From: Flavobacteria bacterium BAL38
GTDB taxonomy: Bacteria > Bacteroidota > Bacteroidia > Flavobacteriales > Flavobacteriaceae
NCBI GenBank assembly: GCA_000169355.1
Contig: AAXX01000001.1
Span: 310,001 to 374,000 of the forward strand
Direction: 5' to 3'
Length of the DNA: 64,000 bases
Within the stretch, counting starts at the first letter, position 1; every line of letters begins with the position of its first letter. The position numbers and the translations under genes are program-made. Positions 1 through 64,000 of this stretch are shown piece by piece. Below the pieces are notes generated by a model, which saw only the letters and a program-made list of their open reading frames with translations, did no database searches and was not told the origin of the DNA.

Positions 1-272
1 AAATCTACGTCTATAGGATTTCCTCCGTTAGACGTTTGAAACAAAGTCATATCGATGTTTCCGGATGTTCCTACTTGCAAGTAGAACCATGCAGGATTTG
101 GAGTTGAACCTAAACAACCTAAATTACCAAAACTAGGAGTACCAGTAACATTATTAAATGGTCCTTGATTTCCAGAACACATTGCTTGAGCCGAATCACA
201 AGTTGGAGATGTTACTTGAGCAAAAGTAAAACTTAGACTAAGTAACAAAATTGATAATAAGAACTTTTTCAT
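1..272 (-). CDS. Secreted surface protein, N-terminal fragment (cut by window edge)
   Basis: The minus-strand frame opens with ATG at 272 and runs off the left edge without a stop. The first 19 or so residues form a clear Sec signal peptide (MKKFLLSILLLSLSFTFAQ). They are followed by a Cys-containing stretch with TCDSAQAMCSGN, then GCLGSTPNPAWFYLQV and GGNPIDVDF. From memory, this N-terminal pattern is typical of long Bacteroidota surface proteins that end in a type IX (gliding-motility) sorting domain; the C-terminus is not in the window, so that remains inference. The start lies 6 bases after the stop of the small secreted-protein gene upstream, so the two are probably co-transcribed. No enzymatic function can be read from 90 residues. 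Confidence 0.75.
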   Translation of the reverse strand, partial: MKKFLLSILLLSLSFTFAQVTSPTCDSAQAMCSGNQGPFNNVTGTPSFGNLGCLGSTPNPAWFYLQVGTSGNIDMTLFQTSNGGNPIDVD

Positions 273-278
273 CTTTAA

Positions 279-692
279 TTATTTTAAAAACATAAAATAA
301 GACCAATCAGAAACTTGCTCTTTATTATTTTCTATGACAACTACTCTCCATTTAAAACATTTTGCCATTAATTCTAAATGCATAAGTTGAGAACTCCCTT
401 TAACCGAAAAATTTTCTTTGTTTAATAAAGAAAATTTTGACTTGAAATCGGAAGCACTTTCACCATTAAAACAATCTAATATTGAAATTACCTCAATTGA
501 AATTTCTTTACCTCTGATATTAAGAGAGGAAAAATCCCATGAAATTTCTGCATTGTTAATGTAATCAAATTTAGAATCGTTAATTTTTTCAAGCTTAATT
601 CCTTTTAAAACAGGAGAATTAGGATCTAATTTAGTTTGAGAAAACCCTAATTGAAAAAAAAGAACAAAACCTAAGAGTAGTAATTTTTTCAT
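279..692 (-). CDS. Small secreted protein of unknown function
   Basis: This encodes 137 residues with an N-terminal signal peptide (MKKLLLLGFVLFFQLGFSQ) and no lipobox cysteine, so the mature form is likely periplasmic or exported. The mature part is about 118 residues and contains two cysteines (IEVISILDCF and LMAKCFKW), which could form a disulfide. The pattern of short beta-like segments ending in WSYFMFLK suggests a small beta-sandwich, but I do not recognise a family. A TAnnTTTG box lies 34 bases upstream on the same strand. The gene sits just before the start of the large surface protein at the window edge. A role as partner or stabiliser of that protein is possible but only inferred from adjacency. 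Confidence 0.7.
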   Translation of the reverse strand: MKKLLLLGFVLFFQLGFSQTKLDPNSPVLKGIKLEKINDSKFDYINNAEISWDFSSLNIRGKEISIEVISILDCFNGESASDFKSKFSLLNKENFSVKGSSQLMHLELMAKCFKWRVVVIENNKEQVSDWSYFMFLK

Positions 693-725
693 TTTTATAG
701 TTTGATAATTTAGTTAACTGAAATA

Positions 726-733
726 CAAATTTA
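726..733 (-). promoter_or_regulatory. Bacteroidota -7 box (TAAATTTG) for the secreted-protein pair
   Basis: Read on the minus strand the bases are TAAATTTG, an exact match to TAnnTTTG. The box is 34 bases before the ATG at 692. No clear TTG element was seen at the expected upstream distance. It forms a divergent pair with the folE box at 805-812. Confidence 0.5.
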
Positions 734-804
734 ACATTTTTTTAATTTTAATTATTATTTATTTAATAATTAACATTTAAAAATAAATTCTAAAGTTTAT
801 TATT

Positions 805-812
805 TATCTTTG
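805..812 (+). promoter_or_regulatory. Bacteroidota -7 box (TATCTTTG) for folE
   Basis: TATCTTTG exactly matches TAnnTTTG and lies 38 bases before the folE ATG. This predicts a short leader of roughly 30 bases. No convincing -33 TTG is present. Confidence 0.6.
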
Positions 813-849
813 TGTCGCTTTTTAAATTGCTATTAAAATAATTGTTAAA

Positions 850-1521
850 ATGATACAAAACGAGGATTTTCAGGACGAAATAGGTAACGACCATATTGCA
901 ACAAGTGCAAAAACACCAATGCGAGATGATGCATTTACTATTTCTGACGAAGAAAAAATTGAATTGATTAAAAAAGATGTTGAACATATTTTAAACACAC
1001 TTGGTTTAGATTTAACCGATGATAGTTTAAAAGGAACACCAAATCGTGTTGCTAAAATGTTTGTTAAAGAAATTTTTGGTGGTCTAAACCCAAATAAAAA
1101 ACCAAGTTCTTCAACATTTGATAATAAATATAAATACGGTGAAATGTTAGTAGAAAAAAACATTGTGGTTTATTCTACTTGCGAACATCATTTACTTCCT
1201 ATTATTGGTAGAGCTCATATTGCCTATATTTCAAATGGTACTGTAGTAGGACTATCTAAAATGAACAGAGTTGTTGATTATTATGCTAAAAGACCTCAAG
1301 TTCAGGAGCGCTTAACTATTCAAGTGGTGCAAGAATTACAAAAAGTTCTAGGAACTGATGACGTTGCTTGTGTAATTGATGCTAAACATTTATGTGTAAA
1401 CTCAAGAGGAATTCGCGACATTGAAAGTAGCACAGTTACAGCAGAATTTGGTGGAAAATTTAAAGAAGATAAAGTTCGCAGAGAATTTTTAGATTATATT
1501 AAATTAGATACGAAGTTTTAA
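850..1521 (+). CDS. folE: GTP cyclohydrolase I
   Basis: This 223-residue cytosolic enzyme converts GTP to 7,8-dihydroneopterin triphosphate, the first step of folate (and queuosine-type) pterin synthesis. The family signature is visible: CEHHLLPIIGRAHIAYI from residue 111, with the zinc-binding Cys111 and the following His pair, then the SKMNRVVDYYAKRPQVQERL substrate segment, and the second zinc Cys in AKHLCVNSRG. Length is normal for the type I enzyme. The first 35 residues are an acidic extension with no motif, common in this family. It is probably monocistronic: a TATCTTTG promoter box precedes it, and a repeat-rich, element-bearing spacer separates it from cysS. Confidence 0.97.
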   Translation: MIQNEDFQDEIGNDHIATSAKTPMRDDAFTISDEEKIELIKKDVEHILNTLGLDLTDDSLKGTPNRVAKMFVKEIFGGLNPNKKPSSSTFDNKYKYGEMLVEKNIVVYSTCEHHLLPIIGRAHIAYISNGTVVGLSKMNRVVDYYAKRPQVQERLTIQVVQELQKVLGTDDVACVIDAKHLCVNSRGIRDIESSTVTAEFGGKFKEDKVRREFLDYIKLDTKF

Positions 1522-1659
1522 TTTGGGTAAAAGGTAATTGGTCATGGGTGATAGGTTTTGGCTAAATATTGTTTAGCGGTTACTTAAGGTTAGTAGATTC
1601 CTTGCAATCTCGGAATAACATAATCAGAGAACTTGAAACCTGAAACTCTTAAATAAATT

Positions 1660-1799
1660 AGCCCTGATAGTAATGAAAAGCCCGGAGCAATTAAAATATA
1701 GTTTTTGTTGTTTTAAAAATGCGACACAAGAAGCACTTTTTAAAACTTAGAAAAACAGATTTTTTTGTGAGGACTTGAAATAAATAGCAGGACCAGCTT
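1660..1799 (+). ncRNA. Candidate structured RNA element upstream of cysS (copy 1)
   Basis: The stretch opens with AGCCCTGAT (1660-1668) and closes with AGCAGGACCAGCTT. CCTG at 1663-1666 can pair with CAGG at 1788-1791. Inside is a long hairpin in which GTTTTAAAAATGC faces GCACTTTTTAAAAC. A second copy at 50967-51040 has CCCG/CGGG in the closing helix, so the closing base pair changes on both sides. From memory, this AGCCC(T/C)GAT...AGC(A/G)GGA layout recurs in front of genes in Flavobacterium genomes and could correspond to a known family such as Flavo-1; I cannot test that here. It ends 16 bases before the cysS start. The strand is assigned from the neighbouring gene. The rest of 1522-1815 holds only low-complexity repeat debris. 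Confidence 0.45.
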
Positions 1800-1815
1800 C
1801 AAAAAAAATAACAAA

Positions 1816-3300
1816 ATGGAATTATATAAAAATCAAACGTTACATATATACAACACGCTTTCGGGCGAGAAAGAAACCTTTACTCCTATCCATGAGGGAA
1901 ATATTGGCATGTATGTTTGCGGCCCTACGGTTTACAGTAATGTGCACTTAGGAAACGTTCGTACATTTATGTCGTTTGATGTGATTTTCCGTTATTTACA
2001 GCATTTAGATTATAAAGTTAGATACGTTAGAAACATTACCGATGCCGGACATTTAACCGATGATGGCGATGTGGATAACGACCGTTTTGTAAAACAATCG
2101 CGATTAGAGAAATTAGAACCTATGGAAATCGTACAGAAATATACGGTGGATTTTCACAAGGTTTTAGATACGTTTAATTTTCTTCCGCCTACGATTGAGC
2201 CTACTGCAACTGGACATATTTTAGAGCAAATTGAGTTAACTCAGAAACTAATTGATACCGGATTTGCCTACGAAAGCAATGGTTCGGTTTATTTTGATGT
2301 GTTTGCTTATAACCAAAAAGGAATGAATTACGGTGAATTGAGTAACCGTAACATTGAAGAACTTTTTGCCAACACCCGCGATTTAGACGGACAAAGCGAA
2401 AAGAAAAATCCACAAGATTTTGCCCTTTGGAAAAATGCTTCTCCAGCACATATTATGCGTTGGAACTCGCCTTGGGGTGAAGGTTTTCCAGGTTGGCATT
2501 TAGAATGTACGGCGATGAGCACGAAATACTTAGGCGAAACATTTGATATTCACGGTGGTGGAATGGATTTGAAATTCCCGCATCATGAATGTGAAGTGGC
2601 ACAAGGAAAAGCTTGTAACGGACATTCGCCAGTAAATTTTTGGATGCATACCAATATGTTAACCATGAACGGTTTGCGCATGAGTAAATCAACTGGAAAT
2701 TATATTCTTCCTATGGAATTGGTTACCGGTGAAAATACGTTTTTTGAGAAACCTTTCCAACCGAATATTGTACGTTTTTGTTTCTTACAAGCGCATTACA
2801 GAAGTGTTTTAGATATTTCTAATGATGCGATGTTAGCAAGCGAAAAAGGATATTCTCGTTTAATGGAATCGTATAAATTAATTCCGATGTTGAAAGCAAG
2901 TGCTACTTCTACTTTAGACATTGCAAGTTGGAAACAAAGTTGTTATGATGCGATGAATGACGATTTTAACACTCCTATTTTAATTGCACAATTGTTTGAA
3001 GGTGCACGTTACATCAATTTAGTAAACGACGGAAAAGAATCGTTAACTACAGAACATATTCAGTTATTACAAAATACGATTTCAAGTTTCTTATTTGATG
3101 TCTTAGGATTAAGTAACGAAGCTTCTGGAAATTCAAATACTACTGAAAAATTAAGTGGCGTTGTTGAAATGTTAATTGGGATGCGAAACGAAGCTAGAGC
3201 AAACAAAAACTTTGCTTTATCGGACCAAATTCGTGACCAGTTATTAGCTTTAGGCATTCAATTAAAAGACGGAAAAGACGGTACTAGTTTTAGTTTTTAA
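1816..3300 (+). CDS. cysS: Cysteine--tRNA ligase
   Basis: This 494-residue class Ia aminoacyl-tRNA synthetase charges tRNA-Cys in the cytosol. The zinc-site and nucleotide-binding start is visible as [20 protein letters not shown] (CxxxP and the HIGH-type HLGN). It is followed by the second zinc cluster at GWHLECTAM and HHECEVAQ, and the KMSKS-type loop [10 protein letters not shown] near residue 288. The C-terminal helical domain carries the usual [19 protein letters not shown] segment. Length is normal. No TAnnTTTG box lies close upstream; instead the structured element at 1660-1799 occupies the leader, which could control expression. The 154-base spacer downstream contains a palindromic repeat rather than a strong terminator. 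Confidence 0.97.
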
Positions 3301-3398
3301 TATACATTATCGTTGTCATTCTGTCCCAAAATACGGGATTGTTTAACTTTGTTGAATCTTCGATTTCAGAATCTCTTTTATCTTCAGAATTTTTTTAG

Positions 3399-3419
3399 AA
3401 GCTGAAACAAGTTCAGCTT
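3399..3419. repeat. Dispersed palindromic repeat (AAGCTGAA/TTCAGCTT hairpin)
   Basis: An 8-bp perfect stem, AAGCTGAA (3399-3406) and TTCAGCTT (3412-3419), surrounds an ACAAG loop and is followed by GACAG. Related hairpins occur at 14984-15010, 18009-18029 and 28206-28226, with stem bases changed on both arms. Upstream, 3310-3345 holds a decayed CCCGAA-type repeat. Confidence 0.65.
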
Positions 3420-3454
3420 GACAGAGATAGTAGTTCTTAATATCATCAATAATC

Positions 3455-3712
3455 ATGTGTAGCCAACAACAATCGAAATATCCAAAAACACTGAAACAAT
3501 GGATTATTTATCCATTTCTTCTATTGGTCCGATTTTATCAAGTAGCGATATCTCCTTTTACTCCTGCAACCTGCCGATTTGAACCAACATGTTCTAGTTA
3601 TACAATTCAAGCATTACAAAAACATGGTTTATTTAAAGGTGGTTGGTTAGCTTTAAAACGCATTTTTAGTTGTCATCCTTGGGGACGAAGTGGTTATGAT
3701 CCGGTTCCTTGA
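3455..3712 (+). CDS. yidD: YidD-family membrane protein insertion efficiency factor
   Basis: This 85-residue peripheral membrane protein is thought to assist YidC/Sec-dependent insertion. The whole family signature is present: a short amphipathic helix ([18 protein letters not shown]), then [19 protein letters not shown] and [18 protein letters not shown], ending GYDPVP. The three conserved cysteines are intact. Length is typical (70-90 residues). In many bacteria yidD sits with rpmH, rnpA and yidC; here it is alone between cysS and lgt, which is usual for Flavobacteria. It starts at the only ATG before the conserved core. The leader contains repeat debris and no recognisable promoter box. 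Confidence 0.95.
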
Positions 3713-4136
3713 TTTTTTTACGCAGAGATGCACGGAGTTTTTTTACTTTGATTGCATTGATTAGAGTTATACAGAGCGTTTCACTTTGCATCTTTTATTG
3801 CTTTTGTGACTTTGCTTTAAAATTACACCGAGATACACTGAGTTTTATTGTCCCGAAGCTTCGGGATTGAATGTGTTGATTAGAGTTACACAGAGCGTTT
3901 CACTTATTTGATTTTTAAAATTATTAAAATTTCTTCAATCTGTGTTCCTAATCATTTGTTTTAGGTTTTAGGTTTCAGGTTGAAGTTTGAAATTGATTTT
4001 TGAAATTGATTTTGAAATTAATTTTTGTCCCGAAGTTTCGGGATTGTCATTGCTCTTGAAAAATTTCTTATCGGAATTTTAACATGTTTACCAATTTTAT
4101 TATTTATTTTTACCCTTTAAACATTTACACATTATT
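3713..4136. repeat. Repeat-rich spacer between yidD and lgt
   Basis: No gene is visible. The spacer holds two near-identical 31-base units ending ACAGAGCGTTTCACTT (3756-3787 and 3876-3906), a third copy of which lies at 44916-44947. It also holds two 14-bp palindromes of the CCCGAAG(C/T)TTCGGG type (3852-3865 and 4029-4042). The phrases around them (GCAGAGATGCACGGAG, CACCGAGATACACTGAG) look like decayed copies of one another. A weak TATTTTTA box at 4105-4112 could serve lgt. Confidence 0.6.
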
Positions 4137-5069
4137 ATGATTCACACACTCAATATGGTTTGGAATCCTTCGGAAGGGATTGATTTAGGATTTTTCTTAT
4201 TACGTTTTTATAGTCTTTCTTGGGTATTGGCATTTGGATTAGGCTGGTATGTAATGAAACCTATTTTCATGAGAGAAAACGAATCGGTTGACTCATTAGA
4301 TAAATTATTTTTGTACACTTTAGTGGCTACTATGTTAGGGGCGCGATTGGGTCACGTAATTTTTTATGAGCCTGAATTATTTAGTAATGACGCATGGAGT
4401 ATTTTATTACCAATTAAAACTGAACCAACTTTACATTTCACAGGTTTTGCAGGATTAGCAAGTCATGGAGCGGCAATTGGCATCATCATCACCATGTTTT
4501 ACATTCAAAGAAGAGTTATCAAACGTTCTTTTTTATGGATTTTAGACCGAATTGTAATTCCGGTTTCTTTAGGTGCGATTTTTATTCGTTTAGGGAATTT
4601 CATGAATTCTGAAATCGTTGGAACTGAAACTACTTCTGCGTTCGGAATTAAATTCTTAAGAGATAAATACAATGGTAGAGAAGCGATGGAACAAACACAA
4701 ATAGGAGATGCTAACGAAGCTTACAAAGCCATTGAAACTAATCCACAATTTACCGAATTATTAGCTGCTGTAACACCAAAACACCCAGCGCAATTATATG
4801 AAGCAATTTGTTATGTTTTTGTTTTTGCTATTTTGATGTTTTTATACTGGAAAACGGAAGCTAGAAACAAAGCGGGTTATTTATTTGGATTGTTTTTAAT
4901 CTTACTATGGTCGATTCGTTTTGTGGTGGAATTTGTGAAGGAAAGTCAAGGTGGTTTTGAGCAATACACAATCTTTAATGCACTTTCAACAGGGCAATGG
5001 TTGAGTATTCCGTTTATACTTATTGGATTTTACTTTGTATGGAAAGCGAAAGAAGTTAAAGAAGCTTAA
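4137..5069 (+). CDS. lgt: Prolipoprotein diacylglyceryl transferase
   Basis: This 310-residue inner-membrane enzyme transfers diacylglycerol from phosphatidylglycerol to the lipobox cysteine of prolipoproteins. Seven hydrophobic segments are visible. The Lgt signature follows the fourth: RLGNFMNSEIVG, preceded by the essential-region ASHGAAIGI and followed by the HPAQLYEA motif. The periplasmic loop between GNFMNSEIVG and HPAQLYEA (about residues 165-215, rich in charged residues) is longer than in E. coli; from memory that is common in Bacteroidota. It makes the lipid anchor for the lipoproteins typical of this phylum, such as the one encoded at 15543-16106. A strong hairpin terminator follows at once, so transcription ends here. 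Confidence 0.96.
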   Translation: MIHTLNMVWNPSEGIDLGFFLLRFYSLSWVLAFGLGWYVMKPIFMRENESVDSLDKLFLYTLVATMLGARLGHVIFYEPELFSNDAWSILLPIKTEPTLHFTGFAGLASHGAAIGIIITMFYIQRRVIKRSFLWILDRIVIPVSLGAIFIRLGNFMNSEIVGTETTSAFGIKFLRDKYNGREAMEQTQIGDANEAYKAIETNPQFTELLAAVTPKHPAQLYEAICYVFVFAILMFLYWKTEARNKAGYLFGLFLILLWSIRFVVEFVKESQGGFEQYTIFNALSTGQWLSIPFILIGFYFVWKAKEVKEA

Positions 5070-5090
5070 ATCAATAATATATATAAAAAA

Positions 5091-5119
5091 GGCGGTTAGA
5101 GTTTCTAACCGCCTTTTTT
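5091..5119 (+). terminator. Intrinsic terminator after lgt
   Basis: A perfect 10-bp stem, GGCGGTTAGA (5091-5100) with TCTAACCGCC (5104-5113), has a 3-base loop, and a T run follows directly. It is 21 bases after the lgt stop. Confidence 0.9.
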
Positions 5120-5239
5120 GTGCTTTTTAATTAATATTTCAACTGTAGTTTCTAAAAGTAATTTCCACAATCTAATTCATGACTTACTTTGTGGGCACGG
5201 ATTGTAAATCCGCGCAATCGACTGTAGAGTAAAAGGCTT

Positions 5240-5533
5240 TTAATTAATTTTATACCAATCATATTCAAAACTTTTTTTTCATTTTTTTATAAAAATCTCA
5301 AAATCATCAGTATACCAAAACATAGGATCAGCACAAAAAGAAGTTAATTCTTCCGTTATACCAGAAAATCTTCTTTAAAATAAAACATCCTTTTCATCTG
5401 CCATTGACATTTCATTTTTATAAAGATTTTGTATAAAATCAAAAATATCATCACGTTTAAGTCCTTCGTTTTTTAATTTATTTATTTCTTTAAATAATTT
5501 TAATACAAATTCTTTAAACTCATTAAAATCCAT
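5240..5533 (-). pseudogene. Degraded small gene with two in-frame stops
   Basis: Reading the minus strand from ATG at 5533 gives an acidic, helical 52-residue stretch (beginning MDFNEFKEFVLKLFKEINKL) to a TAA at 5375-5377. The same frame continues with coding-like sequence (GITEELTSFCADPMFWYTDD) to a TGA at 5279-5281, then 12 more codons to a final stop at 5240. Coding texture across two internal stops suggests a decayed gene of about 97 codons, though the first 52 codons alone could be a real small protein. I do not recognise the family. It lies in a 620-base gap between lgt and secDF that otherwise contains a short palindrome-like remnant (CACGGATTGTAAATCCGCGC, 5196-5215) and nothing else visible. 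Confidence 0.45.
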
Positions 5534-5641
5534 TCTAGATATTACTGAATAATTTAAATTGTTTGTTAAATAAACTTTAAGTTCTATTTTAGAATTTAGA
5601 TTTCTCAGTAAAAAAAGTTTAAGTAAAAATGATAATAAACG

Positions 5642-5670
5642 ACAAAGTCCTGACGTAATCAGGACTTTGT
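5642..5670 (-). terminator. Hairpin after secDF
   Basis: A perfect 12-bp inverted repeat, ACAAAGTCCTGA (5642-5653) with TCAGGACTTTGT (5659-5670), lies 22 bases past the secDF stop. The T run on the minus strand is interrupted, so termination may be partial. Confidence 0.7.
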
Positions 5671-5691
5671 TATATAATGTAAACTAATTAC

Positions 5692-8613
5692 TTAGTCTTC
5701 TTTTTTAAATTCAGCCATTTTACGACCTTCTTTTTTACCAATTGCATCTGCCATAACAGGTGTTGCAATAAATAATGAAGAGTAAGTTCCTACTAAAATA
5801 CCTACTAAGATAGCAAATACGAATCCTCTAATCGTTTCTCCACCAAAGATAAAGATGGCAATTAAAACCACTAATGTAGTTGCAGATGTATTAATCGTTC
5901 TACTTAAAGTTGTGTTTAACGCTTTATTTACTAACCCTTTGAAATCTGGAGATGAATTGTAATCTAAATATTCACGAATTCTATCAAATACAATTACCGT
6001 ATCATTTAATGAATATCCAATAACGGTTAAGATGGCAGCAATAAATGCTTGATCAATTTCCATGTTAAATGGTAAGATTGTATAGAAGAATGAGAAAATA
6101 CCTAAAACAATGATTACGTCATGCGCTACTGCAGCTACAGCTCCAAAACCAAACTGCCATTTACGGAAACTAATCATTAAGTAAACAAACACTACAAATA
6201 ACGAACCTAAAACAGCCCATAATGAATTTGCTTTAATATCTTTAGATATTGTTCCTGTTACTTTAGCTGAAGACAAAATACCTATTTGTTTTCCTTCATA
6301 TAAATTAGCAAACTTCTCATAAGTTAAATCAGCCGGAAGATGTTTCTTTAATCCTTCGTATAATTTTTGATTTACTTCTTTATCAATTCCTTCACCTTCT
6401 TCTTCAATTTTATATTTAGTAGTAATTTTTAACTGATTATCATTACCATAAATTTTAGCTTCAGCACTTCCAAAAACAGCTACTAAATCTGAAGTAACTT
6501 CAGGAGCAGAAACTGCTTTATCGAAACGCACTTGATATGTTCTACCTCCCACAAAATCAACACCTTGGTTTAATCCTTTAGTTGCTAATGAGAAAATACT
6601 CAAAGCAATAAGAATACCAGACACAGCGTAAGCAATTTTCTTTTTACCTAAGAAATCGATATTTAAGTTCTTGAACCAGTTTTTAGTTAAAGAAGTTGAA
6701 TATGCTAATTTTTCATTTCTGCTTAAACTCCAATCTAAGAACATTCTTGTTACAAAAACTGCAGTAATAACTGAAGTAAAAATACCAATTAATAAAGTAG
6801 TTGCAAAACCTTGAATTGGTCCAGTTCCAAATACTAATAATATAATTGCAGTAATTGCAGTAGTAATATTAGCATCAATAATGGATGACATTGCCCCTTT
6901 CCAAGTAAAAGCATAATCAGTAGCTTCTTGAACTGATTTACCATTATTTAATTCTTCTTTAGCTCTTTCAAAAATGATTACGTTAGCATCTACTGCCATA
7001 CCGATTGTTAACACGATACCTGCAATACCTGGCAATGTTAATACAGCACCAAAACTTGCTAATGTTCCAAAAATGAATAAAATATTTATTAATAATGCCA
7101 AGTTAGCATAAAAACCAGTTTTACCATAGTAAACCACCATCCATAATAATACTAATGAGAAACCAATTATGAATGATAAAAATCCATTATCGATAGCTTC
7201 TTGTCCTAATGAGGGACCTACTACTTCTGATTGAACAATTTCTGCAGCAGCTGGTAATTTACCTGCTCTTAAAATATTAGCTAAATCTTTAGTTTCTTCA
7301 ATTGAGAAGTTTCCAGAAATTTCTGATCTACCTCCCGTAATAGCACCTTTACTAACACCTGGTGCAGAATAAACAATATTATCTAAAACAATAGCAATAG
7401 CATTTCCTTGTTGCGAAACAGCTCCAGTAATTTGTTCCCATTTTCTTGAACCGTTTCCATTCATTTGCATAGAAACTGCTGGATTTCCTAATTGATCAAA
7501 AGTATCTGTTGCATCTACAATTACACCACCACTTAAAGGAGCCACATTATCTCTTGTTCCTTTTAAAGCGTATAAATCTGTGATATCTGGATTTTTTTCA
7601 TTTGTTTTTCCCCAAGCAAATCTAATATTAGCTAGATTAGCTGGCAACATTGCTTTAATATCAGCTCTTTTTAAATACCCATTAATTGATGCAGTATCTT
7701 TTGTAGCAAATGTTCCAATGTGTGGAGATCCTTGTTGTCCTGGCGCTAACATTTTTCCTAAGAAAGGACTATTAGCGGCAGCAGTAGTATCTGCTTTGTC
7801 TGTTAACAAAGAATCGATACCTGTTGTTTTTACAGGAGCCTCTTTAATTGCAACTTCTGTTTTCTTTAATGCATCTTCAACTGACATTAAATATTGACCT
7901 ACTTCTTCAATTTTGTAAGTTTCCCAAAATTCTAATTGAGCAGTACTTTGTAATAATTTTTTAATACGATCTACATCTTTAGCTCCTGGAAGTTCTACTA
8001 AAATTCTTCCAGAATTACCTAATAATTGAATGTTAGGTTGTGTTACACCAAATTTATCGATACGCTCTCTTAATACTTTAAAAGCACTTTCTACTGATTC
8101 TTGAACTTTTTGTTTGATGATTGGCTCAACTTGTTTGTTGGTCATATCAAACTTGATAACTTCATCTAAGTTTCTGTTTCCAAAAACATCGGCTGCAGCT
8201 AATTTTAATCCTGCTGTATTTGCTGCTTCAAAGAAAGCGTCAATATAGTCTTGATTTCCTTGTTGATTTGCTTTTGCATCAGCAAGAGCTTTAATAAAAG
8301 CTGGATTTTTAGAATCGTTAGCCAATCCTTTTAAAACATCTTTAACTGAAATTTGAAGGATTACGTTCAATCCTCCTTCTAAGTCAAGACCTTTGTTGAT
8401 TTGATTATTTGTAACTTCTTTGTAAGTATGACCTAAGTATACTTTTTCTTTCCCTATAGAATCTAAATAACGTAATTCTTTAGCAGTATCTCCATTTGCA
8501 AAAGCTTTTGCATCAGAAACAATACTATTCGCTACGAAAGTAAAAGAAAGTTGATATACACATACCAAAGCAAAGATAATTGCGAAAAATTTAATAAGTC
8601 CTCTATTCTGCAT
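5692..8613 (-). CDS. secDF: Fused protein translocase subunit SecDF
   Basis: The 973-residue inner-membrane protein uses proton flow to pull exported proteins through SecYEG. SecD and SecF, separate in E. coli, are fused here, as usual in Bacteroidota. The SecD half has TM1 at residues 8-28, a P1 region from QINKGLDLEGG, the FGVTQPNIQLLG segment, a long head domain and the RND block with VDANVIIFERAKEEL. The SecF half starts near residue 660 with its own TM and QGVDFVGGRTYQVRF, and contains IGYSLNDTVIVFDRIRE. The head domain carries a Bacteroidota-type insertion around residues 235-330. A consensus promoter lies just upstream and a hairpin downstream, so it appears monocistronic. Confidence 0.97.
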   Translation of the reverse strand: MQNRGLIKFFAIIFALVCVYQLSFTFVANSIVSDAKAFANGDTAKELRYLDSIGKEKVYLGHTYKEVTNNQINKGLDLEGGLNVILQISVKDVLKGLANDSKNPAFIKALADAKANQQGNQDYIDAFFEAANTAGLKLAAADVFGNRNLDEVIKFDMTNKQVEPIIKQKVQESVESAFKVLRERIDKFGVTQPNIQLLGNSGRILVELPGAKDVDRIKKLLQSTAQLEFWETYKIEEVGQYLMSVEDALKKTEVAIKEAPVKTTGIDSLLTDKADTTAAANSPFLGKMLAPGQQGSPHIGTFATKDTASINGYLKRADIKAMLPANLANIRFAWGKTNEKNPDITDLYALKGTRDNVAPLSGGVIVDATDTFDQLGNPAVSMQMNGNGSRKWEQITGAVSQQGNAIAIVLDNIVYSAPGVSKGAITGGRSEISGNFSIEETKDLANILRAGKLPAAAEIVQSEVVGPSLGQEAIDNGFLSFIIGFSLVLLWMVVYYGKTGFYANLALLINILFIFGTLASFGAVLTLPGIAGIVLTIGMAVDANVIIFERAKEELNNGKSVQEATDYAFTWKGAMSSIIDANITTAITAIILLVFGTGPIQGFATTLLIGIFTSVITAVFVTRMFLDWSLSRNEKLAYSTSLTKNWFKNLNIDFLGKKKIAYAVSGILIALSIFSLATKGLNQGVDFVGGRTYQVRFDKAVSAPEVTSDLVAVFGSAEAKIYGNDNQLKITTKYKIEEEGEGIDKEVNQKLYEGLKKHLPADLTYEKFANLYEGKQIGILSSAKVTGTISKDIKANSLWAVLGSLFVVFVYLMISFRKWQFGFGAVAAVAHDVIIVLGIFSFFYTILPFNMEIDQAFIAAILTVIGYSLNDTVIVFDRIREYLDYNSSPDFKGLVNKALNTTLSRTINTSATTLVVLIAIFIFGGETIRGFVFAILVGILVGTYSSLFIATPVMADAIGKKEGRKMAEFKKED

Positions 8614-8651
8614 TATACTAAAATTTATTTATTCTATTTTATAAAAACGGA

Positions 8652-8682
8652 CAAATATATAATTTACAATAGGATTAAGCAA
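8652..8682 (-). promoter_or_regulatory. Promoter of secDF (TTG-N20-TATATTTG)
   Basis: On the minus strand the -33 TTG (8680-8682) is followed after 20 bases by TATATTTG (8652-8659), an exact TAnnTTTG match 38 bases before the start codon. The rest of 8614-8914 shows only AT-rich sequence and the mdh terminator. Confidence 0.75.
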
Positions 8683-8866
8683 TTTTATTTTAGATTAAAA
8701 TTCTCTTTTTATTGAAGTTTAATCCTAAATTGTTATTATATACTAATAATGAATCACTTGCAAGTTAAAAAAGTATTCTTAATTACAGCTAAATAATAGT
8801 AATAAACGATTATTTTATAACATAACTTCAACTTTTATAACTTTATAAAAATCTGTAATAACAAAA

Positions 8867-8894
8867 AAAAACTGCCAATTTCTTGACAGTTTTT
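8867..8894 (-). terminator. Intrinsic terminator after mdh
   Basis: The arms AAAAACTGCCA (8867-8877) and TGACAGTTTTT (8884-8894) pair along 11 bp. The single imperfect pair is a G-U wobble only on the minus-strand RNA, which supports minus-strand use. It lies 20 bases past the mdh stop and is followed by a T run on that strand. Confidence 0.8.
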
Positions 8895-8914
8895 GTAATT
8901 TATTTTAGTAAAAA

Positions 8915-9847
8915 CTATAGAACTGATTTTAAATCAGCATTCATTGCACGAACAGCATCCGCTGATTTAGCAAACAAAGCTTTTTCTGCATCATTTAACT
9001 GAATATCAACTATTTGCTCAACACCATTTTTACCAATAATACATGGAACTCCCATACAAATATCTTCTTGACCATATTCTCCTTCTAAAAAAACTGAACA
9101 TGGAATCATGCGTTTTTGATTGTTTAAAATGCTATCTACTAAATAAGCTACAGATGCTCCTGGCGCATACCAAGCAGATGTTCCTAACAATCCTGTTAAT
9201 GTTGCTCCTCCTACCATGGTATCAGCAACAACTTTATCTAATTCAGTTTGAGATAAAAAGTTAGAAACTGGCGCTCCGTTGTATGATGCTAAACGAGTTA
9301 AAGGAATCATTGTAGTATCTCCGTGACCACCAATTACCATTCCTTGAACATCATTAGCTGGTTTATCTAATGCTTTAGACAAGTAATATTTAAAACGAGA
9401 ACTATCTAAAGCTCCACCCATTCCTATTACTCTATTTTTAGGCAATCCAGTTGCTTTTAATGTTAAATAGGTCATCGTATCCATTGGATTAGAAACTACT
9501 ACAATAATTGCATTTGGAGAATGAGTTAACACATTATCTGCAACCGATTTAACGATTCCTGCATTAATACCGATTAACTCTTCACGAGTCATTCCAGGTT
9601 TTCTAGGAATTCCAGAAGTAATAACTACTACATCACTTCCTGCTGTTTTTGAATAATCGCCAGTTGTTCCGCTTAATTGTGTATTAAAAACTGTTGTTGT
9701 AGCACATTGCATTACATCCATTGCTTTACCTTCTGCAAAACCTTCTTTAATGTCAACCAATACTACTTCGCTTGCGATTCCTCTGTACGAAATAACATCT
9801 GCACATGTTGCACCTACGTTACCCGCACCTACTATTGTTACTTTCAT
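8915..9847 (-). CDS. mdh: Malate dehydrogenase (NAD-dependent)
   Basis: This 310-residue cytosolic TCA-cycle enzyme interconverts malate and oxaloacetate. The Rossmann fingerprint GAGNVGATCADVI begins at residue 7, with the NAD-selecting Asp in VVLVDIKEG. The active-site loop motifs follow: TSGIPRKPGMTREEL with the substrate arginines, VVSNPMDTMTYL, and the catalytic histidine in IGGHGDTTMIPL. Length and the LDH-like MDH subtype (about 310 residues) fit Bacteroidota enzymes. It follows the DUF6588 gene by 30 bases and may be read from the gyrB transcript or from a TAAATTTG-like box inside the preceding gene (9913-9920). A terminator follows. Confidence 0.96.
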   Translation of the reverse strand: MKVTIVGAGNVGATCADVISYRGIASEVVLVDIKEGFAEGKAMDVMQCATTTVFNTQLSGTTGDYSKTAGSDVVVITSGIPRKPGMTREELIGINAGIVKSVADNVLTHSPNAIIVVVSNPMDTMTYLTLKATGLPKNRVIGMGGALDSSRFKYYLSKALDKPANDVQGMVIGGHGDTTMIPLTRLASYNGAPVSNFLSQTELDKVVADTMVGGATLTGLLGTSAWYAPGASVAYLVDSILNNQKRMIPCSVFLEGEYGQEDICMGVPCIIGKNGVEQIVDIQLNDAEKALFAKSADAVRAMNADLKSVL

Positions 9848-9877
9848 TTTGTTGTGTATATTAAATATTTATTAAAA

Positions 9878-12836
<2,959 letters not shown>

Positions 12837-12840
12837 TCAA

Positions 12841-12848
12841 CAAATATA
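12841..12848 (-). promoter_or_regulatory. Bacteroidota -7 box (TATATTTG) for gyrB
   Basis: The minus strand reads TATATTTG, 34 bases before the gyrB start. TTG triplets occur upstream but not at the ideal spacing. Confidence 0.6.
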
Positions 12849-13003
12849 AGTAATTAGACAAAAAGAAGTAACAAAAACCAGCCCATCTCAACACTAAGTT
12901 ATTAACATTTGTTAATTTCAAACAAAAGTGCCTTAAATCGGATAAAAATAGTCTTATTTTTAATTTTTGCTAATTTTTTAATTTATGCTAAATAGAAGAA
13001 AAT

Positions 13004-13042
13004 AAAAAAACCTCTTTAAAAAGCAATTAAAGAGGTTTTTTA
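13004..13042 (-). terminator. Intrinsic terminator after asnB
   Basis: AAAAACCTCTTTAA (ending at 13019) and TTAAAGAGGTTTTT (from 13027) pair around a 7-base loop, with T runs on both strands. It is 34 bases beyond the asnB stop. Confidence 0.85.
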
Positions 13043-13075
13043 AAACAACAATACCTAAACAACAACAAATTAAAA

Positions 13076-14692
13076 CTATATTTTCTCCATTTCTGCTGAA
13101 ATCGACACATCGGCTTTAACGTGAGCAGCATTTGCTCTTCCGCTTGGATCTTGGTTTTCTTGCCATTTTGGAATCCATTTACGAACCGTTTGGGCTGCGC
13201 TATCTTGTGGAAAATGCTTTTGAAAAATAGTTCTATAATAAAATGCTTCTTTTGTAACTGGCGTATTATATGGAAATACCGATTTTGCTTTTGCAAATTC
13301 TTCATCAGTAACTTGACTTGAACAATACTCAATTAAAGTATCAATCCAGTTATAACCTACTCCATCAGAAAACTGTTCCTTCTGACGCCATAAAATCTCT
13401 TCGGGTAAAAAGGGTTTTTCTGGTGTATCAAATGCTTTTCTTAAAATATATTTTTCAATTCCGTTATAAGTTTTTGGCATTTTTTCTTCGGGTTGAATTT
13501 TAATTGCCAAATCTAAAAACGCTTTATCTAAAAACGGAACTCGAGCTTCTAATCCGTGTGCCATGGTGGATTTATCGGCACGAAGTAAATCTGCCGTAAA
13601 TAACTTTTGTACACGCTCAATGGTTTCTTTTTGGAAATCTAATACAGATGGCGCATTTCTAAAATACAAATAACCTCCGAAAATTTCATCTGCTCCTTCA
13701 CCCGATAACACCATTTTGATTCCTTTATCCGTAATCGCTTTCGACAAGAAATACATGGGTGTACTCGCACGAATTGACGTTACATCGTAAGTTTCTAAAT
13801 GCCAAATTAATTGATCTAAAATTTCGATACCTTGCTCCACAGTGAAATGAATTTCATGATGCGTTGTTCCAATGAAATCCGCTACTTTTTTAGCCGCTAC
13901 CAAATCCGGAGCCGAAGCATCTAATCCGATAGAAAATGAATGCAATTCTTGTCCGGTTCCTTCTAACAATCTTGACGTAATTGAAGCAATTAACGATGAA
14001 TCTAATCCGCCAGAAAGCAACACTCCAAAAGGTACATCGCACATTAAACGTTTTTCAACAGCTTGGGTTAAACTTGCGTTTAAAGCTTGTAAATCTAATT
14101 TTTCAACTGCGGTTTCATGCGCTTCCCATTCTGGTTTATAATATTTTACAAAACCTGTTTTTTCGGTGTAATAATGTCCCGGAGGAAAAGTTGAAAATGT
14201 TTTACATTGGTCGGTAATGGCTTTCATTTCTGAAGCAAAATACAAACGACCTCTTTCATCTAATCCGTAATACAAAGGTTTTACTCCAAGTGGATCTCTT
14301 GCTACCATATAATCATCACCATCAATTACAACGAAAGCAAAAATTCCATCTAACATATCACAGAATTCGTATCCAAATTCTTCATACAAATGCACAATAA
14401 CTTCTGAATCAGATGTCGTTCTAAACGTATGCTGTTTCAACGTCGTTTCTCTTAATTTTTTATGATTGTATATTTCGCCATTATGCACCATCCAAGCAGA
14501 ATTGGTTCCTTGAATCGGTTGTTTTCCTGTATGCAAATCGACAATTGACAAACGCTCGTGCGCCAAAATGTGACCTTTCTCCGTTACATGAATATCACTT
14601 TCATCTGGACCACGATGACTCATTCTTTTAGACAATTGTTTTACCAATGCTTCTTCTTTTCCTTTTCCTATAATGGCTAATATTCCGCACAT
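13076..14692 (-). CDS. asnB: Asparagine synthetase B (glutamine-hydrolysing)
   Basis: The 538-residue cytosolic enzyme makes asparagine from aspartate, ATP and glutamine. The N-terminal class-II glutamine amidotransferase domain starts with the catalytic Cys2 (MCGILAIIGKG) and shows SHRGPDESD, AHERLSIVDL and MVHNGEIYNH. The C-terminal synthetase domain has the PP-loop VLLSGGLDSSLIAS, then FSIGLDASAPDL, MVLSGEGADEIFGGY and GLEARVPFLDKAFL. Length and order match the E. coli-type enzyme. It is flanked by a terminator downstream and a 355-base repeat-bearing gap upstream, so it is its own unit. No promoter box was recognised. Confidence 0.97.
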   Translation of the reverse strand: MCGILAIIGKGKEEALVKQLSKRMSHRGPDESDIHVTEKGHILAHERLSIVDLHTGKQPIQGTNSAWMVHNGEIYNHKKLRETTLKQHTFRTTSDSEVIVHLYEEFGYEFCDMLDGIFAFVVIDGDDYMVARDPLGVKPLYYGLDERGRLYFASEMKAITDQCKTFSTFPPGHYYTEKTGFVKYYKPEWEAHETAVEKLDLQALNASLTQAVEKRLMCDVPFGVLLSGGLDSSLIASITSRLLEGTGQELHSFSIGLDASAPDLVAAKKVADFIGTTHHEIHFTVEQGIEILDQLIWHLETYDVTSIRASTPMYFLSKAITDKGIKMVLSGEGADEIFGGYLYFRNAPSVLDFQKETIERVQKLFTADLLRADKSTMAHGLEARVPFLDKAFLDLAIKIQPEEKMPKTYNGIEKYILRKAFDTPEKPFLPEEILWRQKEQFSDGVGYNWIDTLIEYCSSQVTDEEFAKAKSVFPYNTPVTKEAFYYRTIFQKHFPQDSAAQTVRKWIPKWQENQDPSGRANAAHVKADVSISAEMEKI

Positions 14693-14899
14693 AACTTTTT
14701 AGTTTAAATGTTTTAAGAGTTGATAAGTTCAAGTGATATTTTAGATTCACTTAATTTGATGAAGCAAAATTGATTAATTAAGTTTAAATAATAAATCTTA
14801 AAATTGATTTTAATTATAATTTAAAACTAAAAAATGAATTTTTAATTAAATTATAAAGTTAAAAAGTTGTTTTGAGTTAGATTTGGTTACAAATCATAA

Positions 14900-15044
14900 A
14901 AAAGAGACTACCCTAAAAGTTAGTAATTTGTCATTCCGAATTTATTTCGGAATCTAAATATATTTAAAAATCAGATATTTTAGAAGCTGATTCGCCTAGG
15001 CGAACAGCTTGACAAGATTTGCGCTTTTTAGGGCAGTGGCTTTT
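14900..15044 (-). repeat. Composite nested hairpin element downstream of the GreA/GreB-like gene
   Basis: Three nested palindromes fill this stretch. Outer arms 14900-14918 and 15026-15044 pair over 19 bases with three imperfect positions and include CCCTAAAA/TTTTAGGG. A second hairpin is ATTCCGAA/TTCGGAAT (14933-14953). The third is AAGCTG-A-TTCGCCTAGGCGAA-CAGCTT (14984-15010). It starts 4 bases after the stop of the minus-strand gene at 15048, so it may act as its terminator or 3' end structure. The remaining bases, 14693-14899, are AT-rich with no gene. Confidence 0.6.
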
Positions 15045-15047
15045 GAT

Positions 15048-15497
15048 TTATTGGATGGATTTAATTTGGAATCGATTGGCATTAATTACAACTTCATCTC
15101 CGAGACTTTTTCCTAGTAATTGACTTCCGAGTGGTGATTGTGGTGAAACTGCAATAATGGTTTTATTTTCGAGTTGGATTTTTGGCAAAGCTGCACTGAT
15201 ATAAAATAACATTTCATTCGTTTGAACCAAACTTCCAAGCGCTATTTTGGTATGAATTGCATCAGCATCTATCTTATCCACAACATTTTTTTGTTCGATG
15301 ATTTCTGCTAATTTTTGATTGAGTTTTTCTTGCTCCAAATGCATCATTGACAAAGCTGTTTCGTGCTTATCGCCAGCCGAACCTTTTGCATCGTTTTGTG
15401 CATCTTGAGCCAAATCGGAAATCATAAAACGCAATTCGTTTATTTTTTCAGATAAAAGGTTTTGATAATGGGATTTTATTTTTTGTTTGAATGTCAT
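15048..15497 (-). CDS. GreA/GreB-family transcription elongation factor-like protein
   Basis: This 149-residue protein has an N-terminal coiled-coil-like half (MTFKQKIKSHYQNLLSEKIN onward, with SAGDKHETALSMMHLEQEKL) and a C-terminal FKBP-like Gre domain (IALGSLVQTNEMLFYISAAL, then SPQSPLGSQLLGKSLGDEVV). The second part matches the GreA C-terminal signature, which docks at the RNA polymerase secondary channel. The coiled coil is shorter and less acidic at its tip than in classic GreA/GreB, so transcript-cleavage activity is uncertain; an Rnk-like regulatory role is an alternative. Such proteins are sometimes mislabelled 3-oxoacyl-ACP synthase in Bacteroidota genomes. It is followed immediately by the composite hairpin element. 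Confidence 0.8.
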   Translation of the reverse strand: MTFKQKIKSHYQNLLSEKINELRFMISDLAQDAQNDAKGSAGDKHETALSMMHLEQEKLNQKLAEIIEQKNVVDKIDADAIHTKIALGSLVQTNEMLFYISAALPKIQLENKTIIAVSPQSPLGSQLLGKSLGDEVVINANRFQIKSIQ

Positions 15498-15542
15498 AAT
15501 TTAACCGCTAAGAACGCAAAGAAGGCACTAAGGACGCAAGGA

Positions 15543-16106
15543 TTATTGTTTGACTTTTAAAATTTTATATAACTTCCCATAACCTCCACAATCACCAAAA
15601 AAACTCGCATCTTTTTTTGCTCCCAAGACATCACTTTTCCCACATTCAAAACAAATTTTCGCAATTCCAACTACCTTTTCTTCTTTGTAGAAAACTAAAA
15701 TATCTCTGTAAACTGGAGCACATGCAAGTCCATAATCATCTTGACAATTTGAAAAACTAAAAAGTTTATTCAATTCATTATAAAACTTATCTTTAATTTG
15801 AACTTTTGAAAATTTAAACTTAATCAAGTTGTCAATAAATTTTTCGTCATTAACATCTTTAGGATAATCATAGCCAATCAAATTAAGATAATTATGTTCT
15901 TCAGATTTCTTATCTATATTTTCTAATCTTTGCATCTCAACTAAAATATCACCAGCTTCGATATCTTTATAATAATGTTCTACTTTATCAAAATCAAAAA
16001 AATTCAAATCATTAGATTTCATCTCAGTTGTATTCACAATTTTAGTTTCTGAATTCTTACAATTCAAAAAACTAAAACAAACAATAAGAAAGAGATATTT
16101 ATTCAT
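15543..16106 (-). CDS. Putative lipoprotein of unknown function
   Basis: The 187-residue product begins MNKYLFLIVCFSFLNCKNSE, a signal peptide with a lipobox ending at Cys16, so it is likely lipidated via Lgt and anchored in the envelope. The mature part contains an acidic helical stretch and a C-terminal domain with spaced cysteines (FSFSNCQDDYGLACAPVYRD, then KICFECGKSD and FGDCGGYGKL). Five cysteines in 70 residues suggest disulfides or metal binding, and the CxxC in CFECG is notable. I do not recognise a family. A TATATTTT near-match box lies upstream. It may be an isolated accessory gene. Confidence 0.65.
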   Translation of the reverse strand: MNKYLFLIVCFSFLNCKNSETKIVNTTEMKSNDLNFFDFDKVEHYYKDIEAGDILVEMQRLENIDKKSEEHNYLNLIGYDYPKDVNDEKFIDNLIKFKFSKVQIKDKFYNELNKLFSFSNCQDDYGLACAPVYRDILVFYKEEKVVGIAKICFECGKSDVLGAKKDASFFGDCGGYGKLYKILKVKQ

Positions 16107-16160
16107 AAAATATAGTATTGAAAAAACTTAGAAAACCACTTTAGTAAACCTCAAAATTCG

Positions 16161-16205
16161 TTGTTCAAAATTGAATATTAAACATTTTTTTTTAACATTG
16201 AACAA
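16161..16205. repeat. AT-rich inverted repeat after the outer-membrane receptor gene
   Basis: TTGTTCAA (16161-16168) and TTGAACAA (16198-16205) form an 8-bp perfect stem around a T-rich loop. Phrases of the ATTGAATATTGAATGTT kind are repeated beside it. It could slow or end transcription of the receptor gene, but no clean terminator is present. Confidence 0.4.
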
Positions 16206-16233
16206 TGTATTTTGAATATTGAATGTTGAAGTT

Positions 16234-17988
16234 TTAGAAATCAAATTTGTAATTTGCTCCTAACAACACCTGAATACCTTGTACTGGGAAATTTGCCCAA
16301 CGGTTGTATTGTTGGTTGGCCAAATTGTTTCCTTTTAAGAAAGCAGTTAATCTTGCGTTGTATTTGTAGCCTATGTGTGCATTCAAATCGAAATAGCTAT
16401 CTAATGTAACCACTTGTTGTGAAAAAGTAGCTGGAAAAACCAACAAATCATCTTGAATTGAAATTAAATCTTTTCTTTCGCCTACAAAAAACACATTCGC
16501 TCCTGCGTACCATTTTTCGTTGATATCAAAATCTACTGTTGAACCAATTTTTAATTGAGGTAAGTTCCATGCTTCCGCCTGTGAATCAGTTGAGTAATTA
16601 TCATAGGTTCCGTTGATTCCGAAAGTTACGTTTTTAGAAAAATCAGCTTTTAATTCTCCGAAAATGCTTAGTGTGTTTAAATCGTCATACACCACAGCAA
16701 ATGAATTTCCATATGCATAACCATTTGTATTTGTTCCAGTTCCATCAAAACCATTACTTACAAACAACGCTCGGTCACCTTGATTTTTATTAGATGCTCT
16801 AACATTGAACGCTACTGAATTGGCTAATTTACCTTTCATACCGATATATAAATCATATTTATTATCAGTTGGCGCAATGAACAATGTTGGTGACACAAAT
16901 GGATTTTGATCTACGAAATCAGCATACGAATTTTGCTCTAAATCACCTTCCGCTCCTGCATAAGCAACAAGAATATCACCTACTAATTTATAAGACGCTT
17001 TGATGTTTGGATAAATGAAAATCTTGCCATCGCTTTCTTCGTTGATTTTTACTGTTGCATAATACACTCCAGCTCCAATTTGAACCGATAAATCATCTTG
17101 TTGATATAAAATACTTGGTTTTGTTCCGGCAATTATAGTGCTATATTTTATTTCTGAATCTACATCATACATTCTATCAAAACTACCGCCAACGTAATCT
17201 ACCACAAAATCAGCTTTCACTTTTTGACTCATTACATCGAAGTCGAAATTTGGTTTTATAAAAAATCTATTTTCTCCTGAACTTAAGCCATCAGAAAAAC
17301 GTTTGAATTGCATGCTCGCATCGTTAAAAATTCCGTCTTTAAAACTCATTTTTCCGCCAAGTGCAATCGTATTGTACGTTTGTTTTGAATCAATTCCTGC
17401 AATCGTTGGGTCATCAAAGAAAATAGATTCTGTTGGCAAACCGTACCAATTGTAAATTTGGTTTTTTACACCTAAATCAACGTTCCAACTCATATCGCGC
17501 TCACGAACTCCATAAGTAACATCTAAACTGGTGTTGTAAAATTTATCATCTAAAACCAAATCTTTAATTCCGCCTTGAGAAGACAAATGGCGTAACATTC
17601 CTCCTACGTAATTGCTACGGCTTAAGTTTTGCGTTATGAATAATTCCGCATTAATAGTTGGGTAATTTCCAAAACCTAACGTAGCGTAATTGTTATATAA
17701 TTTTTCTTTTTCTGTTTTATCTACTCCTGCTGCTTTCCCTTTTGCTGGTGTAAACGTTGAAGCAACAGGGAACGAGAAAATATTATATTGAATAGCTTCT
17801 TTTTGCTGATTGTCTTCATCATCTAATAAAGGCGTTTCTTTTACTTTAAAGGCATCAGAAATTGTGGGCGTATATGGTTTTACAATATTTACCACTTCTG
17901 AACCAATGTTTTCATCTTTTACTTGGGCAAAAGAAAATTGGATTCCGAATACGACTAAAACTAAGGCGATTATATTTAATTTCTTCAT
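16234..17988 (-). CDS. TonB-dependent-receptor-like outer membrane barrel
   Basis: The 584-residue product has a signal peptide (MKKLNIIALVLVVFGIQFSFAQ), about 65 residues of linker, then a beta barrel to a typical C-terminal strand (QVLLGANYKFDF). The barrel resembles TonB-dependent receptors (LYNNYATLGFGNYPTINAEL, YKYNARLTAFLKGNNLAN), but there is no recognisable plug domain between the signal and the barrel and no carboxypeptidase-like repeat. It may therefore act as a pore or scaffold rather than an energised importer. It follows the 1003-residue TPR gene by 59 bases on the same strand with a palindromic repeat between them. From memory the two genes are neighbours in many Flavobacteria, suggesting a shared envelope role. 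Confidence 0.8.
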   Translation of the reverse strand: MKKLNIIALVLVVFGIQFSFAQVKDENIGSEVVNIVKPYTPTISDAFKVKETPLLDDEDNQQKEAIQYNIFSFPVASTFTPAKGKAAGVDKTEKEKLYNNYATLGFGNYPTINAELFITQNLSRSNYVGGMLRHLSSQGGIKDLVLDDKFYNTSLDVTYGVRERDMSWNVDLGVKNQIYNWYGLPTESIFFDDPTIAGIDSKQTYNTIALGGKMSFKDGIFNDASMQFKRFSDGLSSGENRFFIKPNFDFDVMSQKVKADFVVDYVGGSFDRMYDVDSEIKYSTIIAGTKPSILYQQDDLSVQIGAGVYYATVKINEESDGKIFIYPNIKASYKLVGDILVAYAGAEGDLEQNSYADFVDQNPFVSPTLFIAPTDNKYDLYIGMKGKLANSVAFNVRASNKNQGDRALFVSNGFDGTGTNTNGYAYGNSFAVVYDDLNTLSIFGELKADFSKNVTFGINGTYDNYSTDSQAEAWNLPQLKIGSTVDFDINEKWYAGANVFFVGERKDLISIQDDLLVFPATFSQQVVTLDSYFDLNAHIGYKYNARLTAFLKGNNLANQQYNRWANFPVQGIQVLLGANYKFDF

Positions 17989-18008
17989 GTTCTATATTTT
18001 TAAATGAG

Positions 18009-18029
18009 ATACTGAAACGAGTTCAGTAT
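18009..18029. repeat. Dispersed palindromic repeat (ATACTGAA/TTCAGTAT hairpin)
   Basis: ATACTGAA (18009-18016), loop ACGAG, TTCAGTAT (18022-18029), followed by GACA. It is almost identical to the copy inside the aminotransferase gene at 28206-28226. It lies between the TPR gene and the outer-membrane barrel gene. Confidence 0.7.
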
Positions 18030-18047
18030 GACAATGAAATAACATTA

Positions 18048-21000
18048 TTAATTTGTGATTGATGAATTACGTTTTGCTTCTTCTCCTTTAATGAAATCTA
18101 ATTCTATTTGAGCTTCTTCGATTACATCTGTATATTCAGAAAAGTTTTCAATTACACTTTCTAAAATGTAAGTCGCTTGGAAACTATCTTTTAAACCATA
18201 AAAGTTTTTCGCCATAATTACTAAACTCTTTGCTCCGAAATATTTATAACCTGAGTAATCTTTAGCGATTTTTTGTACTACCACATTAGATGGTTCAAAC
18301 TTACCTTCTTTGTTTTTAAAGTACGCATCGTAATACAAAGCTTCGGCTGCCAATTCTCCTTTTGCAATTTTTTGAAGTTTTGCATACGCCTCTTTCGCTT
18401 TTGGTTCGTCATTGGTTTTAATTGCAGAACGAGCAACTATTATTTGAGCATCACTTTTAATTCTATCATCAATTTTGTCGTTTTTCAAAACTTTATCAGC
18501 ATATACAACAGCATTAGTGAAATCTTGTTTTTCGTAATACGATTTCATTAAATTAGATTGCGCATACGTCGTGTTTTGAGGAAATTCTGCTTCTGCTTCT
18601 AATCGTTTTAAAACAGGAATTGCACTATCGTAATTCTTTTCTTTTAAATACACTTGACACAAACGCGCTAAGGCTTGTTCCGTAAACTCGTTTCTTGATT
18701 GAGCTATTACAAACTCATAATGTTTTACTGAATTTGCTTCTAAATTATCAGCAAAATACAATTGAGCCAAATAGAAATTTGCCTTTAAAGCATGTAATCC
18801 GTTTGGAAATTTACTTACATAACTTGAGAATCCTGAAATAGCTTGTTTGCTGTTGTTTTGTAAATATTGTTTTTCGGCAGATTCATAGGTGTCATTATCC
18901 AAATCTGCATCTGAAACTTCAACAAACGACAAAGTTTTTACCCAAGTAGCATATTCATCAACCTGACCTTTATCTACATATATTAAACGAGCTGTTGAAA
19001 CCGCTTCTAAAGATTCTGGTGAATTTGGATATTCAGCCACTACCTTTTTAAACTTCGTTAAAGCTAAATCTTCTTTGTTTCCGTTGTAATAAATTAATCC
19101 TTGTTTTAAAATGGCTTTTGCCACATAGGAACTCGATTTGTATCCAGAAATTAATTTATCATAAGTTGCAATACCTTTTTCATTTTGATTTTGATTTACA
19201 TAAGTATTTCCAAGTTCGTATAAAGCATCATCTGCATATTGAGAAGTAGGATACGTTTTGGCAAATTTTTCTAAATCTTCAATTTTACGGTCTGGTTTAC
19301 TTACAAATCCGTAACTAATCCCTTTTTGAAATGCAGCATAATCGGCATCAACACTTTTCATATCAATTGCTTTATTGTACGCGTCCATTGCAGGCCAATA
19401 CTTTGCAGCCATAAAATTACAATCGCCTAAACGTAAATAAGCGTCTGTTAAACGAATTTTGTCGTCTTTCACTGATTTAGAAAACGAATCAAAATACTCA
19501 ATTGCACTTTCGTATTCTTTTAATTTAAAATAGGAATATGCTAAGTTATAATTGGCATTCTTAAATTCAGGCGTATTTGATGCTTCAGTAGCATTTAAAA
19601 ACTGTTTAAAACTCAATTTAGCTTCTTCAAATTGATCTAAATTATATTCTGTTTCTGCTTTCCAAAAGGTAGCTCTTGCCGTAAATTTTGCCTCTTTATT
19701 TTCTGAAATTGATTTTTTGAACAAGGCATAAGCTCCTTTATAATCTCCATCAGTATATAATTCTAAACCTCTATAAAAGGTTACTTTTTGATACGCTAAT
19801 TTGTTTTCTGGCGATTTATTTTTTTCTAATAAGACTAAAGCTTCTTTATAATTTTTAGATGTAATGTACGAACTAATTAAAAGCGTATTTATTTCTTGCT
19901 TATAAGGTGTATTTGGATATTTTGCCACATACGCATTTAAAACTTCTGGAACCGATTGATACGGATTTCCGATTTCGTAACTCAATTTCGCATAATTTAA
20001 ATACGCGTCTTCTTGAATTTTTAAATCGAACTCCATTTCTGAAGCTGTTTTGAAAGCATTTAAAGCTTGTTGTTTTTTATCGGTTTTTAAATAACTCTCC
20101 GCTAAATGGTAGTAAGCATTTTGAGCCACACCATCATTTCCGTTTATTATTTTATTGAATTGCGAAATTGCATTTTCGTAATCTTTTTGTTGGTAATACG
20201 TATAACCTAATTGGTAAAAATCAGTATTATTCCATTTTCCTTTTTTTCCGTTATATGCCAACAAATAAGAAAGCGCTTTATCGTATTGTTTCAAATTAAA
20301 ATAACTTTCTCCAATGATTTTAGATAATTCGCTTTTTTCTTCTCCTTTCGATTTTGGCATTTGTTCTAAACCTAAATCAATTGCTTTTTGGAAATTTCCA
20401 AGTTTAAAATTCATGTCGGCTTGAAAGTAACCCATTTTTTCTTTGTACTTCTCTTGGTCAGAAACTTGATCAAAATATTGATTAGCACTTTTGTAATCAT
20501 CTGTTTCATAAGACATAAAACCTAAATAATATTTCGCCTGACTACCAAAAGTTTTAGAATTCACAACCTGGTTAAAATATTTTGAAGCTTCTTTGGTGTT
20601 TTTAGCTGAAAAATAAGCATACCCTTTTTGAAAATTAAATTTTTCTCTATCGGCTTGCGACATATTATTTGTATCTGCTTTATCAAACCATTCTAATGAT
20701 TTAGGATAATTACCTTCGTCAAAATAATAGTGAGCCACTTCAATATAGGCTTGATTCGTTTTAGTACTTGTTGGATAATTTTCAACAAAACTTTCTACTA
20801 AAACATCAGCTCCCATTTGGTTTAAGCGAATAGCACAATTGGCAATATAATATGCACAATCCGATTCAACTTCGATATTATGAGTTGAAGATTTTACTTT
20901 ATCAAATATAATTTGCGCTGCTTGATATTGTTTTTCTTTAAACAATTCAACACCTCGATTGAATTCTTTTAAATCGTGCGTATAAACAGATGATTGTTGG

Positions 21001-21059
21001 GCGAAAAGTGTTCCTGAAAAGAAAACTACTAAAAAAGAGAGTTTTAAATACTTTATCAT
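18048..21059 (-). CDS. Large exported tetratricopeptide-repeat protein
   Basis: The 1003-residue protein has a signal peptide (MIKYLKLSFLVVFFSGTLFAQ) and is then almost entirely TPR helices. Repeats are visible throughout, for example VELFKEKQYQAAQIIFDKV, YQLGYTYYQQKDYENAISQF and LYELGNTYVNQNQNEKGIAT. It contains no catalytic motif, so it is probably a periplasmic or outer-membrane-associated scaffold, comparable in build to YbgF/BamD-type TPR proteins but much longer. The gene precedes the plug-less TonB-receptor-like gene on the same strand, and a shared complex is plausible but inferred. A TATATTTG box lies 23 bases upstream of the ATG, divergent from the ftsE promoter. Confidence 0.88.
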   Translation of the reverse strand: MIKYLKLSFLVVFFSGTLFAQQSSVYTHDLKEFNRGVELFKEKQYQAAQIIFDKVKSSTHNIEVESDCAYYIANCAIRLNQMGADVLVESFVENYPTSTKTNQAYIEVAHYYFDEGNYPKSLEWFDKADTNNMSQADREKFNFQKGYAYFSAKNTKEASKYFNQVVNSKTFGSQAKYYLGFMSYETDDYKSANQYFDQVSDQEKYKEKMGYFQADMNFKLGNFQKAIDLGLEQMPKSKGEEKSELSKIIGESYFNLKQYDKALSYLLAYNGKKGKWNNTDFYQLGYTYYQQKDYENAISQFNKIINGNDGVAQNAYYHLAESYLKTDKKQQALNAFKTASEMEFDLKIQEDAYLNYAKLSYEIGNPYQSVPEVLNAYVAKYPNTPYKQEINTLLISSYITSKNYKEALVLLEKNKSPENKLAYQKVTFYRGLELYTDGDYKGAYALFKKSISENKEAKFTARATFWKAETEYNLDQFEEAKLSFKQFLNATEASNTPEFKNANYNLAYSYFKLKEYESAIEYFDSFSKSVKDDKIRLTDAYLRLGDCNFMAAKYWPAMDAYNKAIDMKSVDADYAAFQKGISYGFVSKPDRKIEDLEKFAKTYPTSQYADDALYELGNTYVNQNQNEKGIATYDKLISGYKSSSYVAKAILKQGLIYYNGNKEDLALTKFKKVVAEYPNSPESLEAVSTARLIYVDKGQVDEYATWVKTLSFVEVSDADLDNDTYESAEKQYLQNNSKQAISGFSSYVSKFPNGLHALKANFYLAQLYFADNLEANSVKHYEFVIAQSRNEFTEQALARLCQVYLKEKNYDSAIPVLKRLEAEAEFPQNTTYAQSNLMKSYYEKQDFTNAVVYADKVLKNDKIDDRIKSDAQIIVARSAIKTNDEPKAKEAYAKLQKIAKGELAAEALYYDAYFKNKEGKFEPSNVVVQKIAKDYSGYKYFGAKSLVIMAKNFYGLKDSFQATYILESVIENFSEYTDVIEEAQIELDFIKGEEAKRNSSITN

Positions 21060-21081
21060 TTGATTCGTTATTTATAAGTTC

Positions 21082-21089
21082 CAAATATA
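21082..21089 (-). promoter_or_regulatory. Bacteroidota -7 box (TATATTTG) for the TPR gene
   Basis: Minus-strand TATATTTG lies 23 bases before the TPR gene start. It is one of two divergent boxes in the 188-base gap. Confidence 0.55.
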
Positions 21090-21135
21090 AGGCTTATTCA
21101 AAGTATTAACGAACGAAATTAACATATTATTGCAC

Positions 21136-21143
21136 TACTTTTG
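21136..21143 (+). promoter_or_regulatory. Bacteroidota -7 box (TACTTTTG) for ftsE and the glycan genes
   Basis: Plus-strand TACTTTTG matches TAnnTTTG and predicts a leader of about 100 bases before the ATPase gene. It is divergent from the TPR-gene box. Confidence 0.5.
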
Positions 21144-21247
21144 AACATAGTTTTTAACTACAACCAATATTTTTACTCGAATTTGGGCTAAAATTTTGAA
21201 ACCGAACCATAAGTTATTACTTTTACATTTTAAAACTCATACCAACT

Positions 21248-21931
21248 ATGTCACAAGAAGTTCTATCTTTAAAAAATGCGACCATTTATCAAGATAAAAA
21301 TCCAGTTTTAACCGATGTAAATATTGAAGTTAAGAATGGCGAATTTATTTATTTAATTGGTAGAACAGGCTCTGGAAAAAGTAGTTTCTTAAAAACGCTT
21401 TATGCTGATTTATCATTAACGGATGGACAAGGAAGTGTTGTAAATTATGACTTAGCAACATTAAAAGAAAAAGACATTCCTTATTTAAGAAGAAAGTTAG
21501 GCGTAGTTTTTCAAGATTTTAAATTATTACCAGATCGTAGTGTAAAAGAAAATCTTTTATTTGTTTTAAAAGCAACTGGTTGGTCAGAAAAAGCTGAAAT
21601 GGATTTAAAAATTGAAGAAGTTTTAGATAAAGTAGGCATGAAAGGATTTGCTAATAAAATGCCCCACCAACTTTCTGGTGGAGAACAACAACGTGTAGGG
21701 ATTGCAAGAGCTTTGCTTAACGATCCTGAATTAATACTAGCCGACGAACCTACTGGAAACCTTGACCCGCAAACTAGTGTAGAAGTTATGGAAGTTTTAA
21801 GAAGCATTAATGCAAACGGAAAAACCATTTTAATGGCTACTCATGATTACGCATTAGTTTTAAAATATCCTTCAAAAACGTTGAAATTTGAAGGCGGAAA
21901 AATGTTTGAAGTAGTTCAAAGAACGGTATAA
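21248..21931 (+). CDS. ftsE: FtsE-like ABC transporter ATPase
   Basis: The 227-residue cytosolic ATPase has a complete ABC core: Walker A GRTGSGKSSFLK near residue 37, Q-loop VVFQDFKLLPDRSVKENLLF, signature LSGGEQQRVGIARALL, Walker B LILADEPTGNLDP and the switch histidine in MATHDYALV. The FKLLPDRSVKEN stretch and size are those of FtsE, the partner of FtsX that activates septal peptidoglycan hydrolases. No ftsX gene is adjacent, so the partner must be elsewhere; a LolD-like role cannot be fully excluded. Its TAA stop abuts the ATG of the glycosyltransferase gene with no gap, so translation is probably coupled. Confidence 0.88.
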   Translation: MSQEVLSLKNATIYQDKNPVLTDVNIEVKNGEFIYLIGRTGSGKSSFLKTLYADLSLTDGQGSVVNYDLATLKEKDIPYLRRKLGVVFQDFKLLPDRSVKENLLFVLKATGWSEKAEMDLKIEEVLDKVGMKGFANKMPHQLSGGEQQRVGIARALLNDPELILADEPTGNLDPQTSVEVMEVLRSINANGKTILMATHDYALVLKYPSKTLKFEGGKMFEVVQRTV

Positions 21932-22837
21932 ATGTTATCTATTTTAATTCCTACATATAACTACAATGTTTTTCCGTTAGTTACAGAATTAAAAAATCAG
22001 GCAGATACTTTAGAAATAGCATATGAAATTCTGGTTCAGGATGATGCTAGCGATTTATTTATAAATCAAAATGCAGAAATTAATCTATTACCATATTGTT
22101 CTTACACCCTAAATCATGAAAAACTAGGACGAGGCAATAATATTAATTTACTTAACTCATTAGCAAAATATAATTACGTTCTTATTATGGAAGCGGATGC
22201 TTTTCCTGAAAAAAAAACGTACGTAAAAGATTTAATTTTAGCTATAAATCAAGAAAATCAAGTTGTTTTTGGAGGCGTTACCTACGATACCAAAAAACCT
22301 GATAGCGATAAATTACTCCGATGGAAATACGGACAAGAACGTGAAAGTATCTCAATAATTGAACGAAAAAAAAATCCTTATCATTTTGTTTTTACTTGGA
22401 ATTTGTTAATCAAAAAACAATTGCTTTCTAAATATCCTTTTCCAAGTAACATAAAAAATTATGGATATGAAGATGTCGTTTTTATTAAACAATTAAAACA
22501 AAACAATATTACAATTGAACATATTGAAAATAAATTGATTCATTTAAATTCTGAAACTAGTCTTACTTTTATAAAGAAAACCGAAAATGCAGTTTCTACT
22601 TTAAATCAATTAATTTTGAGCAATAAACTTGAAATGTCTGATACAAAAATTGGAAAAGCGTTTAAAGTGATTCATTTTTTTAAATTACAAAATGTAGTGC
22701 GTTACATCTTTAAAAAGTTAGCAAAAAAAATGATTAACAACCTTACTTCGTCCAATCCTAGCATAATTGTGTTAGATTTATATAAATTAGGCTATTTTTG
22801 TAATTTAAGACAAAATGAAAATACTTTTAATCAATAA
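21932..22837 (+). CDS. Glycosyltransferase family 2
   Basis: The 301-residue protein has a GT-A fold. The N-terminus MLSILIPTYNYNVFPLVTEL is the nucleotide-sugar-binding strand, VQDDAS is the first acidic motif, and EADAFPE in YVLIMEADAFPE is the DXD-like metal site. YGYEDVVFIKQL near residue 185 resembles the ED catalytic-base motif. It probably adds a sugar to a glycan assembled in the cytosol on a lipid carrier; the donor cannot be told from sequence. It begins directly at the ftsE stop and its end overlaps the next glycosyltransferase by 23 bases. Together they open the FdtA/FdtB-containing glycan locus. Confidence 0.85.
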   Translation: MLSILIPTYNYNVFPLVTELKNQADTLEIAYEILVQDDASDLFINQNAEINLLPYCSYTLNHEKLGRGNNINLLNSLAKYNYVLIMEADAFPEKKTYVKDLILAINQENQVVFGGVTYDTKKPDSDKLLRWKYGQERESISIIERKKNPYHFVFTWNLLIKKQLLSKYPFPSNIKNYGYEDVVFIKQLKQNNITIEHIENKLIHLNSETSLTFIKKTENAVSTLNQLILSNKLEMSDTKIGKAFKVIHFFKLQNVVRYIFKKLAKKMINNLTSSNPSIIVLDLYKLGYFCNLRQNENTFNQ

Positions 22838-23960
22838 TTTTAATAGTGAAAATCGACTTGGAGGAGTTGAACACTATTTGCATGAATTGATTGAGTATCG
22901 TAATAAAAACAATTCGAATTTAATTTTTAAATGGTTTGGAAAAGACAAGTCAAAAACCAATTGGATTGAAAAGTTTTATAACAAAACCATTACTCAAGAA
23001 ATTATTCAAGAAATTGAAAATTTTAAACCCAACGTAATTCATTGCTTTAGTATTGGCGCTCCTGTAACGCCACACTTTATGGAATATGCTAGATTAAAAG
23101 GAATTAAAATTGTTTTTTCTTTTCGTGATTATTACTACATCTGTCCAAAAAATCACATGCTAAATGATAAAAATGAAGTAATTTCTGAACATAAAAATGC
23201 TTTGGAATGCATTTTACATCATCAACCTAAACGAAATATTGTTTTTGACACTTTGTTATTTTTAAAACAATCGTATCACAAAAAAATCATCAAAAAACAT
23301 ATTGATTATTTTTTAACGCCTTCTGATAATCTAACTCAATTTGTTAAAACACATTTTCAGAAGCAGGGACAAACATTACCAAATCCTTTACTAATAGAAA
23401 AGCATTTAACCTCAAATAATGAAGATAAATACATCTTATTTGTTGGAAGATTGGTTCCGGAAAAAGGTCTTTTGACATTAATAAAAGCTTTTCAAAATAT
23501 TGCTAAAGAATTTCCAAATGAACACTTATGGATTGTTGGCGATGGAGTTCAGAAAGAAGAACTTGAAAATTTTACTAAAAACAACAACATTGCAAACGTT
23601 TCTTTTTTAGGAAATAAGAACCGAGAAGAGTTACAAGAAATCTATCTAAATTCTAAATTTTCGGTTGTTCCAAGTGAATATTTAGAATCGTATGGTAATG
23701 TAATTTTAGAAAGTTTATCTTTTGGAAAAACAGTAATTACATGTGATTTAGTTGGGATAAAGAATGAAATTGAGTTAAATCGTGTTGGGCTAACTTATCC
23801 TTTTTACAATCAAAAAACTTTGGAAGAAAACATGCTACAACTTCTTACTAATTCAGAATTAAAAAACGAATTAGTAAATAACATTCCAAGTTATTTAGCA
23901 ACCAAAACGTTTGAAAAGCATTTTATAGAATTGACGGAAGTTTATGAAAATTTATTTTAA
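22815..23960 (+). CDS. Glycosyltransferase family 4
   Basis: This 381-residue GT-B retaining glycosyltransferase starts with MKILLINNFN and the glycine-rich RLGGVEHYLHEL. The C-terminal Rossmann domain shows ILFVGRLVPEKGLLTLIKAF and the EX7E motif in VPSEYLESYGNVILESLSFG, which binds the nucleotide-sugar donor. It overlaps the upstream GT2 gene by 23 bases and so is likely coupled to it. Its 3' end overlaps the converging fdtA gene by 9 bases, with no terminator between them. The sugar specificity is unknown. It belongs to the locus that probably builds a deoxy-amino-sugar glycan. Confidence 0.88.
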   Translation: MKILLINNFNSENRLGGVEHYLHELIEYRNKNNSNLIFKWFGKDKSKTNWIEKFYNKTITQEIIQEIENFKPNVIHCFSIGAPVTPHFMEYARLKGIKIVFSFRDYYYICPKNHMLNDKNEVISEHKNALECILHHQPKRNIVFDTLLFLKQSYHKKIIKKHIDYFLTPSDNLTQFVKTHFQKQGQTLPNPLLIEKHLTSNNEDKYILFVGRLVPEKGLLTLIKAFQNIAKEFPNEHLWIVGDGVQKEELENFTKNNNIANVSFLGNKNREELQEIYLNSKFSVVPSEYLESYGNVILESLSFGKTVITCDLVGIKNEIELNRVGLTYPFYNQKTLEENMLQLLTNSELKNELVNNIPSYLATKTFEKHFIELTEVYENLF

Positions 23961-24347
23961 AGAAGTTTTTAAAAACACATCAAAATCTCTAATGTAATCT
24001 TCTTCTGAAAAAACGTCAGAAGCCACAACCAAACAAACAGCTCCTGAAGAAAAGTTTTTCAATTCTCGCCAAATACCGTTAGTAATTAATAAGCCTTCAA
24101 ATGGTTTGTTTAATGTAATCGTTTTTTCTTCTTTACCATCGTTTAAAACGACATCAAAACTTCCGGCAAGTGCTACTAAAAACTGTTGTAATTTTTTATG
24201 CGCATGTCCGCCACGTTCTGCACCTGCAGGAACGTCGTACAAATAATAAACACGCTTAATATCAAAAGGCACCACTTCATGCTCTATAACAGACAAGTTA
24301 CCTCTTGGATCTTCTATTTTTGGTATTCTTACGATTTTAATTTCCAT
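23952..24347 (-). CDS. fdtA: dTDP-4-keto-6-deoxyglucose 3,4-ketoisomerase (FdtA/QdtA type)
   Basis: The 131-residue cupin converts dTDP-4-keto-6-deoxyglucose to the 3-keto sugar used by FdtB/QdtB. Family features are the start IVRIPKIEDPRGNLSVIEHE, the motif YYLYDVPAGAERGGHAHKKL with the active-site histidines, and IWRELKNFSSGAVCLVVAS near the end. Whether the product is the galacto (FdtA) or gluco (QdtA) epimer cannot be decided by eye. It overlaps the preceding GT4 gene by 11 bases, so the two are coupled. With fdtB and the acyltransferase at 27616-29756 it would supply a 3-acylamido-3,6-dideoxyhexose. Confidence 0.88.
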   Translation of the reverse strand: MEIKIVRIPKIEDPRGNLSVIEHEVVPFDIKRVYYLYDVPAGAERGGHAHKKLQQFLVALAGSFDVVLNDGKEEKTITLNKPFEGLLITNGIWRELKNFSSGAVCLVVASDVFSEEDYIRDFDVFLKTSLK

Positions 24348-25407
24348 TATTTAAAATTTGCAACCATTGCTGTACAATTATATTTGACTGAAACTTTGCA
24401 ACACTAGAAACTGCATTTTTCTTGCAATTTTGATATAAAATTTCGTCTTCCACAAATATATTCATTTTGTGAGTTAATTCGTTAAAATTCTGATTTTCTA
24501 CTAAAATACCATTTTGATTATTCACTATCATTTCATTCGGACCGCTTTCACAATCAAAAGACACAACAGGTGTTCCTAAACTTAATGCCTCTAAAATTGT
24601 CATTGGAAAACCTTCGTATTTACTGGATAAAACCAAAAATTTAGCATTTGAAATATAATCAAAAACATCTTCTTTAAAACCAAGTAAATGGACAAAATCA
24701 TTCATTTGTAACTTGGTAATTAGTTGCTCTAATTTAGATTGCTCCTCACCTGTTCCTAGAATTACCAAATGAATATTTTTATTTGGCAAATTAGATTTAG
24801 AATAACTTTCAATTAACGTATCAAATTGTTTTAACGCAACCAATCGACCCACTGCAATACAATAATCGAACGGTAATTTTTTAGCATCAAAAGCTTGTTG
24901 AATGTCTACAGTATTAGGAATAACAGTAACAGAATTAAATTGATATTCGTCTTTAATCTTATGCTTAATAAAATTAGAAACACACACTACTTTATCTACT
25001 TTTTGAAAAATATGCTTTGTTATGTAATTACTTGCTGTAAGATACGTTTGTAATCGACTACTGTGAACCGTATAAATTGTTTTGGTATTTTTATAAATAA
25101 AATTCAAAAATAGCCATTCCATTTTAGGATTTATGCGATGACGAAAATCGATAATAAAATCAAACTTTTCTTTTTTAAGATAATTTCTAAGTTTAAAATA
25201 TTTTAAAAATTTAGAAAACTTTCCAAATACAATTAATTTTCCTCCAAAATCATATTCAATTGCATCTTCTAAAACTATTGTATGCACTTCGACTCCATAT
25301 TTATGAAGCATTATTGTGGTATTACCAAAAACACGTTCCAAACCACCTTCAGCCAATTTATAACCTATTACGGCTATTTTTAATTGTTTTTTTGAAAGGT
25401 TTGTCAT
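24337..25407 (-). CDS. Glycosyltransferase family 4
   Basis: The 356-residue GT-B glycosyltransferase shows the N-terminal AVIGYKLAEGGLERVFGN donor-domain entry. The C-terminal half has YCIAVGRLVALKQFDTLIES and the EX7E motif in SSKYEGFPMTILEALSLG, then TPVVSFDCESGPNEMI, typical of GT4 enzymes of O-antigen and capsule clusters. It is translationally coupled to fdtA, whose start lies within its last codons, so it is a candidate for the transferase that uses the FdtA/FdtB-derived sugar; that link is inference from gene order. The first base of the gene is 53 bases from the divergent GT2 gene. Confidence 0.88.
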   Translation of the reverse strand: MTNLSKKQLKIAVIGYKLAEGGLERVFGNTTIMLHKYGVEVHTIVLEDAIEYDFGGKLIVFGKFSKFLKYFKLRNYLKKEKFDFIIDFRHRINPKMEWLFLNFIYKNTKTIYTVHSSRLQTYLTASNYITKHIFQKVDKVVCVSNFIKHKIKDEYQFNSVTVIPNTVDIQQAFDAKKLPFDYCIAVGRLVALKQFDTLIESYSKSNLPNKNIHLVILGTGEEQSKLEQLITKLQMNDFVHLLGFKEDVFDYISNAKFLVLSSKYEGFPMTILEALSLGTPVVSFDCESGPNEMIVNNQNGILVENQNFNELTHKMNIFVEDEILYQNCKKNAVSSVAKFQSNIIVQQWLQILNNGN

Positions 25408-25460
25408 TTCGATGCGATTAGTTTCTTAATTTAGCATAAAAATAGATTTAAAAACCCAAT

Positions 25461-26336
25461 ATGCAAAATTTTCCGCTAGTTAGTGTTATTTGTTTGTCAT
25501 ACAATCATGAAGCTTATGTAGTGGAAGCTTTGAATTCAGTTCTCAATCAAACCTATCCTAATATTGAATTATTAATTGCAGATGATTGTAGTTACGATAA
25601 ATCGGTTACCATAATTCAGAATTGGTTAAAACATCATCCTAAAGTGCATTTTATTGCTAACAAAGAAAATATTGGTAATAACAAAACCTTCAATAAATTA
25701 GCCAAAATAGCTAAAGGAGACTATATTATTGATTTAGCTGCAGATGATATTTTACTCCCTGATTGTATAGAAAAACAAGTAACAACTTTTCAAAATTCGA
25801 GTTTTAAAAAACTTGGAATTGTCTACGGAAATTTAACAGAAATCGATGAAAACGGAAATTTCATTGAGAATTATTACACCAAAGAAGACCATCCAGAAAG
25901 TGGTGATATTTACAAAATGGTTATTGGCAGAACAACCAAAATTTGTTCCGTCTCTTCCATGATGAAAAAATCGGTTTTGGAAAAATTAGACTTTTACGAT
26001 GAAGATTTAGCTTATGAAGATTTAGACTTATGGATTAGGATTTCAAGAGATTTTGAATTTGAATATATTCCGGAAGTTTTAACTAAAAAAAGAGTAATTT
26101 CAAATTCGTTGAGTTCCCATTTTTTATTTAAAAACAATTCCAGAACAAAAAAGCTAAATACTTCTACATTAAAAATTTTAATTAAAGCCTACCAATTAAA
26201 TAAATCAAAAGTGGAACACAAAGCTTTATTAGGAAGAATCCGATTTGAAATGTACAAATTTATAAAAGCAAGAAACTTAAAATTACTTTTCAAGCTTTTA
26301 GTATTAGAAATTAAGGTTCGTTTAAAAAGCATTTAA
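25461..26336 (+). CDS. Glycosyltransferase family 2
   Basis: This is a 291-residue GT-A enzyme. The N-terminal SVICLSYNHEAYVVEALNSV and LLIADDCSYDKSV match the canonical GT2 start. IIDLAADDIL carries the metal-binding acidic pair, and YEDLDLWIRISRDFEFEY carries the catalytic-base region. The C-terminal 70 residues are basic and helical and may sit on the membrane. It is the only plus-strand gene between two minus-strand blocks of the locus, and its stop overlaps the flippase stop by 4 bases. Donor and acceptor are unknown. Confidence 0.88.
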   Translation: MQNFPLVSVICLSYNHEAYVVEALNSVLNQTYPNIELLIADDCSYDKSVTIIQNWLKHHPKVHFIANKENIGNNKTFNKLAKIAKGDYIIDLAADDILLPDCIEKQVTTFQNSSFKKLGIVYGNLTEIDENGNFIENYYTKEDHPESGDIYKMVIGRTTKICSVSSMMKKSVLEKLDFYDEDLAYEDLDLWIRISRDFEFEYIPEVLTKKRVISNSLSSHFLFKNNSRTKKLNTSTLKILIKAYQLNKSKVEHKALLGRIRFEMYKFIKARNLKLLFKLLVLEIKVRLKSI

Positions 26337-27619
26337 ATCTTAAAAATTGTTTTTCTGAAATAAACAATCAATGCTAAGAAGTAAATAAAATAAGTAATGG
26401 CGTAACTAATAACTGCTCCAATTGCACCGTATATCGGAATCCAATACATCGAAGTTAAAAAAAGCACTAGAAAAGATAAACTTTCTGTAAAAATATATCC
26501 TTTTAAATCTTTTACAACATAAAATCGGATTCCTAAAATTAGCGACATTCCTTTAAAGAAATCCCCAAGAAGTTGCCATACAAATAACGCTCTAACTTCA
26601 TAAAAATCTGATGTTAATAATAGTTTTATTATTAAATCTTTAGAAAAATAAACCCCTATTAAAACAATTGTAAAAACAGGAAGTACTTCTTTAAAAAACT
26701 TTTTTGTTATGCTTAATTTTTCAACATCAGAATTAGTTTTAATTAATTCAGGTAAGAAATAAAAACTCACTAAGGTTGAAATAAACATAAAATAAAATCC
26801 TGAAATTCGTTGCATAGCTTCAAACCATCCAGAAGCCTCAATGGAAACTTCTTTTGTGATTAGATTTCGGATAAAAATGTATACAATCGGAGTTAGTACT
26901 GCTGTATATAAAGACATTATTCCAAAAGGAATCAATCCTTTTAAAACGCTAATATCGAAAGTTGGTTTTCTAAAAATTAAATCGAATGAAAACTCTTTTA
27001 AAAAAAAGTAACCCGAAAATAAAAATAAAAACAAAGAAGCAATTGAAATAGATACTAATGCCCCATAAATTCCTTGAAACCAAATTAAAGTAAATGAAAT
27101 AAGTAAACTTACTACATAACCATAAATTGAAATAAGAGTAACTTTTTTATAGTAACTAAATCCATTTAAAACGGTTATAAAAAACAAATGCAATACTTGA
27201 AACGGGATAAAAAAAGCTATAAAATATAAGATAGAATAATACGAAGTATTTTGATTGAAAATTATTTTCCCAAAGTACGAATTACCTAAAATTAAAGTTA
27301 CAGAAAGTAATAAAGAAACCCATAAAAGCGTCCAAAAAATAAGCCGAACAAATGTAGTTAGCACTACTCTATCGTTCTGTTTCTTAGCTACATTTTGCAA
27401 AACTCCATTCTGGATTCCTAAAGTTCCAACAGATTCCAACAATGTAGTAAAACTACGTAAATTACCCATTATTGCCATACCAGATGGACCAATAAAATAA
27501 GCTATTACTTTTGAAGAAAGAAATCCGGTAACTAATCGTATAAGAATACTAAAACTACTTAACGAAGTAACTTTAAACAATTGGTTTTGAATTATTTTTT
27601 TGAATAAACTCAAAATCAA
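26333..27619 (-). CDS. wzx: Wzx-type oligosaccharide-lipid flippase
   Basis: The 428-residue polytopic membrane protein has about 12 hydrophobic segments. The start region ([20 protein letters not shown], then [20 protein letters not shown]) matches WzxE/O-antigen translocases of the MOP superfamily. It would flip the undecaprenyl-linked repeat unit built by the neighbouring glycosyltransferases. The start is a TTG at 27619 overlapping the fdtB stop (TTGA), so it is coupled to fdtB; the next methionine would cut the first membrane segment. No Wzy polymerase is evident nearby, so the glycan may be non-repeating or polymerised by a distant enzyme. Confidence 0.88.
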
Positions 27620-28779
27620 TATTTGTTTAAAATTGTTATAATATGATCTACTTCTGAAGTCTTTAAAGCAGAATTCAACGGAATACTCAAAACCTCATCA
27701 TGAATTTTTTCTGTAATAGGAAAAGACAATGTATTCCAATCTGATAATGCTTTTTGTTTATGAGGCGGAATGGGATAATGAATCATGGTTTCAATTCCGT
27801 TTTCATATAAATAATTTTTCAATTCAGTACGATTTGAAGTACGAATTACAAACAAATGAAATACATGATTTTTTGATAAATCCCAACTTGGCAAAGTAAT
27901 TTTATCATTTTTAATTTCAGAAAGATAACGTTTTGCAATACTTCTTCTAGATTCATTTTCTGAATCTAATTGCTTTAATTTTATAGTTAAAAAAGCGGCT
28001 TGTAATTCATCTAAACGAGAGTTAACACCTATGATTTCGTTTTCATATTTAACTTTTGAACCATAATTTCTTAAAGAAAATAAAACTTCGGCTAGTTCAT
28101 CATCGTTTGTAGTAATGGCACCAGCATCGCCAAGTGCTCCCAAATTTTTTCCGGGATAAAAGCTATAGGCTTTTGGGTGATGGGTGTTGGTTGATAAGTG
28201 TTGAGATACTGAAACAAGTTCAGTATGACAATCTGCATTTGACTGAACACTTTCCACTGAACACTGAACACTAAATCTTGCTCCATGAGCTTGAGCCGCA
28301 TCTTCTATAATTAAAAGATTGTGTTTTTTAGCGATTTCGTTAATTGCATCCATTTCGCACAATTGACCATACAAATGAACCGGTAAAATAGCTTTTGTTT
28401 TAGAGGTTATTTTAGTTTCAATTTCATTTGGATTGATGTTGTAAGTTTCCAATCTAGGTTCAACTAAAACGGGAACTAAATCGGCTTGCAAAACAGCTAA
28501 AATACTTGCTATATATGTGTTTGCAGGAACAATAACCTCATCGCCTTTTTGTAATTTTCCAAGTTGAATATACGCTTTAAAAATAAGAATCAAAGCATCT
28601 AATCCATTTCCAACACCTATACAATGTTTTGTTCCGCAATAGTGTGCAAAATTAGTTTCAAACTGCTTTACTTCGTTTCCTAAAATATACCATCCTTCTT
28701 CTAAAAATTGCTTCATTTTGTTCTGAAAAGCAACTTCAAAAGGTTGGTTTATTTTTTTTAAATTTAGGAAATGTATCAT
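27616..28779 (-). CDS. fdtB: dTDP-3-keto-deoxyhexose 3-aminotransferase (FdtB/QdtB type) with repeat-encoded insertion
   Basis: This 387-residue PLP enzyme of the DegT/DnrJ/EryC1/StrS family should aminate the 3-keto sugar from FdtA. Motifs include [34 protein letters not shown], the PLP-ring Asp in [14 protein letters not shown], and the Schiff-base lysine in [17 protein letters not shown]. Between HGARF and YSFYPG the family normally has about 12 residues ending in a GDA-type turn. Here 34 residues (starting [10 protein letters not shown], with [19 protein letters not shown]) are encoded by intergenic-type repeat DNA, in frame. Activity is therefore uncertain. Its start overlaps the acyltransferase stop by ATGA, and its stop overlaps the flippase start. 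Confidence 0.85.
28171..28272. repeat. Intergenic-type repeat inserted in frame in fdtB
   Basis: The plus strand shows a spacer-like TGGGTGATGGGTGTTGG, the hairpin ATACTGAA (28206-28213)/TTCAGTAT (28219-28226) followed by GACA, and two runs of ACTGAACACT. The hairpin is nearly identical to the non-coding copy at 18009-18029, and the ACTGAACACT phrases recur in the spacer at 55085-55105. Being about 102 bases long and free of stops in the gene's frame, it adds 34 codons. Confidence 0.75.
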
Positions 28780-29756
28780 ATTAAAACGTTTTCTAAAAGT
28801 GGGTAATTTTTTGTTTCAACTTCATAAAAATTTTGAACAATTGTTCTTGCTCCAAAAGATTCTTTCCAATACAACAATCCTTCATTAATATTTTTTCCTT
28901 GATTTTCATTCGAAATCCCAAAATCGAAGTACTTTTTTTCTTTAAAAACGTTAGAAATCAAATTTTCGTGTAAAAAATCTAAACTTCCCAATTCATTTTT
29001 ATCTGAATTTCCTGAAATATACTGTGAATGAGCAACTAAATCAGTTTCAAAAATTGTGGTTCCTGCTACAATTTTATCGTTTTGATACACATTAAATTGC
29101 CTAATATTCTTTGGAAATTTGCGATGTAAAACAACTATTTCTTCTAAAGAATGAACCGGTTTTGTTTGGTGTTTTAATTCTAGATTAGGAATTAAAATTT
29201 CATTCCAAAACAACTCAAAATTAGTCTCTTCCTTAACAATCAGTTTATTATTTATTCCACGTTTAACTCCGTTATTTCTATCGCGAGAAAAACTAAAATT
29301 AGTTTGCAAATCTATAACCGATAAAACATCCTTTTTAATTAAATTAGCTTGTAATAAAAACATAAGGTAACTTAATTCGTCTGAAGGTTTGTTACAATAA
29401 ATTGAAGGCATTTGTTTAAATATGATTTTTTGAATCGCATTTTGATCTAAAAACTGCAAAACTAATTTGGTAATGAAAATAAATTCTGAAAGTTTACTAC
29501 TTTCATTAATTACAATTCCTCCATAGGTTAATCCCTGATGCGAATAAAGTACATCATCAATTAAATTGGCTGGTAAAATTGCTTTTAAAGTTTCTTTTTC
29601 ATCAAAAATCAACAATGAAAAATCGTGAAATCTATCACTATGATATTCCATAAAATCTCTATGAAATAAAAAAGTAGCGTTTTTTGCATTGGCTACAAAT
29701 TCATTCCACAAGTGATAATTTTCAGAATTATATTTTTGGATGTGATAATTTTTCAA
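28776..29756 (-). CDS. FemAB/GNAT-like acyltransferase
   Basis: The 326-residue product resembles FemAB-type GNAT proteins: an N-terminal half with [20 protein letters not shown] and [12 protein letters not shown], and a C-terminal half with [50 protein letters not shown] and WKESFGAR. It sits first in the minus-strand run acyltransferase-fdtB-wzx, with ATGA overlap, so it probably N-acylates the amino sugar made by FdtB, the job FdtC (a left-handed helix enzyme) does in the known pathway. The likely start is TTG at 29756, since the next methionine (residue 36) would remove the conserved N-terminus. Confidence 0.78.
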
Positions 29757-29865
29757 ATTTCGATTTTAAAGCGGAAATTTAGTAATTTTTTAGTTGTTAG
29801 GGTTTGTATAATGTAATTTTTAAAAAAAATATAGTAAATTAGAACCAAATTTTCAGAAAATCAAT

Positions 29866-31686
29866 ATGTTGAAAAAAATATTTTATCTTGTTTTTCTTCT
29901 TCAAATCTTCTACCCTACTTTAGTAAAAAGTCAGGACATTTCGTTGTTTACACAAATTAATGGCCGATACGATTTTACATTTATTGGGAATACGATGAAT
30001 CCAGACGAAAATACGTTTCAATATCCAACTTTTTTATATACACAATCATCTGCAACATTAAACCTTGATGTAAATGATAGAATTGAAAGAGCTTACTTAT
30101 ATTGGGCAGGAAGCGGTACTGGTGACACTGAAGTAAAACTAAACGGAATTGACATTACTCCGGATGCACTTAGCACTGTAATTGGAACTTCTAGTAACCT
30201 TACCTACTTTAGTGCTTTTAAAGACATAACAAGTTTTGTTCAAACAACTGGAAATGGCACGTACACACTGTCTGATTTCGATTTAAATAGCTTAGTAACT
30301 ACTTACTATAACAATGCAACACAATTTGGAGGTTGGGCTATATTAGTTGTATATGAAAACCCAAATTTAACATTAAATCAATTAAATATTTATCAAGGTT
30401 TAGAAGCTTTATCACCCAATCTTCCACTAGGCATTTTAGATAACATGACGATTCAGCTAGACAATCTTTATTTAATTAGCAATACAGGTGCTAAAATTGG
30501 ATTTATTGCTTGGGAAGGTGATCGTTTTATTCAAGTTAGCGAACGATTAACTTTTACTGCAAATGGCACAACCAACATATTGAGTAATACATTAAATCCA
30601 AGCAATAATGCTTTTAATGGTACAAATACTGAAACCAATTCTACTACTCTTTACAATATGGATTTGGATGTTTATTCAATAGAAAATTATATTGTTCCAG
30701 GAACTACTTCAGCAACAGTTTCCTTACAATCTGGTCAAGATTATGTAATGTTGAATACCGTTGTAACAAAGCTAAACAGTCAATTACCTGACGCAACTAT
30801 TGTTCTTGAAAACCCAACTTCTGTTTGTGATTCGAGAGAGGTAAACATCGATTATATTGTTTCAAATTTGAATAGTACAGAAGTTCTACAAGCTAATACT
30901 CCAATCACTTTTTATATTGGAACACAAGCAATTGGAACCACTTTTACACAAAACATAATTCCAATTGGAGCAAGCGAAAACGGAAACATTACGTTATCCA
31001 TTCCAACAACAATTCCTTTAAATTTCACCTTAACTGCAGTTGTTGATGATACTGGAAACGGAACCGGAATTGCACCCGAATTAATTGAAACTAACAATTC
31101 ATTTCAAATTGAAATTCAATTAATTGTGTCACCAACTTTTAACACTCTAGAAAACATAACATCATGTAATTTAGGACTAACCAGAGGCCTTTTTGATTTT
31201 TCAAATTATTCAGAATTAGTTAAAACGAATCCTTCTCATATTGTTTCGTTTCATGAAAGTTATGATGATGCAGTTCAAAATACCAACTCAATTTTAAATA
31301 GTTCTAATTATGAAGCGCTAACAACTCCAAAAGAAATTTTTATAAGAATAGACAATGGATGTTTCTCTATCACTTCTTTCTTTTTACTTACCGAAAATTG
31401 TCCTCCTACGGTTTATAATGCTGTTTCGCCTAACGGAGATTTTTCAAACGACACTTTCTTTATTGAAGGACTAAGAGATGTTTTTGTAAATTTTGAATTA
31501 TTAATCTATAACCGTTGGGGGAAACATTTGTGGACAGGCAACAACAACAAACCCGACTGGGATGGTTATGTTGAAGAAGGAGTTGGAAACACACAAGCTC
31601 CAGCCGGAACTTACTATTATATTCTTCATTTAAACGACCCTAATTATCCAGAACCACTAACCGGATATCTTTACTTAAATAAATAA
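29866..31686 (+). CDS. Type IX secretion cargo with gliding-motility C-terminal domain
   Basis: The 606-residue protein has a signal peptide (MLKKIFYLVFLLQIFYPTLV, cleavage near KSQ) and an N-terminal beta-rich domain (DRIERAYLYWAGSGTGDTEV, GGWAILVVYENPNLTL) that recalls DUF3344-like surface modules. A CARDB-like adhesive segment around residues 310-420 (SREVNIDYIVSN, LIETNNSF) follows. The last 90 residues are the CHU_C sorting domain (NAVSPNGDFSNDTFFIEGL, FELLIYNRWGKHLWTG, PAGTYYYILHL, LTGYLYLNK), which directs export through the type IX system. It is likely surface-bound or released; the ligand is unknown. It is transcribed away from the glycan locus, with no clear promoter box. Confidence 0.9.
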   Translation: MLKKIFYLVFLLQIFYPTLVKSQDISLFTQINGRYDFTFIGNTMNPDENTFQYPTFLYTQSSATLNLDVNDRIERAYLYWAGSGTGDTEVKLNGIDITPDALSTVIGTSSNLTYFSAFKDITSFVQTTGNGTYTLSDFDLNSLVTTYYNNATQFGGWAILVVYENPNLTLNQLNIYQGLEALSPNLPLGILDNMTIQLDNLYLISNTGAKIGFIAWEGDRFIQVSERLTFTANGTTNILSNTLNPSNNAFNGTNTETNSTTLYNMDLDVYSIENYIVPGTTSATVSLQSGQDYVMLNTVVTKLNSQLPDATIVLENPTSVCDSREVNIDYIVSNLNSTEVLQANTPITFYIGTQAIGTTFTQNIIPIGASENGNITLSIPTTIPLNFTLTAVVDDTGNGTGIAPELIETNNSFQIEIQLIVSPTFNTLENITSCNLGLTRGLFDFSNYSELVKTNPSHIVSFHESYDDAVQNTNSILNSSNYEALTTPKEIFIRIDNGCFSITSFFLLTENCPPTVYNAVSPNGDFSNDTFFIEGLRDVFVNFELLIYNRWGKHLWTGNNNKPDWDGYVEEGVGNTQAPAGTYYYILHLNDPNYPEPLTGYLYLNK

Positions 31687-31784
31687 CAATAATTAAAACA
31701 AAAGTTAAAATTTCTTAAATACGATTTCTTAATTATTAAAATCGAAGATAATTTTTATCTTTATCCATTACTAAACTAAAAAAC

Positions 31785-34700
31785 ATGAGATACTTATCGT
31801 TACTGTTAGTATTCTTTCTTTCCATATCTGGAAATGCACAAGAATATTTTCCAAAAAATGATGGTGTAAAACAAAGTTTTAAAAACTATTTTGCACTAAC
31901 AAATGCTACTATTTATGTGTCTGCAACTCAAAAAATTGAGAAAGCAACTCTTCTTATCAAAGAAGATAAAATTATTGAAGTTGGCACAACCGTTTCAATT
32001 CCTAAAGGAGCTACAATTATTGATGCAACCGGAAAAACAATTTATCCATCGTTCATTGAGTTGTATAGCGAATTTGGAATTAGCAAACCATCTCCAAGAC
32101 CAAACGGAAATTTTACACCACAGTACGACACCAATCGAGAAGGATATTACTGGAACGACCATATTAAACCAGAATACAATGCTTACGAAAACTTAAACTA
32201 TGATTCTAAAGCAGCTGGAAACTTAAGAGAAGTTGGTTTTGGAACCATTTTAAGTCATCACAATGATGGAGTAATTGCTGGAACTGGACTACTTTGGACA
32301 TTAAACGACTTTGGCTCAAACGCCGATAGAATGTTAAAAGAAAAAGTTTCACAACATTTCACGTTTAGTAGAAGTAAATTTACGAAACAAAGTTACCCTT
32401 CCTCTATGATGGGAAGTATGGCTTTAATTCGCCAAGTATTTCATGATGCAAAATGGTATGCTAAAGGAAATGCAAGTAACAAAGATTTATCGCTAGAAGC
32501 ATTTAATTCTAATAAATCATTATTACAAATTTTTAATGCTGGAGATAAATTAAATTCCTTGAGAGCTGCAAAAATTGGAAATGAGTTTGGAATAAAATAT
32601 TTAATTAAAGGAAGTGGAAACGAATTTGAACGTATAAACGAAATTAAAAAAACAGGTGCCACTTATATTATTCCATTAAATTTCCCAGACGCATATGATG
32701 TATCTGATCCTTATTTAGCGCAACAAGTAAGTTTGAGCGATATGAAGTTTTGGAATCAAGCACCTTTCAATTTAAAAATATTATTAGATAATAATGTTTC
32801 TTTTATACTTTCTACAACTGATTTAAAAGAAACTAAATCATTTTTATCTAATTTAAGAAAAGCTGTTTTATATGGATTACCAAAAGATAAAGCATTATTA
32901 GCTTTAACTGAAACACCTGCAAAATTGGTAAATCAATTTGACAAAGTTGGATCTTTATCTAAAGGGAAATTAGCCAATTTCATTATTGTTTCTGGAGACA
33001 TTTTTGAAGATAAAAGCAATATCCTAGAAAACTGGGTACAAGGAAATCGAAACATCATTGATAAAATTAACCCTACTGACATTAGAGGTACTTATGATTT
33101 AGTTTTCGATAACCATAAATTTGAATTAAAAATCGAAGGCGAAACTTCAAAATTTGAAGCAAAAGCAGTTAAAGACAGTATTAACTTTGGAACAAAAATT
33201 CAGTTTAATGATCCTTGGGTAAATTTAGTTATTAAAAATCAAGATACTACAAAAGCTAATTTCGTTAGAATTTCTGGAACTTTTGTTAAAGATATGATGC
33301 AAGGAAAAGCCGTTTTAGAAAACGGAAACGAAACAACTTGGACAGCGACTAAAAGAGCAGCAGAAGTTAAAGAAGATAAAAAGAAAGAGGATAAAAAAGA
33401 CGAACCAAAAGTACCGTCAATGTATGAAGTAACCTATCCTAATATTTCTTTTGGAACAGTTACAAAACCAAAGCAGGAAACTATTTTGTTTAAAAATGTA
33501 ACCGTTTGGACTGGGGAAAAAGAAGGTATTTTAAAAGATACAGATGTTTTAATCCAAAACGGTAAAATTGCCAAAATTGGAAAAAACCTTCCTACAACTG
33601 GAGCAAAAGTTGTTGATGGAACCGGTAAACACTTAACTGCCGGAATCATAGACGAGCATTCTCATATTGCAATTTCAAATGGAGTTAATGAAGGAGGTCA
33701 AAATTCATCTGCAGAAGTTACCATTGAAGACGTAGTAAATTCAGATGATATCAACATTTATAGAAATTTAGCCGGTGGTGTTACCTCTGCAAATTTATTG
33801 CATGGTTCTGCAAATCCAATTGGAGGTCGTGCTGCTTTTATTAAATTAAAATGGGGTTATTCTCCAGACGAAATGATCGTTAAAGATGCTCCAAAATATA
33901 TCAAATTTGCTTTAGGAGAAAACGTAAAACAATCCAACTGGGGCGATTTTTCACGAAACCGTTTCCCACAATCTCGTATGGGAGTTGAACAAGTTTATGA
34001 AGATTATTTCACAAGAGCTATCGAATACAAAAACGAATGGAATGCCTACAAATCTGGAAAAGGTAAAAACAAAATTATGCCAAGATTTGATATAGAAATG
34101 GAAGTTTTAGGCGAAATTTTAGCAAAGAAACGTTTCATCACATGTCACTCTTATGTGCAATCAGAAATTAACATGTTAATGAAATTAGCAGAACGTTATG
34201 GATTTAAAATTCAAACTTTTACTCACATTTTAGAAGGTTATAAATTAGCAGATAAAATGACATCACATGGAGTAGCCGGATCTACTTTTGCTGACTGGTG
34301 GGCGTATAAATATGAAGTAAACGATGCCATTCCTTATAACGCAGCAATTATGCAAAACGAAGGTGTGCAAGTTTCTATCAATTCTGATGATGCCGAAATG
34401 TCGCGTCGTTTAAATCAAGAAGCAGCAAAAACAGTTAAATACGGAAACGTTACTGAAGAACAAGCTTGGAACTTTGTAACCTTAAATCCTGCAAAAATTC
34501 TTCAAATTGACAACAAAGTAGGAAGCATTAAAGTAGGAAAAGATGCCGATGTTGTATTATGGTCAGAAAGTCCATTATCAATATACACAAGAGCTGAAAA
34601 AACATTAGTAGACGGAATCATTTTCTATGACTTAGAAACAGAAACAGCAACTTTAGCATCTATTCAAAAAGAGCGAGCAGAATTAATCAATTTGATGTTA

Positions 34701-34814
34701 GATACTAAAAACAAAGGAATGAAAACGCAATTACCTAAGAAAAAAGAAAACGGTCACTACCACTGTGATACTTTAGGAGAATATTGCAAAGAGTCTCACT
34801 ATAAATATAATTAA
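31785..34814 (+). CDS. Exported protein with two amidohydrolase domains
   Basis: The 1009-residue product starts with a signal peptide (MRYLSLLLVFFLSISGNAQ). The first domain (about 35-420) has an amidohydrolase frame but lacks the HxH metal motif: FIELYSEFG stands where HxHxG is expected. A linker with a charged run (KEDKKKEDKKDEPKVP) leads to a second amidohydrolase domain (about 560-970). This one keeps metal ligands DEHSH, ITCHSYVQSE, TFTHILEG and NSDDAEMS, and closes with a typical KVGSIKVGKDADVVLW segment. So the C-terminal half is probably catalytic and the N-terminal half structural. Substrate is unknown; imidazolonepropionase-like hydrolases are the closest type. The homologous partner gene follows at 35365 beyond an inserted cassette. 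Confidence 0.88.
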   Translation: MRYLSLLLVFFLSISGNAQEYFPKNDGVKQSFKNYFALTNATIYVSATQKIEKATLLIKEDKIIEVGTTVSIPKGATIIDATGKTIYPSFIELYSEFGISKPSPRPNGNFTPQYDTNREGYYWNDHIKPEYNAYENLNYDSKAAGNLREVGFGTILSHHNDGVIAGTGLLWTLNDFGSNADRMLKEKVSQHFTFSRSKFTKQSYPSSMMGSMALIRQVFHDAKWYAKGNASNKDLSLEAFNSNKSLLQIFNAGDKLNSLRAAKIGNEFGIKYLIKGSGNEFERINEIKKTGATYIIPLNFPDAYDVSDPYLAQQVSLSDMKFWNQAPFNLKILLDNNVSFILSTTDLKETKSFLSNLRKAVLYGLPKDKALLALTETPAKLVNQFDKVGSLSKGKLANFIIVSGDIFEDKSNILENWVQGNRNIIDKINPTDIRGTYDLVFDNHKFELKIEGETSKFEAKAVKDSINFGTKIQFNDPWVNLVIKNQDTTKANFVRISGTFVKDMMQGKAVLENGNETTWTATKRAAEVKEDKKKEDKKDEPKVPSMYEVTYPNISFGTVTKPKQETILFKNVTVWTGEKEGILKDTDVLIQNGKIAKIGKNLPTTGAKVVDGTGKHLTAGIIDEHSHIAISNGVNEGGQNSSAEVTIEDVVNSDDINIYRNLAGGVTSANLLHGSANPIGGRAAFIKLKWGYSPDEMIVKDAPKYIKFALGENVKQSNWGDFSRNRFPQSRMGVEQVYEDYFTRAIEYKNEWNAYKSGKGKNKIMPRFDIEMEVLGEILAKKRFITCHSYVQSEINMLMKLAERYGFKIQTFTHILEGYKLADKMTSHGVAGSTFADWWAYKYEVNDAIPYNAAIMQNEGVQVSINSDDAEMSRRLNQEAAKTVKYGNVTEEQAWNFVTLNPAKILQIDNKVGSIKVGKDADVVLWSESPLSIYTRAEKTLVDGIIFYDLETETATLASIQKERAELINLMLDTKNKGMKTQLPKKKENGHYHCDTLGEYCKESHYKYN

Positions 34815-34866
34815 GCAAAACGATTAATTTTAATGAAAATATAAAAAGAAAAAATTCAATCGAACA

Positions 34867-34896
34867 ATTGTCCCCTTGAGGGGACTTTAGGGGTGT
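34867..34896. repeat. Left 30-bp inverted repeat of the DUF559 cassette
   Basis: It is the exact reverse complement of 35265-35294. The core contains TCCCCTTGAGGGGA followed by CTTTAGGGGTG. Flanking bases do not extend the match on either side. Confidence 0.9.
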
Positions 34897-34928
34897 AAAA
34901 AAGTTCATGAAAAACAAAATCATACCAT

Positions 34929-35306
34929 ATGTCACACTTGAAAGATTTCGCAAGAGAACTAAGAAAAAACAGTACACTTAGCGAAGTAATTCTTTGGCAA
35001 AACATAAAAATGAAAGGATATGATTTTCAATTTCACAGACAAGTCCCAATGTTAGATTATATTGTTGATTTTTATTGTCATGAGTTAATGTTAGCTATTG
35101 AAATTGATGGTGATAGTCATCTTTATAAATACGAATATGATAGATTTAGACAAGGTGAATTAGAAAAACTAGGTGTTCATTTTTTAAGATTTAGTGATAC
35201 TGATGTAAAACAAAATTTATTTTCCGTTTTACTATCATTGGAACAAGAAATCGAAAGATTAAAAACACCCCTAAAGTCCCCTCAAGGGGACAATCCTTCT
35301 AATTAA
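34929..35306 (+). CDS. DUF559 (Vsr-like) endonuclease-domain protein
   Basis: The 125-residue protein matches the DUF559 family, small PD-(D/E)xK proteins related to very-short-patch-repair endonucleases. The start is MSHLKDFARELRKNSTLSEV, with the family's LWQNIKMKGYDFQFHRQVP. The catalytic-like region is LDYIVDFYCHELMLAIEIDG, where Asp and the E-I-D triad could bind metal, followed by RQGELEKLGVHFLRFSD. The last residues, TPLKSPQGDNP, are encoded by the right inverted repeat, a tail I recall on many DUF559 proteins in Bacteroidota. Function is unknown: mismatch repair, defence or self-mobility are all possible. It lies between two amidohydrolase genes. Confidence 0.85.
   Translation: MSHLKDFARELRKNSTLSEVILWQNIKMKGYDFQFHRQVPMLDYIVDFYCHELMLAIEIDGDSHLYKYEYDRFRQGELEKLGVHFLRFSDTDVKQNLFSVLLSLEQEIERLKTPLKSPQGDNPSN
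35265..35294. repeat. Right 30-bp inverted repeat, overlapping the DUF559 C-terminus
   Basis: It reads ACACCCCTAAAGTCCCC then TCAAGGGGACAAT, the exact reverse complement of the left arm. It encodes the tail TPLKSPQGDN of the DUF559 protein. The left arm read on the minus strand encodes the same peptide. Confidence 0.9.
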
Positions 35307-35364
35307 GTTTAGATTCATACTTAGTTAGTTTAAATATTTTGAATAAAATTAAAAAGATATATAA

Positions 35365-36660
35365 ATGAAAAAAATAACATTCATCCTTTGTATTATTTCT
35401 TTGTTTGGGTTTGCCCAACAAACTCCAGCTCCAAAACAAAGTAAATCGATTTTAATCTTAGGTGCAAAAGCGCATTTAGGAAACGGACAAGTAATTGAAA
35501 ATAGTTTAATTTCAATTATTGATGGAAAAATCGCAAACATTGGCGATGCAACTGTAATGAAACCCGCTAAACATGACATCATGATTGATGCTTCTGGAAA
35601 GCATGTTTACCCTGGTTTCATAGCACCAAACTCAACTCTTGGTTTAGTAGAAATCGATGCTGTTAGAGCTTCTGATGACGAAAGTGAAATTGGTGAATTT
35701 AATCCGCATGTTAGAAGTATCATTGCTTATAATGCTGAATCTAAATTGGTTGAAACTACGCGTCCAAATGGCGTGTTATTAGCTCAAATTACACCAAGAG
35801 GCGGAAGAATTCCAGGAACATCTTCAATCGTTCAATTAGATGCTTGGAATTGGGAAGATGCAACTGTAAAAACTAACGACGGAATTCATTTGAACTGGCC
35901 AAGAAGCTACTCAAGAGCAGGTTGGTGGGCAGAACCAGGAGGAATAGAACTTAACAAAAATTACGAACCACAAATAAAAGCTATACAGGAATATTTTGAT
36001 AATGCTTTTGCTTATTTAGGAAGTAAAAATGCTAAAAAAGACATTCCATTTGAAGCTATGAAAGGTTTACAATCGGGCGAAAAAACGTTGTATATAAATG
36101 CAAATGGAGAAAAGGAAATTATTGATGCTGTTTTATTTAAAAAGAAAAACAACATTACTAAAATGGTAATTGTTGGCGGTTATTATGCATTTAAAGTAGC
36201 CAATTTATTAAAAGAAAACGAAGTTTCAGTTTTATTAAAACGAGTGCACGACTTGCCTTTATTAGAAGATGAAGATGTAAATTTACCTTATAAAAATGCA
36301 AAATTATTAGTTGATGCTGGTGTTTTAGTTGGTTTACAAAATGCTGGCGACATGGAGCGTATGCAAACTAGAAACCTTCCTTTTTATGCTGGAACTTGTG
36401 CTGCTTGGGGATTAACTAAAGAACAAGCATTACAATTAATTACAGGAAACTCGGCTAAAATATTAGGAATAGACAAGCAATACGGAACGTTAGAAACTGG
36501 TAAAAGCGCTACTTTATTTATTTCTGAAGGTGATGCATTAGATATGAAAACGAACGTGATTTCCTTCGCTTTTATTGACGGAAGACAAATCAGTTTAGAA
36601 AGTCATCATACCGAATTGTATGAACGCTACAAAGGAAAATTTGAACAACAAAAAAAATAA
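35365..36660 (+). CDS. Exported amidohydrolase-family protein, probably catalytically inactive
   Basis: The 431-residue protein has a signal peptide (MKKITFILCIISLFGFAQQ) and the amidohydrolase start ILILGAKAHLGNGQVIENSL with DASGKHVYPGFIAPNSTLG. The metal HxH is absent there (PNS replaces it), and no later His/Asp ligands stand out. The C-terminus has the family's LTKEQALQLITGNSAKILGI and YGTLETGKSATLFI. It looks like a non-catalytic partner of the two-domain amidohydrolase encoded upstream, which has the same arrangement in its own N-terminal half. Originally the two genes probably formed an operon, now interrupted by the DUF559 cassette. A terminator follows. Confidence 0.85.
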   Translation: MKKITFILCIISLFGFAQQTPAPKQSKSILILGAKAHLGNGQVIENSLISIIDGKIANIGDATVMKPAKHDIMIDASGKHVYPGFIAPNSTLGLVEIDAVRASDDESEIGEFNPHVRSIIAYNAESKLVETTRPNGVLLAQITPRGGRIPGTSSIVQLDAWNWEDATVKTNDGIHLNWPRSYSRAGWWAEPGGIELNKNYEPQIKAIQEYFDNAFAYLGSKNAKKDIPFEAMKGLQSGEKTLYINANGEKEIIDAVLFKKKNNITKMVIVGGYYAFKVANLLKENEVSVLLKRVHDLPLLEDEDVNLPYKNAKLLVDAGVLVGLQNAGDMERMQTRNLPFYAGTCAAWGLTKEQALQLITGNSAKILGIDKQYGTLETGKSATLFISEGDALDMKTNVISFAFIDGRQISLESHHTELYERYKGKFEQQKK

Positions 36661-36664
36661 GACG

Positions 36665-36697
36665 AAAAGCCTTTCAGTAAATGAGAGGCTTTTTTGT
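36665..36697 (+). terminator. Intrinsic terminator after the amidohydrolase gene
   Basis: AAAAGCCTTTC (36665-36675) pairs with GAGAGGCTTTT (36683-36693) over 11 bp with one wobble pair, and a T run follows. It lies within 5 bases of the stop, just before the methyltransferase gene. Confidence 0.85.
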
Positions 36698-36722
36698 ATT
36701 TTTGCATTATAATTTCTCATTC

Positions 36723-37517
36723 ATGAAACAAATCACCTCAGTTCAAAATCCGTTTATTAAATCGTTAGTTCAATTGCAAGAAAAAGCAAAAGTGCGTAAA
36801 CAAACAAGCACTTTTATAATTGAAGGAAAACGCGAAATTGAATTGGCACTAAAAGGTGATTATGAATTAGAAACCATTCTATTTTTACCTGAAATCATCT
36901 CGGAACTAGAATTAAAAAACCTTATCAAATCGAACGGAGTTGATATAATAGAAATTTCAAAAGAAGTCTATAAAAAACTAGCCTATCGTGATACAACAGA
37001 AGGCATTTTAGCGATTGCCAAAACAAAATCGTTAGCATTATCCGAATTAAAACTTTCTAAAAATCCTTTAATTTTAATTGGAGAATCATTAGAAAAACCA
37101 GGAAATGTTGGTGCCATTCTAAGAACTGCTGATGCTGCAAATATTGATGCCGTTATTATTGCCAATCCAAAAAGTGATTTATACAATCCTAATATCGTTC
37201 GCTCAAGCGTAGGTTGTTTATTTACAAGACAAATTGCTGTTGGAACTACAGAAGAAGTTATTGCTTATTTAAAAGCAAATAATATCAGTATTTATTCGGC
37301 AACTTTACAAGATTCAACCGAATATCATACCCAAAACTACACCACTCCTACTGCCCTAGTTGTAGGAACAGAAGCCACTGGTTTATCTGAAAAATGGAGA
37401 ATAGAAAGCACAAAAAACATTATCATTCCTATGCAAGGTGAAATTGACTCAATGAATGTTTCCGTTGCTGCTGCAATTTTATTATTTGAAGCTAAAAGAC
37501 AAAGGCAATTTCAATAG
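36723..37517 (+). CDS. SpoU/TrmH-family rRNA 2'-O-methyltransferase
   Basis: I start the protein at the ATG at 36723 (264 residues, MKQITSVQNPFIKSLVQLQE), because an earlier in-frame ATG (36681) lies inside the terminator hairpin. An N-terminal substrate-binding domain (TSTFIIEGKREIELALKG) precedes the SPOUT knot. The three SpoU motifs are present: LEKPGNVGAILRTADAANI, NPNIVRSSVGCLFTRQI, and ALVVGTEATGLSEKWR with the closing IIIPMQGEIDSMNVSVAAAI. It methylates a ribose 2'-OH in RNA using SAM, probably 23S rRNA; the exact site cannot be told. It stands alone between two terminator or promoter regions. Confidence 0.92.
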   Translation: MKQITSVQNPFIKSLVQLQEKAKVRKQTSTFIIEGKREIELALKGDYELETILFLPEIISELELKNLIKSNGVDIIEISKEVYKKLAYRDTTEGILAIAKTKSLALSELKLSKNPLILIGESLEKPGNVGAILRTADAANIDAVIIANPKSDLYNPNIVRSSVGCLFTRQIAVGTTEEVIAYLKANNISIYSATLQDSTEYHTQNYTTPTALVVGTEATGLSEKWRIESTKNIIIPMQGEIDSMNVSVAAAILLFEAKRQRQFQ

Positions 37518-37595
37518 CAATCTCAAAGCCTTGAGACAATATCAAGAATCAAATTTATAGTCTATTTTCTTTTCTCTTTTTTATATTTTCTAGAC

Positions 37596-37626
37596 TTGCA
37601 CAATTAGAAAAATTACTATACTTTTA
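37596..37626 (+). promoter_or_regulatory. Probable promoter of the RelA/SpoT gene (TTG-N20-TACTTTTA)
   Basis: TTG at 37596-37598 is followed after 20 bases by TACTTTTA (37619-37626), one base off TAnnTTTG. The box is 18 bases before the ATG. Confidence 0.5.
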
Positions 37627-37644
37627 GTTGGTTAAAGAAAATGT

Positions 37645-39864
37645 ATGACAGAGATAGAATTAGAAGCAGAAAACAAAGCCATTGCGCAAGAATACAAAGA
37701 ACTACTTCGCATCAGTTATCAAACCCTTACAGATGAAGATAAAAAAATCATTCGTAAAGCATTTGATGTTGCTGTTGATGCACATAAAGACCAAAGAAGA
37801 AAATCTGGAGAAGCCTACATTTTTCACCCTATTGCGGTAGCAAAAATTGTTGCTCGCGATATTGGACTTGGCGCTACCTCAATTGCTGCTGCATTAATGC
37901 ATGATGTTGTAGAAGATACCGACATTACCGTTCAGGATATTGAAAAAATGTTCAATCCTAAAATTGCACAATTAGTTGAAGGTCTTACTAAAATTGCAAA
38001 AGTTAAAACCGATCAGGAAATTTCTGTACAAGCAGAAAATTTCCGAAAAATGCTTTTAACATTAAATGATGATGTTAGAGTAATTTTGATAAAAATTGCC
38101 GATAGACTGCATAATATGCAAACTATGGGAAGTATGGTGGATTACAAACAAGCCAAAATAGCTTCAGAAACCTTGTATATTTATGCACCGCTTGCGCATC
38201 GTTTAGGTTTATACAACATCAAAACACAATTAGAAGATTTAGGTTTAAAATATACTGAACCAGAAATTTACAATGACATTGTAAGTAAGATTAAAGAAAC
38301 AAAAGAAGAACAAGATGAATATATCAAAAGTATTTCTGAAGTTTTAAGTACATCTATGGTAAACGAAGGAATTGAATTTACTATAAAAGGTCGTCCAAAA
38401 TCAATTTATTCCATTCGTAGAAAAATGAAAGCGCAAAACGTAACTTTTGATGAAGTCTACGATAAATTTGCACTTCGAATAATATACAAATCCAATCCAC
38501 ATGATGAAAAATTCATTGCTTGGAAAATTTACTCCGTTGTTACAGATCACTATCGCCCTTCACCAAGTAGATTGCGCGACTGGATTTCATCTCCAAAATC
38601 TACAGGTTATGAAGCTTTACATATAACTGTTATGGGACCAAAAGGTCGCTGGGTAGAAATTCAAGTACGAAGCGAAAGAATGGATGAAATTGCTGAAAAA
38701 GGTTATGCAGCCCATTACAAATACAAAAACGGAGCAACCGAAGAACACGGTTTGGAAATTTGGCTAAATCAATTAAAAGAAGCCCTAGAAAATTCTGCAA
38801 GCAACGCGGTAGATTTTGTTGAAGATTTTAAACTGAATTTATATGCTAAAGAAATTTATGTTTTTACTCCTAAAGGCGAAATTAAATCATTACCAAAAGG
38901 AGCTACTTCACTAGATTTCGCTTTCAGTATTCACTCAGAAATTGGTGTAAAAACTAGAGGAACAAGAGTAAATGGCAAGTTAGTGCCTCTAAATCATGTA
39001 TTAAACAGCGGCGATCAAGTAGAAATTATTACGTCGGTAAATCAAAAACCAACATCGCAATGGTTAGATTATGTTACCACTTCTAGAGCTAAAAATAAAA
39101 TTAAAAATGTTCTAAACGAAAATACCAAAAAAATTGCTGAAGACGGAAAAGAAATTCTTACCCGTAAATTGCGCCACTTAAAAATTACGCTTAACGAAAC
39201 TACAACAAATGAATTAGTTAATTTCTTTAAATTACAAACTAGTCTAGATTTATATTATCGTGCAGGAATTGGCGCAATAGAAAATCAACAGCTAAAAGAA
39301 TATGTAGCACAAAAAAGTAATACGTTAGTCAATTTCTTCAAGAAAACAATAAAACGATCTCCATCGAATCAAACTGAGCAAGTTCAAAAAAATGAAATAA
39401 GCAAAAAATTTGACATGTTGGTTTTTGGAACCGAGCAAGACAAATTAGACTATAAATTATCAAGCTGTTGCAATCCAATTCCAGGTGACGAAGTGTTTGG
39501 ATTTGTTTCTATTAATGAAGGAATTAAAGTACATAGAAAAGATTGTCCGAATGCAATTAGCATGCAATCGAATTATGCTTATCGAATTATTCAAGCAAAA
39601 TGGATAGATTCTTCTCAAGAAGAATTCAAAGCAATTCTAAAAATCAAAGGAATGGATATATTAGGTTTAACTAATAATTTAACAAAAGTTATTTCAAGCC
39701 AAATGAATGTAAACATTCAGAGCATTTCTTTAAACAGTGAAGCAGGAATTTTTAACGGACAAGTTACAGTTGTAGTTCAAAATAATAACATTTTGAAAAA
39801 ACTAATCGATAATATCAAAAAAGTGGATGGTATTGATAAAGTAACTCGTGTTTATAATAATTAA
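37645..39864 (+). CDS. Bifunctional (p)ppGpp synthetase/hydrolase, RelA/SpoT family
   Basis: The 739-residue stringent-response enzyme has all domains in order. The HD hydrolase domain (about 50-200) carries RKSGEAYIFHPIAVAKIV and the intact HDVVED motif, then LIKIADRLHNMQTM. The synthetase domain (about 240-380) has GRPKSIYSIRRKM, STGYEALHITV and EIQVRSERMDEIAEKGYAAH. TGS (EIYVFTPKGEIKSLPKGATS), a conserved-cysteine region (SSCCNPIPGDEVFGF) and a C-terminal ACT domain follow. Both catalytic sites look complete, so it should make and degrade (p)ppGpp. It precedes a Fur-family gene and purA, an order seen in other Bacteroidota. A near-consensus promoter lies upstream. Confidence 0.95.
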   Translation: MTEIELEAENKAIAQEYKELLRISYQTLTDEDKKIIRKAFDVAVDAHKDQRRKSGEAYIFHPIAVAKIVARDIGLGATSIAAALMHDVVEDTDITVQDIEKMFNPKIAQLVEGLTKIAKVKTDQEISVQAENFRKMLLTLNDDVRVILIKIADRLHNMQTMGSMVDYKQAKIASETLYIYAPLAHRLGLYNIKTQLEDLGLKYTEPEIYNDIVSKIKETKEEQDEYIKSISEVLSTSMVNEGIEFTIKGRPKSIYSIRRKMKAQNVTFDEVYDKFALRIIYKSNPHDEKFIAWKIYSVVTDHYRPSPSRLRDWISSPKSTGYEALHITVMGPKGRWVEIQVRSERMDEIAEKGYAAHYKYKNGATEEHGLEIWLNQLKEALENSASNAVDFVEDFKLNLYAKEIYVFTPKGEIKSLPKGATSLDFAFSIHSEIGVKTRGTRVNGKLVPLNHVLNSGDQVEIITSVNQKPTSQWLDYVTTSRAKNKIKNVLNENTKKIAEDGKEILTRKLRHLKITLNETTTNELVNFFKLQTSLDLYYRAGIGAIENQQLKEYVAQKSNTLVNFFKKTIKRSPSNQTEQVQKNEISKKFDMLVFGTEQDKLDYKLSSCCNPIPGDEVFGFVSINEGIKVHRKDCPNAISMQSNYAYRIIQAKWIDSSQEEFKAILKIKGMDILGLTNNLTKVISSQMNVNIQSISLNSEAGIFNGQVTVVVQNNNILKKLIDNIKKVDGIDKVTRVYNN

Positions 39865-39928
39865 CAAAAGTTAATAACTAATACCCAAGCAATTAAATTT
39901 AGTATTTTACACAAAGCAAAAATAACAC

Positions 39929-39936
39929 TATCTTTG
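39929..39936 (+). promoter_or_regulatory. Bacteroidota -7 box (TATCTTTG) for the Fur-family gene
   Basis: TATCTTTG matches the box exactly and is 23 bases before the ATG. The bases before it contain no obvious TTG. Confidence 0.6.
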
Positions 39937-39959
39937 CCAATATTTGATTAATAAAATCG

Positions 39960-40397
39960 ATGGAAAACAAAAATCAGAAAATTGTAAAGAACGTTTTTAC
40001 TAAATATTTAGAAGAAAAAACACATCGCAAAACACCGGAGCGATTTGCTATTCTTCAGGAAATTTACAATACTGCCGAACATTTTGATATTGAATCGTTG
40101 TACATCAAAATGAAAAATAAAAATTATAGAGTAAGTAGAGCAACCCTTTACAATACTATAGAACTTTTATTAGAATGTGGTCTTGTACGTCGCCATCAAT
40201 TTGGACAAAATCAAGCACATTACGAAAAGTCATATTTCGACAAACAACACGATCATATTATATTAACCGATACTGGTGAGGTTATAGAATTTTGTGATCC
40301 AAGAATTCAGCAAATTAAACAAACCATGGAAGAAATGTTTGGGATTGATATTTCAACCCACTCACTTTACTTTTATGGTACAAAAAAACAACAATAG
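39960..40397 (+). CDS. Fur-family transcriptional regulator
   Basis: The 145-residue protein has the winged helix of the Fur/PerR/Zur family: [40 protein letters not shown] and [13 protein letters not shown]. The dimerisation part keeps the metal-site histidines in [10 protein letters not shown] but lacks the usual CxxC pairs that bind structural zinc: a single Cys remains in [11 protein letters not shown]. Which metal or signal it senses is therefore unclear. It has its own promoter box downstream of the RelA/SpoT gene, and a palindrome separates it from purA. In related genomes it precedes purA, so co-expression is possible. Confidence 0.9.
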
Positions 40398-40417
40398 AAT
40401 ATAAATTAATTAAGTAC

Positions 40418-40438
40418 AGACGTTGCAATGCAATGTCT
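40418..40438. repeat. 21-bp palindromic repeat between the Fur-family gene and purA
   Basis: AGACGTTGCA, central A, TGCAATGTCT: ten paired positions with one G-T wobble. From memory the sequence resembles a widespread Bacteroidota palindrome (AGACGTTGCAATGCAACGTCT). It lies 20 bases after the Fur-family stop and 28 bases before purA. Confidence 0.6.
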
Positions 40439-40466
40439 CAACAACAACAACAAACAACACAACACA

Positions 40467-41738
40467 ATGACTGTAGATTTACTACTTGGATTACAATGGG
40501 GCGATGAAGGAAAAGGAAAAATCGTTGACGTTCTTACCTCAAAATATGATATTATTGCTCGTTTTCAAGGTGGACCAAATGCTGGACACACATTAGAATT
40601 TGATGGAATTAAACACGTATTAAGAACCATTCCTTCTGGAATTTTTCATAAAAATGCAATTAACATCATAGGAAACGGAGTTGTAATCGACCCTGTAGTT
40701 TTTCAAAAAGAAATTGAAGGTTTAGCAAAGTTCAACATGGACGTAGTTTCTAAATTATTTATTTCTAGAAAAACCCATTTAATTTTACCAACACATCGCT
40801 TATTAGATGCAGCATCTGAAGCTTCTAAAGGAAAAGCAAAAATTGGCTCTACTCTTAAAGGAATTGGACCAACTTACATGGACAAAACAGGTAGAAATGG
40901 ATTACGTGTTGGTGATTTAGAATTAGAAGATTTTGAGGCTCGTTACCGTTCTTTAGCGGACAAACACGAAGCAATGATTAAATTTTACGATGTAGAATTA
41001 CAATACAATCTTAAAGAAATGGAAGATGAGTTTTTTGCAGCGGTAAAAGACTTAAAAAAATTAACTTTCATTGATAGTGAAGAATATTTAAACAAAGCCT
41101 TAAAAGAAGGAAAATCAATATTAGCTGAAGGAGCTCAAGGTTCTTTATTAGATGTTGATTTTGGAACGTATCCATTCGTTACTTCTTCAAACACTACAGC
41201 AGCTGGTGCCTGTACCGGTTTAGGAATTGCCCCTAACAAAGTAAAAGACGTTTTCGGAATTTTTAAAGCATACACCACTCGTGTGGGCAGCGGACCTTTC
41301 CCAACCGAAGATTTTGAGGAAGCAGGACAAACTATGGCTAAAGTAGGAAATGAATTTGGTTCAGTTACAGGTCGTGCACGTCGTTGTGGCTGGTTAGATT
41401 TAGTAGCTTTAAAATATGCCGTTCAAGTAAATGGCGTTACTCAATTATATATGATGAAAGGCGATGTTCTTTCTGGATTCGAAACTTTACAAGTATGTAC
41501 TGGTTACAACTACAAAGGACAAGAAATCAATCATTTGCCTTACAATATCGAACCAGAAAACGTTACACCAATTTTAACCGAAATGAAAGGTTGGAAAGCT
41601 GATTTAACAGGTATGACAACATATGCTGAATTACCACAAGAGTTAAAAGAATACATTGAATTTATTGAAAAAGAAGTGGAAGTACCAATCAAAGTAATCT
41701 CGGTTGGACCAGACAGAAAACAAACAATAACAAAATAA
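40467..41738 (+). CDS. purA: Adenylosuccinate synthetase
   Basis: The start at 40467 gives 423 residues beginning MTVDLLLGLQWGDEGKGKIV, the conserved N-terminus; the earlier in-frame ATG at 40428 lies inside the palindrome and would add 13 unconserved residues. The GTP/IMP site is visible as GLQWGDEGKGK, then FQGGPNAGHTLEF with the catalytic His, IGSTLKGIGPTYMDK, EGAQGSLLDVDFGTYPFVT and the GTP motif TRVGSGPFPTE. The enzyme joins IMP and aspartate on the way to AMP. Length is normal. A strong terminator follows the stop. Confidence 0.97.
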   Translation: MTVDLLLGLQWGDEGKGKIVDVLTSKYDIIARFQGGPNAGHTLEFDGIKHVLRTIPSGIFHKNAINIIGNGVVIDPVVFQKEIEGLAKFNMDVVSKLFISRKTHLILPTHRLLDAASEASKGKAKIGSTLKGIGPTYMDKTGRNGLRVGDLELEDFEARYRSLADKHEAMIKFYDVELQYNLKEMEDEFFAAVKDLKKLTFIDSEEYLNKALKEGKSILAEGAQGSLLDVDFGTYPFVTSSNTTAAGACTGLGIAPNKVKDVFGIFKAYTTRVGSGPFPTEDFEEAGQTMAKVGNEFGSVTGRARRCGWLDLVALKYAVQVNGVTQLYMMKGDVLSGFETLQVCTGYNYKGQEINHLPYNIEPENVTPILTEMKGWKADLTGMTTYAELPQELKEYIEFIEKEVEVPIKVISVGPDRKQTITK

Positions 41739-41743
41739 TTTCC

Positions 41744-41775
41744 AAAAGCGCTTTCAGTTGAAAGCGCTTTTTTTA
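41744..41775 (+). terminator. Intrinsic terminator after purA
   Basis: AAAAGCGCTTTCA (41744-41756) pairs perfectly with TGAAAGCGCTTTT (41759-41771), leaving a 2-base apex, then a T run. The stem contains the ATG at 41758, which argues that this ATG is not a start codon. Confidence 0.9.
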
Positions 41776-41827
41776 TTTAAAACTGATAAAAAAAACTTAA
41801 TTATCAATGGCTTTTCGAGTTTTTACT

Positions 41828-41835
41828 TAAATTTG
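41828..41835 (+). promoter_or_regulatory. Bacteroidota -7 box (TAAATTTG) for the OstA-like gene
   Basis: TAAATTTG is an exact TAnnTTTG match. It lies inside the longest reading frame of the next gene, between the ATG at 41758 and the TTG at 41854, so transcription probably starts after the ATG. Confidence 0.55.
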
Positions 41836-41853
41836 ACTCAAAATAAATCCGAC

Positions 41854-43548
41854 TTGAAAAACACTTTTTTTTATATAGCCTTTTTACTACTTTCAGTTAC
41901 CTTTTTGGTAGCTCAGGAAAATAAAAAAATCATCATTGAAAACTCTGATTTTGTAGATATGAATCAGACCGAAATTCCAGGCGCTATTGTGTTTACTGGA
42001 AATGTTCGCATCATTCACAATGGAGTAAAAATGTTTTGTAATAAAGCGTATCATTTTAAAGATGAAAATTACATAAAAGCATTTGGAAACGTTCAAATGA
42101 ATCAAGGTGACACAATTACCATGAACAGCCGTTATGCAGAATACAATGGCGATAAAGAATTAGCTTTTGCTACTGGAGATGTGGTTTTACGTTCGCCAGA
42201 ATCAATACTTACAACAGATACCGTTTATTTTGATAAGAAAAATCAAGTAGCATCTTACAATACGTACGGAACCATTCGCAATAAAGAAAACACTTTAACA
42301 AGTAAATCGGGTCGCTATTATGTAGACCAAAAGAAATACAAGTTTACTACTGCTGTAACCGTTAAAAATCCGGAAAGTACCATCAAAACTAACAATTTAG
42401 ATTATTACGAGAATTCGGGTCATGCTTATGTTTTTGGTCCTTCAACCATTACAAGTAAAGAAAATGTTATTTATACTGAAAACGGTTTTTACGACACCAC
42501 AAACGACATTGGAAAACTTTCTAAAAATTCCAAAATTACACTCGATAACAAAATAATTGAAGGTGATGATTTATACTATGATAAAAAGAAAAATTTTTCG
42601 AGAGGAATTAATAATGTAAAAATTACCGATACCATCAACAAGGTAATCGCTACAGGCCATTACGCAGAATTGTACAGAAATGCCGCCACCAAAAAAGACT
42701 CTATGATTTTAACTAAAAGAGCGTTGGTAAAAACTTTAGTCGAAAAAGACACTATGTATATGCATGGTAAAAAAATCATAGTTTCGGGTCCGCAAGACGA
42801 TCGTGTTATTCGTGCATTTAATAATGTTCGTTTTTATAAGACCGATATGAGTGGAAAATGTGATTCGCTTCATTCCAATAATAAAACACAATTAACCAAA
42901 TTAATTGGAAAACCAATTCTTTGGAACAACGAAAACCAAATGACTGGAGATGTTATGCATTTAATTGGCAATAACAAAACACAAAAATTAGATTCATTAA
43001 AAGTGCTCAATAACGCTTTTATCATTCAAAAAGATAGTCTTAGCAAAAATGGTTACAACCAAATAAAAGGACAAAATTTGTACGGAAAATTTGTTGACAG
43101 TAAACTAAAAGAAGTTGATGTCGTAAAAAATGCAGAAGTTATTTATTACATGTACAACGATGCCAATGAATTCATCGGAATTAACAAAACATTATGTAGT
43201 AAAATCAATTTAGAATTAGAAGAGAACAAAATAAATTCGATTACTTTTTTTACCAAAACCGATAGTAATATTTATCCTGAAAAAGAATTTCCAGAAAATG
43301 CTCGAAAATTAAAAGGTTTTCTTTGGCGAGGCGACGAAAGAATTTTAAGCAAAGACGATATTTTCCCAGCAGAAGAAATTGCTTTAGACGATAAAATTCA
43401 AATTGAAGCAAAAAAGAAAGCAATTGAAGCTGATATACCGATGAAAATTCTTCCTGAAACTTTAGATTTTGACGAAATCAAAAAAGCGGAAGAAAAGAAA
43501 ACCGCTAAAAAATTAGAAGTAAAGAAGAAAACTTTGATAAAACAATAG
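41854..43548 (+). CDS. OstA/LptA-like LPS-transport family protein
   Basis: I choose TTG at 41854 (564 residues), which gives a clean signal peptide, then VAQENKKIIIENSDFVDM. An in-frame ATG at 41758 sits in the purA terminator, and a promoter box falls between the two. The product has repeated beta-jellyroll strands of the OstA/LptA type (PGAIVFTGNVRIIHNGVKMF, FGNVQMNQGDTITMNSRYAE, AFATGDVVLRSPESILTTDT). This suggests a periplasmic bridge carrying LPS or a related lipid. The last 60 residues are Lys/Glu-rich (EEKKTAKKLEVKKKTLIK). It is much longer than LptA alone, as in other Bacteroidota OstA-like proteins. The partner transport genes are not nearby. Confidence 0.85.
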   Translation: MKNTFFYIAFLLLSVTFLVAQENKKIIIENSDFVDMNQTEIPGAIVFTGNVRIIHNGVKMFCNKAYHFKDENYIKAFGNVQMNQGDTITMNSRYAEYNGDKELAFATGDVVLRSPESILTTDTVYFDKKNQVASYNTYGTIRNKENTLTSKSGRYYVDQKKYKFTTAVTVKNPESTIKTNNLDYYENSGHAYVFGPSTITSKENVIYTENGFYDTTNDIGKLSKNSKITLDNKIIEGDDLYYDKKKNFSRGINNVKITDTINKVIATGHYAELYRNAATKKDSMILTKRALVKTLVEKDTMYMHGKKIIVSGPQDDRVIRAFNNVRFYKTDMSGKCDSLHSNNKTQLTKLIGKPILWNNENQMTGDVMHLIGNNKTQKLDSLKVLNNAFIIQKDSLSKNGYNQIKGQNLYGKFVDSKLKEVDVVKNAEVIYYMYNDANEFIGINKTLCSKINLELEENKINSITFFTKTDSNIYPEKEFPENARKLKGFLWRGDERILSKDDIFPAEEIALDDKIQIEAKKKAIEADIPMKILPETLDFDEIKKAEEKKTAKKLEVKKKTLIKQ

Positions 43549-43623
43549 GCAATTAGCTGAAAGCTTCATGCAAAATATTGTAAAATAACTCAAAACAAAG
43601 TCAAGAGCTTAAAGCAGATTAAA

Positions 43624-44814
43624 ATGATTGAAGATTTTTTTAAATATCAAGCACAAACTTCACCTTATCCTTTAGCCATGGAAATTTCTCATGCTAAAGG
43701 CTCTTATATTTATGATACTGAAGGCAATGCGTATTTAGATATGGTTGCTGGAGTTTCGGCTTGCACATTAGGACATCAACCGCAACGCGTAAATGATGCC
43801 ATCAAAAAACAACTTGACACCTATTCTCACGTAATGGTATATGGCGAATATGCCCAACATCCAGCAACGGAATTGTGTAAATTATTAGCATCACACCTAC
43901 CCTATCCACTTACAAAAACCTATTTGGTTAATTCTGGGACTGAAGCCATAGAAGGCGCTTTAAAATTAGCCCGAAGAGTTACTGGAAGAAGCCAATTAAT
44001 TTCTTGTCACAATGCCTATCATGGTAATACAATGGGAAGTTTGAGTGTGATGGGATTTGAAGAGCGTAAACAAATTTTTCGACCTTTAATTCCGGATGTA
44101 GATTTTATCACTTTCAACAATGAAGCTGATTTAGAAAAAATCACCACAAAAACAGCAGGTATTTTATTAGAAACGATTCAAGGTGGTGCTGGTTTTATTG
44201 AACCACAAAATGATTTTCTTAAAAAAGTTCGCCAACGTTGTAACGAAGTGGGTGCTGTTATGATATTAGACGAAATTCAACCCGGATTTGGTCGCACAGG
44301 AAAATTATTTGGATTTCAAAACTACGATGTCGTTCCTGATGTAGTTGTCATGGGAAAAGGTATGGGAGGAGGAATGCCGGTTGGTGCTTTTACAGCATCT
44401 GAACAAATGATGGATTTATTAAGTCACAATCCTAAATTAGGTCATATTACTACTTTTGGCGGACACCCTGTCATTGCGGCAGCAAGTTTAGCTACTTTAC
44501 AAGAAGTAACAGAAACCAACTTAATGAGTGAAACCTTAGAAAAAGAGCAATTATTCCGAAGTCTTTTAGTGCATCCGTTAATTAAAGAAATTCGGGGTCG
44601 TGGCCTAATGATAGCTGCTATGACAGAATCTCCGGAGATAACAAATGAAGTTATTTTACGTTGTCATAAAAGAGGTGTTATTTTATTTTGGTTACTTTTC
44701 GAAGGCTGCGCTATCCGAATTACACCACCATTAACCATTAGTAACGAAGAAATTACAAAAGGTTGTGGCATTATTATTGAGGTGTTAAATGAGATAGAAA
44801 AAGAAATGAAGTAA
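43624..44814 (+). CDS. Class-III PLP aminotransferase
   Basis: The 396-residue cytosolic enzyme belongs to the acetylornithine/4-aminobutyrate aminotransferase group. Motifs are YIYDTEGNAYLDMVAGVSAC, TYLVNSGTEAIEGALKLARR, CHNAYHGNTMGSLSVMG, the PLP-Asp region in AVMILDEIQPGFGRTG, and the Schiff-base lysine in VVVMGKGMGGGMPVG. The substrate is not evident from sequence; annotations such as aspartate aminotransferase family are generic. The neighbours, an OstA-like protein and a TPR protein, do not suggest a pathway. The stop is followed by a repeat-bearing spacer with no clear terminator. Confidence 0.88.
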   Translation: MIEDFFKYQAQTSPYPLAMEISHAKGSYIYDTEGNAYLDMVAGVSACTLGHQPQRVNDAIKKQLDTYSHVMVYGEYAQHPATELCKLLASHLPYPLTKTYLVNSGTEAIEGALKLARRVTGRSQLISCHNAYHGNTMGSLSVMGFEERKQIFRPLIPDVDFITFNNEADLEKITTKTAGILLETIQGGAGFIEPQNDFLKKVRQRCNEVGAVMILDEIQPGFGRTGKLFGFQNYDVVPDVVVMGKGMGGGMPVGAFTASEQMMDLLSHNPKLGHITTFGGHPVIAAASLATLQEVTETNLMSETLEKEQLFRSLLVHPLIKEIRGRGLMIAAMTESPEITNEVILRCHKRGVILFWLLFEGCAIRITPPLTISNEEITKGCGIIIEVLNEIEKEMK

Positions 44815-44915
44815 ATGATGGATGATGGAAGTTTGTTGATGGATGATTTTATCAGCTTAAATCAAAATGATTTTTTTACATAGAGATTAGCAGAATTTTT
44901 TATGATTTTGATTAT

Positions 44916-44947
44916 GTTGATAAGAGATACACAGAGCGTTTCACTTA
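44916..44947. repeat. Dispersed repeat unit (ACAGAGCGTTTCACTT)
   Basis: It matches the two units in the yidD-lgt spacer: TTGATAAGAGATACACAGAGCGTTTCACTTA compared with TTGATTAGAGTTACACAGAGCGTTTCACTTA. The rest of the 44815-45088 spacer is AT-rich, with a TATATTTC near-promoter box at 45042-45049. Confidence 0.65.
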
Positions 44948-45088
44948 TTAAATTTGAAATTGATTTTTGACCTTGCTCTTATTCTTGTAAATTGTTAATT
45001 AAATTGTTTAAAACAAATAAGCATCCAAACGATTCTTACATTATATTTCCTTAATTTTAATTTGGATAAAATCATAAAACTAAGCGCT

Positions 45089-46483
45089 ATGAATTTGAGT
45101 CACGAAGAAGAAGAAAACAGCTTGTCCTTATCTAAATTTGAATCGATGCTAAAAACTAATAAAGTTTTTTTCTTTGATTCTGAGGAATTTGAAGATATTA
45201 TTCTTCATTACATGGATACAGGTCGATTAAATTTGGCTAAAAAAGCGCTAAAATTAGGATTAGAACAACATCCAAAATCTATCGGATTAAAATTAGTCCA
45301 CGTTGAAATGTTGGTTTACGAAGACAAACTTGATATTGCTGAAAAACTCCTAAACGAGTTATATGCAATTGAACCAACTAACGAAGAAATCTACATACAA
45401 AAAGCCAACATACATTCAAAAAGAGACGAACACGAAAAAGCAATTTCTTTTTTACAAATTGCTTTAAAATACACAGAAGATTATGCCGATGTGTATTCGA
45501 TGATTGGAATGGAATATCTTTTTATGGATGATTTAGAATTAGCAAAAGAAAATTTCATCAAGTGCTTAGATGAAGACACTGAAGATTACTCGGCTCTTTA
45601 TAACGTTGTATATTGCTTTGATTTTCTAGATCAAAATGAGCAAGCCATTGTTTATCTAAATAAATTCATTGATAAAAATCCATATAGCGAAGTAGCTTGG
45701 CATCAATTAGGCAGACAATATTATGCTTTAAAAAACTACGAAAAAGCAGTTTGGGCTTTCGAGTATGCTACATTAATAGACGAAACCTTCTTAGGGGCGC
45801 ACATGGAAAAAGCAAAATCGTATGAAAAACAAAAAAAATATCAAGATGCAATAGACTGCTATAATATTACTTTAGAATTAGACGATCCTTCTTCATTTGT
45901 CTTATTGCGAATAGCAAAATGTTACGAACGTCTGGGTAATATTGAATTTGCATTAAATTATTACTTAAAAACAGTTCATGAAGATCCATTGTTAGACAAA
46001 GGTTGGATTGCTATTACCGATTTTTATATTCGACAAAAGAATTTTCAAAAAGCATTATATTATGTAAACAAAGCGATTGGGATTGACGGTGATAATTCGT
46101 TATACTGGAAACGTTTTGCAGCCGTAAATAGTGCATTACATTTCTTTGAAGAAGCCGAATATGGATACCGAAAAGCATTTGAAAGTGGCGATATCAACTT
46201 AGACACATTTACACTTTGGACTGATGTTTTACAATATCTTGGTGAATTTGAAACAGCAATTGACATCCTTTTAGAAGCTACTAATGTTTTACCTAATGAA
46301 TACGAAATCGAATATCGTTTAGCAGGATTATATTTCACATCAGGCAATAACAAAAAAGGAAGTATTCATTTAATCAACGCAATGAATTTAGACTTAAAAC
46401 AACTATCTTTGTTCGAAGAGTTATTTCCAGTAATTTACGAAAGAACAGAAGTTCAGAAAACAATTATGAAATTTAAAAAATAA
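45089..46483 (+). CDS. Cytosolic TPR protein
   Basis: I start at the ATG at 45089 (464 residues, MNLSHEEEENSLSLSKFESM) rather than a TTG at 45062, since a TATATTTC box at 45042-45049 would put the transcription start almost on that TTG. There is no signal peptide. The protein is made of tetratricopeptide units, for example IYIQKANIHSKRDEHEKAIS, AWHQLGRQYYALKNYEKAVW and LLRIAKCYERLGNIEFALNY. It is probably a scaffold; no enzyme motif is present. It precedes the DUF368 and aroE genes, a grouping I recall from other Flavobacteria. The partner is unknown. Confidence 0.85.
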   Translation: MNLSHEEEENSLSLSKFESMLKTNKVFFFDSEEFEDIILHYMDTGRLNLAKKALKLGLEQHPKSIGLKLVHVEMLVYEDKLDIAEKLLNELYAIEPTNEEIYIQKANIHSKRDEHEKAISFLQIALKYTEDYADVYSMIGMEYLFMDDLELAKENFIKCLDEDTEDYSALYNVVYCFDFLDQNEQAIVYLNKFIDKNPYSEVAWHQLGRQYYALKNYEKAVWAFEYATLIDETFLGAHMEKAKSYEKQKKYQDAIDCYNITLELDDPSSFVLLRIAKCYERLGNIEFALNYYLKTVHEDPLLDKGWIAITDFYIRQKNFQKALYYVNKAIGIDGDNSLYWKRFAAVNSALHFFEEAEYGYRKAFESGDINLDTFTLWTDVLQYLGEFETAIDILLEATNVLPNEYEIEYRLAGLYFTSGNNKKGSIHLINAMNLDLKQLSLFEELFPVIYERTEVQKTIMKFKK

Positions 46484-46503
46484 AAATAAACAACCCTTAA
46501 CCC

Positions 46504-46534
46504 ATTCCAAAGTAGCAATGCTTTGGAATTTTTA
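46504..46534 (+). terminator. Hairpin with T run between the TPR and DUF368 genes
   Basis: ATTCCAAAG (46504-46512) pairs perfectly with CTTTGGAAT (46521-46529), then TTTTT. It ends only a few bases before the DUF368 ATG at 46540, so it may be a leader attenuator rather than a plain terminator. Confidence 0.65.
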
Positions 46535-46539
46535 TTATC

Positions 46540-47508
46540 ATGAGAAAAATATTCCCCGATTATCTTATTATTACGCTTAAAGGATTAGCTATGGGAGCTG
46601 CAGATGTTGTTCCGGGTGTTTCTGGAGGAACAATAGCTTTTATATCTGGAATTTATCAAGAATTAATCGATAGTATTAATAATGTTAATCTTTCTGCATT
46701 AAAAACACTAAAAAAAGAAGGAATAAAAGCCGCTTGGAATCAAATAAACGGAAGTTTTTTATTAGCGCTATTAACAGGAATTGGAATAAGCGTATTAACT
46801 TTTTCTAAAGTCATAACACACTTACTGGAAACCCAACCTATTTTAGTTTGGTCGTTTTTCTTTGGATTAATTATTGCCAGTATTACCTTAATTTGGAAAG
46901 AAATTACGAGTTGGAAATTAGTTGATATTTTATTTTTATTAATCGGAATTACAGTTTCTTATTATATTACTATTGCTCGCCCAGTGAGTTCTCCAGATAG
47001 TTATTGGTATTTATTTTTATCTGGATTTATTGCCATTATTGCCATGATTTTACCCGGAATTTCTGGCGCATTCATCTTGCTTTTAATGGGTTCTTACGAA
47101 ACTGTAATTGGAACTATCAATACCTTTAGAGAAGGATTAACCACGGCTAATTTCGAAATCTTAACACAAGCTTTATTAAAGTTAGGCGTTTTTGCAATTG
47201 GAGCAATTATCGGCTTAAAATCATTTTCTAAAATATTACATTGGATGTTTAGTCATCATAAAAACACCACACTTACTTTATTAATAGGTTTCATGGTAGG
47301 TTCATTAAATAAAGTTTGGCCTTGGAAACAAGTTTTAGAAACCAGAATCAACAGTCATGGTGAAGTCGTTCCTTTTTTAGAAAAAAGTATCTCTCCACAA
47401 AATTATGATGGCCAACCACAAATTATGATGGCAATAGTTTTAGCCATTTTAGGATTTTTCGTGATTTTTGGAATGGAAAAAATGGCAAGTAAATTGGGTA
47501 AGAACTAA
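46540..47508 (+). CDS. DUF368 polyprenyl-phosphate transporter (PopT type)
   Basis: The 322-residue multi-pass membrane protein carries the DUF368 signature at its start (LKGLAMGAADVVPGVSGGTI) and a second related motif, IAMILPGISGAFILLLMGSY, near residue 168, consistent with two inverted halves. About eight hydrophobic segments are visible. Members of this family (PopT) recycle undecaprenyl phosphate across the inner membrane for cell-wall and surface-glycan synthesis. That fits a genome with several lipid-linked glycan loci, including the flippase at 26333-27619. The start is fixed by the conserved N-terminus and lies directly after a hairpin. It is followed by a gene for a different membrane protein. 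Confidence 0.88.
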   Translation: MRKIFPDYLIITLKGLAMGAADVVPGVSGGTIAFISGIYQELIDSINNVNLSALKTLKKEGIKAAWNQINGSFLLALLTGIGISVLTFSKVITHLLETQPILVWSFFFGLIIASITLIWKEITSWKLVDILFLLIGITVSYYITIARPVSSPDSYWYLFLSGFIAIIAMILPGISGAFILLLMGSYETVIGTINTFREGLTTANFEILTQALLKLGVFAIGAIIGLKSFSKILHWMFSHHKNTTLTLLIGFMVGSLNKVWPWKQVLETRINSHGEVVPFLEKSISPQNYDGQPQIMMAIVLAILGFFVIFGMEKMASKLGKN

Positions 47509-47558
47509 AATTTATAAACACAAAATTTTACATACAAAATAGTAAGCTTAACTAAGAA

Positions 47559-48548
47559 ATGAACCAATCTTTAAAAATAAAAACTAATATTAAACTTGTT
47601 TTGATCTCTAGTTTTTTTAGTGTATTTCTTTTTGGATTACTTTCATTTCATATGTTTAATAGATTTATGGAAGAATCAAGAACAAAATTTGATATTCCTA
47701 CTTTCTTAGTTTTTTCTTTCTTTATTCTTCTTCTTGTTACAACTACTTTATTTGTAACCAATTTTTTTTCAAACATTGAAGTCAATGAAAAAGAAATAAT
47801 CATAAAAAATGTTTTTTCAAAAAAAATAATACGAATTGAAAATATAAAAAATATAATTCTTTCAGAAATTAATGATACATATGAAATATTAGTTGATAGA
47901 ACAAGAATACAATTAACAAACAACGAAATCATTAACCTGTATTCATTTAGATATCAAGATTTTTTTAAATTAAAAATCATATTAAACTTCATTAATGAAA
48001 CTATAAAAAGTGAGAATATAAAAATTGTAAAACTGAATTTAGACTCCATTTTACCTCAAAAAATGACTTTCAAAATAAATTCTGATGACAAAACTAAGAC
48101 ATTTAATTTTTCTCATGTTTTATCTCCTACAGGAATAATTTTTTATAGTTTTATTTTAATGATTCCATACTCTTTTTTTTCAAGAGAACCCTTGAATATT
48201 TATACCACTTTACAAATACCAGTTTTAATCACTTTTTTTATTTTATTATTCTCAAACGAAATGAACTATTTTATAATTACAGATAACTATCTTATTGTAA
48301 AAAACTCAATCCGATTTTGGGAGAAAAAATATTTTGAATTAGATGAAATTGAATCTATTAACATTCATCGTCATTTCAGACAATTTGGAAAAACAGTAGT
48401 CATCAAAACAAAACTATTTGAAAACAGAACATATTCATCTGATAATTTATTGAATAAACATTGGGAAGGTTTTAAAATTGAATTAAAGAAAAATAATGTT
48501 GCAATATTTGATGATAGTGATAGAATTTCCAAAAGAGTAATTTATTAA
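47559..48548 (+). CDS. Membrane protein with two TM-pair plus PH-like-domain halves, unknown function
   Basis: The 329-residue protein seems internally duplicated. Each half has two hydrophobic segments (about 12-32 and 46-70; about 188-208 and 215-234). A beta-rich stretch follows, of the kind found in bacterial PH-like (DUF304/YdbT) domains: NIEVNEKEIIIKNVFSKKII in the first half, NYFIITDNYLIVKNSIRFWE in the second. In each the strand turn is followed by an ENIK/DEIE-type segment (IRIENIKNIILS, FELDEIESINIH). I do not recognise a named family. It lies between the DUF368 gene and aroE, genes I remember as neighbours, so it may be a later insertion. It uses an especially AT-rich codon set. 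Confidence 0.65.
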   Translation: MNQSLKIKTNIKLVLISSFFSVFLFGLLSFHMFNRFMEESRTKFDIPTFLVFSFFILLLVTTTLFVTNFFSNIEVNEKEIIIKNVFSKKIIRIENIKNIILSEINDTYEILVDRTRIQLTNNEIINLYSFRYQDFFKLKIILNFINETIKSENIKIVKLNLDSILPQKMTFKINSDDKTKTFNFSHVLSPTGIIFYSFILMIPYSFFSREPLNIYTTLQIPVLITFFILLFSNEMNYFIITDNYLIVKNSIRFWEKKYFELDEIESINIHRHFRQFGKTVVIKTKLFENRTYSSDNLLNKHWEGFKIELKKNNVAIFDDSDRISKRVIY

Positions 48549-48679
48549 AACTGCTTTTCTTCTATATGTATATGTTAAGTTATTTTGATTTTTTTATTAA
48601 AATTCAAAGTGTGTTTTGTAGATGCAATCTTTTATTATAAATTTACAGAATAACTGCATACTATTTTAAAACTTCGATA

Positions 48680-49435
48680 ATGAAAAAGAAAACAAAAAAA
48701 CAGTTGAAATTTGGCTTAATTGGCCGAAACATAAGCTATTCTTTTTCAAAAAAATATTTCAATGAAAAGTTTGAAATTGGTCATTTTGACAATTGCGAAT
48801 ACAAGAATTACGACATTGAAAACATCAAAGAATTTCCAAAAGTAATTACTGAAATTAAAGGTTTACGTGGTTTAAATGTTACCATTCCGTATAAAGAAGA
48901 GATTATTCCGTATTTGGATAAATTATCTAAAACAGCTAATAAAATTGGTGCGGTAAATTGCATCACAATTTCCAAAAAGAAAAAACTAAAAGGTTACAAC
49001 ACCGATTACCACGGATTCAAAAAATCGATAAAACCTTTATTGAAAGACCATCATAAAAAAGCATTGATTTTAGGAACTGGTGGCGCTAGTAAAGCAATCG
49101 CTTATGCCTTAAGAAGCTTAAAAATCGAATATGATTTTGTTTCTAGAACAGCAGATGAATTTCAATTTAAATACGAAGAATTAGACGCTGCTATTTTTGA
49201 AGAATATACGATTATCATCAATACCACTCCAGTAGGAACGCATCCTAATGTGGATGATTGCCCAAATTTAGACTACAGTTTGTTTACCAAAAAACATATT
49301 ACTTACGACTTAATTTACAATCCAGAAGAAACTGCATTTTTAAGAAAGGCTAAGGCTCATGGCGCCGTGACTAAAAACGGTTATGAAATGTTGGTTTTAC
49401 AGGCGGAAAAGGCTTGGAAAATTTGGAACGAGTAG
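48680..49435 (+). CDS. aroE: Shikimate dehydrogenase
   Basis: The 251-residue cytosolic enzyme reduces 3-dehydroshikimate to shikimate in aromatic amino acid synthesis. The substrate domain shows FGLIGRNISYSFSKKYFNEK (S-x-S binding pair), LRGLNVTIPYKEEIIPYLDK with the catalytic lysine and IGAVNCI, then the paired Asp in KGYNTDYHGF. The NADPH domain has ALILGTGGASKAIAYALRSL, IINTTPVGTHPN and NGYEMLVLQAEKAW. The dinucleotide fingerprint is intact. It is slightly short compared with E. coli AroE but normal for Bacteroidota. The 124 bases downstream contain only spacer, then the IS110 element. Confidence 0.95.
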   Translation: MKKKTKKQLKFGLIGRNISYSFSKKYFNEKFEIGHFDNCEYKNYDIENIKEFPKVITEIKGLRGLNVTIPYKEEIIPYLDKLSKTANKIGAVNCITISKKKKLKGYNTDYHGFKKSIKPLLKDHHKKALILGTGGASKAIAYALRSLKIEYDFVSRTADEFQFKYEELDAAIFEEYTIIINTTPVGTHPNVDDCPNLDYSLFTKKHITYDLIYNPEETAFLRKAKAHGAVTKNGYEMLVLQAEKAWKIWNE

Positions 49436-49559
49436 ATTAGCACGCGGATTAAACAGAATTTTCTTTTAAACACATAGATTCTGTGTTGATTTACAACAAA
49501 AATCTATATTTTTTTATAATTTTGTTTTAAGTCAGTTTAAAACTAGACTCTATAGCGTG

Positions 49560-50587
49560 TTAAGCCATTTGTGTTTGCACGCTATTTTTATATTCTTTAT
49601 CGTATATGGTTTGATTTTTATACAAAACATAACTCATTTCTAATAATTTTCTTTGTATCGATACTAATGCTTTCATTTTTATTCCATGTTTTGATACTAA
49701 TCTTGCATATAATTCTTTGAAGTTTTCATCCCATTTTACAGCTACTAAAGAAGGAAAATGCATTGCTTTTCTAATACTTCTGTTTCCTTTTTTTGATATT
49801 TTAGGCTTTCCTTTTATTGATGTTCCTGATTGTTTCTCTTTTACATCAAGGCCAGCATAGCTAGTTAGTTGTTTTTTGTTACGTATCAATTCAAATCCAT
49901 TTGTTTCTGCTAAAATTATTACCGCAGTCAATTCTCCTATCCCTGGAATAGTCATCATTCTATCTGTTTCTTTTTTCAACTCTGCATTGTTTTTCAGAAT
50001 TTGAGAGATGTCATTTTTAATTTCATTTTCTTGTTTATTCAGTAATTTCATTCTTTCGCTTATTCTTTTTAAAGTCATTAAGTTGGGCTCAGCTTCTATT
50101 TTTCTGCGTGTAACTGATTTTTTACAATTACTCTTTCCGCTACAATTTGATCTCGCTCTCTAGTTAATTGTTGTAATTTTTTGTAAACCGTCTTTGGTCT
50201 TTTCCATAAATCTAATTTTCTTTCTAGACCAAATCTTGCTATTACTTGAGAACATGTTTTGTCTGTAATAGTTTTTACTTCTAATGTTCTAAAATAATTA
50301 CTTATTTTGTTTGGTAAAACGATACTAACTTTCAATTGATTGGTATCTAAAAAATAAGCAATCTTTTGGTGATAAACTCCCGTAGCTTCCATTACATAAT
50401 GGACTTCTTTGGGATTTTCAACTAATTTAGCAACCCATTCAACCAAACTTAAAAATCCTTTGTCATTATTCTTGAAAACCTTATAAGAAAATAAATCAAC
50501 GGATAAGTCCTCTAATAACCTTCCAATTGTTACCACCAATTCCTTTTGTGCAACATCAATTCCAACAACCTGTTTTAATTCCTTCAT
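49560..50587 (-). pseudogene. IS110-family transposase, split by a one-base frameshift
   Basis: The N-terminal part (50096-50587, 163 codons) has the RuvC-like DEDD domain: VVGIDVAQKELVV with Asp11, VMEATGVYHQKIAYF with Glu67, and VKTITDKTCSQVIARFG with Asp109. The C-terminal part (49560-50078 from its first ATG) has the transposase_20 domain (MTIPGIGELTAVIILAETNG, YAGLDVKEKQSGTSIKG, ISKKGNRSIRKAM). A TAG ends the first part in GCAGAAAAATAG. Adding one A, or a -1 shift on the A run, joins it to IEAEPNLMTLKRI and gives about 342 residues. Position 112, where many IS110 enzymes have a fourth Asp, is Cys; related Bacteroidota members seem to vary there too. Probably inactive unless frameshifting occurs. 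Confidence 0.85.
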
Positions 50588-50935
50588 AACTTTAATTTTA
50601 AATAATAAAGTGATGAATCTTCCTTCGTCTTTTCTCCTTATTGGATATTCTGGATATTAAGCTAAACTTAATTCCTTACATTCTGTTCAGACTCTAAAAG
50701 ATAAAAAAGAATGAGGATATTTCTATGTGAGAATATGTTTCTTTGAACTATTTAGACACATTTGTTCTCTCATTCTATTTCACTTTAAACTTGTAAAATT
50801 ATTGACTTTAAATATTAAAATCTATAACTTAGCAAACATAGGAGACACAATAGAAAAACTATGTGTTGAGTTTAGATGTTGCACTTTTCATAGCGGACAT
50901 TTAATTATGCGTTTATTCTGAAACAACACAAAACA
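50588..50935 (-). ncRNA. Leader of the IS110 element, candidate bridge-RNA region
   Basis: IS110-group elements encode their guide (bridge) RNA in the untranslated end beside the transposase 5' end, and this is that end. No convincing reading frame is present. AGAATGAG (50708-50715) pairs perfectly with CTCATTCT (50769-50776), enclosing smaller pairs (TTCT/AGAA). Assignment as bridge RNA is inference from family knowledge plus one long-range helix; its two guide loops were not identified. Confidence 0.35.
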
Positions 50936-50966
50936 AAACTTCTTCAGAAAACCAATCCCAAGAAAG

Positions 50967-51040
50967 CCATTTTTTGGCTATCTAACCCCGATAGAAGCGA
51001 CATCCCGCCTTGGCGGATATAGCGAATAGCGGGAAAATGG
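50967..51040 (+). ncRNA. Candidate structured RNA element upstream of the DUF349 gene (copy 2)
   Basis: Outer arms CCATTTT (50967-50973) and AAAATGG (51034-51040) pair. CCCG (50987-50990) pairs with CGGG (51030-51033), and an inner hairpin forms between ATCCCGCC and GGCGGAT. The layout ACCCCGAT...TAGCGGGA matches copy 1 at 1660-1799 (GCCCTGAT...TAGCAGGA) with compensatory change in the closing helix. It lies 128 bases before the DUF349 start codon. The rest of 50936-51168 is plain AT-rich spacer. Confidence 0.45.
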
Positions 51041-51168
51041 ATAACAAAAATGCCTAAAAAATTCGTTTCAAAGAAAATAAAGGATAATTAATCGTTTTTT
51101 TTTTGAATTTTCGCAGTGCTTTACTACCTTCACACCATATTATTTTAGTAACCTTAAGCATTTACAAA

Positions 51169-53052
51169 ATGTCAGAAGCACAACATGATAACCTGCAAAA
51201 CGCAGACGGACAAGAACAAATTGAACAAAAGGAGAATGTTACTCTAATTAGTCAATCGGTATTAGATGAGATAGACAACTCTAATGCAGAAGAAAATGAA
51301 GACGATTCGATAAAAGAAAAACACGAAATTCCGGTATTGGATTATGATGTTTTATCTATGGAAGAGCTAACTGATGAACTTGAAAAATTAGTTGAGAACG
51401 AAAAAGTAATGGCCATTAAAGACCATGTAGAAGGCATAAGAAAAGCTTTTTCGGACAAATACCACCATTTTATAGAAGAGAAAAAAGAAGAATTTTCAGC
51501 TCAAAATAATGAAGAAGGATTGGATTTTGAATACCATTTTCCTTTAAAAAATAAATTTGACGATATTTACAATTCTTACAAAGCAAGTAAAGCCAAACAT
51601 TTTAAACAATTACAAAACAATTTAGAACAAAATTTCGCGACTCGTGAAGGCTTAATCGAAGAGTTAAAAAACTTAATCGATTCAGATGATACGAGCATTA
51701 GCGATATGTTTAAAAAAGTAAACGATATTCGTGATCGTTGGAAAAATGCAGGTGCAATTCCAAGAGACAAATACAACATCTTGTGGAACAATTATCATTT
51801 TCATATTGAGCGTTTTTACGATATTATGAATTTAGATAAAGAAGCACGTGATTTAGATTTGAAAAATAATTTAGAGCAAAAACAATTAATCATTGCAAAA
51901 GCTAAAGAATTGTTGAACGAAACTGACGTAATGAAAGCATTCCGTGAATTACAATTATTACACCGCGTTTGGAAAGAAGAAATTGGTCCAGTTGATCGTG
52001 TACACAGAGAAGCAATTTGGAATGAATTTAGCGAAATTACAAAACAAATGCACGATAAACGTGAAGGTTTGTATGCGATTGCTAGAGAAAAAGAAACAGA
52101 AACTTTAGCTATCAAAAATGAAATTATTCGTCAAATTGAGGCATTAGGTACAGAAAAAATTGAGGCTCATAGCGGATGGCAAGCGCAAATTCAGAAAATG
52201 GAAGCGTTGCGAGAAGCATTCTTTAAAGCGGGTAAAGTTCCTGCGGAAGTAACTGAGGAAACTTGGGCTAAATTTAAAAACGCGGTTAGAGCTTTTAATG
52301 CACACAAAAACGTATTTTATAAAGATATTAAAAACGAGCAGCACGAGAATTTAACTAAAAAATTAGAATTAGTTGAAAAAGCAAAATTATTAAAAGAAAG
52401 TACTGATTTTGCTGCTACTACTCCAATCATGAAGAAAATTCAGGACGATTGGAAAAAAATTGGACATGTACCTCGTAAATATTCAGATAGCATTTGGAAA
52501 GAATTTAAAGAAGCATGTAATGCTTATTTCGATAGAATGCATGAAGCTAAAAATGCCGAAACAAGTGAAGAAGTAGAAGCTTTTGAAAAGAAAAAAGCAT
52601 TTTTAGAAGAGTTAAAAGATTTTACTTTAAGTGGCGAACACAAAACAGATTTAGAATCAATTAAAGCACACATTGCGACTTGGAAAACTTTTGGAAAAGT
52701 TCCTTTTAACAGAAGACACATTGAAGGAAAATTCAATAAAATTTTAGATGCCTTGTTTGAAAAACTTAGCCTATCTAAGAAAGATACCGAAATGATGCGT
52801 TTTAGCAACCGTTTAGAGCAAATGAGCGACAACGATGACAAACGTGCCTTAGAACAAGAGCAATTCTTTATTAGAAAGAAAATCGACGAAGTACAAAGCG
52901 AAATTTTCCAATTAGAAAACAACATTCAGTTTATTAGCAGTAGTTCGAAAGGTGAAAATCCTTTTATTAAAGAAGTTCAGAAAAACATTGAACGCCACAA
53001 AGACGACTTGAAATTGTGGAAAGAAAAGCTACAGCAAATTAAAAATATGTAA
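51169..53052 (+). CDS. DUF349-repeat protein
   Basis: I use the ATG at 51169 (627 residues, MSEAQHDNLQNADGQEQIEQ); an upstream TTG in frame at 51103 would add residues of poor quality. After an acidic N-terminus the protein is a row of DUF349 helical repeats of about 70-75 residues, each with a conserved tryptophan segment: VNDIRDRWKNAGAIPRDKYN, LQLLHRVWKEEIGPVDRVHR, MKKIQDDWKKIGHVPRKYSD and IATWKTFGKVPFNRRHIEGK. The C-terminus is a coiled coil (LWKEKLQQIKNM). It is predicted to be cytosolic, with unknown function. A structured element lies in its leader and a terminator follows the stop. Confidence 0.88.
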   Translation: MSEAQHDNLQNADGQEQIEQKENVTLISQSVLDEIDNSNAEENEDDSIKEKHEIPVLDYDVLSMEELTDELEKLVENEKVMAIKDHVEGIRKAFSDKYHHFIEEKKEEFSAQNNEEGLDFEYHFPLKNKFDDIYNSYKASKAKHFKQLQNNLEQNFATREGLIEELKNLIDSDDTSISDMFKKVNDIRDRWKNAGAIPRDKYNILWNNYHFHIERFYDIMNLDKEARDLDLKNNLEQKQLIIAKAKELLNETDVMKAFRELQLLHRVWKEEIGPVDRVHREAIWNEFSEITKQMHDKREGLYAIAREKETETLAIKNEIIRQIEALGTEKIEAHSGWQAQIQKMEALREAFFKAGKVPAEVTEETWAKFKNAVRAFNAHKNVFYKDIKNEQHENLTKKLELVEKAKLLKESTDFAATTPIMKKIQDDWKKIGHVPRKYSDSIWKEFKEACNAYFDRMHEAKNAETSEEVEAFEKKKAFLEELKDFTLSGEHKTDLESIKAHIATWKTFGKVPFNRRHIEGKFNKILDALFEKLSLSKKDTEMMRFSNRLEQMSDNDDKRALEQEQFFIRKKIDEVQSEIFQLENNIQFISSSSKGENPFIKEVQKNIERHKDDLKLWKEKLQQIKNM

Positions 53053-53057
53053 GATAG

Positions 53058-53088
53058 AATCCCGAGTGAAAGCTTGGGATTTTTTTTG
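53058..53088 (+). terminator. Intrinsic terminator after the DUF349 gene
   Basis: AATCCCGAG (53058-53066) pairs with CTTGGGATT (53073-53081) with one G-U wobble, then a T run of seven. Confidence 0.85.
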
Positions 53089-53120
53089 TTCTTTTTTAAA
53101 AATGTACAGAAAATCTGTAA

Positions 53121-53149
53121 TTGAGTTTGTGGGAATTTGGGTATATTTG
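53121..53149 (+). promoter_or_regulatory. Consensus promoter (TTG-N18-TATATTTG)
   Basis: TTG at 53121-53123 is followed after 18 bases by TATATTTG (53142-53149), an exact match. It starts transcription of the small gene at 53170 and rules out the in-frame TTG at 53137 as start codon. Confidence 0.75.
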
Positions 53150-53169
53150 TGGAAGAACAAAATATAAAA

Positions 53170-53544
53170 ATGGAAAAATTCTACATAAAAGAAAAATTGC
53201 ACGAATTTGAACTAAGTTATGGTAGTTATCAAATATATTTCACTGGAGGATGGTATATTAAAAACCTTGAAGATTTAGACGTTGAGCTCATTGATATTGA
53301 GTCAGAAAAAAGTGTAAAACTCAAATCAAAAGATTTTTTTGGATTAAGAAGACAAGCTTACATTAGTAGCCAACAAGCTGTACTTGCTTTTGAATTTGAA
53401 AATCTAAAATATTCAAAATTAAGGTTGACAATCATAAATCCAGAATCATTGATTTTAAAACGATATCATCCTTTTTTAATCATGGGCAACTTAAGATATC
53501 CAAACAATATTTCCCAAGAAGAAATTCTAGTTGTAATCAAATAA
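53170..53544 (+). CDS. Small conserved-looking protein of unknown function
   Basis: The start at 53170 gives 124 residues (MEKFYIKEKLHEFELSYGSY); an in-frame TTG upstream lies before the promoter box and is excluded. There is no signal peptide or membrane segment. The sequence alternates beta strands (YQIYFTGGWYIKNLEDLDVE, LRLTIINPESLILKRYHPFL), suggesting a small beta-sandwich. I do not recognise a family. A perfect TTG-N18-TATATTTG promoter argues that it is expressed. It stands alone between the DUF349 terminator and a repeat-bearing spacer. Confidence 0.6.
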   Translation: MEKFYIKEKLHEFELSYGSYQIYFTGGWYIKNLEDLDVELIDIESEKSVKLKSKDFFGLRRQAYISSQQAVLAFEFENLKYSKLRLTIINPESLILKRYHPFLIMGNLRYPNNISQEEILVVIK

Positions 53545-53562
53545 AAATATAATCCCCAGCTA

Positions 53563-53617
53563 GCGCGAGCGTCACGCTCGTGCAAAAACATTATGTGATG
53601 CTTCGCTACCTCAGCAT
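53563..53617. repeat. Two adjacent palindromic repeats
   Basis: GCGCGAGCG (53563-53571) pairs with CGCTCGTGC (53575-53583) around TCA. Then ATGCT (53598-53602) pairs with AGCAT (53613-53617), followed by GACA. The second is a diverged cousin of the ATACTGAA-type hairpins. This GC-rich spot stands out in an AT-rich spacer and could end transcription of the small gene. Confidence 0.55.
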
Positions 53618-53718
53618 GACAAACTGGGCGGAAAATTCAGCTTCTTTGCGTTTAAAAAAGATGCTATCTAACATCCAAAAACCTTAAAAATCTTTTTCTC
53701 AATTCCACACAAAAACAC

Positions 53719-53726
53719 TAACTTTG
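53719..53726 (+). promoter_or_regulatory. Bacteroidota -7 box (TAACTTTG) for the Crp/Fnr gene
   Basis: TAACTTTG matches TAnnTTTG, 19 bases before the ATG. It overlaps an 11-base palindrome TTGGT-T-ACCAA (53724-53734), a possible but unproven autoregulatory site. Confidence 0.55.
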
Positions 53727-53745
53727 GTTACCAACCATTGTACAA

Positions 53746-54372
53746 ATGAACCGCTCAGAAGAAATAAAAAAACAGTTTCCATATTTTCAAGATGCTCTTG
53801 TAGCAGAATTAGTTACACACGGCATTGAAAAACAATTTAAAAAAGAAACCGAGTTGGTTCGTGAAGGACAACACATCAAAGTGATTCCGTTAGTAATTAG
53901 TGGATTAATCAAGGTTTTTACCCGTTTTGAAAACAAAGAACTCCTACTCTATTACATCAAACCCAATGAAAGTTGTGTAATGTCGTTTTCCGCAGGTATT
54001 AATGAAGCACCTAGCAAAATTTTTGCAATCACCGAAGAAGATAGTCACGTTTTGCTAATTCCGGTTGAAAAATTATCTAAATGGATGAAAGATTTTCCCG
54101 ATTTCAATACGCTTTTTTACACGCAATACAATATGCGTTATGCTGATTTGTTGAGTACAATTAACTCGTTGCTGTTTGAAAAATTAGACAAGCGCGTATA
54201 TGATTACTTGAAAGAAAAAGTGGTGATTTCGCAGAAAAATCCTTTAAAAATTTCACATCGACAAATTGCCAACGAATTAGGAACCGCAAGAGAAGTCATT
54301 AGTCGCATCATGAAAAAGCTTGAAACTGAAGGCAAAGTCAAGCAATTTACTACTACCATAGAAATTTTATAA
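53746..54372 (+). CDS. Crp/Fnr-family transcriptional regulator
   Basis: The 208-residue protein has an N-terminal cyclic-nucleotide-binding-like beta-roll (TELVREGQHIKVIPLVISGL, ELLLYYIKPNESCVMSFSAG), the long dimerisation helix, and a C-terminal winged helix with ISHRQIANELGTAREVISRI as recognition helix. No FNR-type cysteine cluster is visible at the N-terminus, so the signal is not an iron-sulfur cluster; the ligand is unknown. Immediately downstream are a GTGA-N6-TCAC operator and a promoter for a DUF2892 gene, so that gene is the likely first target. Its own promoter box overlaps a short palindrome. Confidence 0.92.
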   Translation: MNRSEEIKKQFPYFQDALVAELVTHGIEKQFKKETELVREGQHIKVIPLVISGLIKVFTRFENKELLLYYIKPNESCVMSFSAGINEAPSKIFAITEEDSHVLLIPVEKLSKWMKDFPDFNTLFYTQYNMRYADLLSTINSLLFEKLDKRVYDYLKEKVVISQKNPLKISHRQIANELGTAREVISRIMKKLETEGKVKQFTTTIEIL

Positions 54373-54387
54373 ACTTTTTTCCTCGTG

Positions 54388-54401
54388 GTGACTATAGTCA
54401 C
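54388..54401. promoter_or_regulatory. Crp-type operator (GTGA-N6-TCAC)
   Basis: GTGACTATAGTCAC is a perfect 14-bp palindrome with Crp half-sites. Its centre is about 43 bases before the transcription start expected from the TATCTTTG box (54424-54431), the class-II activator position. It lies 16 bases after the Crp/Fnr gene stop. Confidence 0.65.
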
Positions 54402-54423
54402 TGCACAGCTATTTTACTGCACC

Positions 54424-54431
54424 TATCTTTG
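54424..54431 (+). promoter_or_regulatory. Bacteroidota -7 box (TATCTTTG) for the DUF2892 gene
   Basis: TATCTTTG is an exact match 30 bases before the ATG at 54461. It lacks a TTG at -33; the operator occupies the upstream position instead, as expected of an activator-dependent promoter. Confidence 0.65.
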
Positions 54432-54460
54432 CTTCATATTAATCAGTAAAATTATTTATC

Positions 54461-54667
54461 ATGAAAAAAAATATGGGAAGTGCAGATAGAATCATCAGAG
54501 TTGTGATTGCTGCCGTGTTAGCGTTTTTATATTTCAACGGAACAATTTCTGGCACCATAGGAATTGTTGCTGTAGTTGCCGCAGTTGTGTTTGTTGCAAC
54601 AAGTTTAATTAGTTTTTGCCCTCTTTACCCTTTACTTGGCATAAATACTTGCACTACAAAAAAGTAA
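54461..54667 (+). CDS. DUF2892 small membrane protein
   Basis: The 68-residue protein has the family start MGSADRIIRVVIAAVLAFLY, two membrane helices (about 12-24 and 28-50) and the closing CPLYPLLGINTC. DUF2892 domains occur alone or fused to rhodaneses (YgaP) and are often linked to sulfur or redox stress; the molecular role is unsettled. Two cysteines (FCPLYP and NTCTT) near the C-terminus could be redox-active. The gene follows a Crp/Fnr regulator and has a Crp-type operator and its own promoter, so it is probably switched on by that regulator. A bidirectional terminator follows. Confidence 0.88.
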   Translation: MKKNMGSADRIIRVVIAAVLAFLYFNGTISGTIGIVAVVAAVVFVATSLISFCPLYPLLGINTCTTKK

Positions 54668-54681
54668 TTTTTGGAATAAAC

Positions 54682-54708
54682 AAATCCCGAGCTCTCACTC
54701 GGGATTTT
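54682..54708. terminator. Bidirectional terminator between the DUF2892 and monooxygenase genes
   Basis: AAATCCCGAG (54682-54691) pairs perfectly with CTCGGGATTT (54698-54707), with T-rich tails on both strands. It serves two converging genes. Confidence 0.85.
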
Positions 54709-54716
54709 GTATTTAT

Positions 54717-55004
54717 TTAAAACTCATATTCTCGTTCCACTTTGGCGATTCTTACTCTGTAATTTTTGTACCAAGTGGTTCTACCTTTTTCTTGCGCTTC
54801 AAAATGTTCCATATTGGCTTTCCAGTTTTTAATGGCTTCCAAGCTTTCCCAATACGAAACGGTAATTCCAATTTCGCTTCGAGCGCTTTCCATATCTATA
54901 AATCCAGGTTGGGCTTTGGCTAATTCCACCATTTTAATTGCCATTTCGGCATAACCTGCTTCCACTTCGGTTCTGGTAGAGGTAAAAATTACTGCGTAGT
55001 ACAT
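54717..55004 (-). CDS. Antibiotic-biosynthesis-monooxygenase (ABM) domain protein
   Basis: The 95-residue protein is a single dimeric alpha/beta-barrel domain of the ABM superfamily: YYAVIFTSTRTEVEAGYAEM, ELAKAQPGFIDMESARSEIG, VSYWESLEAIKNWKANMEHF and YKNYRVRIAKVEREY. The WESLEAIKNWK and QPGFI segments are the typical markers. Members include heme-degrading and quinol monooxygenases as well as proteins of unknown role; no heme-ligand or catalytic residue allows a choice here. It converges on the DUF2892 gene and shares its terminator. No promoter box was identified, and a palindromic repeat lies upstream. Confidence 0.88.
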   Translation of the reverse strand: MYYAVIFTSTRTEVEAGYAEMAIKMVELAKAQPGFIDMESARSEIGITVSYWESLEAIKNWKANMEHFEAQEKGRTTWYKNYRVRIAKVEREYEF

Positions 55005-55038
55005 GAAAATTACGAATTAAAAATTATGAATTACGAAT

Positions 55039-55074
55039 AGTTCTCGATACGATTTCTACGAAATCACTCGAACT
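55039..55074. repeat. Palindromic intergenic repeat between mazG and the ABM gene
   Basis: Two nested stems: AGTT-C-TCGA (55039-55047) with TCGA-ACT (55068-55074), and GATTTC (55051-55056) with GAAATC (55060-55065) around TAC. It is followed by ACTGAACACTG phrases also present inside fdtB (28242-28272). Confidence 0.6.
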
Positions 55075-55112
55075 GACGACTATTACTGAACACTGCGACT
55101 GAACACTGACCA

Positions 55113-55886
55113 CTACAACTTCTTCGCTTCTTCCCAAAAAACATCCATTTCGGCTAGCGTCATATCCATTAAAGGTTTGCCTAATTCGGTAGCTTTGCTT
55201 TCTAAATATTGGAAACGTTTGATGAATTTTTTATTGGTGCGTTCTAAGGCGTCTTCAGGATTTACTTTTAAGAATCTTGCGTAGTTTATCATGGAGAACA
55301 AAACATCGCCAAATTCGGCTTCTATTTTATCTTGGTTGCCTGATTGCACCTCAACTTGGAGTTCGTTTAGTTCTTCTTGTACTTTGTCCCACACTTGGTG
55401 CGGTTCTTCCCAATCAAATCCAACGCCTTTAACTTTATCTTGTATACGACTGGCTTTAACTAATGCAGGTAAACTTTTTGGCACACCTTCTAATACAGAT
55501 TTCTTACCTTCTTTCAGTTTTAGTTTTTCCCAATTTTGCTTTACTTCTTCTTCGTCAGCCACTACCACATCGCCATAAATATGCGGGTGACGATCAATTA
55601 ATTTATCACAAATGGAATTGGCAACATCGCCAATATCAAACGCATTGGTTTCGCTACCAATTTTTGCATAAAAAACAATGTGTAATAATACATCGCCCAA
55701 CTCTTTCTTGATTTCTTCCAAATCATTGTCCAAAATAGCATCGCCTAATTCGTAGGTTTCTTCAATTGTCAAATGACGTAAACTTTCGAGTGTTTGCTTT
55801 TTATCCCACGGGCATTTTTCGCGCAAATCGTCCATGATATCTAAAAGTCGATTGAAAGCTGCTAGTTGGTTTTGTCTATTATTCAT
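55113..55886 (-). CDS. mazG: Nucleoside triphosphate pyrophosphohydrolase MazG
   Basis: The 257-residue cytosolic enzyme hydrolyses (d)NTPs to monophosphates, cleaning aberrant nucleotides and possibly lowering (p)ppGpp. Two tandem MazG domains are visible: the first with CPWDKKQTLESLRHLTIEET and ELGDAILDNDLEEIKKELGD, whose Glu/Asp residues bind magnesium; the second with IEAEFGDVLFSMINYARFLK and RTNKKFIKRFQYLES. Length is that of the two-domain form. It is separated from the DUF5606-def-ruvX block by the plus-strand glycosyltransferase gene. The 286-base gap upstream is AT-rich and shows no clear promoter box. Confidence 0.95.
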   Translation of the reverse strand: MNNRQNQLAAFNRLLDIMDDLREKCPWDKKQTLESLRHLTIEETYELGDAILDNDLEEIKKELGDVLLHIVFYAKIGSETNAFDIGDVANSICDKLIDRHPHIYGDVVVADEEEVKQNWEKLKLKEGKKSVLEGVPKSLPALVKASRIQDKVKGVGFDWEEPHQVWDKVQEELNELQVEVQSGNQDKIEAEFGDVLFSMINYARFLKVNPEDALERTNKKFIKRFQYLESKATELGKPLMDMTLAEMDVFWEEAKKL

Positions 55887-56172
55887 GTTTCTTTTTGATT
55901 ATTACTCTCGAAATAGTTCCTATTCTTGATATTGTAAAATTATAGAAATATTTTACATTTAAATTAACTATTACTTACAAAAGGCTTACTTAACATAATT
56001 ATTTGGTTTGAAAGGTAAATATTGTTTTTTTTATTATTCGAGTTAGCCAAAACCATGATGGTCAAATTCTGATAAAAATGCAATAAAGGCTCCGCAATTT
56101 TAATAATCAAATAACACTTAAAACACATTAAAACAACACTGTAGCATTACTTTCGCAGAGTTAATTATCTGT

Positions 56173-57162
56173 ATGAAAATATTTTATGCCATTCAGGCAA
56201 CAGGAAATGGTCACATCAGTAGAGCCATGCAAATTTATCCTTATTTGCAAAAATTTGGAACTGTAGATTTTTTTTTAAGCGGAAACAATTCTAGTCTTGA
56301 AATAGACTTACCAGTAAAATATAAAAGTAAAGGTTGTAGTTTATATTACAGTCAATGTGGCGGATTAGCTTATTGGGATATTGCAAAAAATATAAAACCC
56401 AATCAAATTTATAAAGATGCTAAATCGTTGCCATTAAAAAATTATGACGTTGTCATCAATGATTTTGATTCGATTACTGCTTTATCCTGCAAAATTCAAA
56501 AAGTACATTCGGTTCAATTTGGACATCAAGCTAGTTTTATTTCGAAAAACACACCAAGACCAGAAAAAAGAAGTCTCATGGGGGAATTTATTTTCAAAAA
56601 TTATGCGCCATCTTCTCAAAATATCGGATTGCATTTTGAACCGTACGATTCTTTTATTCATCCTCCAATTATAAAAGATGAAATTATAAATGCTAATCCA
56701 AAAAACTTAAAGCACATTACAGTTTATTTGCCTTCATTTGATAAAGAATGTTTAGAAAAAGCTTTTAAATCGGTTGCTGATGTGAATTTTCATTGGTTTT
56801 TAGATACGGTAAAAGAAGTGCATACAATTGGAAATATCACTTATTTTCCTGTTGGTCAAAAGCAATTTAACCATAGTCTTATCCACTGCGAAGGCATTAT
56901 AACCGGCGGTGGATTTGAAACACCTGCTGAAGCTTTATATCTTGGTAAAAAAGTTTTATCCATTCCAATAAAAAATCATTATGAGCAGGAATGTAATGCT
57001 GCGGCATTAAAAAAATTAGGTGTTCCAACGCTAAAAAATATAGGAGATGATTTTGGACAAGTCATTGAAAATTGGCTCACCATGAGTATTATATATCCTA
57101 AAATGCAAGCCAACAATATTCCTGATACACTCCGTTATTTATTTGATACTTATAATCGATAA
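56173..57162 (+). CDS. GT-B glycosyltransferase of the MurG-like / TIGR00661 type
   Basis: The 329-residue protein starts MKIFYAIQATGNGHISRAMQ, a glycine/histidine-rich loop found in MurG-like and MJ1255-type (TIGR00661) transferases. The C-terminal half has HCEGIITGGGFETPAEALYL and LSIPIKNHYEQECNAAALKK, the usual donor-binding region of GT28-like enzymes. The acceptor is unknown; it could be a lipid or glycan precursor. The gene is alone on the plus strand among minus-strand housekeeping genes and ends at a bidirectional terminator. No exact TAnnTTTG box was found upstream. Confidence 0.8.
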   Translation: MKIFYAIQATGNGHISRAMQIYPYLQKFGTVDFFLSGNNSSLEIDLPVKYKSKGCSLYYSQCGGLAYWDIAKNIKPNQIYKDAKSLPLKNYDVVINDFDSITALSCKIQKVHSVQFGHQASFISKNTPRPEKRSLMGEFIFKNYAPSSQNIGLHFEPYDSFIHPPIIKDEIINANPKNLKHITVYLPSFDKECLEKAFKSVADVNFHWFLDTVKEVHTIGNITYFPVGQKQFNHSLIHCEGIITGGGFETPAEALYLGKKVLSIPIKNHYEQECNAAALKKLGVPTLKNIGDDFGQVIENWLTMSIIYPKMQANNIPDTLRYLFDTYNR

Positions 57163-57173
57163 TTTAAGCCATA

Positions 57174-57205
57174 AAAAAAGTCCAAACTCTCATTTGGACT
57201 TTTTT
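57174..57205. terminator. Bidirectional terminator between the glycosyltransferase and DUF5606 genes
   Basis: AAAAAAGTCCAAA (57174-57186) pairs perfectly with TTTGGACTTTTTT (57193-57205) around CTCTCA, with T runs on both strands. Confidence 0.9.
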
Positions 57206-57221
57206 TTATACTATAAATAAC

Positions 57222-57680
57222 TTATTCAGCAGCTGGAGTTTGCGTCGCAAATTCGCTATCGCTCATGTCTTCTTCTTTTACTTCTTTAGATAACGCCTCT
57301 AATGAAACGAAACCTTTAGGTTGCAACAAATTATACCAGTTTAGTATTTTCTTGATGTCAGATGTATATACTCGGTCTTCGTCAAATTCTGGTAAAATTT
57401 CTCTAAAATAAGCTTTTAAAGTAGCATCATCTTCTTTATGAGAAATTGCAGGTCCGTCATTTTCTTTCGTAGCAATTGCTTTTAAAACTTCTGCTAAACG
57501 CACCTCTTCTGAATACGTATATACTGCAATTTCTGACAACAAACTTACGTTAGCTCTCATTCCTACAGTAATCTTTTTTCCGTCTAATAAAGACTCGGCA
57601 ACAAAACCAGTACGTGTTTGAATTTTTAATTCATATAAACCTGGTTTCCCAGAAATAGCTAATATTTTTTGAATGCTCAT
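57222..57680 (-). CDS. DUF5606-family protein
   Basis: The 152-residue cytosolic protein starts MSIQKILAISGKPGLYELKI, with TRTGFVAESLLDGKKITVGM following: an SH3/Sm-like beta start I associate with DUF5606. The middle contains YFREILPEFDEDRVYTSDIK and KKILNWYNLLQPKGFV; the end is acidic. Its function is unknown. It sits directly after def and ruvX on the same strand, an order I recall in Flavobacteria and one that implies a link to translation or housekeeping. It converges on the glycosyltransferase gene at a shared terminator. Confidence 0.85.
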   Translation of the reverse strand: MSIQKILAISGKPGLYELKIQTRTGFVAESLLDGKKITVGMRANVSLLSEIAVYTYSEEVRLAEVLKAIATKENDGPAISHKEDDATLKAYFREILPEFDEDRVYTSDIKKILNWYNLLQPKGFVSLEALSKEVKEEDMSDSEFATQTPAAE

Positions 57681-57782
57681 GTTTCTTATTAATTAAGGTT
57701 GGCAAATATATTATTTTAAAGTAAAAAGTGAAAAGTAAAAAGTAAAAAGTTTAGTTAAAATAGCTAATTACTGATTACTATG

Positions 57783-58370
57783 TTATCTTCCCTTTTTGTT
57801 TACAAATTTCATTTTATAATCAGGACGTGCTTTGCCATCCATGATGTTTTGTAATTTCTTAGCAACCAATTTCTTTTTTAGAGAAGAAATGTGGTCAGTA
57901 AATAAAATACCTTCAATATGATCGTATTCATGTTGAATAACACGTGCAATTAAACCGTCATATACTTCTGTTTTCTTATTGAAATCTTCATCAAAATATT
58001 CAATAGTAATAGTATCATGTCTAAAAACATCTTCACGAACATCTGGAATACTTAAACAACCTTCATTAAAGCCCCAAACATCTCCTTCTTCTTTAATAAT
58101 TTTAGCGTTAATAAATGTTTTTTTGAAATCTTTCATTAAAGCCGCTTCTTCTTTAGAAACATCATCACTATCGCTAAAAGGTTCGGTATCTACAATGAAC
58201 AAACGAATTGGTAACCCTACTTGTGGAGCCGCCAAACCAACGCCATGCGCATGATACATGGTTTCATACATATTAACAATTGTTTCTTTAAGATTCGGAT
58301 ATTCTGGAGAAATGTCCTCTCCTACTTTACGTAAAACTGGTTCTCCGTATCCGTATATTGGTAAAATCAT
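57783..58370 (-). CDS. def: Peptide deformylase
   Basis: The 195-residue metalloenzyme removes the formyl group from the N-terminal methionine of nascent proteins. All three family motifs are visible: motif 1 HGVGLAAPQVG, motif 2 EGCLSIPDVR with the metal-binding cysteine, and motif 3 QHEYDHIEGILF with the HExxH metal histidines and catalytic Glu. Length is that of a type I enzyme with a short acidic insert (PFSDSDDVSKEEA) between motifs 1 and 2, common in Bacteroidota. It follows ruvX by 65 bases and precedes the DUF5606 gene, probably in one transcript. Confidence 0.97.
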   Translation of the reverse strand: MILPIYGYGEPVLRKVGEDISPEYPNLKETIVNMYETMYHAHGVGLAAPQVGLPIRLFIVDTEPFSDSDDVSKEEAALMKDFKKTFINAKIIKEEGDVWGFNEGCLSIPDVREDVFRHDTITIEYFDEDFNKKTEVYDGLIARVIQHEYDHIEGILFTDHISSLKKKLVAKKLQNIMDGKARPDYKMKFVNKKGR

Positions 58371-58435
58371 CTTGTAAATTTTATTATTTGTAAACTTAAA
58401 ATCGGAATTGTTACATCAAATTCCGTGCAAAAGTA

Positions 58436-58849
58436 CTATTTTTTATAACGTAAATAATCTTGAAGTATAATTGTTGCGGCAATTTCGTCAACCAACGCTT
58501 TATTTTGGCGTTGTTTTTTATTTAAACCGCTATCTATCATGGTTTGAAACGCCATTTTTGATGTAAAACGTTCATCGACTCTATTTAAAGGCATTTCAGG
58601 AAAAGCTTCTTGAAATTTTACCACAAAAGCATTAATGATGTCAGTACTTTGCGAAGGTTCTCCATTCATTTGTTTAGGTTCTCCAATAATAACACTTTCT
58701 ACTTTTTCTTTTGAAAAATAGTCTTTAAGAAAAGTTATCGCAGTTTCAGATGGAATTGTTGTTAATCCAAAAGCAATCATTTGCATTTCATCAGTAACGG
58801 CAATTCCTGTTCGTTTGATTCCGTAATCTATCGCTAAAATTCGTGGCAT
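58436..58849 (-). CDS. ruvX: Putative pre-16S rRNA nuclease / Holliday-junction resolvase (YqgF)
   Basis: The 137-residue RNase H-fold protein has the YqgF signature: RILAIDYGIKRTGIAVTDEM with the first catalytic Asp, VESVIIGEPKQMNGEPSQST, VDERFTSKMAFQTM and the closing DEIAATIILQDYL with the last Asp. The family is essential in many bacteria; the best supported role is trimming the 5' end of 16S rRNA, with resolvase activity also proposed. A minus-strand TATTTTTG box lies 12 bases upstream, divergent from dapD. It heads the ruvX-def-DUF5606 group. Confidence 0.94.
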   Translation of the reverse strand: MPRILAIDYGIKRTGIAVTDEMQMIAFGLTTIPSETAITFLKDYFSKEKVESVIIGEPKQMNGEPSQSTDIINAFVVKFQEAFPEMPLNRVDERFTSKMAFQTMIDSGLNKKQRQNKALVDEIAATIILQDYLRYKK

Positions 58850-58860
58850 CTTTTTTTTTA

Positions 58861-58868
58861 CAAAAATA
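58861..58868 (-). promoter_or_regulatory. Bacteroidota -7 box (TATTTTTG) for ruvX-def-DUF5606
   Basis: Minus-strand TATTTTTG matches TAnnTTTG, 12 bases before the ruvX start. No -33 TTG was seen. The short distance implies an almost leaderless transcript. Confidence 0.45.
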
Positions 58869-58908
58869 AGTGATTTGTTTAATAAAATTGATTTTAAAAT
58901 ATTGGCTT

Positions 58909-58936
58909 TTGCATTTACTTAAATAAATTATCTTTG
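58909..58936 (+). promoter_or_regulatory. Promoter of dapD (TTG-N17-TATCTTTG)
   Basis: TTG at 58909-58911 is followed after 17 bases by TATCTTTG (58929-58936), both matching consensus. The box is 20 bases before the ATG. Confidence 0.75.
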
Positions 58937-58955
58937 CAATACAAAAATCACACTA

Positions 58956-59771
58956 ATGAATAATTTACAAGCAACAATAGAACAAGCATGGGAAAATCGT
59001 GCTTTATTACAAGAAGAACCTACTCAAAAAGCCATTAGAGAAGTTATCGAATTATTAGATAGCGGAAAACTTCGTGTGGCTGAACCAACAGATAATGGTT
59101 GGCGAGTAAACGAATGGGTTAAAAAAGCTGTGGTAATGTACTTCCCTATTCAAAAAATGGAAACTTGGGAAGCAGGCATTTTTGAATATCACGATAAAAT
59201 GGAATTGAAACGCAATTATGCTGAAAAAGGAATTCGTGTTGTTCCTAACGCGGTTGCAAGATATGGTGCTTATATTTCTTCGGGAGTAATTTTGATGCCT
59301 AGTTATGTAAACATTGGTGCTTATGTAGATGAAGGAACCATGGTAGATACATGGGCAACCGTAGGAAGTTGTGCGCAAATTGGAAAGCATGTTCACCTTT
59401 CTGGTGGTGTCGGAATTGGTGGTGTTTTAGAACCTTTACAAGCCGCTCCAGTTATTATTGAAGATGGTGCTTTCATCGGCTCAAGATGTATTGTAGTTGA
59501 GGGTGTTCATGTAGGAAAAGAAGCGGTTTTAGGTGCGAATGTTTGCTTGACTGGTTCTACCAAAATTATTGATGTTACAGGTGATGAACCTATTGAATAT
59601 AAAGGAGTGGTACCGGCTCGTTCGGTTGTAATTCCTGGAAGTTATACTAAGAAATTTCCAGCGGGAGATTATCAAGTGCCTTGTGCCATCATCATTGGAC
59701 AAAGAAAACCTTCAACCGACTTAAAAACTTCTCTAAATGATGCACTGAGAGAATATAACGTTGCTGTGTAG
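58956..59771 (+). CDS. dapD: Tetrahydrodipicolinate N-succinyltransferase
   Basis: The 271-residue cytosolic enzyme transfers succinyl from succinyl-CoA to tetrahydrodipicolinate in lysine and diaminopimelate synthesis. The N-terminal helical domain (IEQAWENRALLQEEPTQKAI, GWRVNEWVKKAVVMYFPI) is followed by a left-handed beta-helix of hexapeptide repeats: SSGVILMPSYVNIGAYVDEG, TMVDTWATVGSCAQIGKHVH, LSGGVGIGGVLEP and IVVEGVHVGKEAVLGANVCL. Length matches E. coli DapD (274). It has its own consensus promoter and terminator, so it is monocistronic. Confidence 0.97.
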   Translation: MNNLQATIEQAWENRALLQEEPTQKAIREVIELLDSGKLRVAEPTDNGWRVNEWVKKAVVMYFPIQKMETWEAGIFEYHDKMELKRNYAEKGIRVVPNAVARYGAYISSGVILMPSYVNIGAYVDEGTMVDTWATVGSCAQIGKHVHLSGGVGIGGVLEPLQAAPVIIEDGAFIGSRCIVVEGVHVGKEAVLGANVCLTGSTKIIDVTGDEPIEYKGVVPARSVVIPGSYTKKFPAGDYQVPCAIIIGQRKPSTDLKTSLNDALREYNVAV

Positions 59772-59793
59772 TCAAAATTAAAAACATAAACAG

Positions 59794-59836
59794 AATTCCA
59801 ATTCGTAACAATATTGTTGTGAATTGGAATTTTTAT
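59794..59836 (+). terminator. Intrinsic terminator after dapD
   Basis: AATTCCAATTC (59794-59804) pairs perfectly with GAATTGGAATT (59821-59831); the loop holds a smaller ACAATATTGT palindrome, and a T run follows. Confidence 0.85.
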
Positions 59837-59868
59837 TTTCTTTTAGAAGTAAAATAAAGGTAAATAAA

Positions 59869-59898
59869 TTGTAAATTTTACATGAATAGTTAAATTTG
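59869..59898 (+). promoter_or_regulatory. Consensus promoter (TTG-N19-TAAATTTG) of the LTA-synthase-like gene
   Basis: TTG at 59869-59871 and TAAATTTG at 59891-59898 are separated by 19 bases, the ideal spacing. The box is 17 bases before the ATG, giving a very short leader. Confidence 0.75.
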
Positions 59899-59915
59899 CT
59901 TAAAATTACCTTTCT

Positions 59916-61781
59916 ATGTCAAATTATTTAAACAGTGTAAAACTGTTTTTTAAACGTATTTTTATTGTTGTTTTTATCTATCAAATTTGTAGAATATTGT
60001 TTTACTTTTTTAATAGAAATTCGTTTGAAAATATTTCAGTAAAAGGCTTTTTAGGAGGAATTCACTTTGATTTATCGGCAATAGCATACATCAATTTAAT
60101 TTTTGCTTTATTTCATTTTATTCCGGGAGAATTTAAATACAAACCAACATATCAAAAGGTTTTAAAAATAGGATTCTACTTTGTAAATTTAATATTTATA
60201 CTGACCAACTTTGTAGATTTTGAATATTATAAATTTACTGGAAGAAGAAGTACATTTGGAATGATTACAGCAACTGGAATGGAAAATGAAATTGGCGGAT
60301 TGATATTTTCATTCTTAACTGAGTTTTGGTATTTACCACTAATTGCATTTCTCTTAGGTATCGTATTTTGGAAAGCACTACCTAATATTAAATTAGTAAA
60401 TGTTACCGTAGGTTCAAAAACAATACTGAAACAAAATATTTTATTTGTTTTATTTACAGGAATTTTAATTGTAACTGGTAGAGGTGGCTTTCAAAAGAAA
60501 CCAATTAAAATTGTTGACGCAATAAATTATGGTTCTATAAATCAATCTGCATTGGTTTTAAATACACCTTTTTGTATTTTAACTACAATGGGTAAAAAAG
60601 AAACATTAGAATCTCCAAAATTTTATAGTGAAACAGAATTAAATGCGATTTTTAATCCTATTACAATTGTAAAAGAAACCGAAAAATCTTCAAAAAAAAA
60701 TGTTGTAATACTTATTTTGGAAAGTTTTGGTAGAGAAAATTTGCAACGCGGACAAACGCCTTTTTTAGATAACTTAATAAACAAATCGTTGTTTTTTGAA
60801 AATGGTTTTGCTAATGGAAAACTATCTATAGATGCTGTTCCATCAACCCTTTCGAGTATTCCTAGTTTAATGAATACGTCTTTAATTACTTCGAGTTATT
60901 CAATTAACGAAGTATACGGATTACCTAAAATTCTGAAAGAAAATGGTTATAAAACAGCTTTTTTTCATGGAGCTTTTAATGGAAGTCAAAATTTTGATCA
61001 ATATTGCAAAGTAGCAGGTTTTGATGATTATTTTGGTAAAAACGAATATATAGGTCCAGAAGCCTTTGATGGCAAATGGGGTATTTTTGATGAAGAATTT
61101 TTACAATTTTTCGCAGGTAAAATGTCTAAATTTAAAGAACCATTTTTTACAACACTTTTTACGATTTCATCTCATAATCCCTACATTATTCCAGAAAAAT
61201 ATAAAGGTAAATTTCCAAAAGGAACTACAAAAATTCAGGAAAGTATTGCATATTCTGATTATGCCTTAGAACAATTTTTTAAAACAGCTTCAAAATACGA
61301 TTGGTATAAAAATACGTTATTTGTAATAACTGCTGATCATACTTCATCTGAACCAACAGAGAAAAAATTTAAAACAAATGTGGGCAAGTTTAGAGTTCCT
61401 ATTTTATTTTTTGACCCTTCGAATCCGGAAATGATTGGAAAAAACTATAAAAATCTACAGCAAATAGATATAATGCCCTCTATATTAGATTATCTAAATA
61501 TTGAAAGTAAAATGGTAACCTACGGAAAATCATATCAATCAGATAAAGATTTTGTAGTGTATTATTTAGATAATATTTACCATTATATTTCAGGCGACTA
61601 TTATTTAGCTTTTGACGGAACTAAATCTTTGGGATTGTATAATTTCAAAAAAGATGAACTTTTAAAATCAAATCTTTTAAAGACTAATAATTTTAAAGCT
61701 GCTGAAATGGAAAATTTTATAAAAGCTTACATTCAGTCATTTAATGAGAGAATGATAGGAAATAAATTAACGATTCAATAG
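59916..61781 (+). CDS. LTA-synthase-family (sulfatase-fold) membrane transferase
   Basis: The 621-residue inner-membrane protein has five hydrophobic segments in the first 200 residues, then a large outside-facing sulfatase/alkaline-phosphatase-fold domain. It starts VVILILESFGRENLQRGQTP, where the Glu is a metal ligand; the nucleophile would be the Thr/Ser in DAVPSTLSSIPSLMN. TTLFTISSHNPYIIPEKYKG and VITADHTSSE carry further metal residues. In Gram-positives the family polymerises glycerol phosphate; in Gram-negatives relatives (OpgB, phosphoethanolamine or phosphoglycerol transferases) decorate LPS or periplasmic glycans, which fits the adjacent glycosyltransferase genes. Substrate is unproven. 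Its last 15 bases overlap the converging GT2 gene. Confidence 0.87.
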   Translation: MSNYLNSVKLFFKRIFIVVFIYQICRILFYFFNRNSFENISVKGFLGGIHFDLSAIAYINLIFALFHFIPGEFKYKPTYQKVLKIGFYFVNLIFILTNFVDFEYYKFTGRRSTFGMITATGMENEIGGLIFSFLTEFWYLPLIAFLLGIVFWKALPNIKLVNVTVGSKTILKQNILFVLFTGILIVTGRGGFQKKPIKIVDAINYGSINQSALVLNTPFCILTTMGKKETLESPKFYSETELNAIFNPITIVKETEKSSKKNVVILILESFGRENLQRGQTPFLDNLINKSLFFENGFANGKLSIDAVPSTLSSIPSLMNTSLITSSYSINEVYGLPKILKENGYKTAFFHGAFNGSQNFDQYCKVAGFDDYFGKNEYIGPEAFDGKWGIFDEEFLQFFAGKMSKFKEPFFTTLFTISSHNPYIIPEKYKGKFPKGTTKIQESIAYSDYALEQFFKTASKYDWYKNTLFVITADHTSSEPTEKKFKTNVGKFRVPILFFDPSNPEMIGKNYKNLQQIDIMPSILDYLNIESKMVTYGKSYQSDKDFVVYYLDNIYHYISGDYYLAFDGTKSLGLYNFKKDELLKSNLLKTNNFKAAEMENFIKAYIQSFNERMIGNKLTIQ

Positions 61782-62528
61782 TTTTTCTTCTCGTTGTAGT
61801 TTTAATAATTTTGCGTATTTCATGTGCGAGAAAAATCCTTGAATTAATGCAATTGTAATACCGTCAATACCGTTAAAAATTCCTTTCTTCAAAAAATAAC
61901 ATCTTATAAAGGCAGTTAAACCATTAATTACAGGTTTTATTGCACTTACTCTTTTTCCTTGATCAAAAAGCTGTTGGGCATGCCAAGTAGAATATTGATT
62001 TTTTTTAGCTACTATTTGCTCAAAAGACTCCCATCCATAATGTAAAATATGAACAGCCACCTTTTTTTCATTTGTAGTAATAATTTTTTGATGCACTTTA
62101 GACGATGATGGATGGGCAGATATTTTATTAAAAAAACGAACTTTATGATCTGGATACCAACCAGAAAAATCGATTAATTCGTCTTTTAAAAAGTTCTTTA
62201 CACGGAAAGAAAAAGCATCATAATTACCCACTAAATATTTTTCTTTCAAAATAAATTCAGTTGCATCGGTATCTAAAAATTCATCCGCATCTAAATTTAA
62301 TATCCAATCGTTTGTGCAATAAGGTAATCCATGCGTACGTTGTGGACCATCGCCAAGAAATTTTTGAGAAATCACCTTTGCTCCTTTCTCTTCAGCAATT
62401 TTAACAGTATTATCAGAACTTAACGAATCTACTACAATAACTTCATTACACACTTTAAAAAGTGCATCAATACATTTACCTATATTCTTTTCTTCGTTAA
62501 AAGTGATTACTAAACCGCTAATTGCCAT
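61767..62528 (-). CDS. Glycosyltransferase family 2 (WaaE/KdtX-like)
   Basis: The 253-residue cytosolic enzyme starts ISGLVITFNEEKNIGKCIDA, with EVIVVDSLSSDNTVKIAEEK and the DXD motif in WILNLDADEFLD, followed by FSGWYPDHKVRFFNKISAH. This set is characteristic of the WaaE/KdtX LPS-core beta-1,4-glucosyltransferase branch, so a role in LPS inner-core decoration is likely but the exact sugar is not shown. It converges on and overlaps the LTA-synthase-like gene and is divergent from the GT9 gene, 97 bases away. No clear promoter box was found. Confidence 0.88.
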   Translation of the reverse strand: MAISGLVITFNEEKNIGKCIDALFKVCNEVIVVDSLSSDNTVKIAEEKGAKVISQKFLGDGPQRTHGLPYCTNDWILNLDADEFLDTDATEFILKEKYLVGNYDAFSFRVKNFLKDELIDFSGWYPDHKVRFFNKISAHPSSSKVHQKIITTNEKKVAVHILHYGWESFEQIVAKKNQYSTWHAQQLFDQGKRVSAIKPVINGLTAFIRCYFLKKGIFNGIDGITIALIQGFFSHMKYAKLLKLQREEKLLNR

Positions 62529-62625
62529 TTTTAATTATTTTTTACAAATGTAATTAATTTATTTATTCTCAATAATCCAAAAATAATAGATAGTTATGTA
62601 TTTTAGCAACTTCAAAACAAATTAT

Positions 62626-63687
62626 ATGAAAATTTTAGTTATTCAGCAAAAACGAATTGGAGATGTATTGACCTCAACTATTTTATCCAATAATTTAAAA
62701 AAAAAATATCCAAATGCTGAGATTGACTATATGTGTTATGCCAATTGTGTTGATGTTTTAAAAAACAATCCTAACATAACTAATATTATTGTTTTAGAAG
62801 AAAAAGTGCGTAAAAACTACACTTCGCTTTTTAAATTTATATTCAAAATTAAAAGTTCTAAATATGATGTAATTATTGATGCCTATAGCAAATTAGAAAC
62901 CAATTTAATAACATTATTTTCTGGAGCTAAGTATAAAATTTCATATAAAAAAAGCTATTCGGCATTGTTTTATAATTACAATATTAAACGTTTAAAGAAC
63001 GGAACTCAGTCTAAAATTGGTTTGGCAATTATTAATCGTTTACGTTTACTAAAACCACTTATTGAGGAAGAAATTACCGATTATAAGCCTAAAGTGTTTT
63101 TAACAGATTCTGAAATTGAATCAGCAAAAAAACTACTACATTCATTTCCTATAAAAACCGACAAACCAACTTTTATGGTTGGGATTTTAGGAAGCGAATG
63201 GTACAAAACGTATCCGTTTGAAAAAATGGCAGAATTATTAGATTACACGGTTCAAACTACTGATGCAAATTTACTTTTCAACTACATTCCGAAACAAAAA
63301 GAAGATGCTCAAAAAATTTTTGATTTTTGCCAACCCGAAACGCAACAACGCATTTATTTTGATTTGTATGCTAACGATTTGCGTTCGTTTTTAGGTTTAC
63401 TCTCTCAATGTGATGCTTTAATTGGCAACGAAGGTGGAAGTGTAAATATGGCAAAAGCATTATTTATTCCAACATTTTCATTGTTTTCGCCAAGTGTAGA
63501 TAAAGAAACTTGGCAAATTTTTGAAGATGAGAAAAACATCTCCATTCATTTAAAAGATTTGAAACCAGAAATTTACAAGGAATTTGACGAGAAATACATT
63601 AAAGAACATACTTTTAAGTATTTTGATGAATATCCAATAGCTTTAATTAAAGAAAAATTGAAAGATTTTTTTCAAATTATTCGCTAA
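62626..63687 (+). CDS. Glycosyltransferase family 9 (heptosyltransferase-like)
   Basis: I start at the ATG at 62626 (353 residues), where the family start MKILVIQQKRIGDVLTSTIL begins; an in-frame ATG 30 bases earlier adds only unconserved residues. The GT-B fold shows VIQQKRIGDVLTS for the acceptor domain, FMVGILGSEWYKTYPFEKMA for the donor site, and CDALIGNEGGSVNMAKAL for the ADP-heptose-type binding loop (GNEGG). It likely adds a heptose-like sugar to LPS core; the nucleotide sugar is not proven. It converges on the GT2 fragment at the window edge, overlapping it by 11 bases. Confidence 0.88.
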   Translation: MKILVIQQKRIGDVLTSTILSNNLKKKYPNAEIDYMCYANCVDVLKNNPNITNIIVLEEKVRKNYTSLFKFIFKIKSSKYDVIIDAYSKLETNLITLFSGAKYKISYKKSYSALFYNYNIKRLKNGTQSKIGLAIINRLRLLKPLIEEEITDYKPKVFLTDSEIESAKKLLHSFPIKTDKPTFMVGILGSEWYKTYPFEKMAELLDYTVQTTDANLLFNYIPKQKEDAQKIFDFCQPETQQRIYFDLYANDLRSFLGLLSQCDALIGNEGGSVNMAKALFIPTFSLFSPSVDKETWQIFEDEKNISIHLKDLKPEIYKEFDEKYIKEHTFKYFDEYPIALIKEKLKDFFQIIR

Positions 63688-64000
63688 TATATTTAGACAA
63701 ACCATTTTCAATAAAGGTTACATTGTGTTTTTTATTGTAGCTTCTAATGGCATTATTCTTTTCCCAAGTCTCAGTTGTAGCATAGCCTCTTTTATGATCT
63801 AAGTGCAAGCAAATTGCAGAATATCGAATTTGTTTTGAAAGTATTCCTAAATTAAAAAGACGTTCGCCTACTTCTCTATCCAAACCGCCATATTGCATTT
63901 CTTCGTTAAAACCATTTACTGCAATTAAATCGTTTTTAAAACAAGACGTATTATGACCGTTAAAAGTTCGTTTTGTGGGTGTTAACCAATTCATAAAAAC
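63677..64000 (-). CDS. Glycosyltransferase family 2, C-terminal part (cut by window edge)
   Basis: Minus-strand coding sequence enters from the right edge in frame (an upstream codon pair GTT TTT precedes the first visible Met) and ends at 63677. The visible 107 residues match the C-terminal half of galactosyltransferase-type GT2 proteins (Glyco_transf_7C): RTFNGHNTSCFKNDLIAVNG, FNEEMQYGGLDREVGERLFN and ICLHLDHKRGYATTETWEKN. The GGLDREVGERL segment is the usual acceptor-side motif. The N-terminal GT-A donor domain lies outside the window. It belongs with the WaaE-like and GT9 genes in an LPS-core locus. Confidence 0.82.
   Translation of the reverse strand, partial: VFMNWLTPTKRTFNGHNTSCFKNDLIAVNGFNEEMQYGGLDREVGERLFNLGILSKQIRYSAICLHLDHKRGYATTETWEKNNAIRSYNKKHNVTFIENGLSKYISE

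Follow-up and report, generated by a model that had tools for sequence, protein, structure and literature searches.

A DUF559 nuclease gene between inverted hairpin repeats in Flavobacteria bacterium BAL38 is probably a copy of a REP-like mobile element

Bacterial genomes commonly contain REP-like palindromes. In the passages of a 2013 survey consulted here, a dedicated enzyme is assigned to the GTAG kind alone, and the CGTC kind, which includes rickettsial RPE-4/RPE-6, is described without a dedicated transposase (PMC3733652). The same passages give CGTC REPs an unpaired CGTC (or TGTC/CCTC) tag, a stem of 8-9 bp whose base is AT, and a CCA tail, and report these palindromes from several phyla, Bacteroidetes included, and from within genes (PMC3733652). 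In Marinomonas, the consulted part of another report describes copies clustered around two RAYT REPtrons, which was read as recent arrival followed by local spread (PMC8266576). In the open-licence PMC literature, we found no description linking DUF559 to palindromic repeats, although such an association may be known elsewhere.

In the window (the whole 64-kb stretch of the BAL38 genome that was analysed), we identified a 428-bp cassette (34867-35294) whose ends form a perfect 30-bp inverted repeat, with the arms ATTGTCCCCTTGAGGGGACTTTAGGGGTGT and its reverse complement, and which is located between two amidohydrolase genes. The features of the locus are as follows:

31785..34814, + strand: upstream amidohydrolase gene, 1009 aa (PF01979, E 2.1e-26)
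34815..35364, no strand: intergenic stretch of 550 bp, corresponding to 0-11 bp in the 10 relatives read
34867..34896, + strand: left terminal repeat, 30 bp, identical at 30/30 positions in 4 of the 7 aligned congener cassettes (G148, G195, G240, G313)
34870..34885, no strand: hairpin in the left repeat, GTCCCCT TG AGGGGAC, by pattern match and fold
34907..34930, + strand: out-of-frame remnant of the conserved N-terminus (MKNKIIPY), from comparison with DUF559 relatives
34929..35306, + strand: DUF559 nuclease gene, 125 aa (PF04480, E 1.7e-26), with fold matches to I-Bth0305I and Vsr
35265..35294, - strand: right terminal repeat, 30 bp, the exact reverse complement of the left arm
35276..35291, no strand: hairpin in the right repeat, by pattern match
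35365..36660, + strand: downstream amidohydrolase gene, 431 aa (PF07969, E 5.7e-8)

A scan of the whole window for non-overlapping perfect inverted 18-mers returned this arm pair only, and the 16-bp hairpin pattern matched twice, with no match expected (up to two mismatches; 100 shuffles). Each arm, folded alone, forms a 6-bp stem of about -11 kcal/mol (RNA parameters), and a second G-run (TTTAGGGGTGT) lies on the inner side of the hairpin in each arm. Thus, the main features named in the first-pass annotation, namely, perfect 30-bp inverted ends with inner hairpins, a single DUF559 gene between them and amidohydrolase genes on both sides, were all confirmed by the scan, the folds and the Pfam matches listed above.

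As in REP/RAYT systems (REPtrons, REPINs), short hairpins are inverted around one small nuclease gene, and solo copies occur elsewhere. Unlike in those systems, the enclosed gene encodes a PD-(D/E)xK-type DUF559 protein rather than a HUH tyrosine transposase (Y1_Tnp), GTAG is absent from both window arms and their borders, and the second G-run adjoins the hairpin. Although the element works like a REPtron, tests of the enclosed enzyme and of the GTAG tag both show that it is not one. With the CGTC REPs, as described in the consulted passages, the DUF559 repeats share palindromic structure, presence in Bacteroidetes and occurrence inside genes (PMC3733652). However, by the criteria given there, the window stem is shorter (6-7 bp) and has neither an AT base nor CGTC (PMC3733652); a TGTC string is present in the window arm, but its GTC is paired in the stem, unlike the tag of CGTC REPs. 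Furthermore, the DUF559 repeats are accompanied by a candidate enzyme, unlike the CGTC REPs.

The last 13 codons of the DUF559 gene run through and beyond the right repeat, such that residues 113-122 (TPLKSPQGDN) are encoded within the arm, as the first-pass annotation had noted, and the stop codon is completed 12 bp past the arm. Read in reverse, the left arm does encode the same tail peptide, but this follows automatically from an inverted repeat and adds no evidence. The further suggestion that element end and protein tail are co-selected found no support: the predicted structure (mean pLDDT 85.9) falls below 50 at residues 116-125, which are predicted to be disordered, and the DUF559 proteins of several relatives terminate ahead of the repeat. 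At the other end of the protein, relatives share the N-terminus M(R/K)NKIIPY(S/N/A)P.L(K/R)EYAR. In the window, the frame that starts with MKNKIIPY at 34907 is subsequently lost, and the present ORF begins at an internal ATG, about 10 conserved N-terminal residues short. Because the N-terminus is frameshifted, the window copy may be decaying and possibly dead; still, its reading frame covers the entire DUF559 domain, and the structural model is confident.

Comparison with other genomes shows the site without the cassette. The two amidohydrolase genes, 550 bp apart in the window, are at most 11 bp apart in 10 of the 10 readable relatives, including the five closest, with 92-95% protein identity. 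These 10 and the window copy come from 30 loci, the other 19 of which were not parsed by the search pattern and were left unscored; in four of the 10 (L113, L115-L117), a stop codon overlapping the next start was read directly from the DNA. From these junctions, it appears that the stretch was inserted at the amidohydrolase pair, its loss from every relative read being less likely. The extra DNA amounts to about 548 bp and so exceeds the 428-bp cassette by about 120 bp, with about 52 bp to the left and about 70 bp to the right of the arms. Hence, of the empty site with a precise junction that had been anticipated, the cassette-free site exists in all 10 readable relatives, but the junction is not that of the repeats. 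We detected neither a target-site duplication nor an exact junction at the amidohydrolase locus, and in comparison with an insertion sequence or MITE, there is an empty site, but the insert is about 120 bp longer than the inverted-repeat unit. For one solo repeat in this genome (G000 C14:435757), no exact insert could be defined because the intergenic DNA is too divergent among relatives, and for the second solo site, only short matches without alignable flanks were found in relatives.

The ends of the cassette are conserved around diverging interiors in congeners. Counting aligned positions only, both arms in G148 and G240 are identical to those of the window (30/30 and 30/30), whereas the interiors match at 287/362 and 295/357 positions, respectively (79-83%). 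The arms match at 30/30 (left) and 29/30 (right) positions in G195 and G313, at 28/30 and 28/28 in G199, at 19/26 and 29/30 in G027, and at 24/29 and 21/27 in G174, which carries another repeat type; the right arms of G199 and G313 are broken by another palindrome. Constant ends around a changing gene would be expected of a recognised site, although concerted change of the repeats could also be their source. The palindromes that interrupt the right arms of G199 (L335, CCCGATAGCTATCGGG) and G313 (L336, TTCCGATATCGGAA) are located within the hairpin, as if palindromic elements inserted into one another.

We further examined the association of DUF559 genes with inverted repeats, scoring the best ungapped inverted repeat (IR) from about 450 bp before to 400 bp after the DUF559 domain, with randomly chosen positions of matching geometry within these loci as controls (800 for the 80 named loci). 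IR scores of at least 15 were reached by 44 of the 80 named DUF559 loci compared to 4 of the 800 controls (about 110-fold), and scores of at least 20 by 27 of the 80 compared to none of the 800. In the congener set (43 loci with frames of up to 250 aa plus L075, with a 465-aa frame; the long-frame loci L079-L083 were left out), the corresponding counts were 32/44 against 4/430 controls and 31/44 against 1/430. The flanking of DUF559 genes by inverted palindromes, which the first-pass annotation had suggested testing, is far above chance in both the named and the congener samples. The loci scoring at least 15 include, with taxa as labelled, Bacteroidota, Planctomycetota, Nitrospirota, Nitrospinota, Neomarinimicrobiota and a Brevinematales MAG; 36 of the 80 named loci score below 15, including all three cyanobacterial and both Patescibacteria-type loci (9-10) and the one from Chloroflexi.

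The type of repeat follows the type of nuclease. Among the loci typed i-iv (n=31), 29 carried their own repeat type (G027 also another) and two carried none of the four, and no typed locus had a foreign repeat type alone; the repeat and protein patterns were written after the sequences had been seen, did not require an inverted pair and left four loci untypable, so that this comparison is descriptive. Three genomes (G055, G092 and G105) each encode a type-ii and a type-iii nuclease, both flanked by their own repeat type, and such matching within a genome is less open to the objection of shared descent. Nine congener loci of DUF559 subfamily 'A' have none of repeat types i-iv, with IR scores of 9-15. 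Across 70 of the 129 loci (80 named and 49 congener) that had an IR score of at least 15 and no stop in the matched stretch, protein similarity correlated with repeat similarity (Spearman 0.53), a value reached in 0 of 500 permutations. The coefficient was 0.39 among pairs below 60% protein identity (with permutations being those of the full 70-locus set). Shared descent contributes to this correlation.

Beyond the cassettes, the repeats occur on their own. In this genome, the 25-mer repeat core is present in four copies, two of them solo, and contig C9 carries a diverged copy. Across the 150 genomes sampled from the genus, with G000 (this genome) among them, we found 25 copies of the core in 11 genomes, 19 of which flank no DUF559 match; the reversed 25-mer pattern had no copy in the 150 genomes. 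The type-ii repeat was found in all 10 genomes with a type-ii gene (2-16 copies, cassette arms included), compared to 8 of the 140 others (1-6 copies; Fisher p 3.7e-11, uncorrected for relatedness). The copies tend to lie near the gene: in G130, assembled as a single 4.0-Mb contig, 10 of the 12 copies outside the cassette are within 80 kb of it (binomial p 7e-13 against uniform spread, with the 80-kb limit set after the positions had been seen), and in G146 and G092, many copies share a contig with the DUF559 gene. Concentration near the gene is also a feature of the two Marinomonas REPtrons, as far as the consulted part of that report goes (PMC8266576). In G146 (L304, 4253-4844), seven type-ii hairpins are spaced at 95-98 bp, about 8 kb from a DUF559 cassette. 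G090 (C9:121846-121967; L093, L099) contains two inverted type-i repeats 70 bp apart, in the orientation opposite to that of the cassette, and no DUF559 match anywhere in the genome.

Given this resemblance to REP systems, the palindromes might be REPs that owe their movement to a tyrosine transposase of the IS200-like type (RAYT) encoded elsewhere, with DUF559 as a passenger between two copies. Such enzymes are at hand, with Y1_Tnp (PF01797) matches in 108 of the 150 genomes and three weak ones in this genome (best E 1.1e-8), and the REP ends around RAYT genes are similar in look, judging from the consulted parts of two reports (PMC3733652, PMC8266576). We nevertheless consider this explanation unlikely: 3 of the 10 type-ii carriers have no Y1_Tnp match (none in G055; G128 and G130 are outside the 108 listed matches) and yet hold 7, 16 and 14 repeats, respectively, cassette arms included; the repeat type tracks the DUF559 type inside single genomes; and the window arms lack GTAG.

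DUF559 also occurs inside conserved genes. We found 102 near full-length DUF559 matches in the 150 genomes, 59 of them in frames longer than 250 aa and 43 not (matches down to E 1.3e-21; stop-to-stop frames, possibly cut at contig ends). In many of the long-frame copies that were read, DUF559 lies within MetH (at two sites), LeuRS, RecG or a UvrD/AddA-like protein, of which only MetH was confirmed by Pfam, the other names being assigned by reading. The inserts are often edged by peptides, for example PPTPEGGA and PPSGAGGAG, which are translated palindromes. This genome contains such a copy outside the window (G000 C14:744463-744786; L080), with an in-frame DUF559 between two B12 domains of MetH, as delineated by Pfam, and AGCCCCCCAACCCCCGAAGGGGGAGCT-type palindromes on either side. 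Unlike inteins, this MetH contains no splicing (Hint) domain detectable by Pfam. In Winogradskyella and a few others, an in-frame DUF559 fusion precedes a downstream enzyme gene.

As at the amidohydrolase pair, filled and empty alleles coexist among relatives at the MetH linker, where 7 of the 30 loci read are filled, including that of this genome; the seven best-matching MetH genes comprise four empty (G067, G012, G023, G115) and three filled ones (G000, G032, G134). The filled genes of G000, G032, G134 and G021 share codons over roughly the first 9 nt beside the insert, unlike the empty genes. This might point to co-conversion, but we do not count it as proof of homing, given that the filled genes of G101, G126 and G065 have empty-type codons beside the insert and that flanks more than 20 codons away do not differ clearly between filled and empty genes. 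At the second MetH site, L241 and L244 have CQTEL(A/V)EVQ-like peptides in a linker without DUF559, possibly representing another palindromic repeat family in the same linker.

The ends of the long-frame copies are often eroded. By raw count, 6 of the 20 long-frame loci have IR scores of at least 15 and 14 score lower, and the seven inserts read as RecG have eroded ends with scores of 6-8. The copies L320 (G044) and L321 (G147), both read as LeuRS, contain an in-frame DUF559 whose palindromes are degraded and whose catalytic residues have changed, as though the guest were domesticated or decaying. Invading elements that subsequently decay would be expected to lose palindromes, as in RecG, or catalytic residues, as in L321.

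The predicted structure of the window protein is most similar to 3hrl (Z 15.5), followed by the homing endonuclease I-Bth0305I (Z 13.5, rmsd 2.0 over 94 residues). Only 3hrl and I-Bth0305I chains were found by Foldseek at E 0.001 or better, and these also came first in a sequence profile search of solved structures (3r3p, I-Bth0305I, E 3.2e-4). The similarity to Vsr (Z 10.7) says little by itself because mitochondrial ribosome proteins reach nearly the same scores (Z 10.6 and 10.2). Five residues (E19, D47, D60, H64 and D71) are invariant in a 32-row alignment. The modelled core and the conserved E, D, D/H, H and D place DUF559 in the PD-(D/E)xK superfamily, with the Vsr/EDxHD homing-endonuclease fold, EDxHD being what we take to be the class label of I-Bth0305I. 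In common with I-Bth0305I, its closest fold and profile relative after 3hrl, DUF559 shows patchy filled and empty sites at one MetH position; unlike homing endonucleases, it is bounded by inverted palindromes and is also found free-standing between genes.

The Vsr repair enzyme nicks T:G mismatches and is linked to a cytosine methyltransferase. DUF559 could serve the host as a Vsr-like nuclease for mismatch repair, around which hairpins gather through its action on them or by chance. In addition to the similarity to Vsr in the predicted structure, Caulobacter VsrA contains a DUF559 domain and is proposed, in the consulted part of its description, to be a mismatch-repair enzyme (PMC12907096); by our own residue mapping, the five invariant residues appear to fit those named there for Vsr/VsrA (PMC12907096). 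However, unlike Vsr and VsrA, the DUF559 genes analysed here are repeat-bounded and patchy, being present in 80 of the 150 genomes even with weak partial matches included. Moreover, the hairpin ends are conserved around different loci, copies lie inside unrelated genes, and, 3hrl aside, the nearest relative of known structure is a homing endonuclease, all of which makes a repair role improbable.

The first-pass annotation had also reasoned that repeats found widely without DUF559 at ordinary gene ends would be terminators. Such solo copies indeed exist: those outside cassettes are apparently intergenic, as judged by eye from the frames, and occur also in genomes without a matching DUF559, as expected if the repeats were bidirectional terminators, ordinary hairpins at gene ends, that form an inverted pair by coincidence. 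We dropped this explanation, which we regard as very improbable, because the hairpins lack a following T-run and the association with DUF559 far exceeds the local null (44/80 against 4/800); in addition, the arms are identical where the interior differs. No Rfam family was found in the window at 34500-35700 at E 1 or better. With no T-run, and with a type and a copy number that both vary with the nuclease, the repeats behave like REP elements. Least probable of all is a small restriction or anti-phage nuclease, for which PADLOC produced only weak matches (best mREase_II, E 0.0012): NCBIfam gives only DUF559 at 64.6 bits, far under the 218-bit cut-off, and the gene is alone between the repeats, with amidohydrolases as neighbours.

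On balance, the cassette is probably a copy of a REP-like mobile element that is mobilised by its DUF559 nuclease rather than by a tyrosine (RAYT) transposase. The two inverted hairpin repeats would be the element ends, and the solo repeats elsewhere would be non-autonomous or remnant copies. From the patterns described above, we infer recognition, cleavage, a copying or transposition route and present activity of the family: the nuclease would recognise its cognate palindrome or the empty target and make a nick or break, into which host repair would copy the element. The element could spread in this way to nearby places or, in the style of a homing endonuclease, to the allelic site of another genome. 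Palindromes free of in-frame stops would allow it to settle in protein linkers (MetH and, by reading, LeuRS and RecG), where an in-frame element would persist as an extra domain without splicing. We know of no DUF559 protein that has been found to cleave a palindrome.

To conclude, DUF559 cassettes look like an overlooked family of mobile elements. We put at about even odds the broader proposition that DUF559 nucleases drive widespread palindromic mobile elements in several phyla, with subfamily-specific hairpins, REP-like families and in-frame homing into genes such as MetH, LeuRS, RecG and AddA-like ones, where they persist unspliced. Since nuclease and repeat correspond type for type, bench experiments could now address what mobilises repeats of this kind. 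DUF559 thereby acquires a likely function within a selfish element, and its in-frame copies indicate a way for mobile DNA to reside in conserved genes without splicing. If this is true, DUF559 would be the missing enzyme for at least some gene-invading palindromic repeats.
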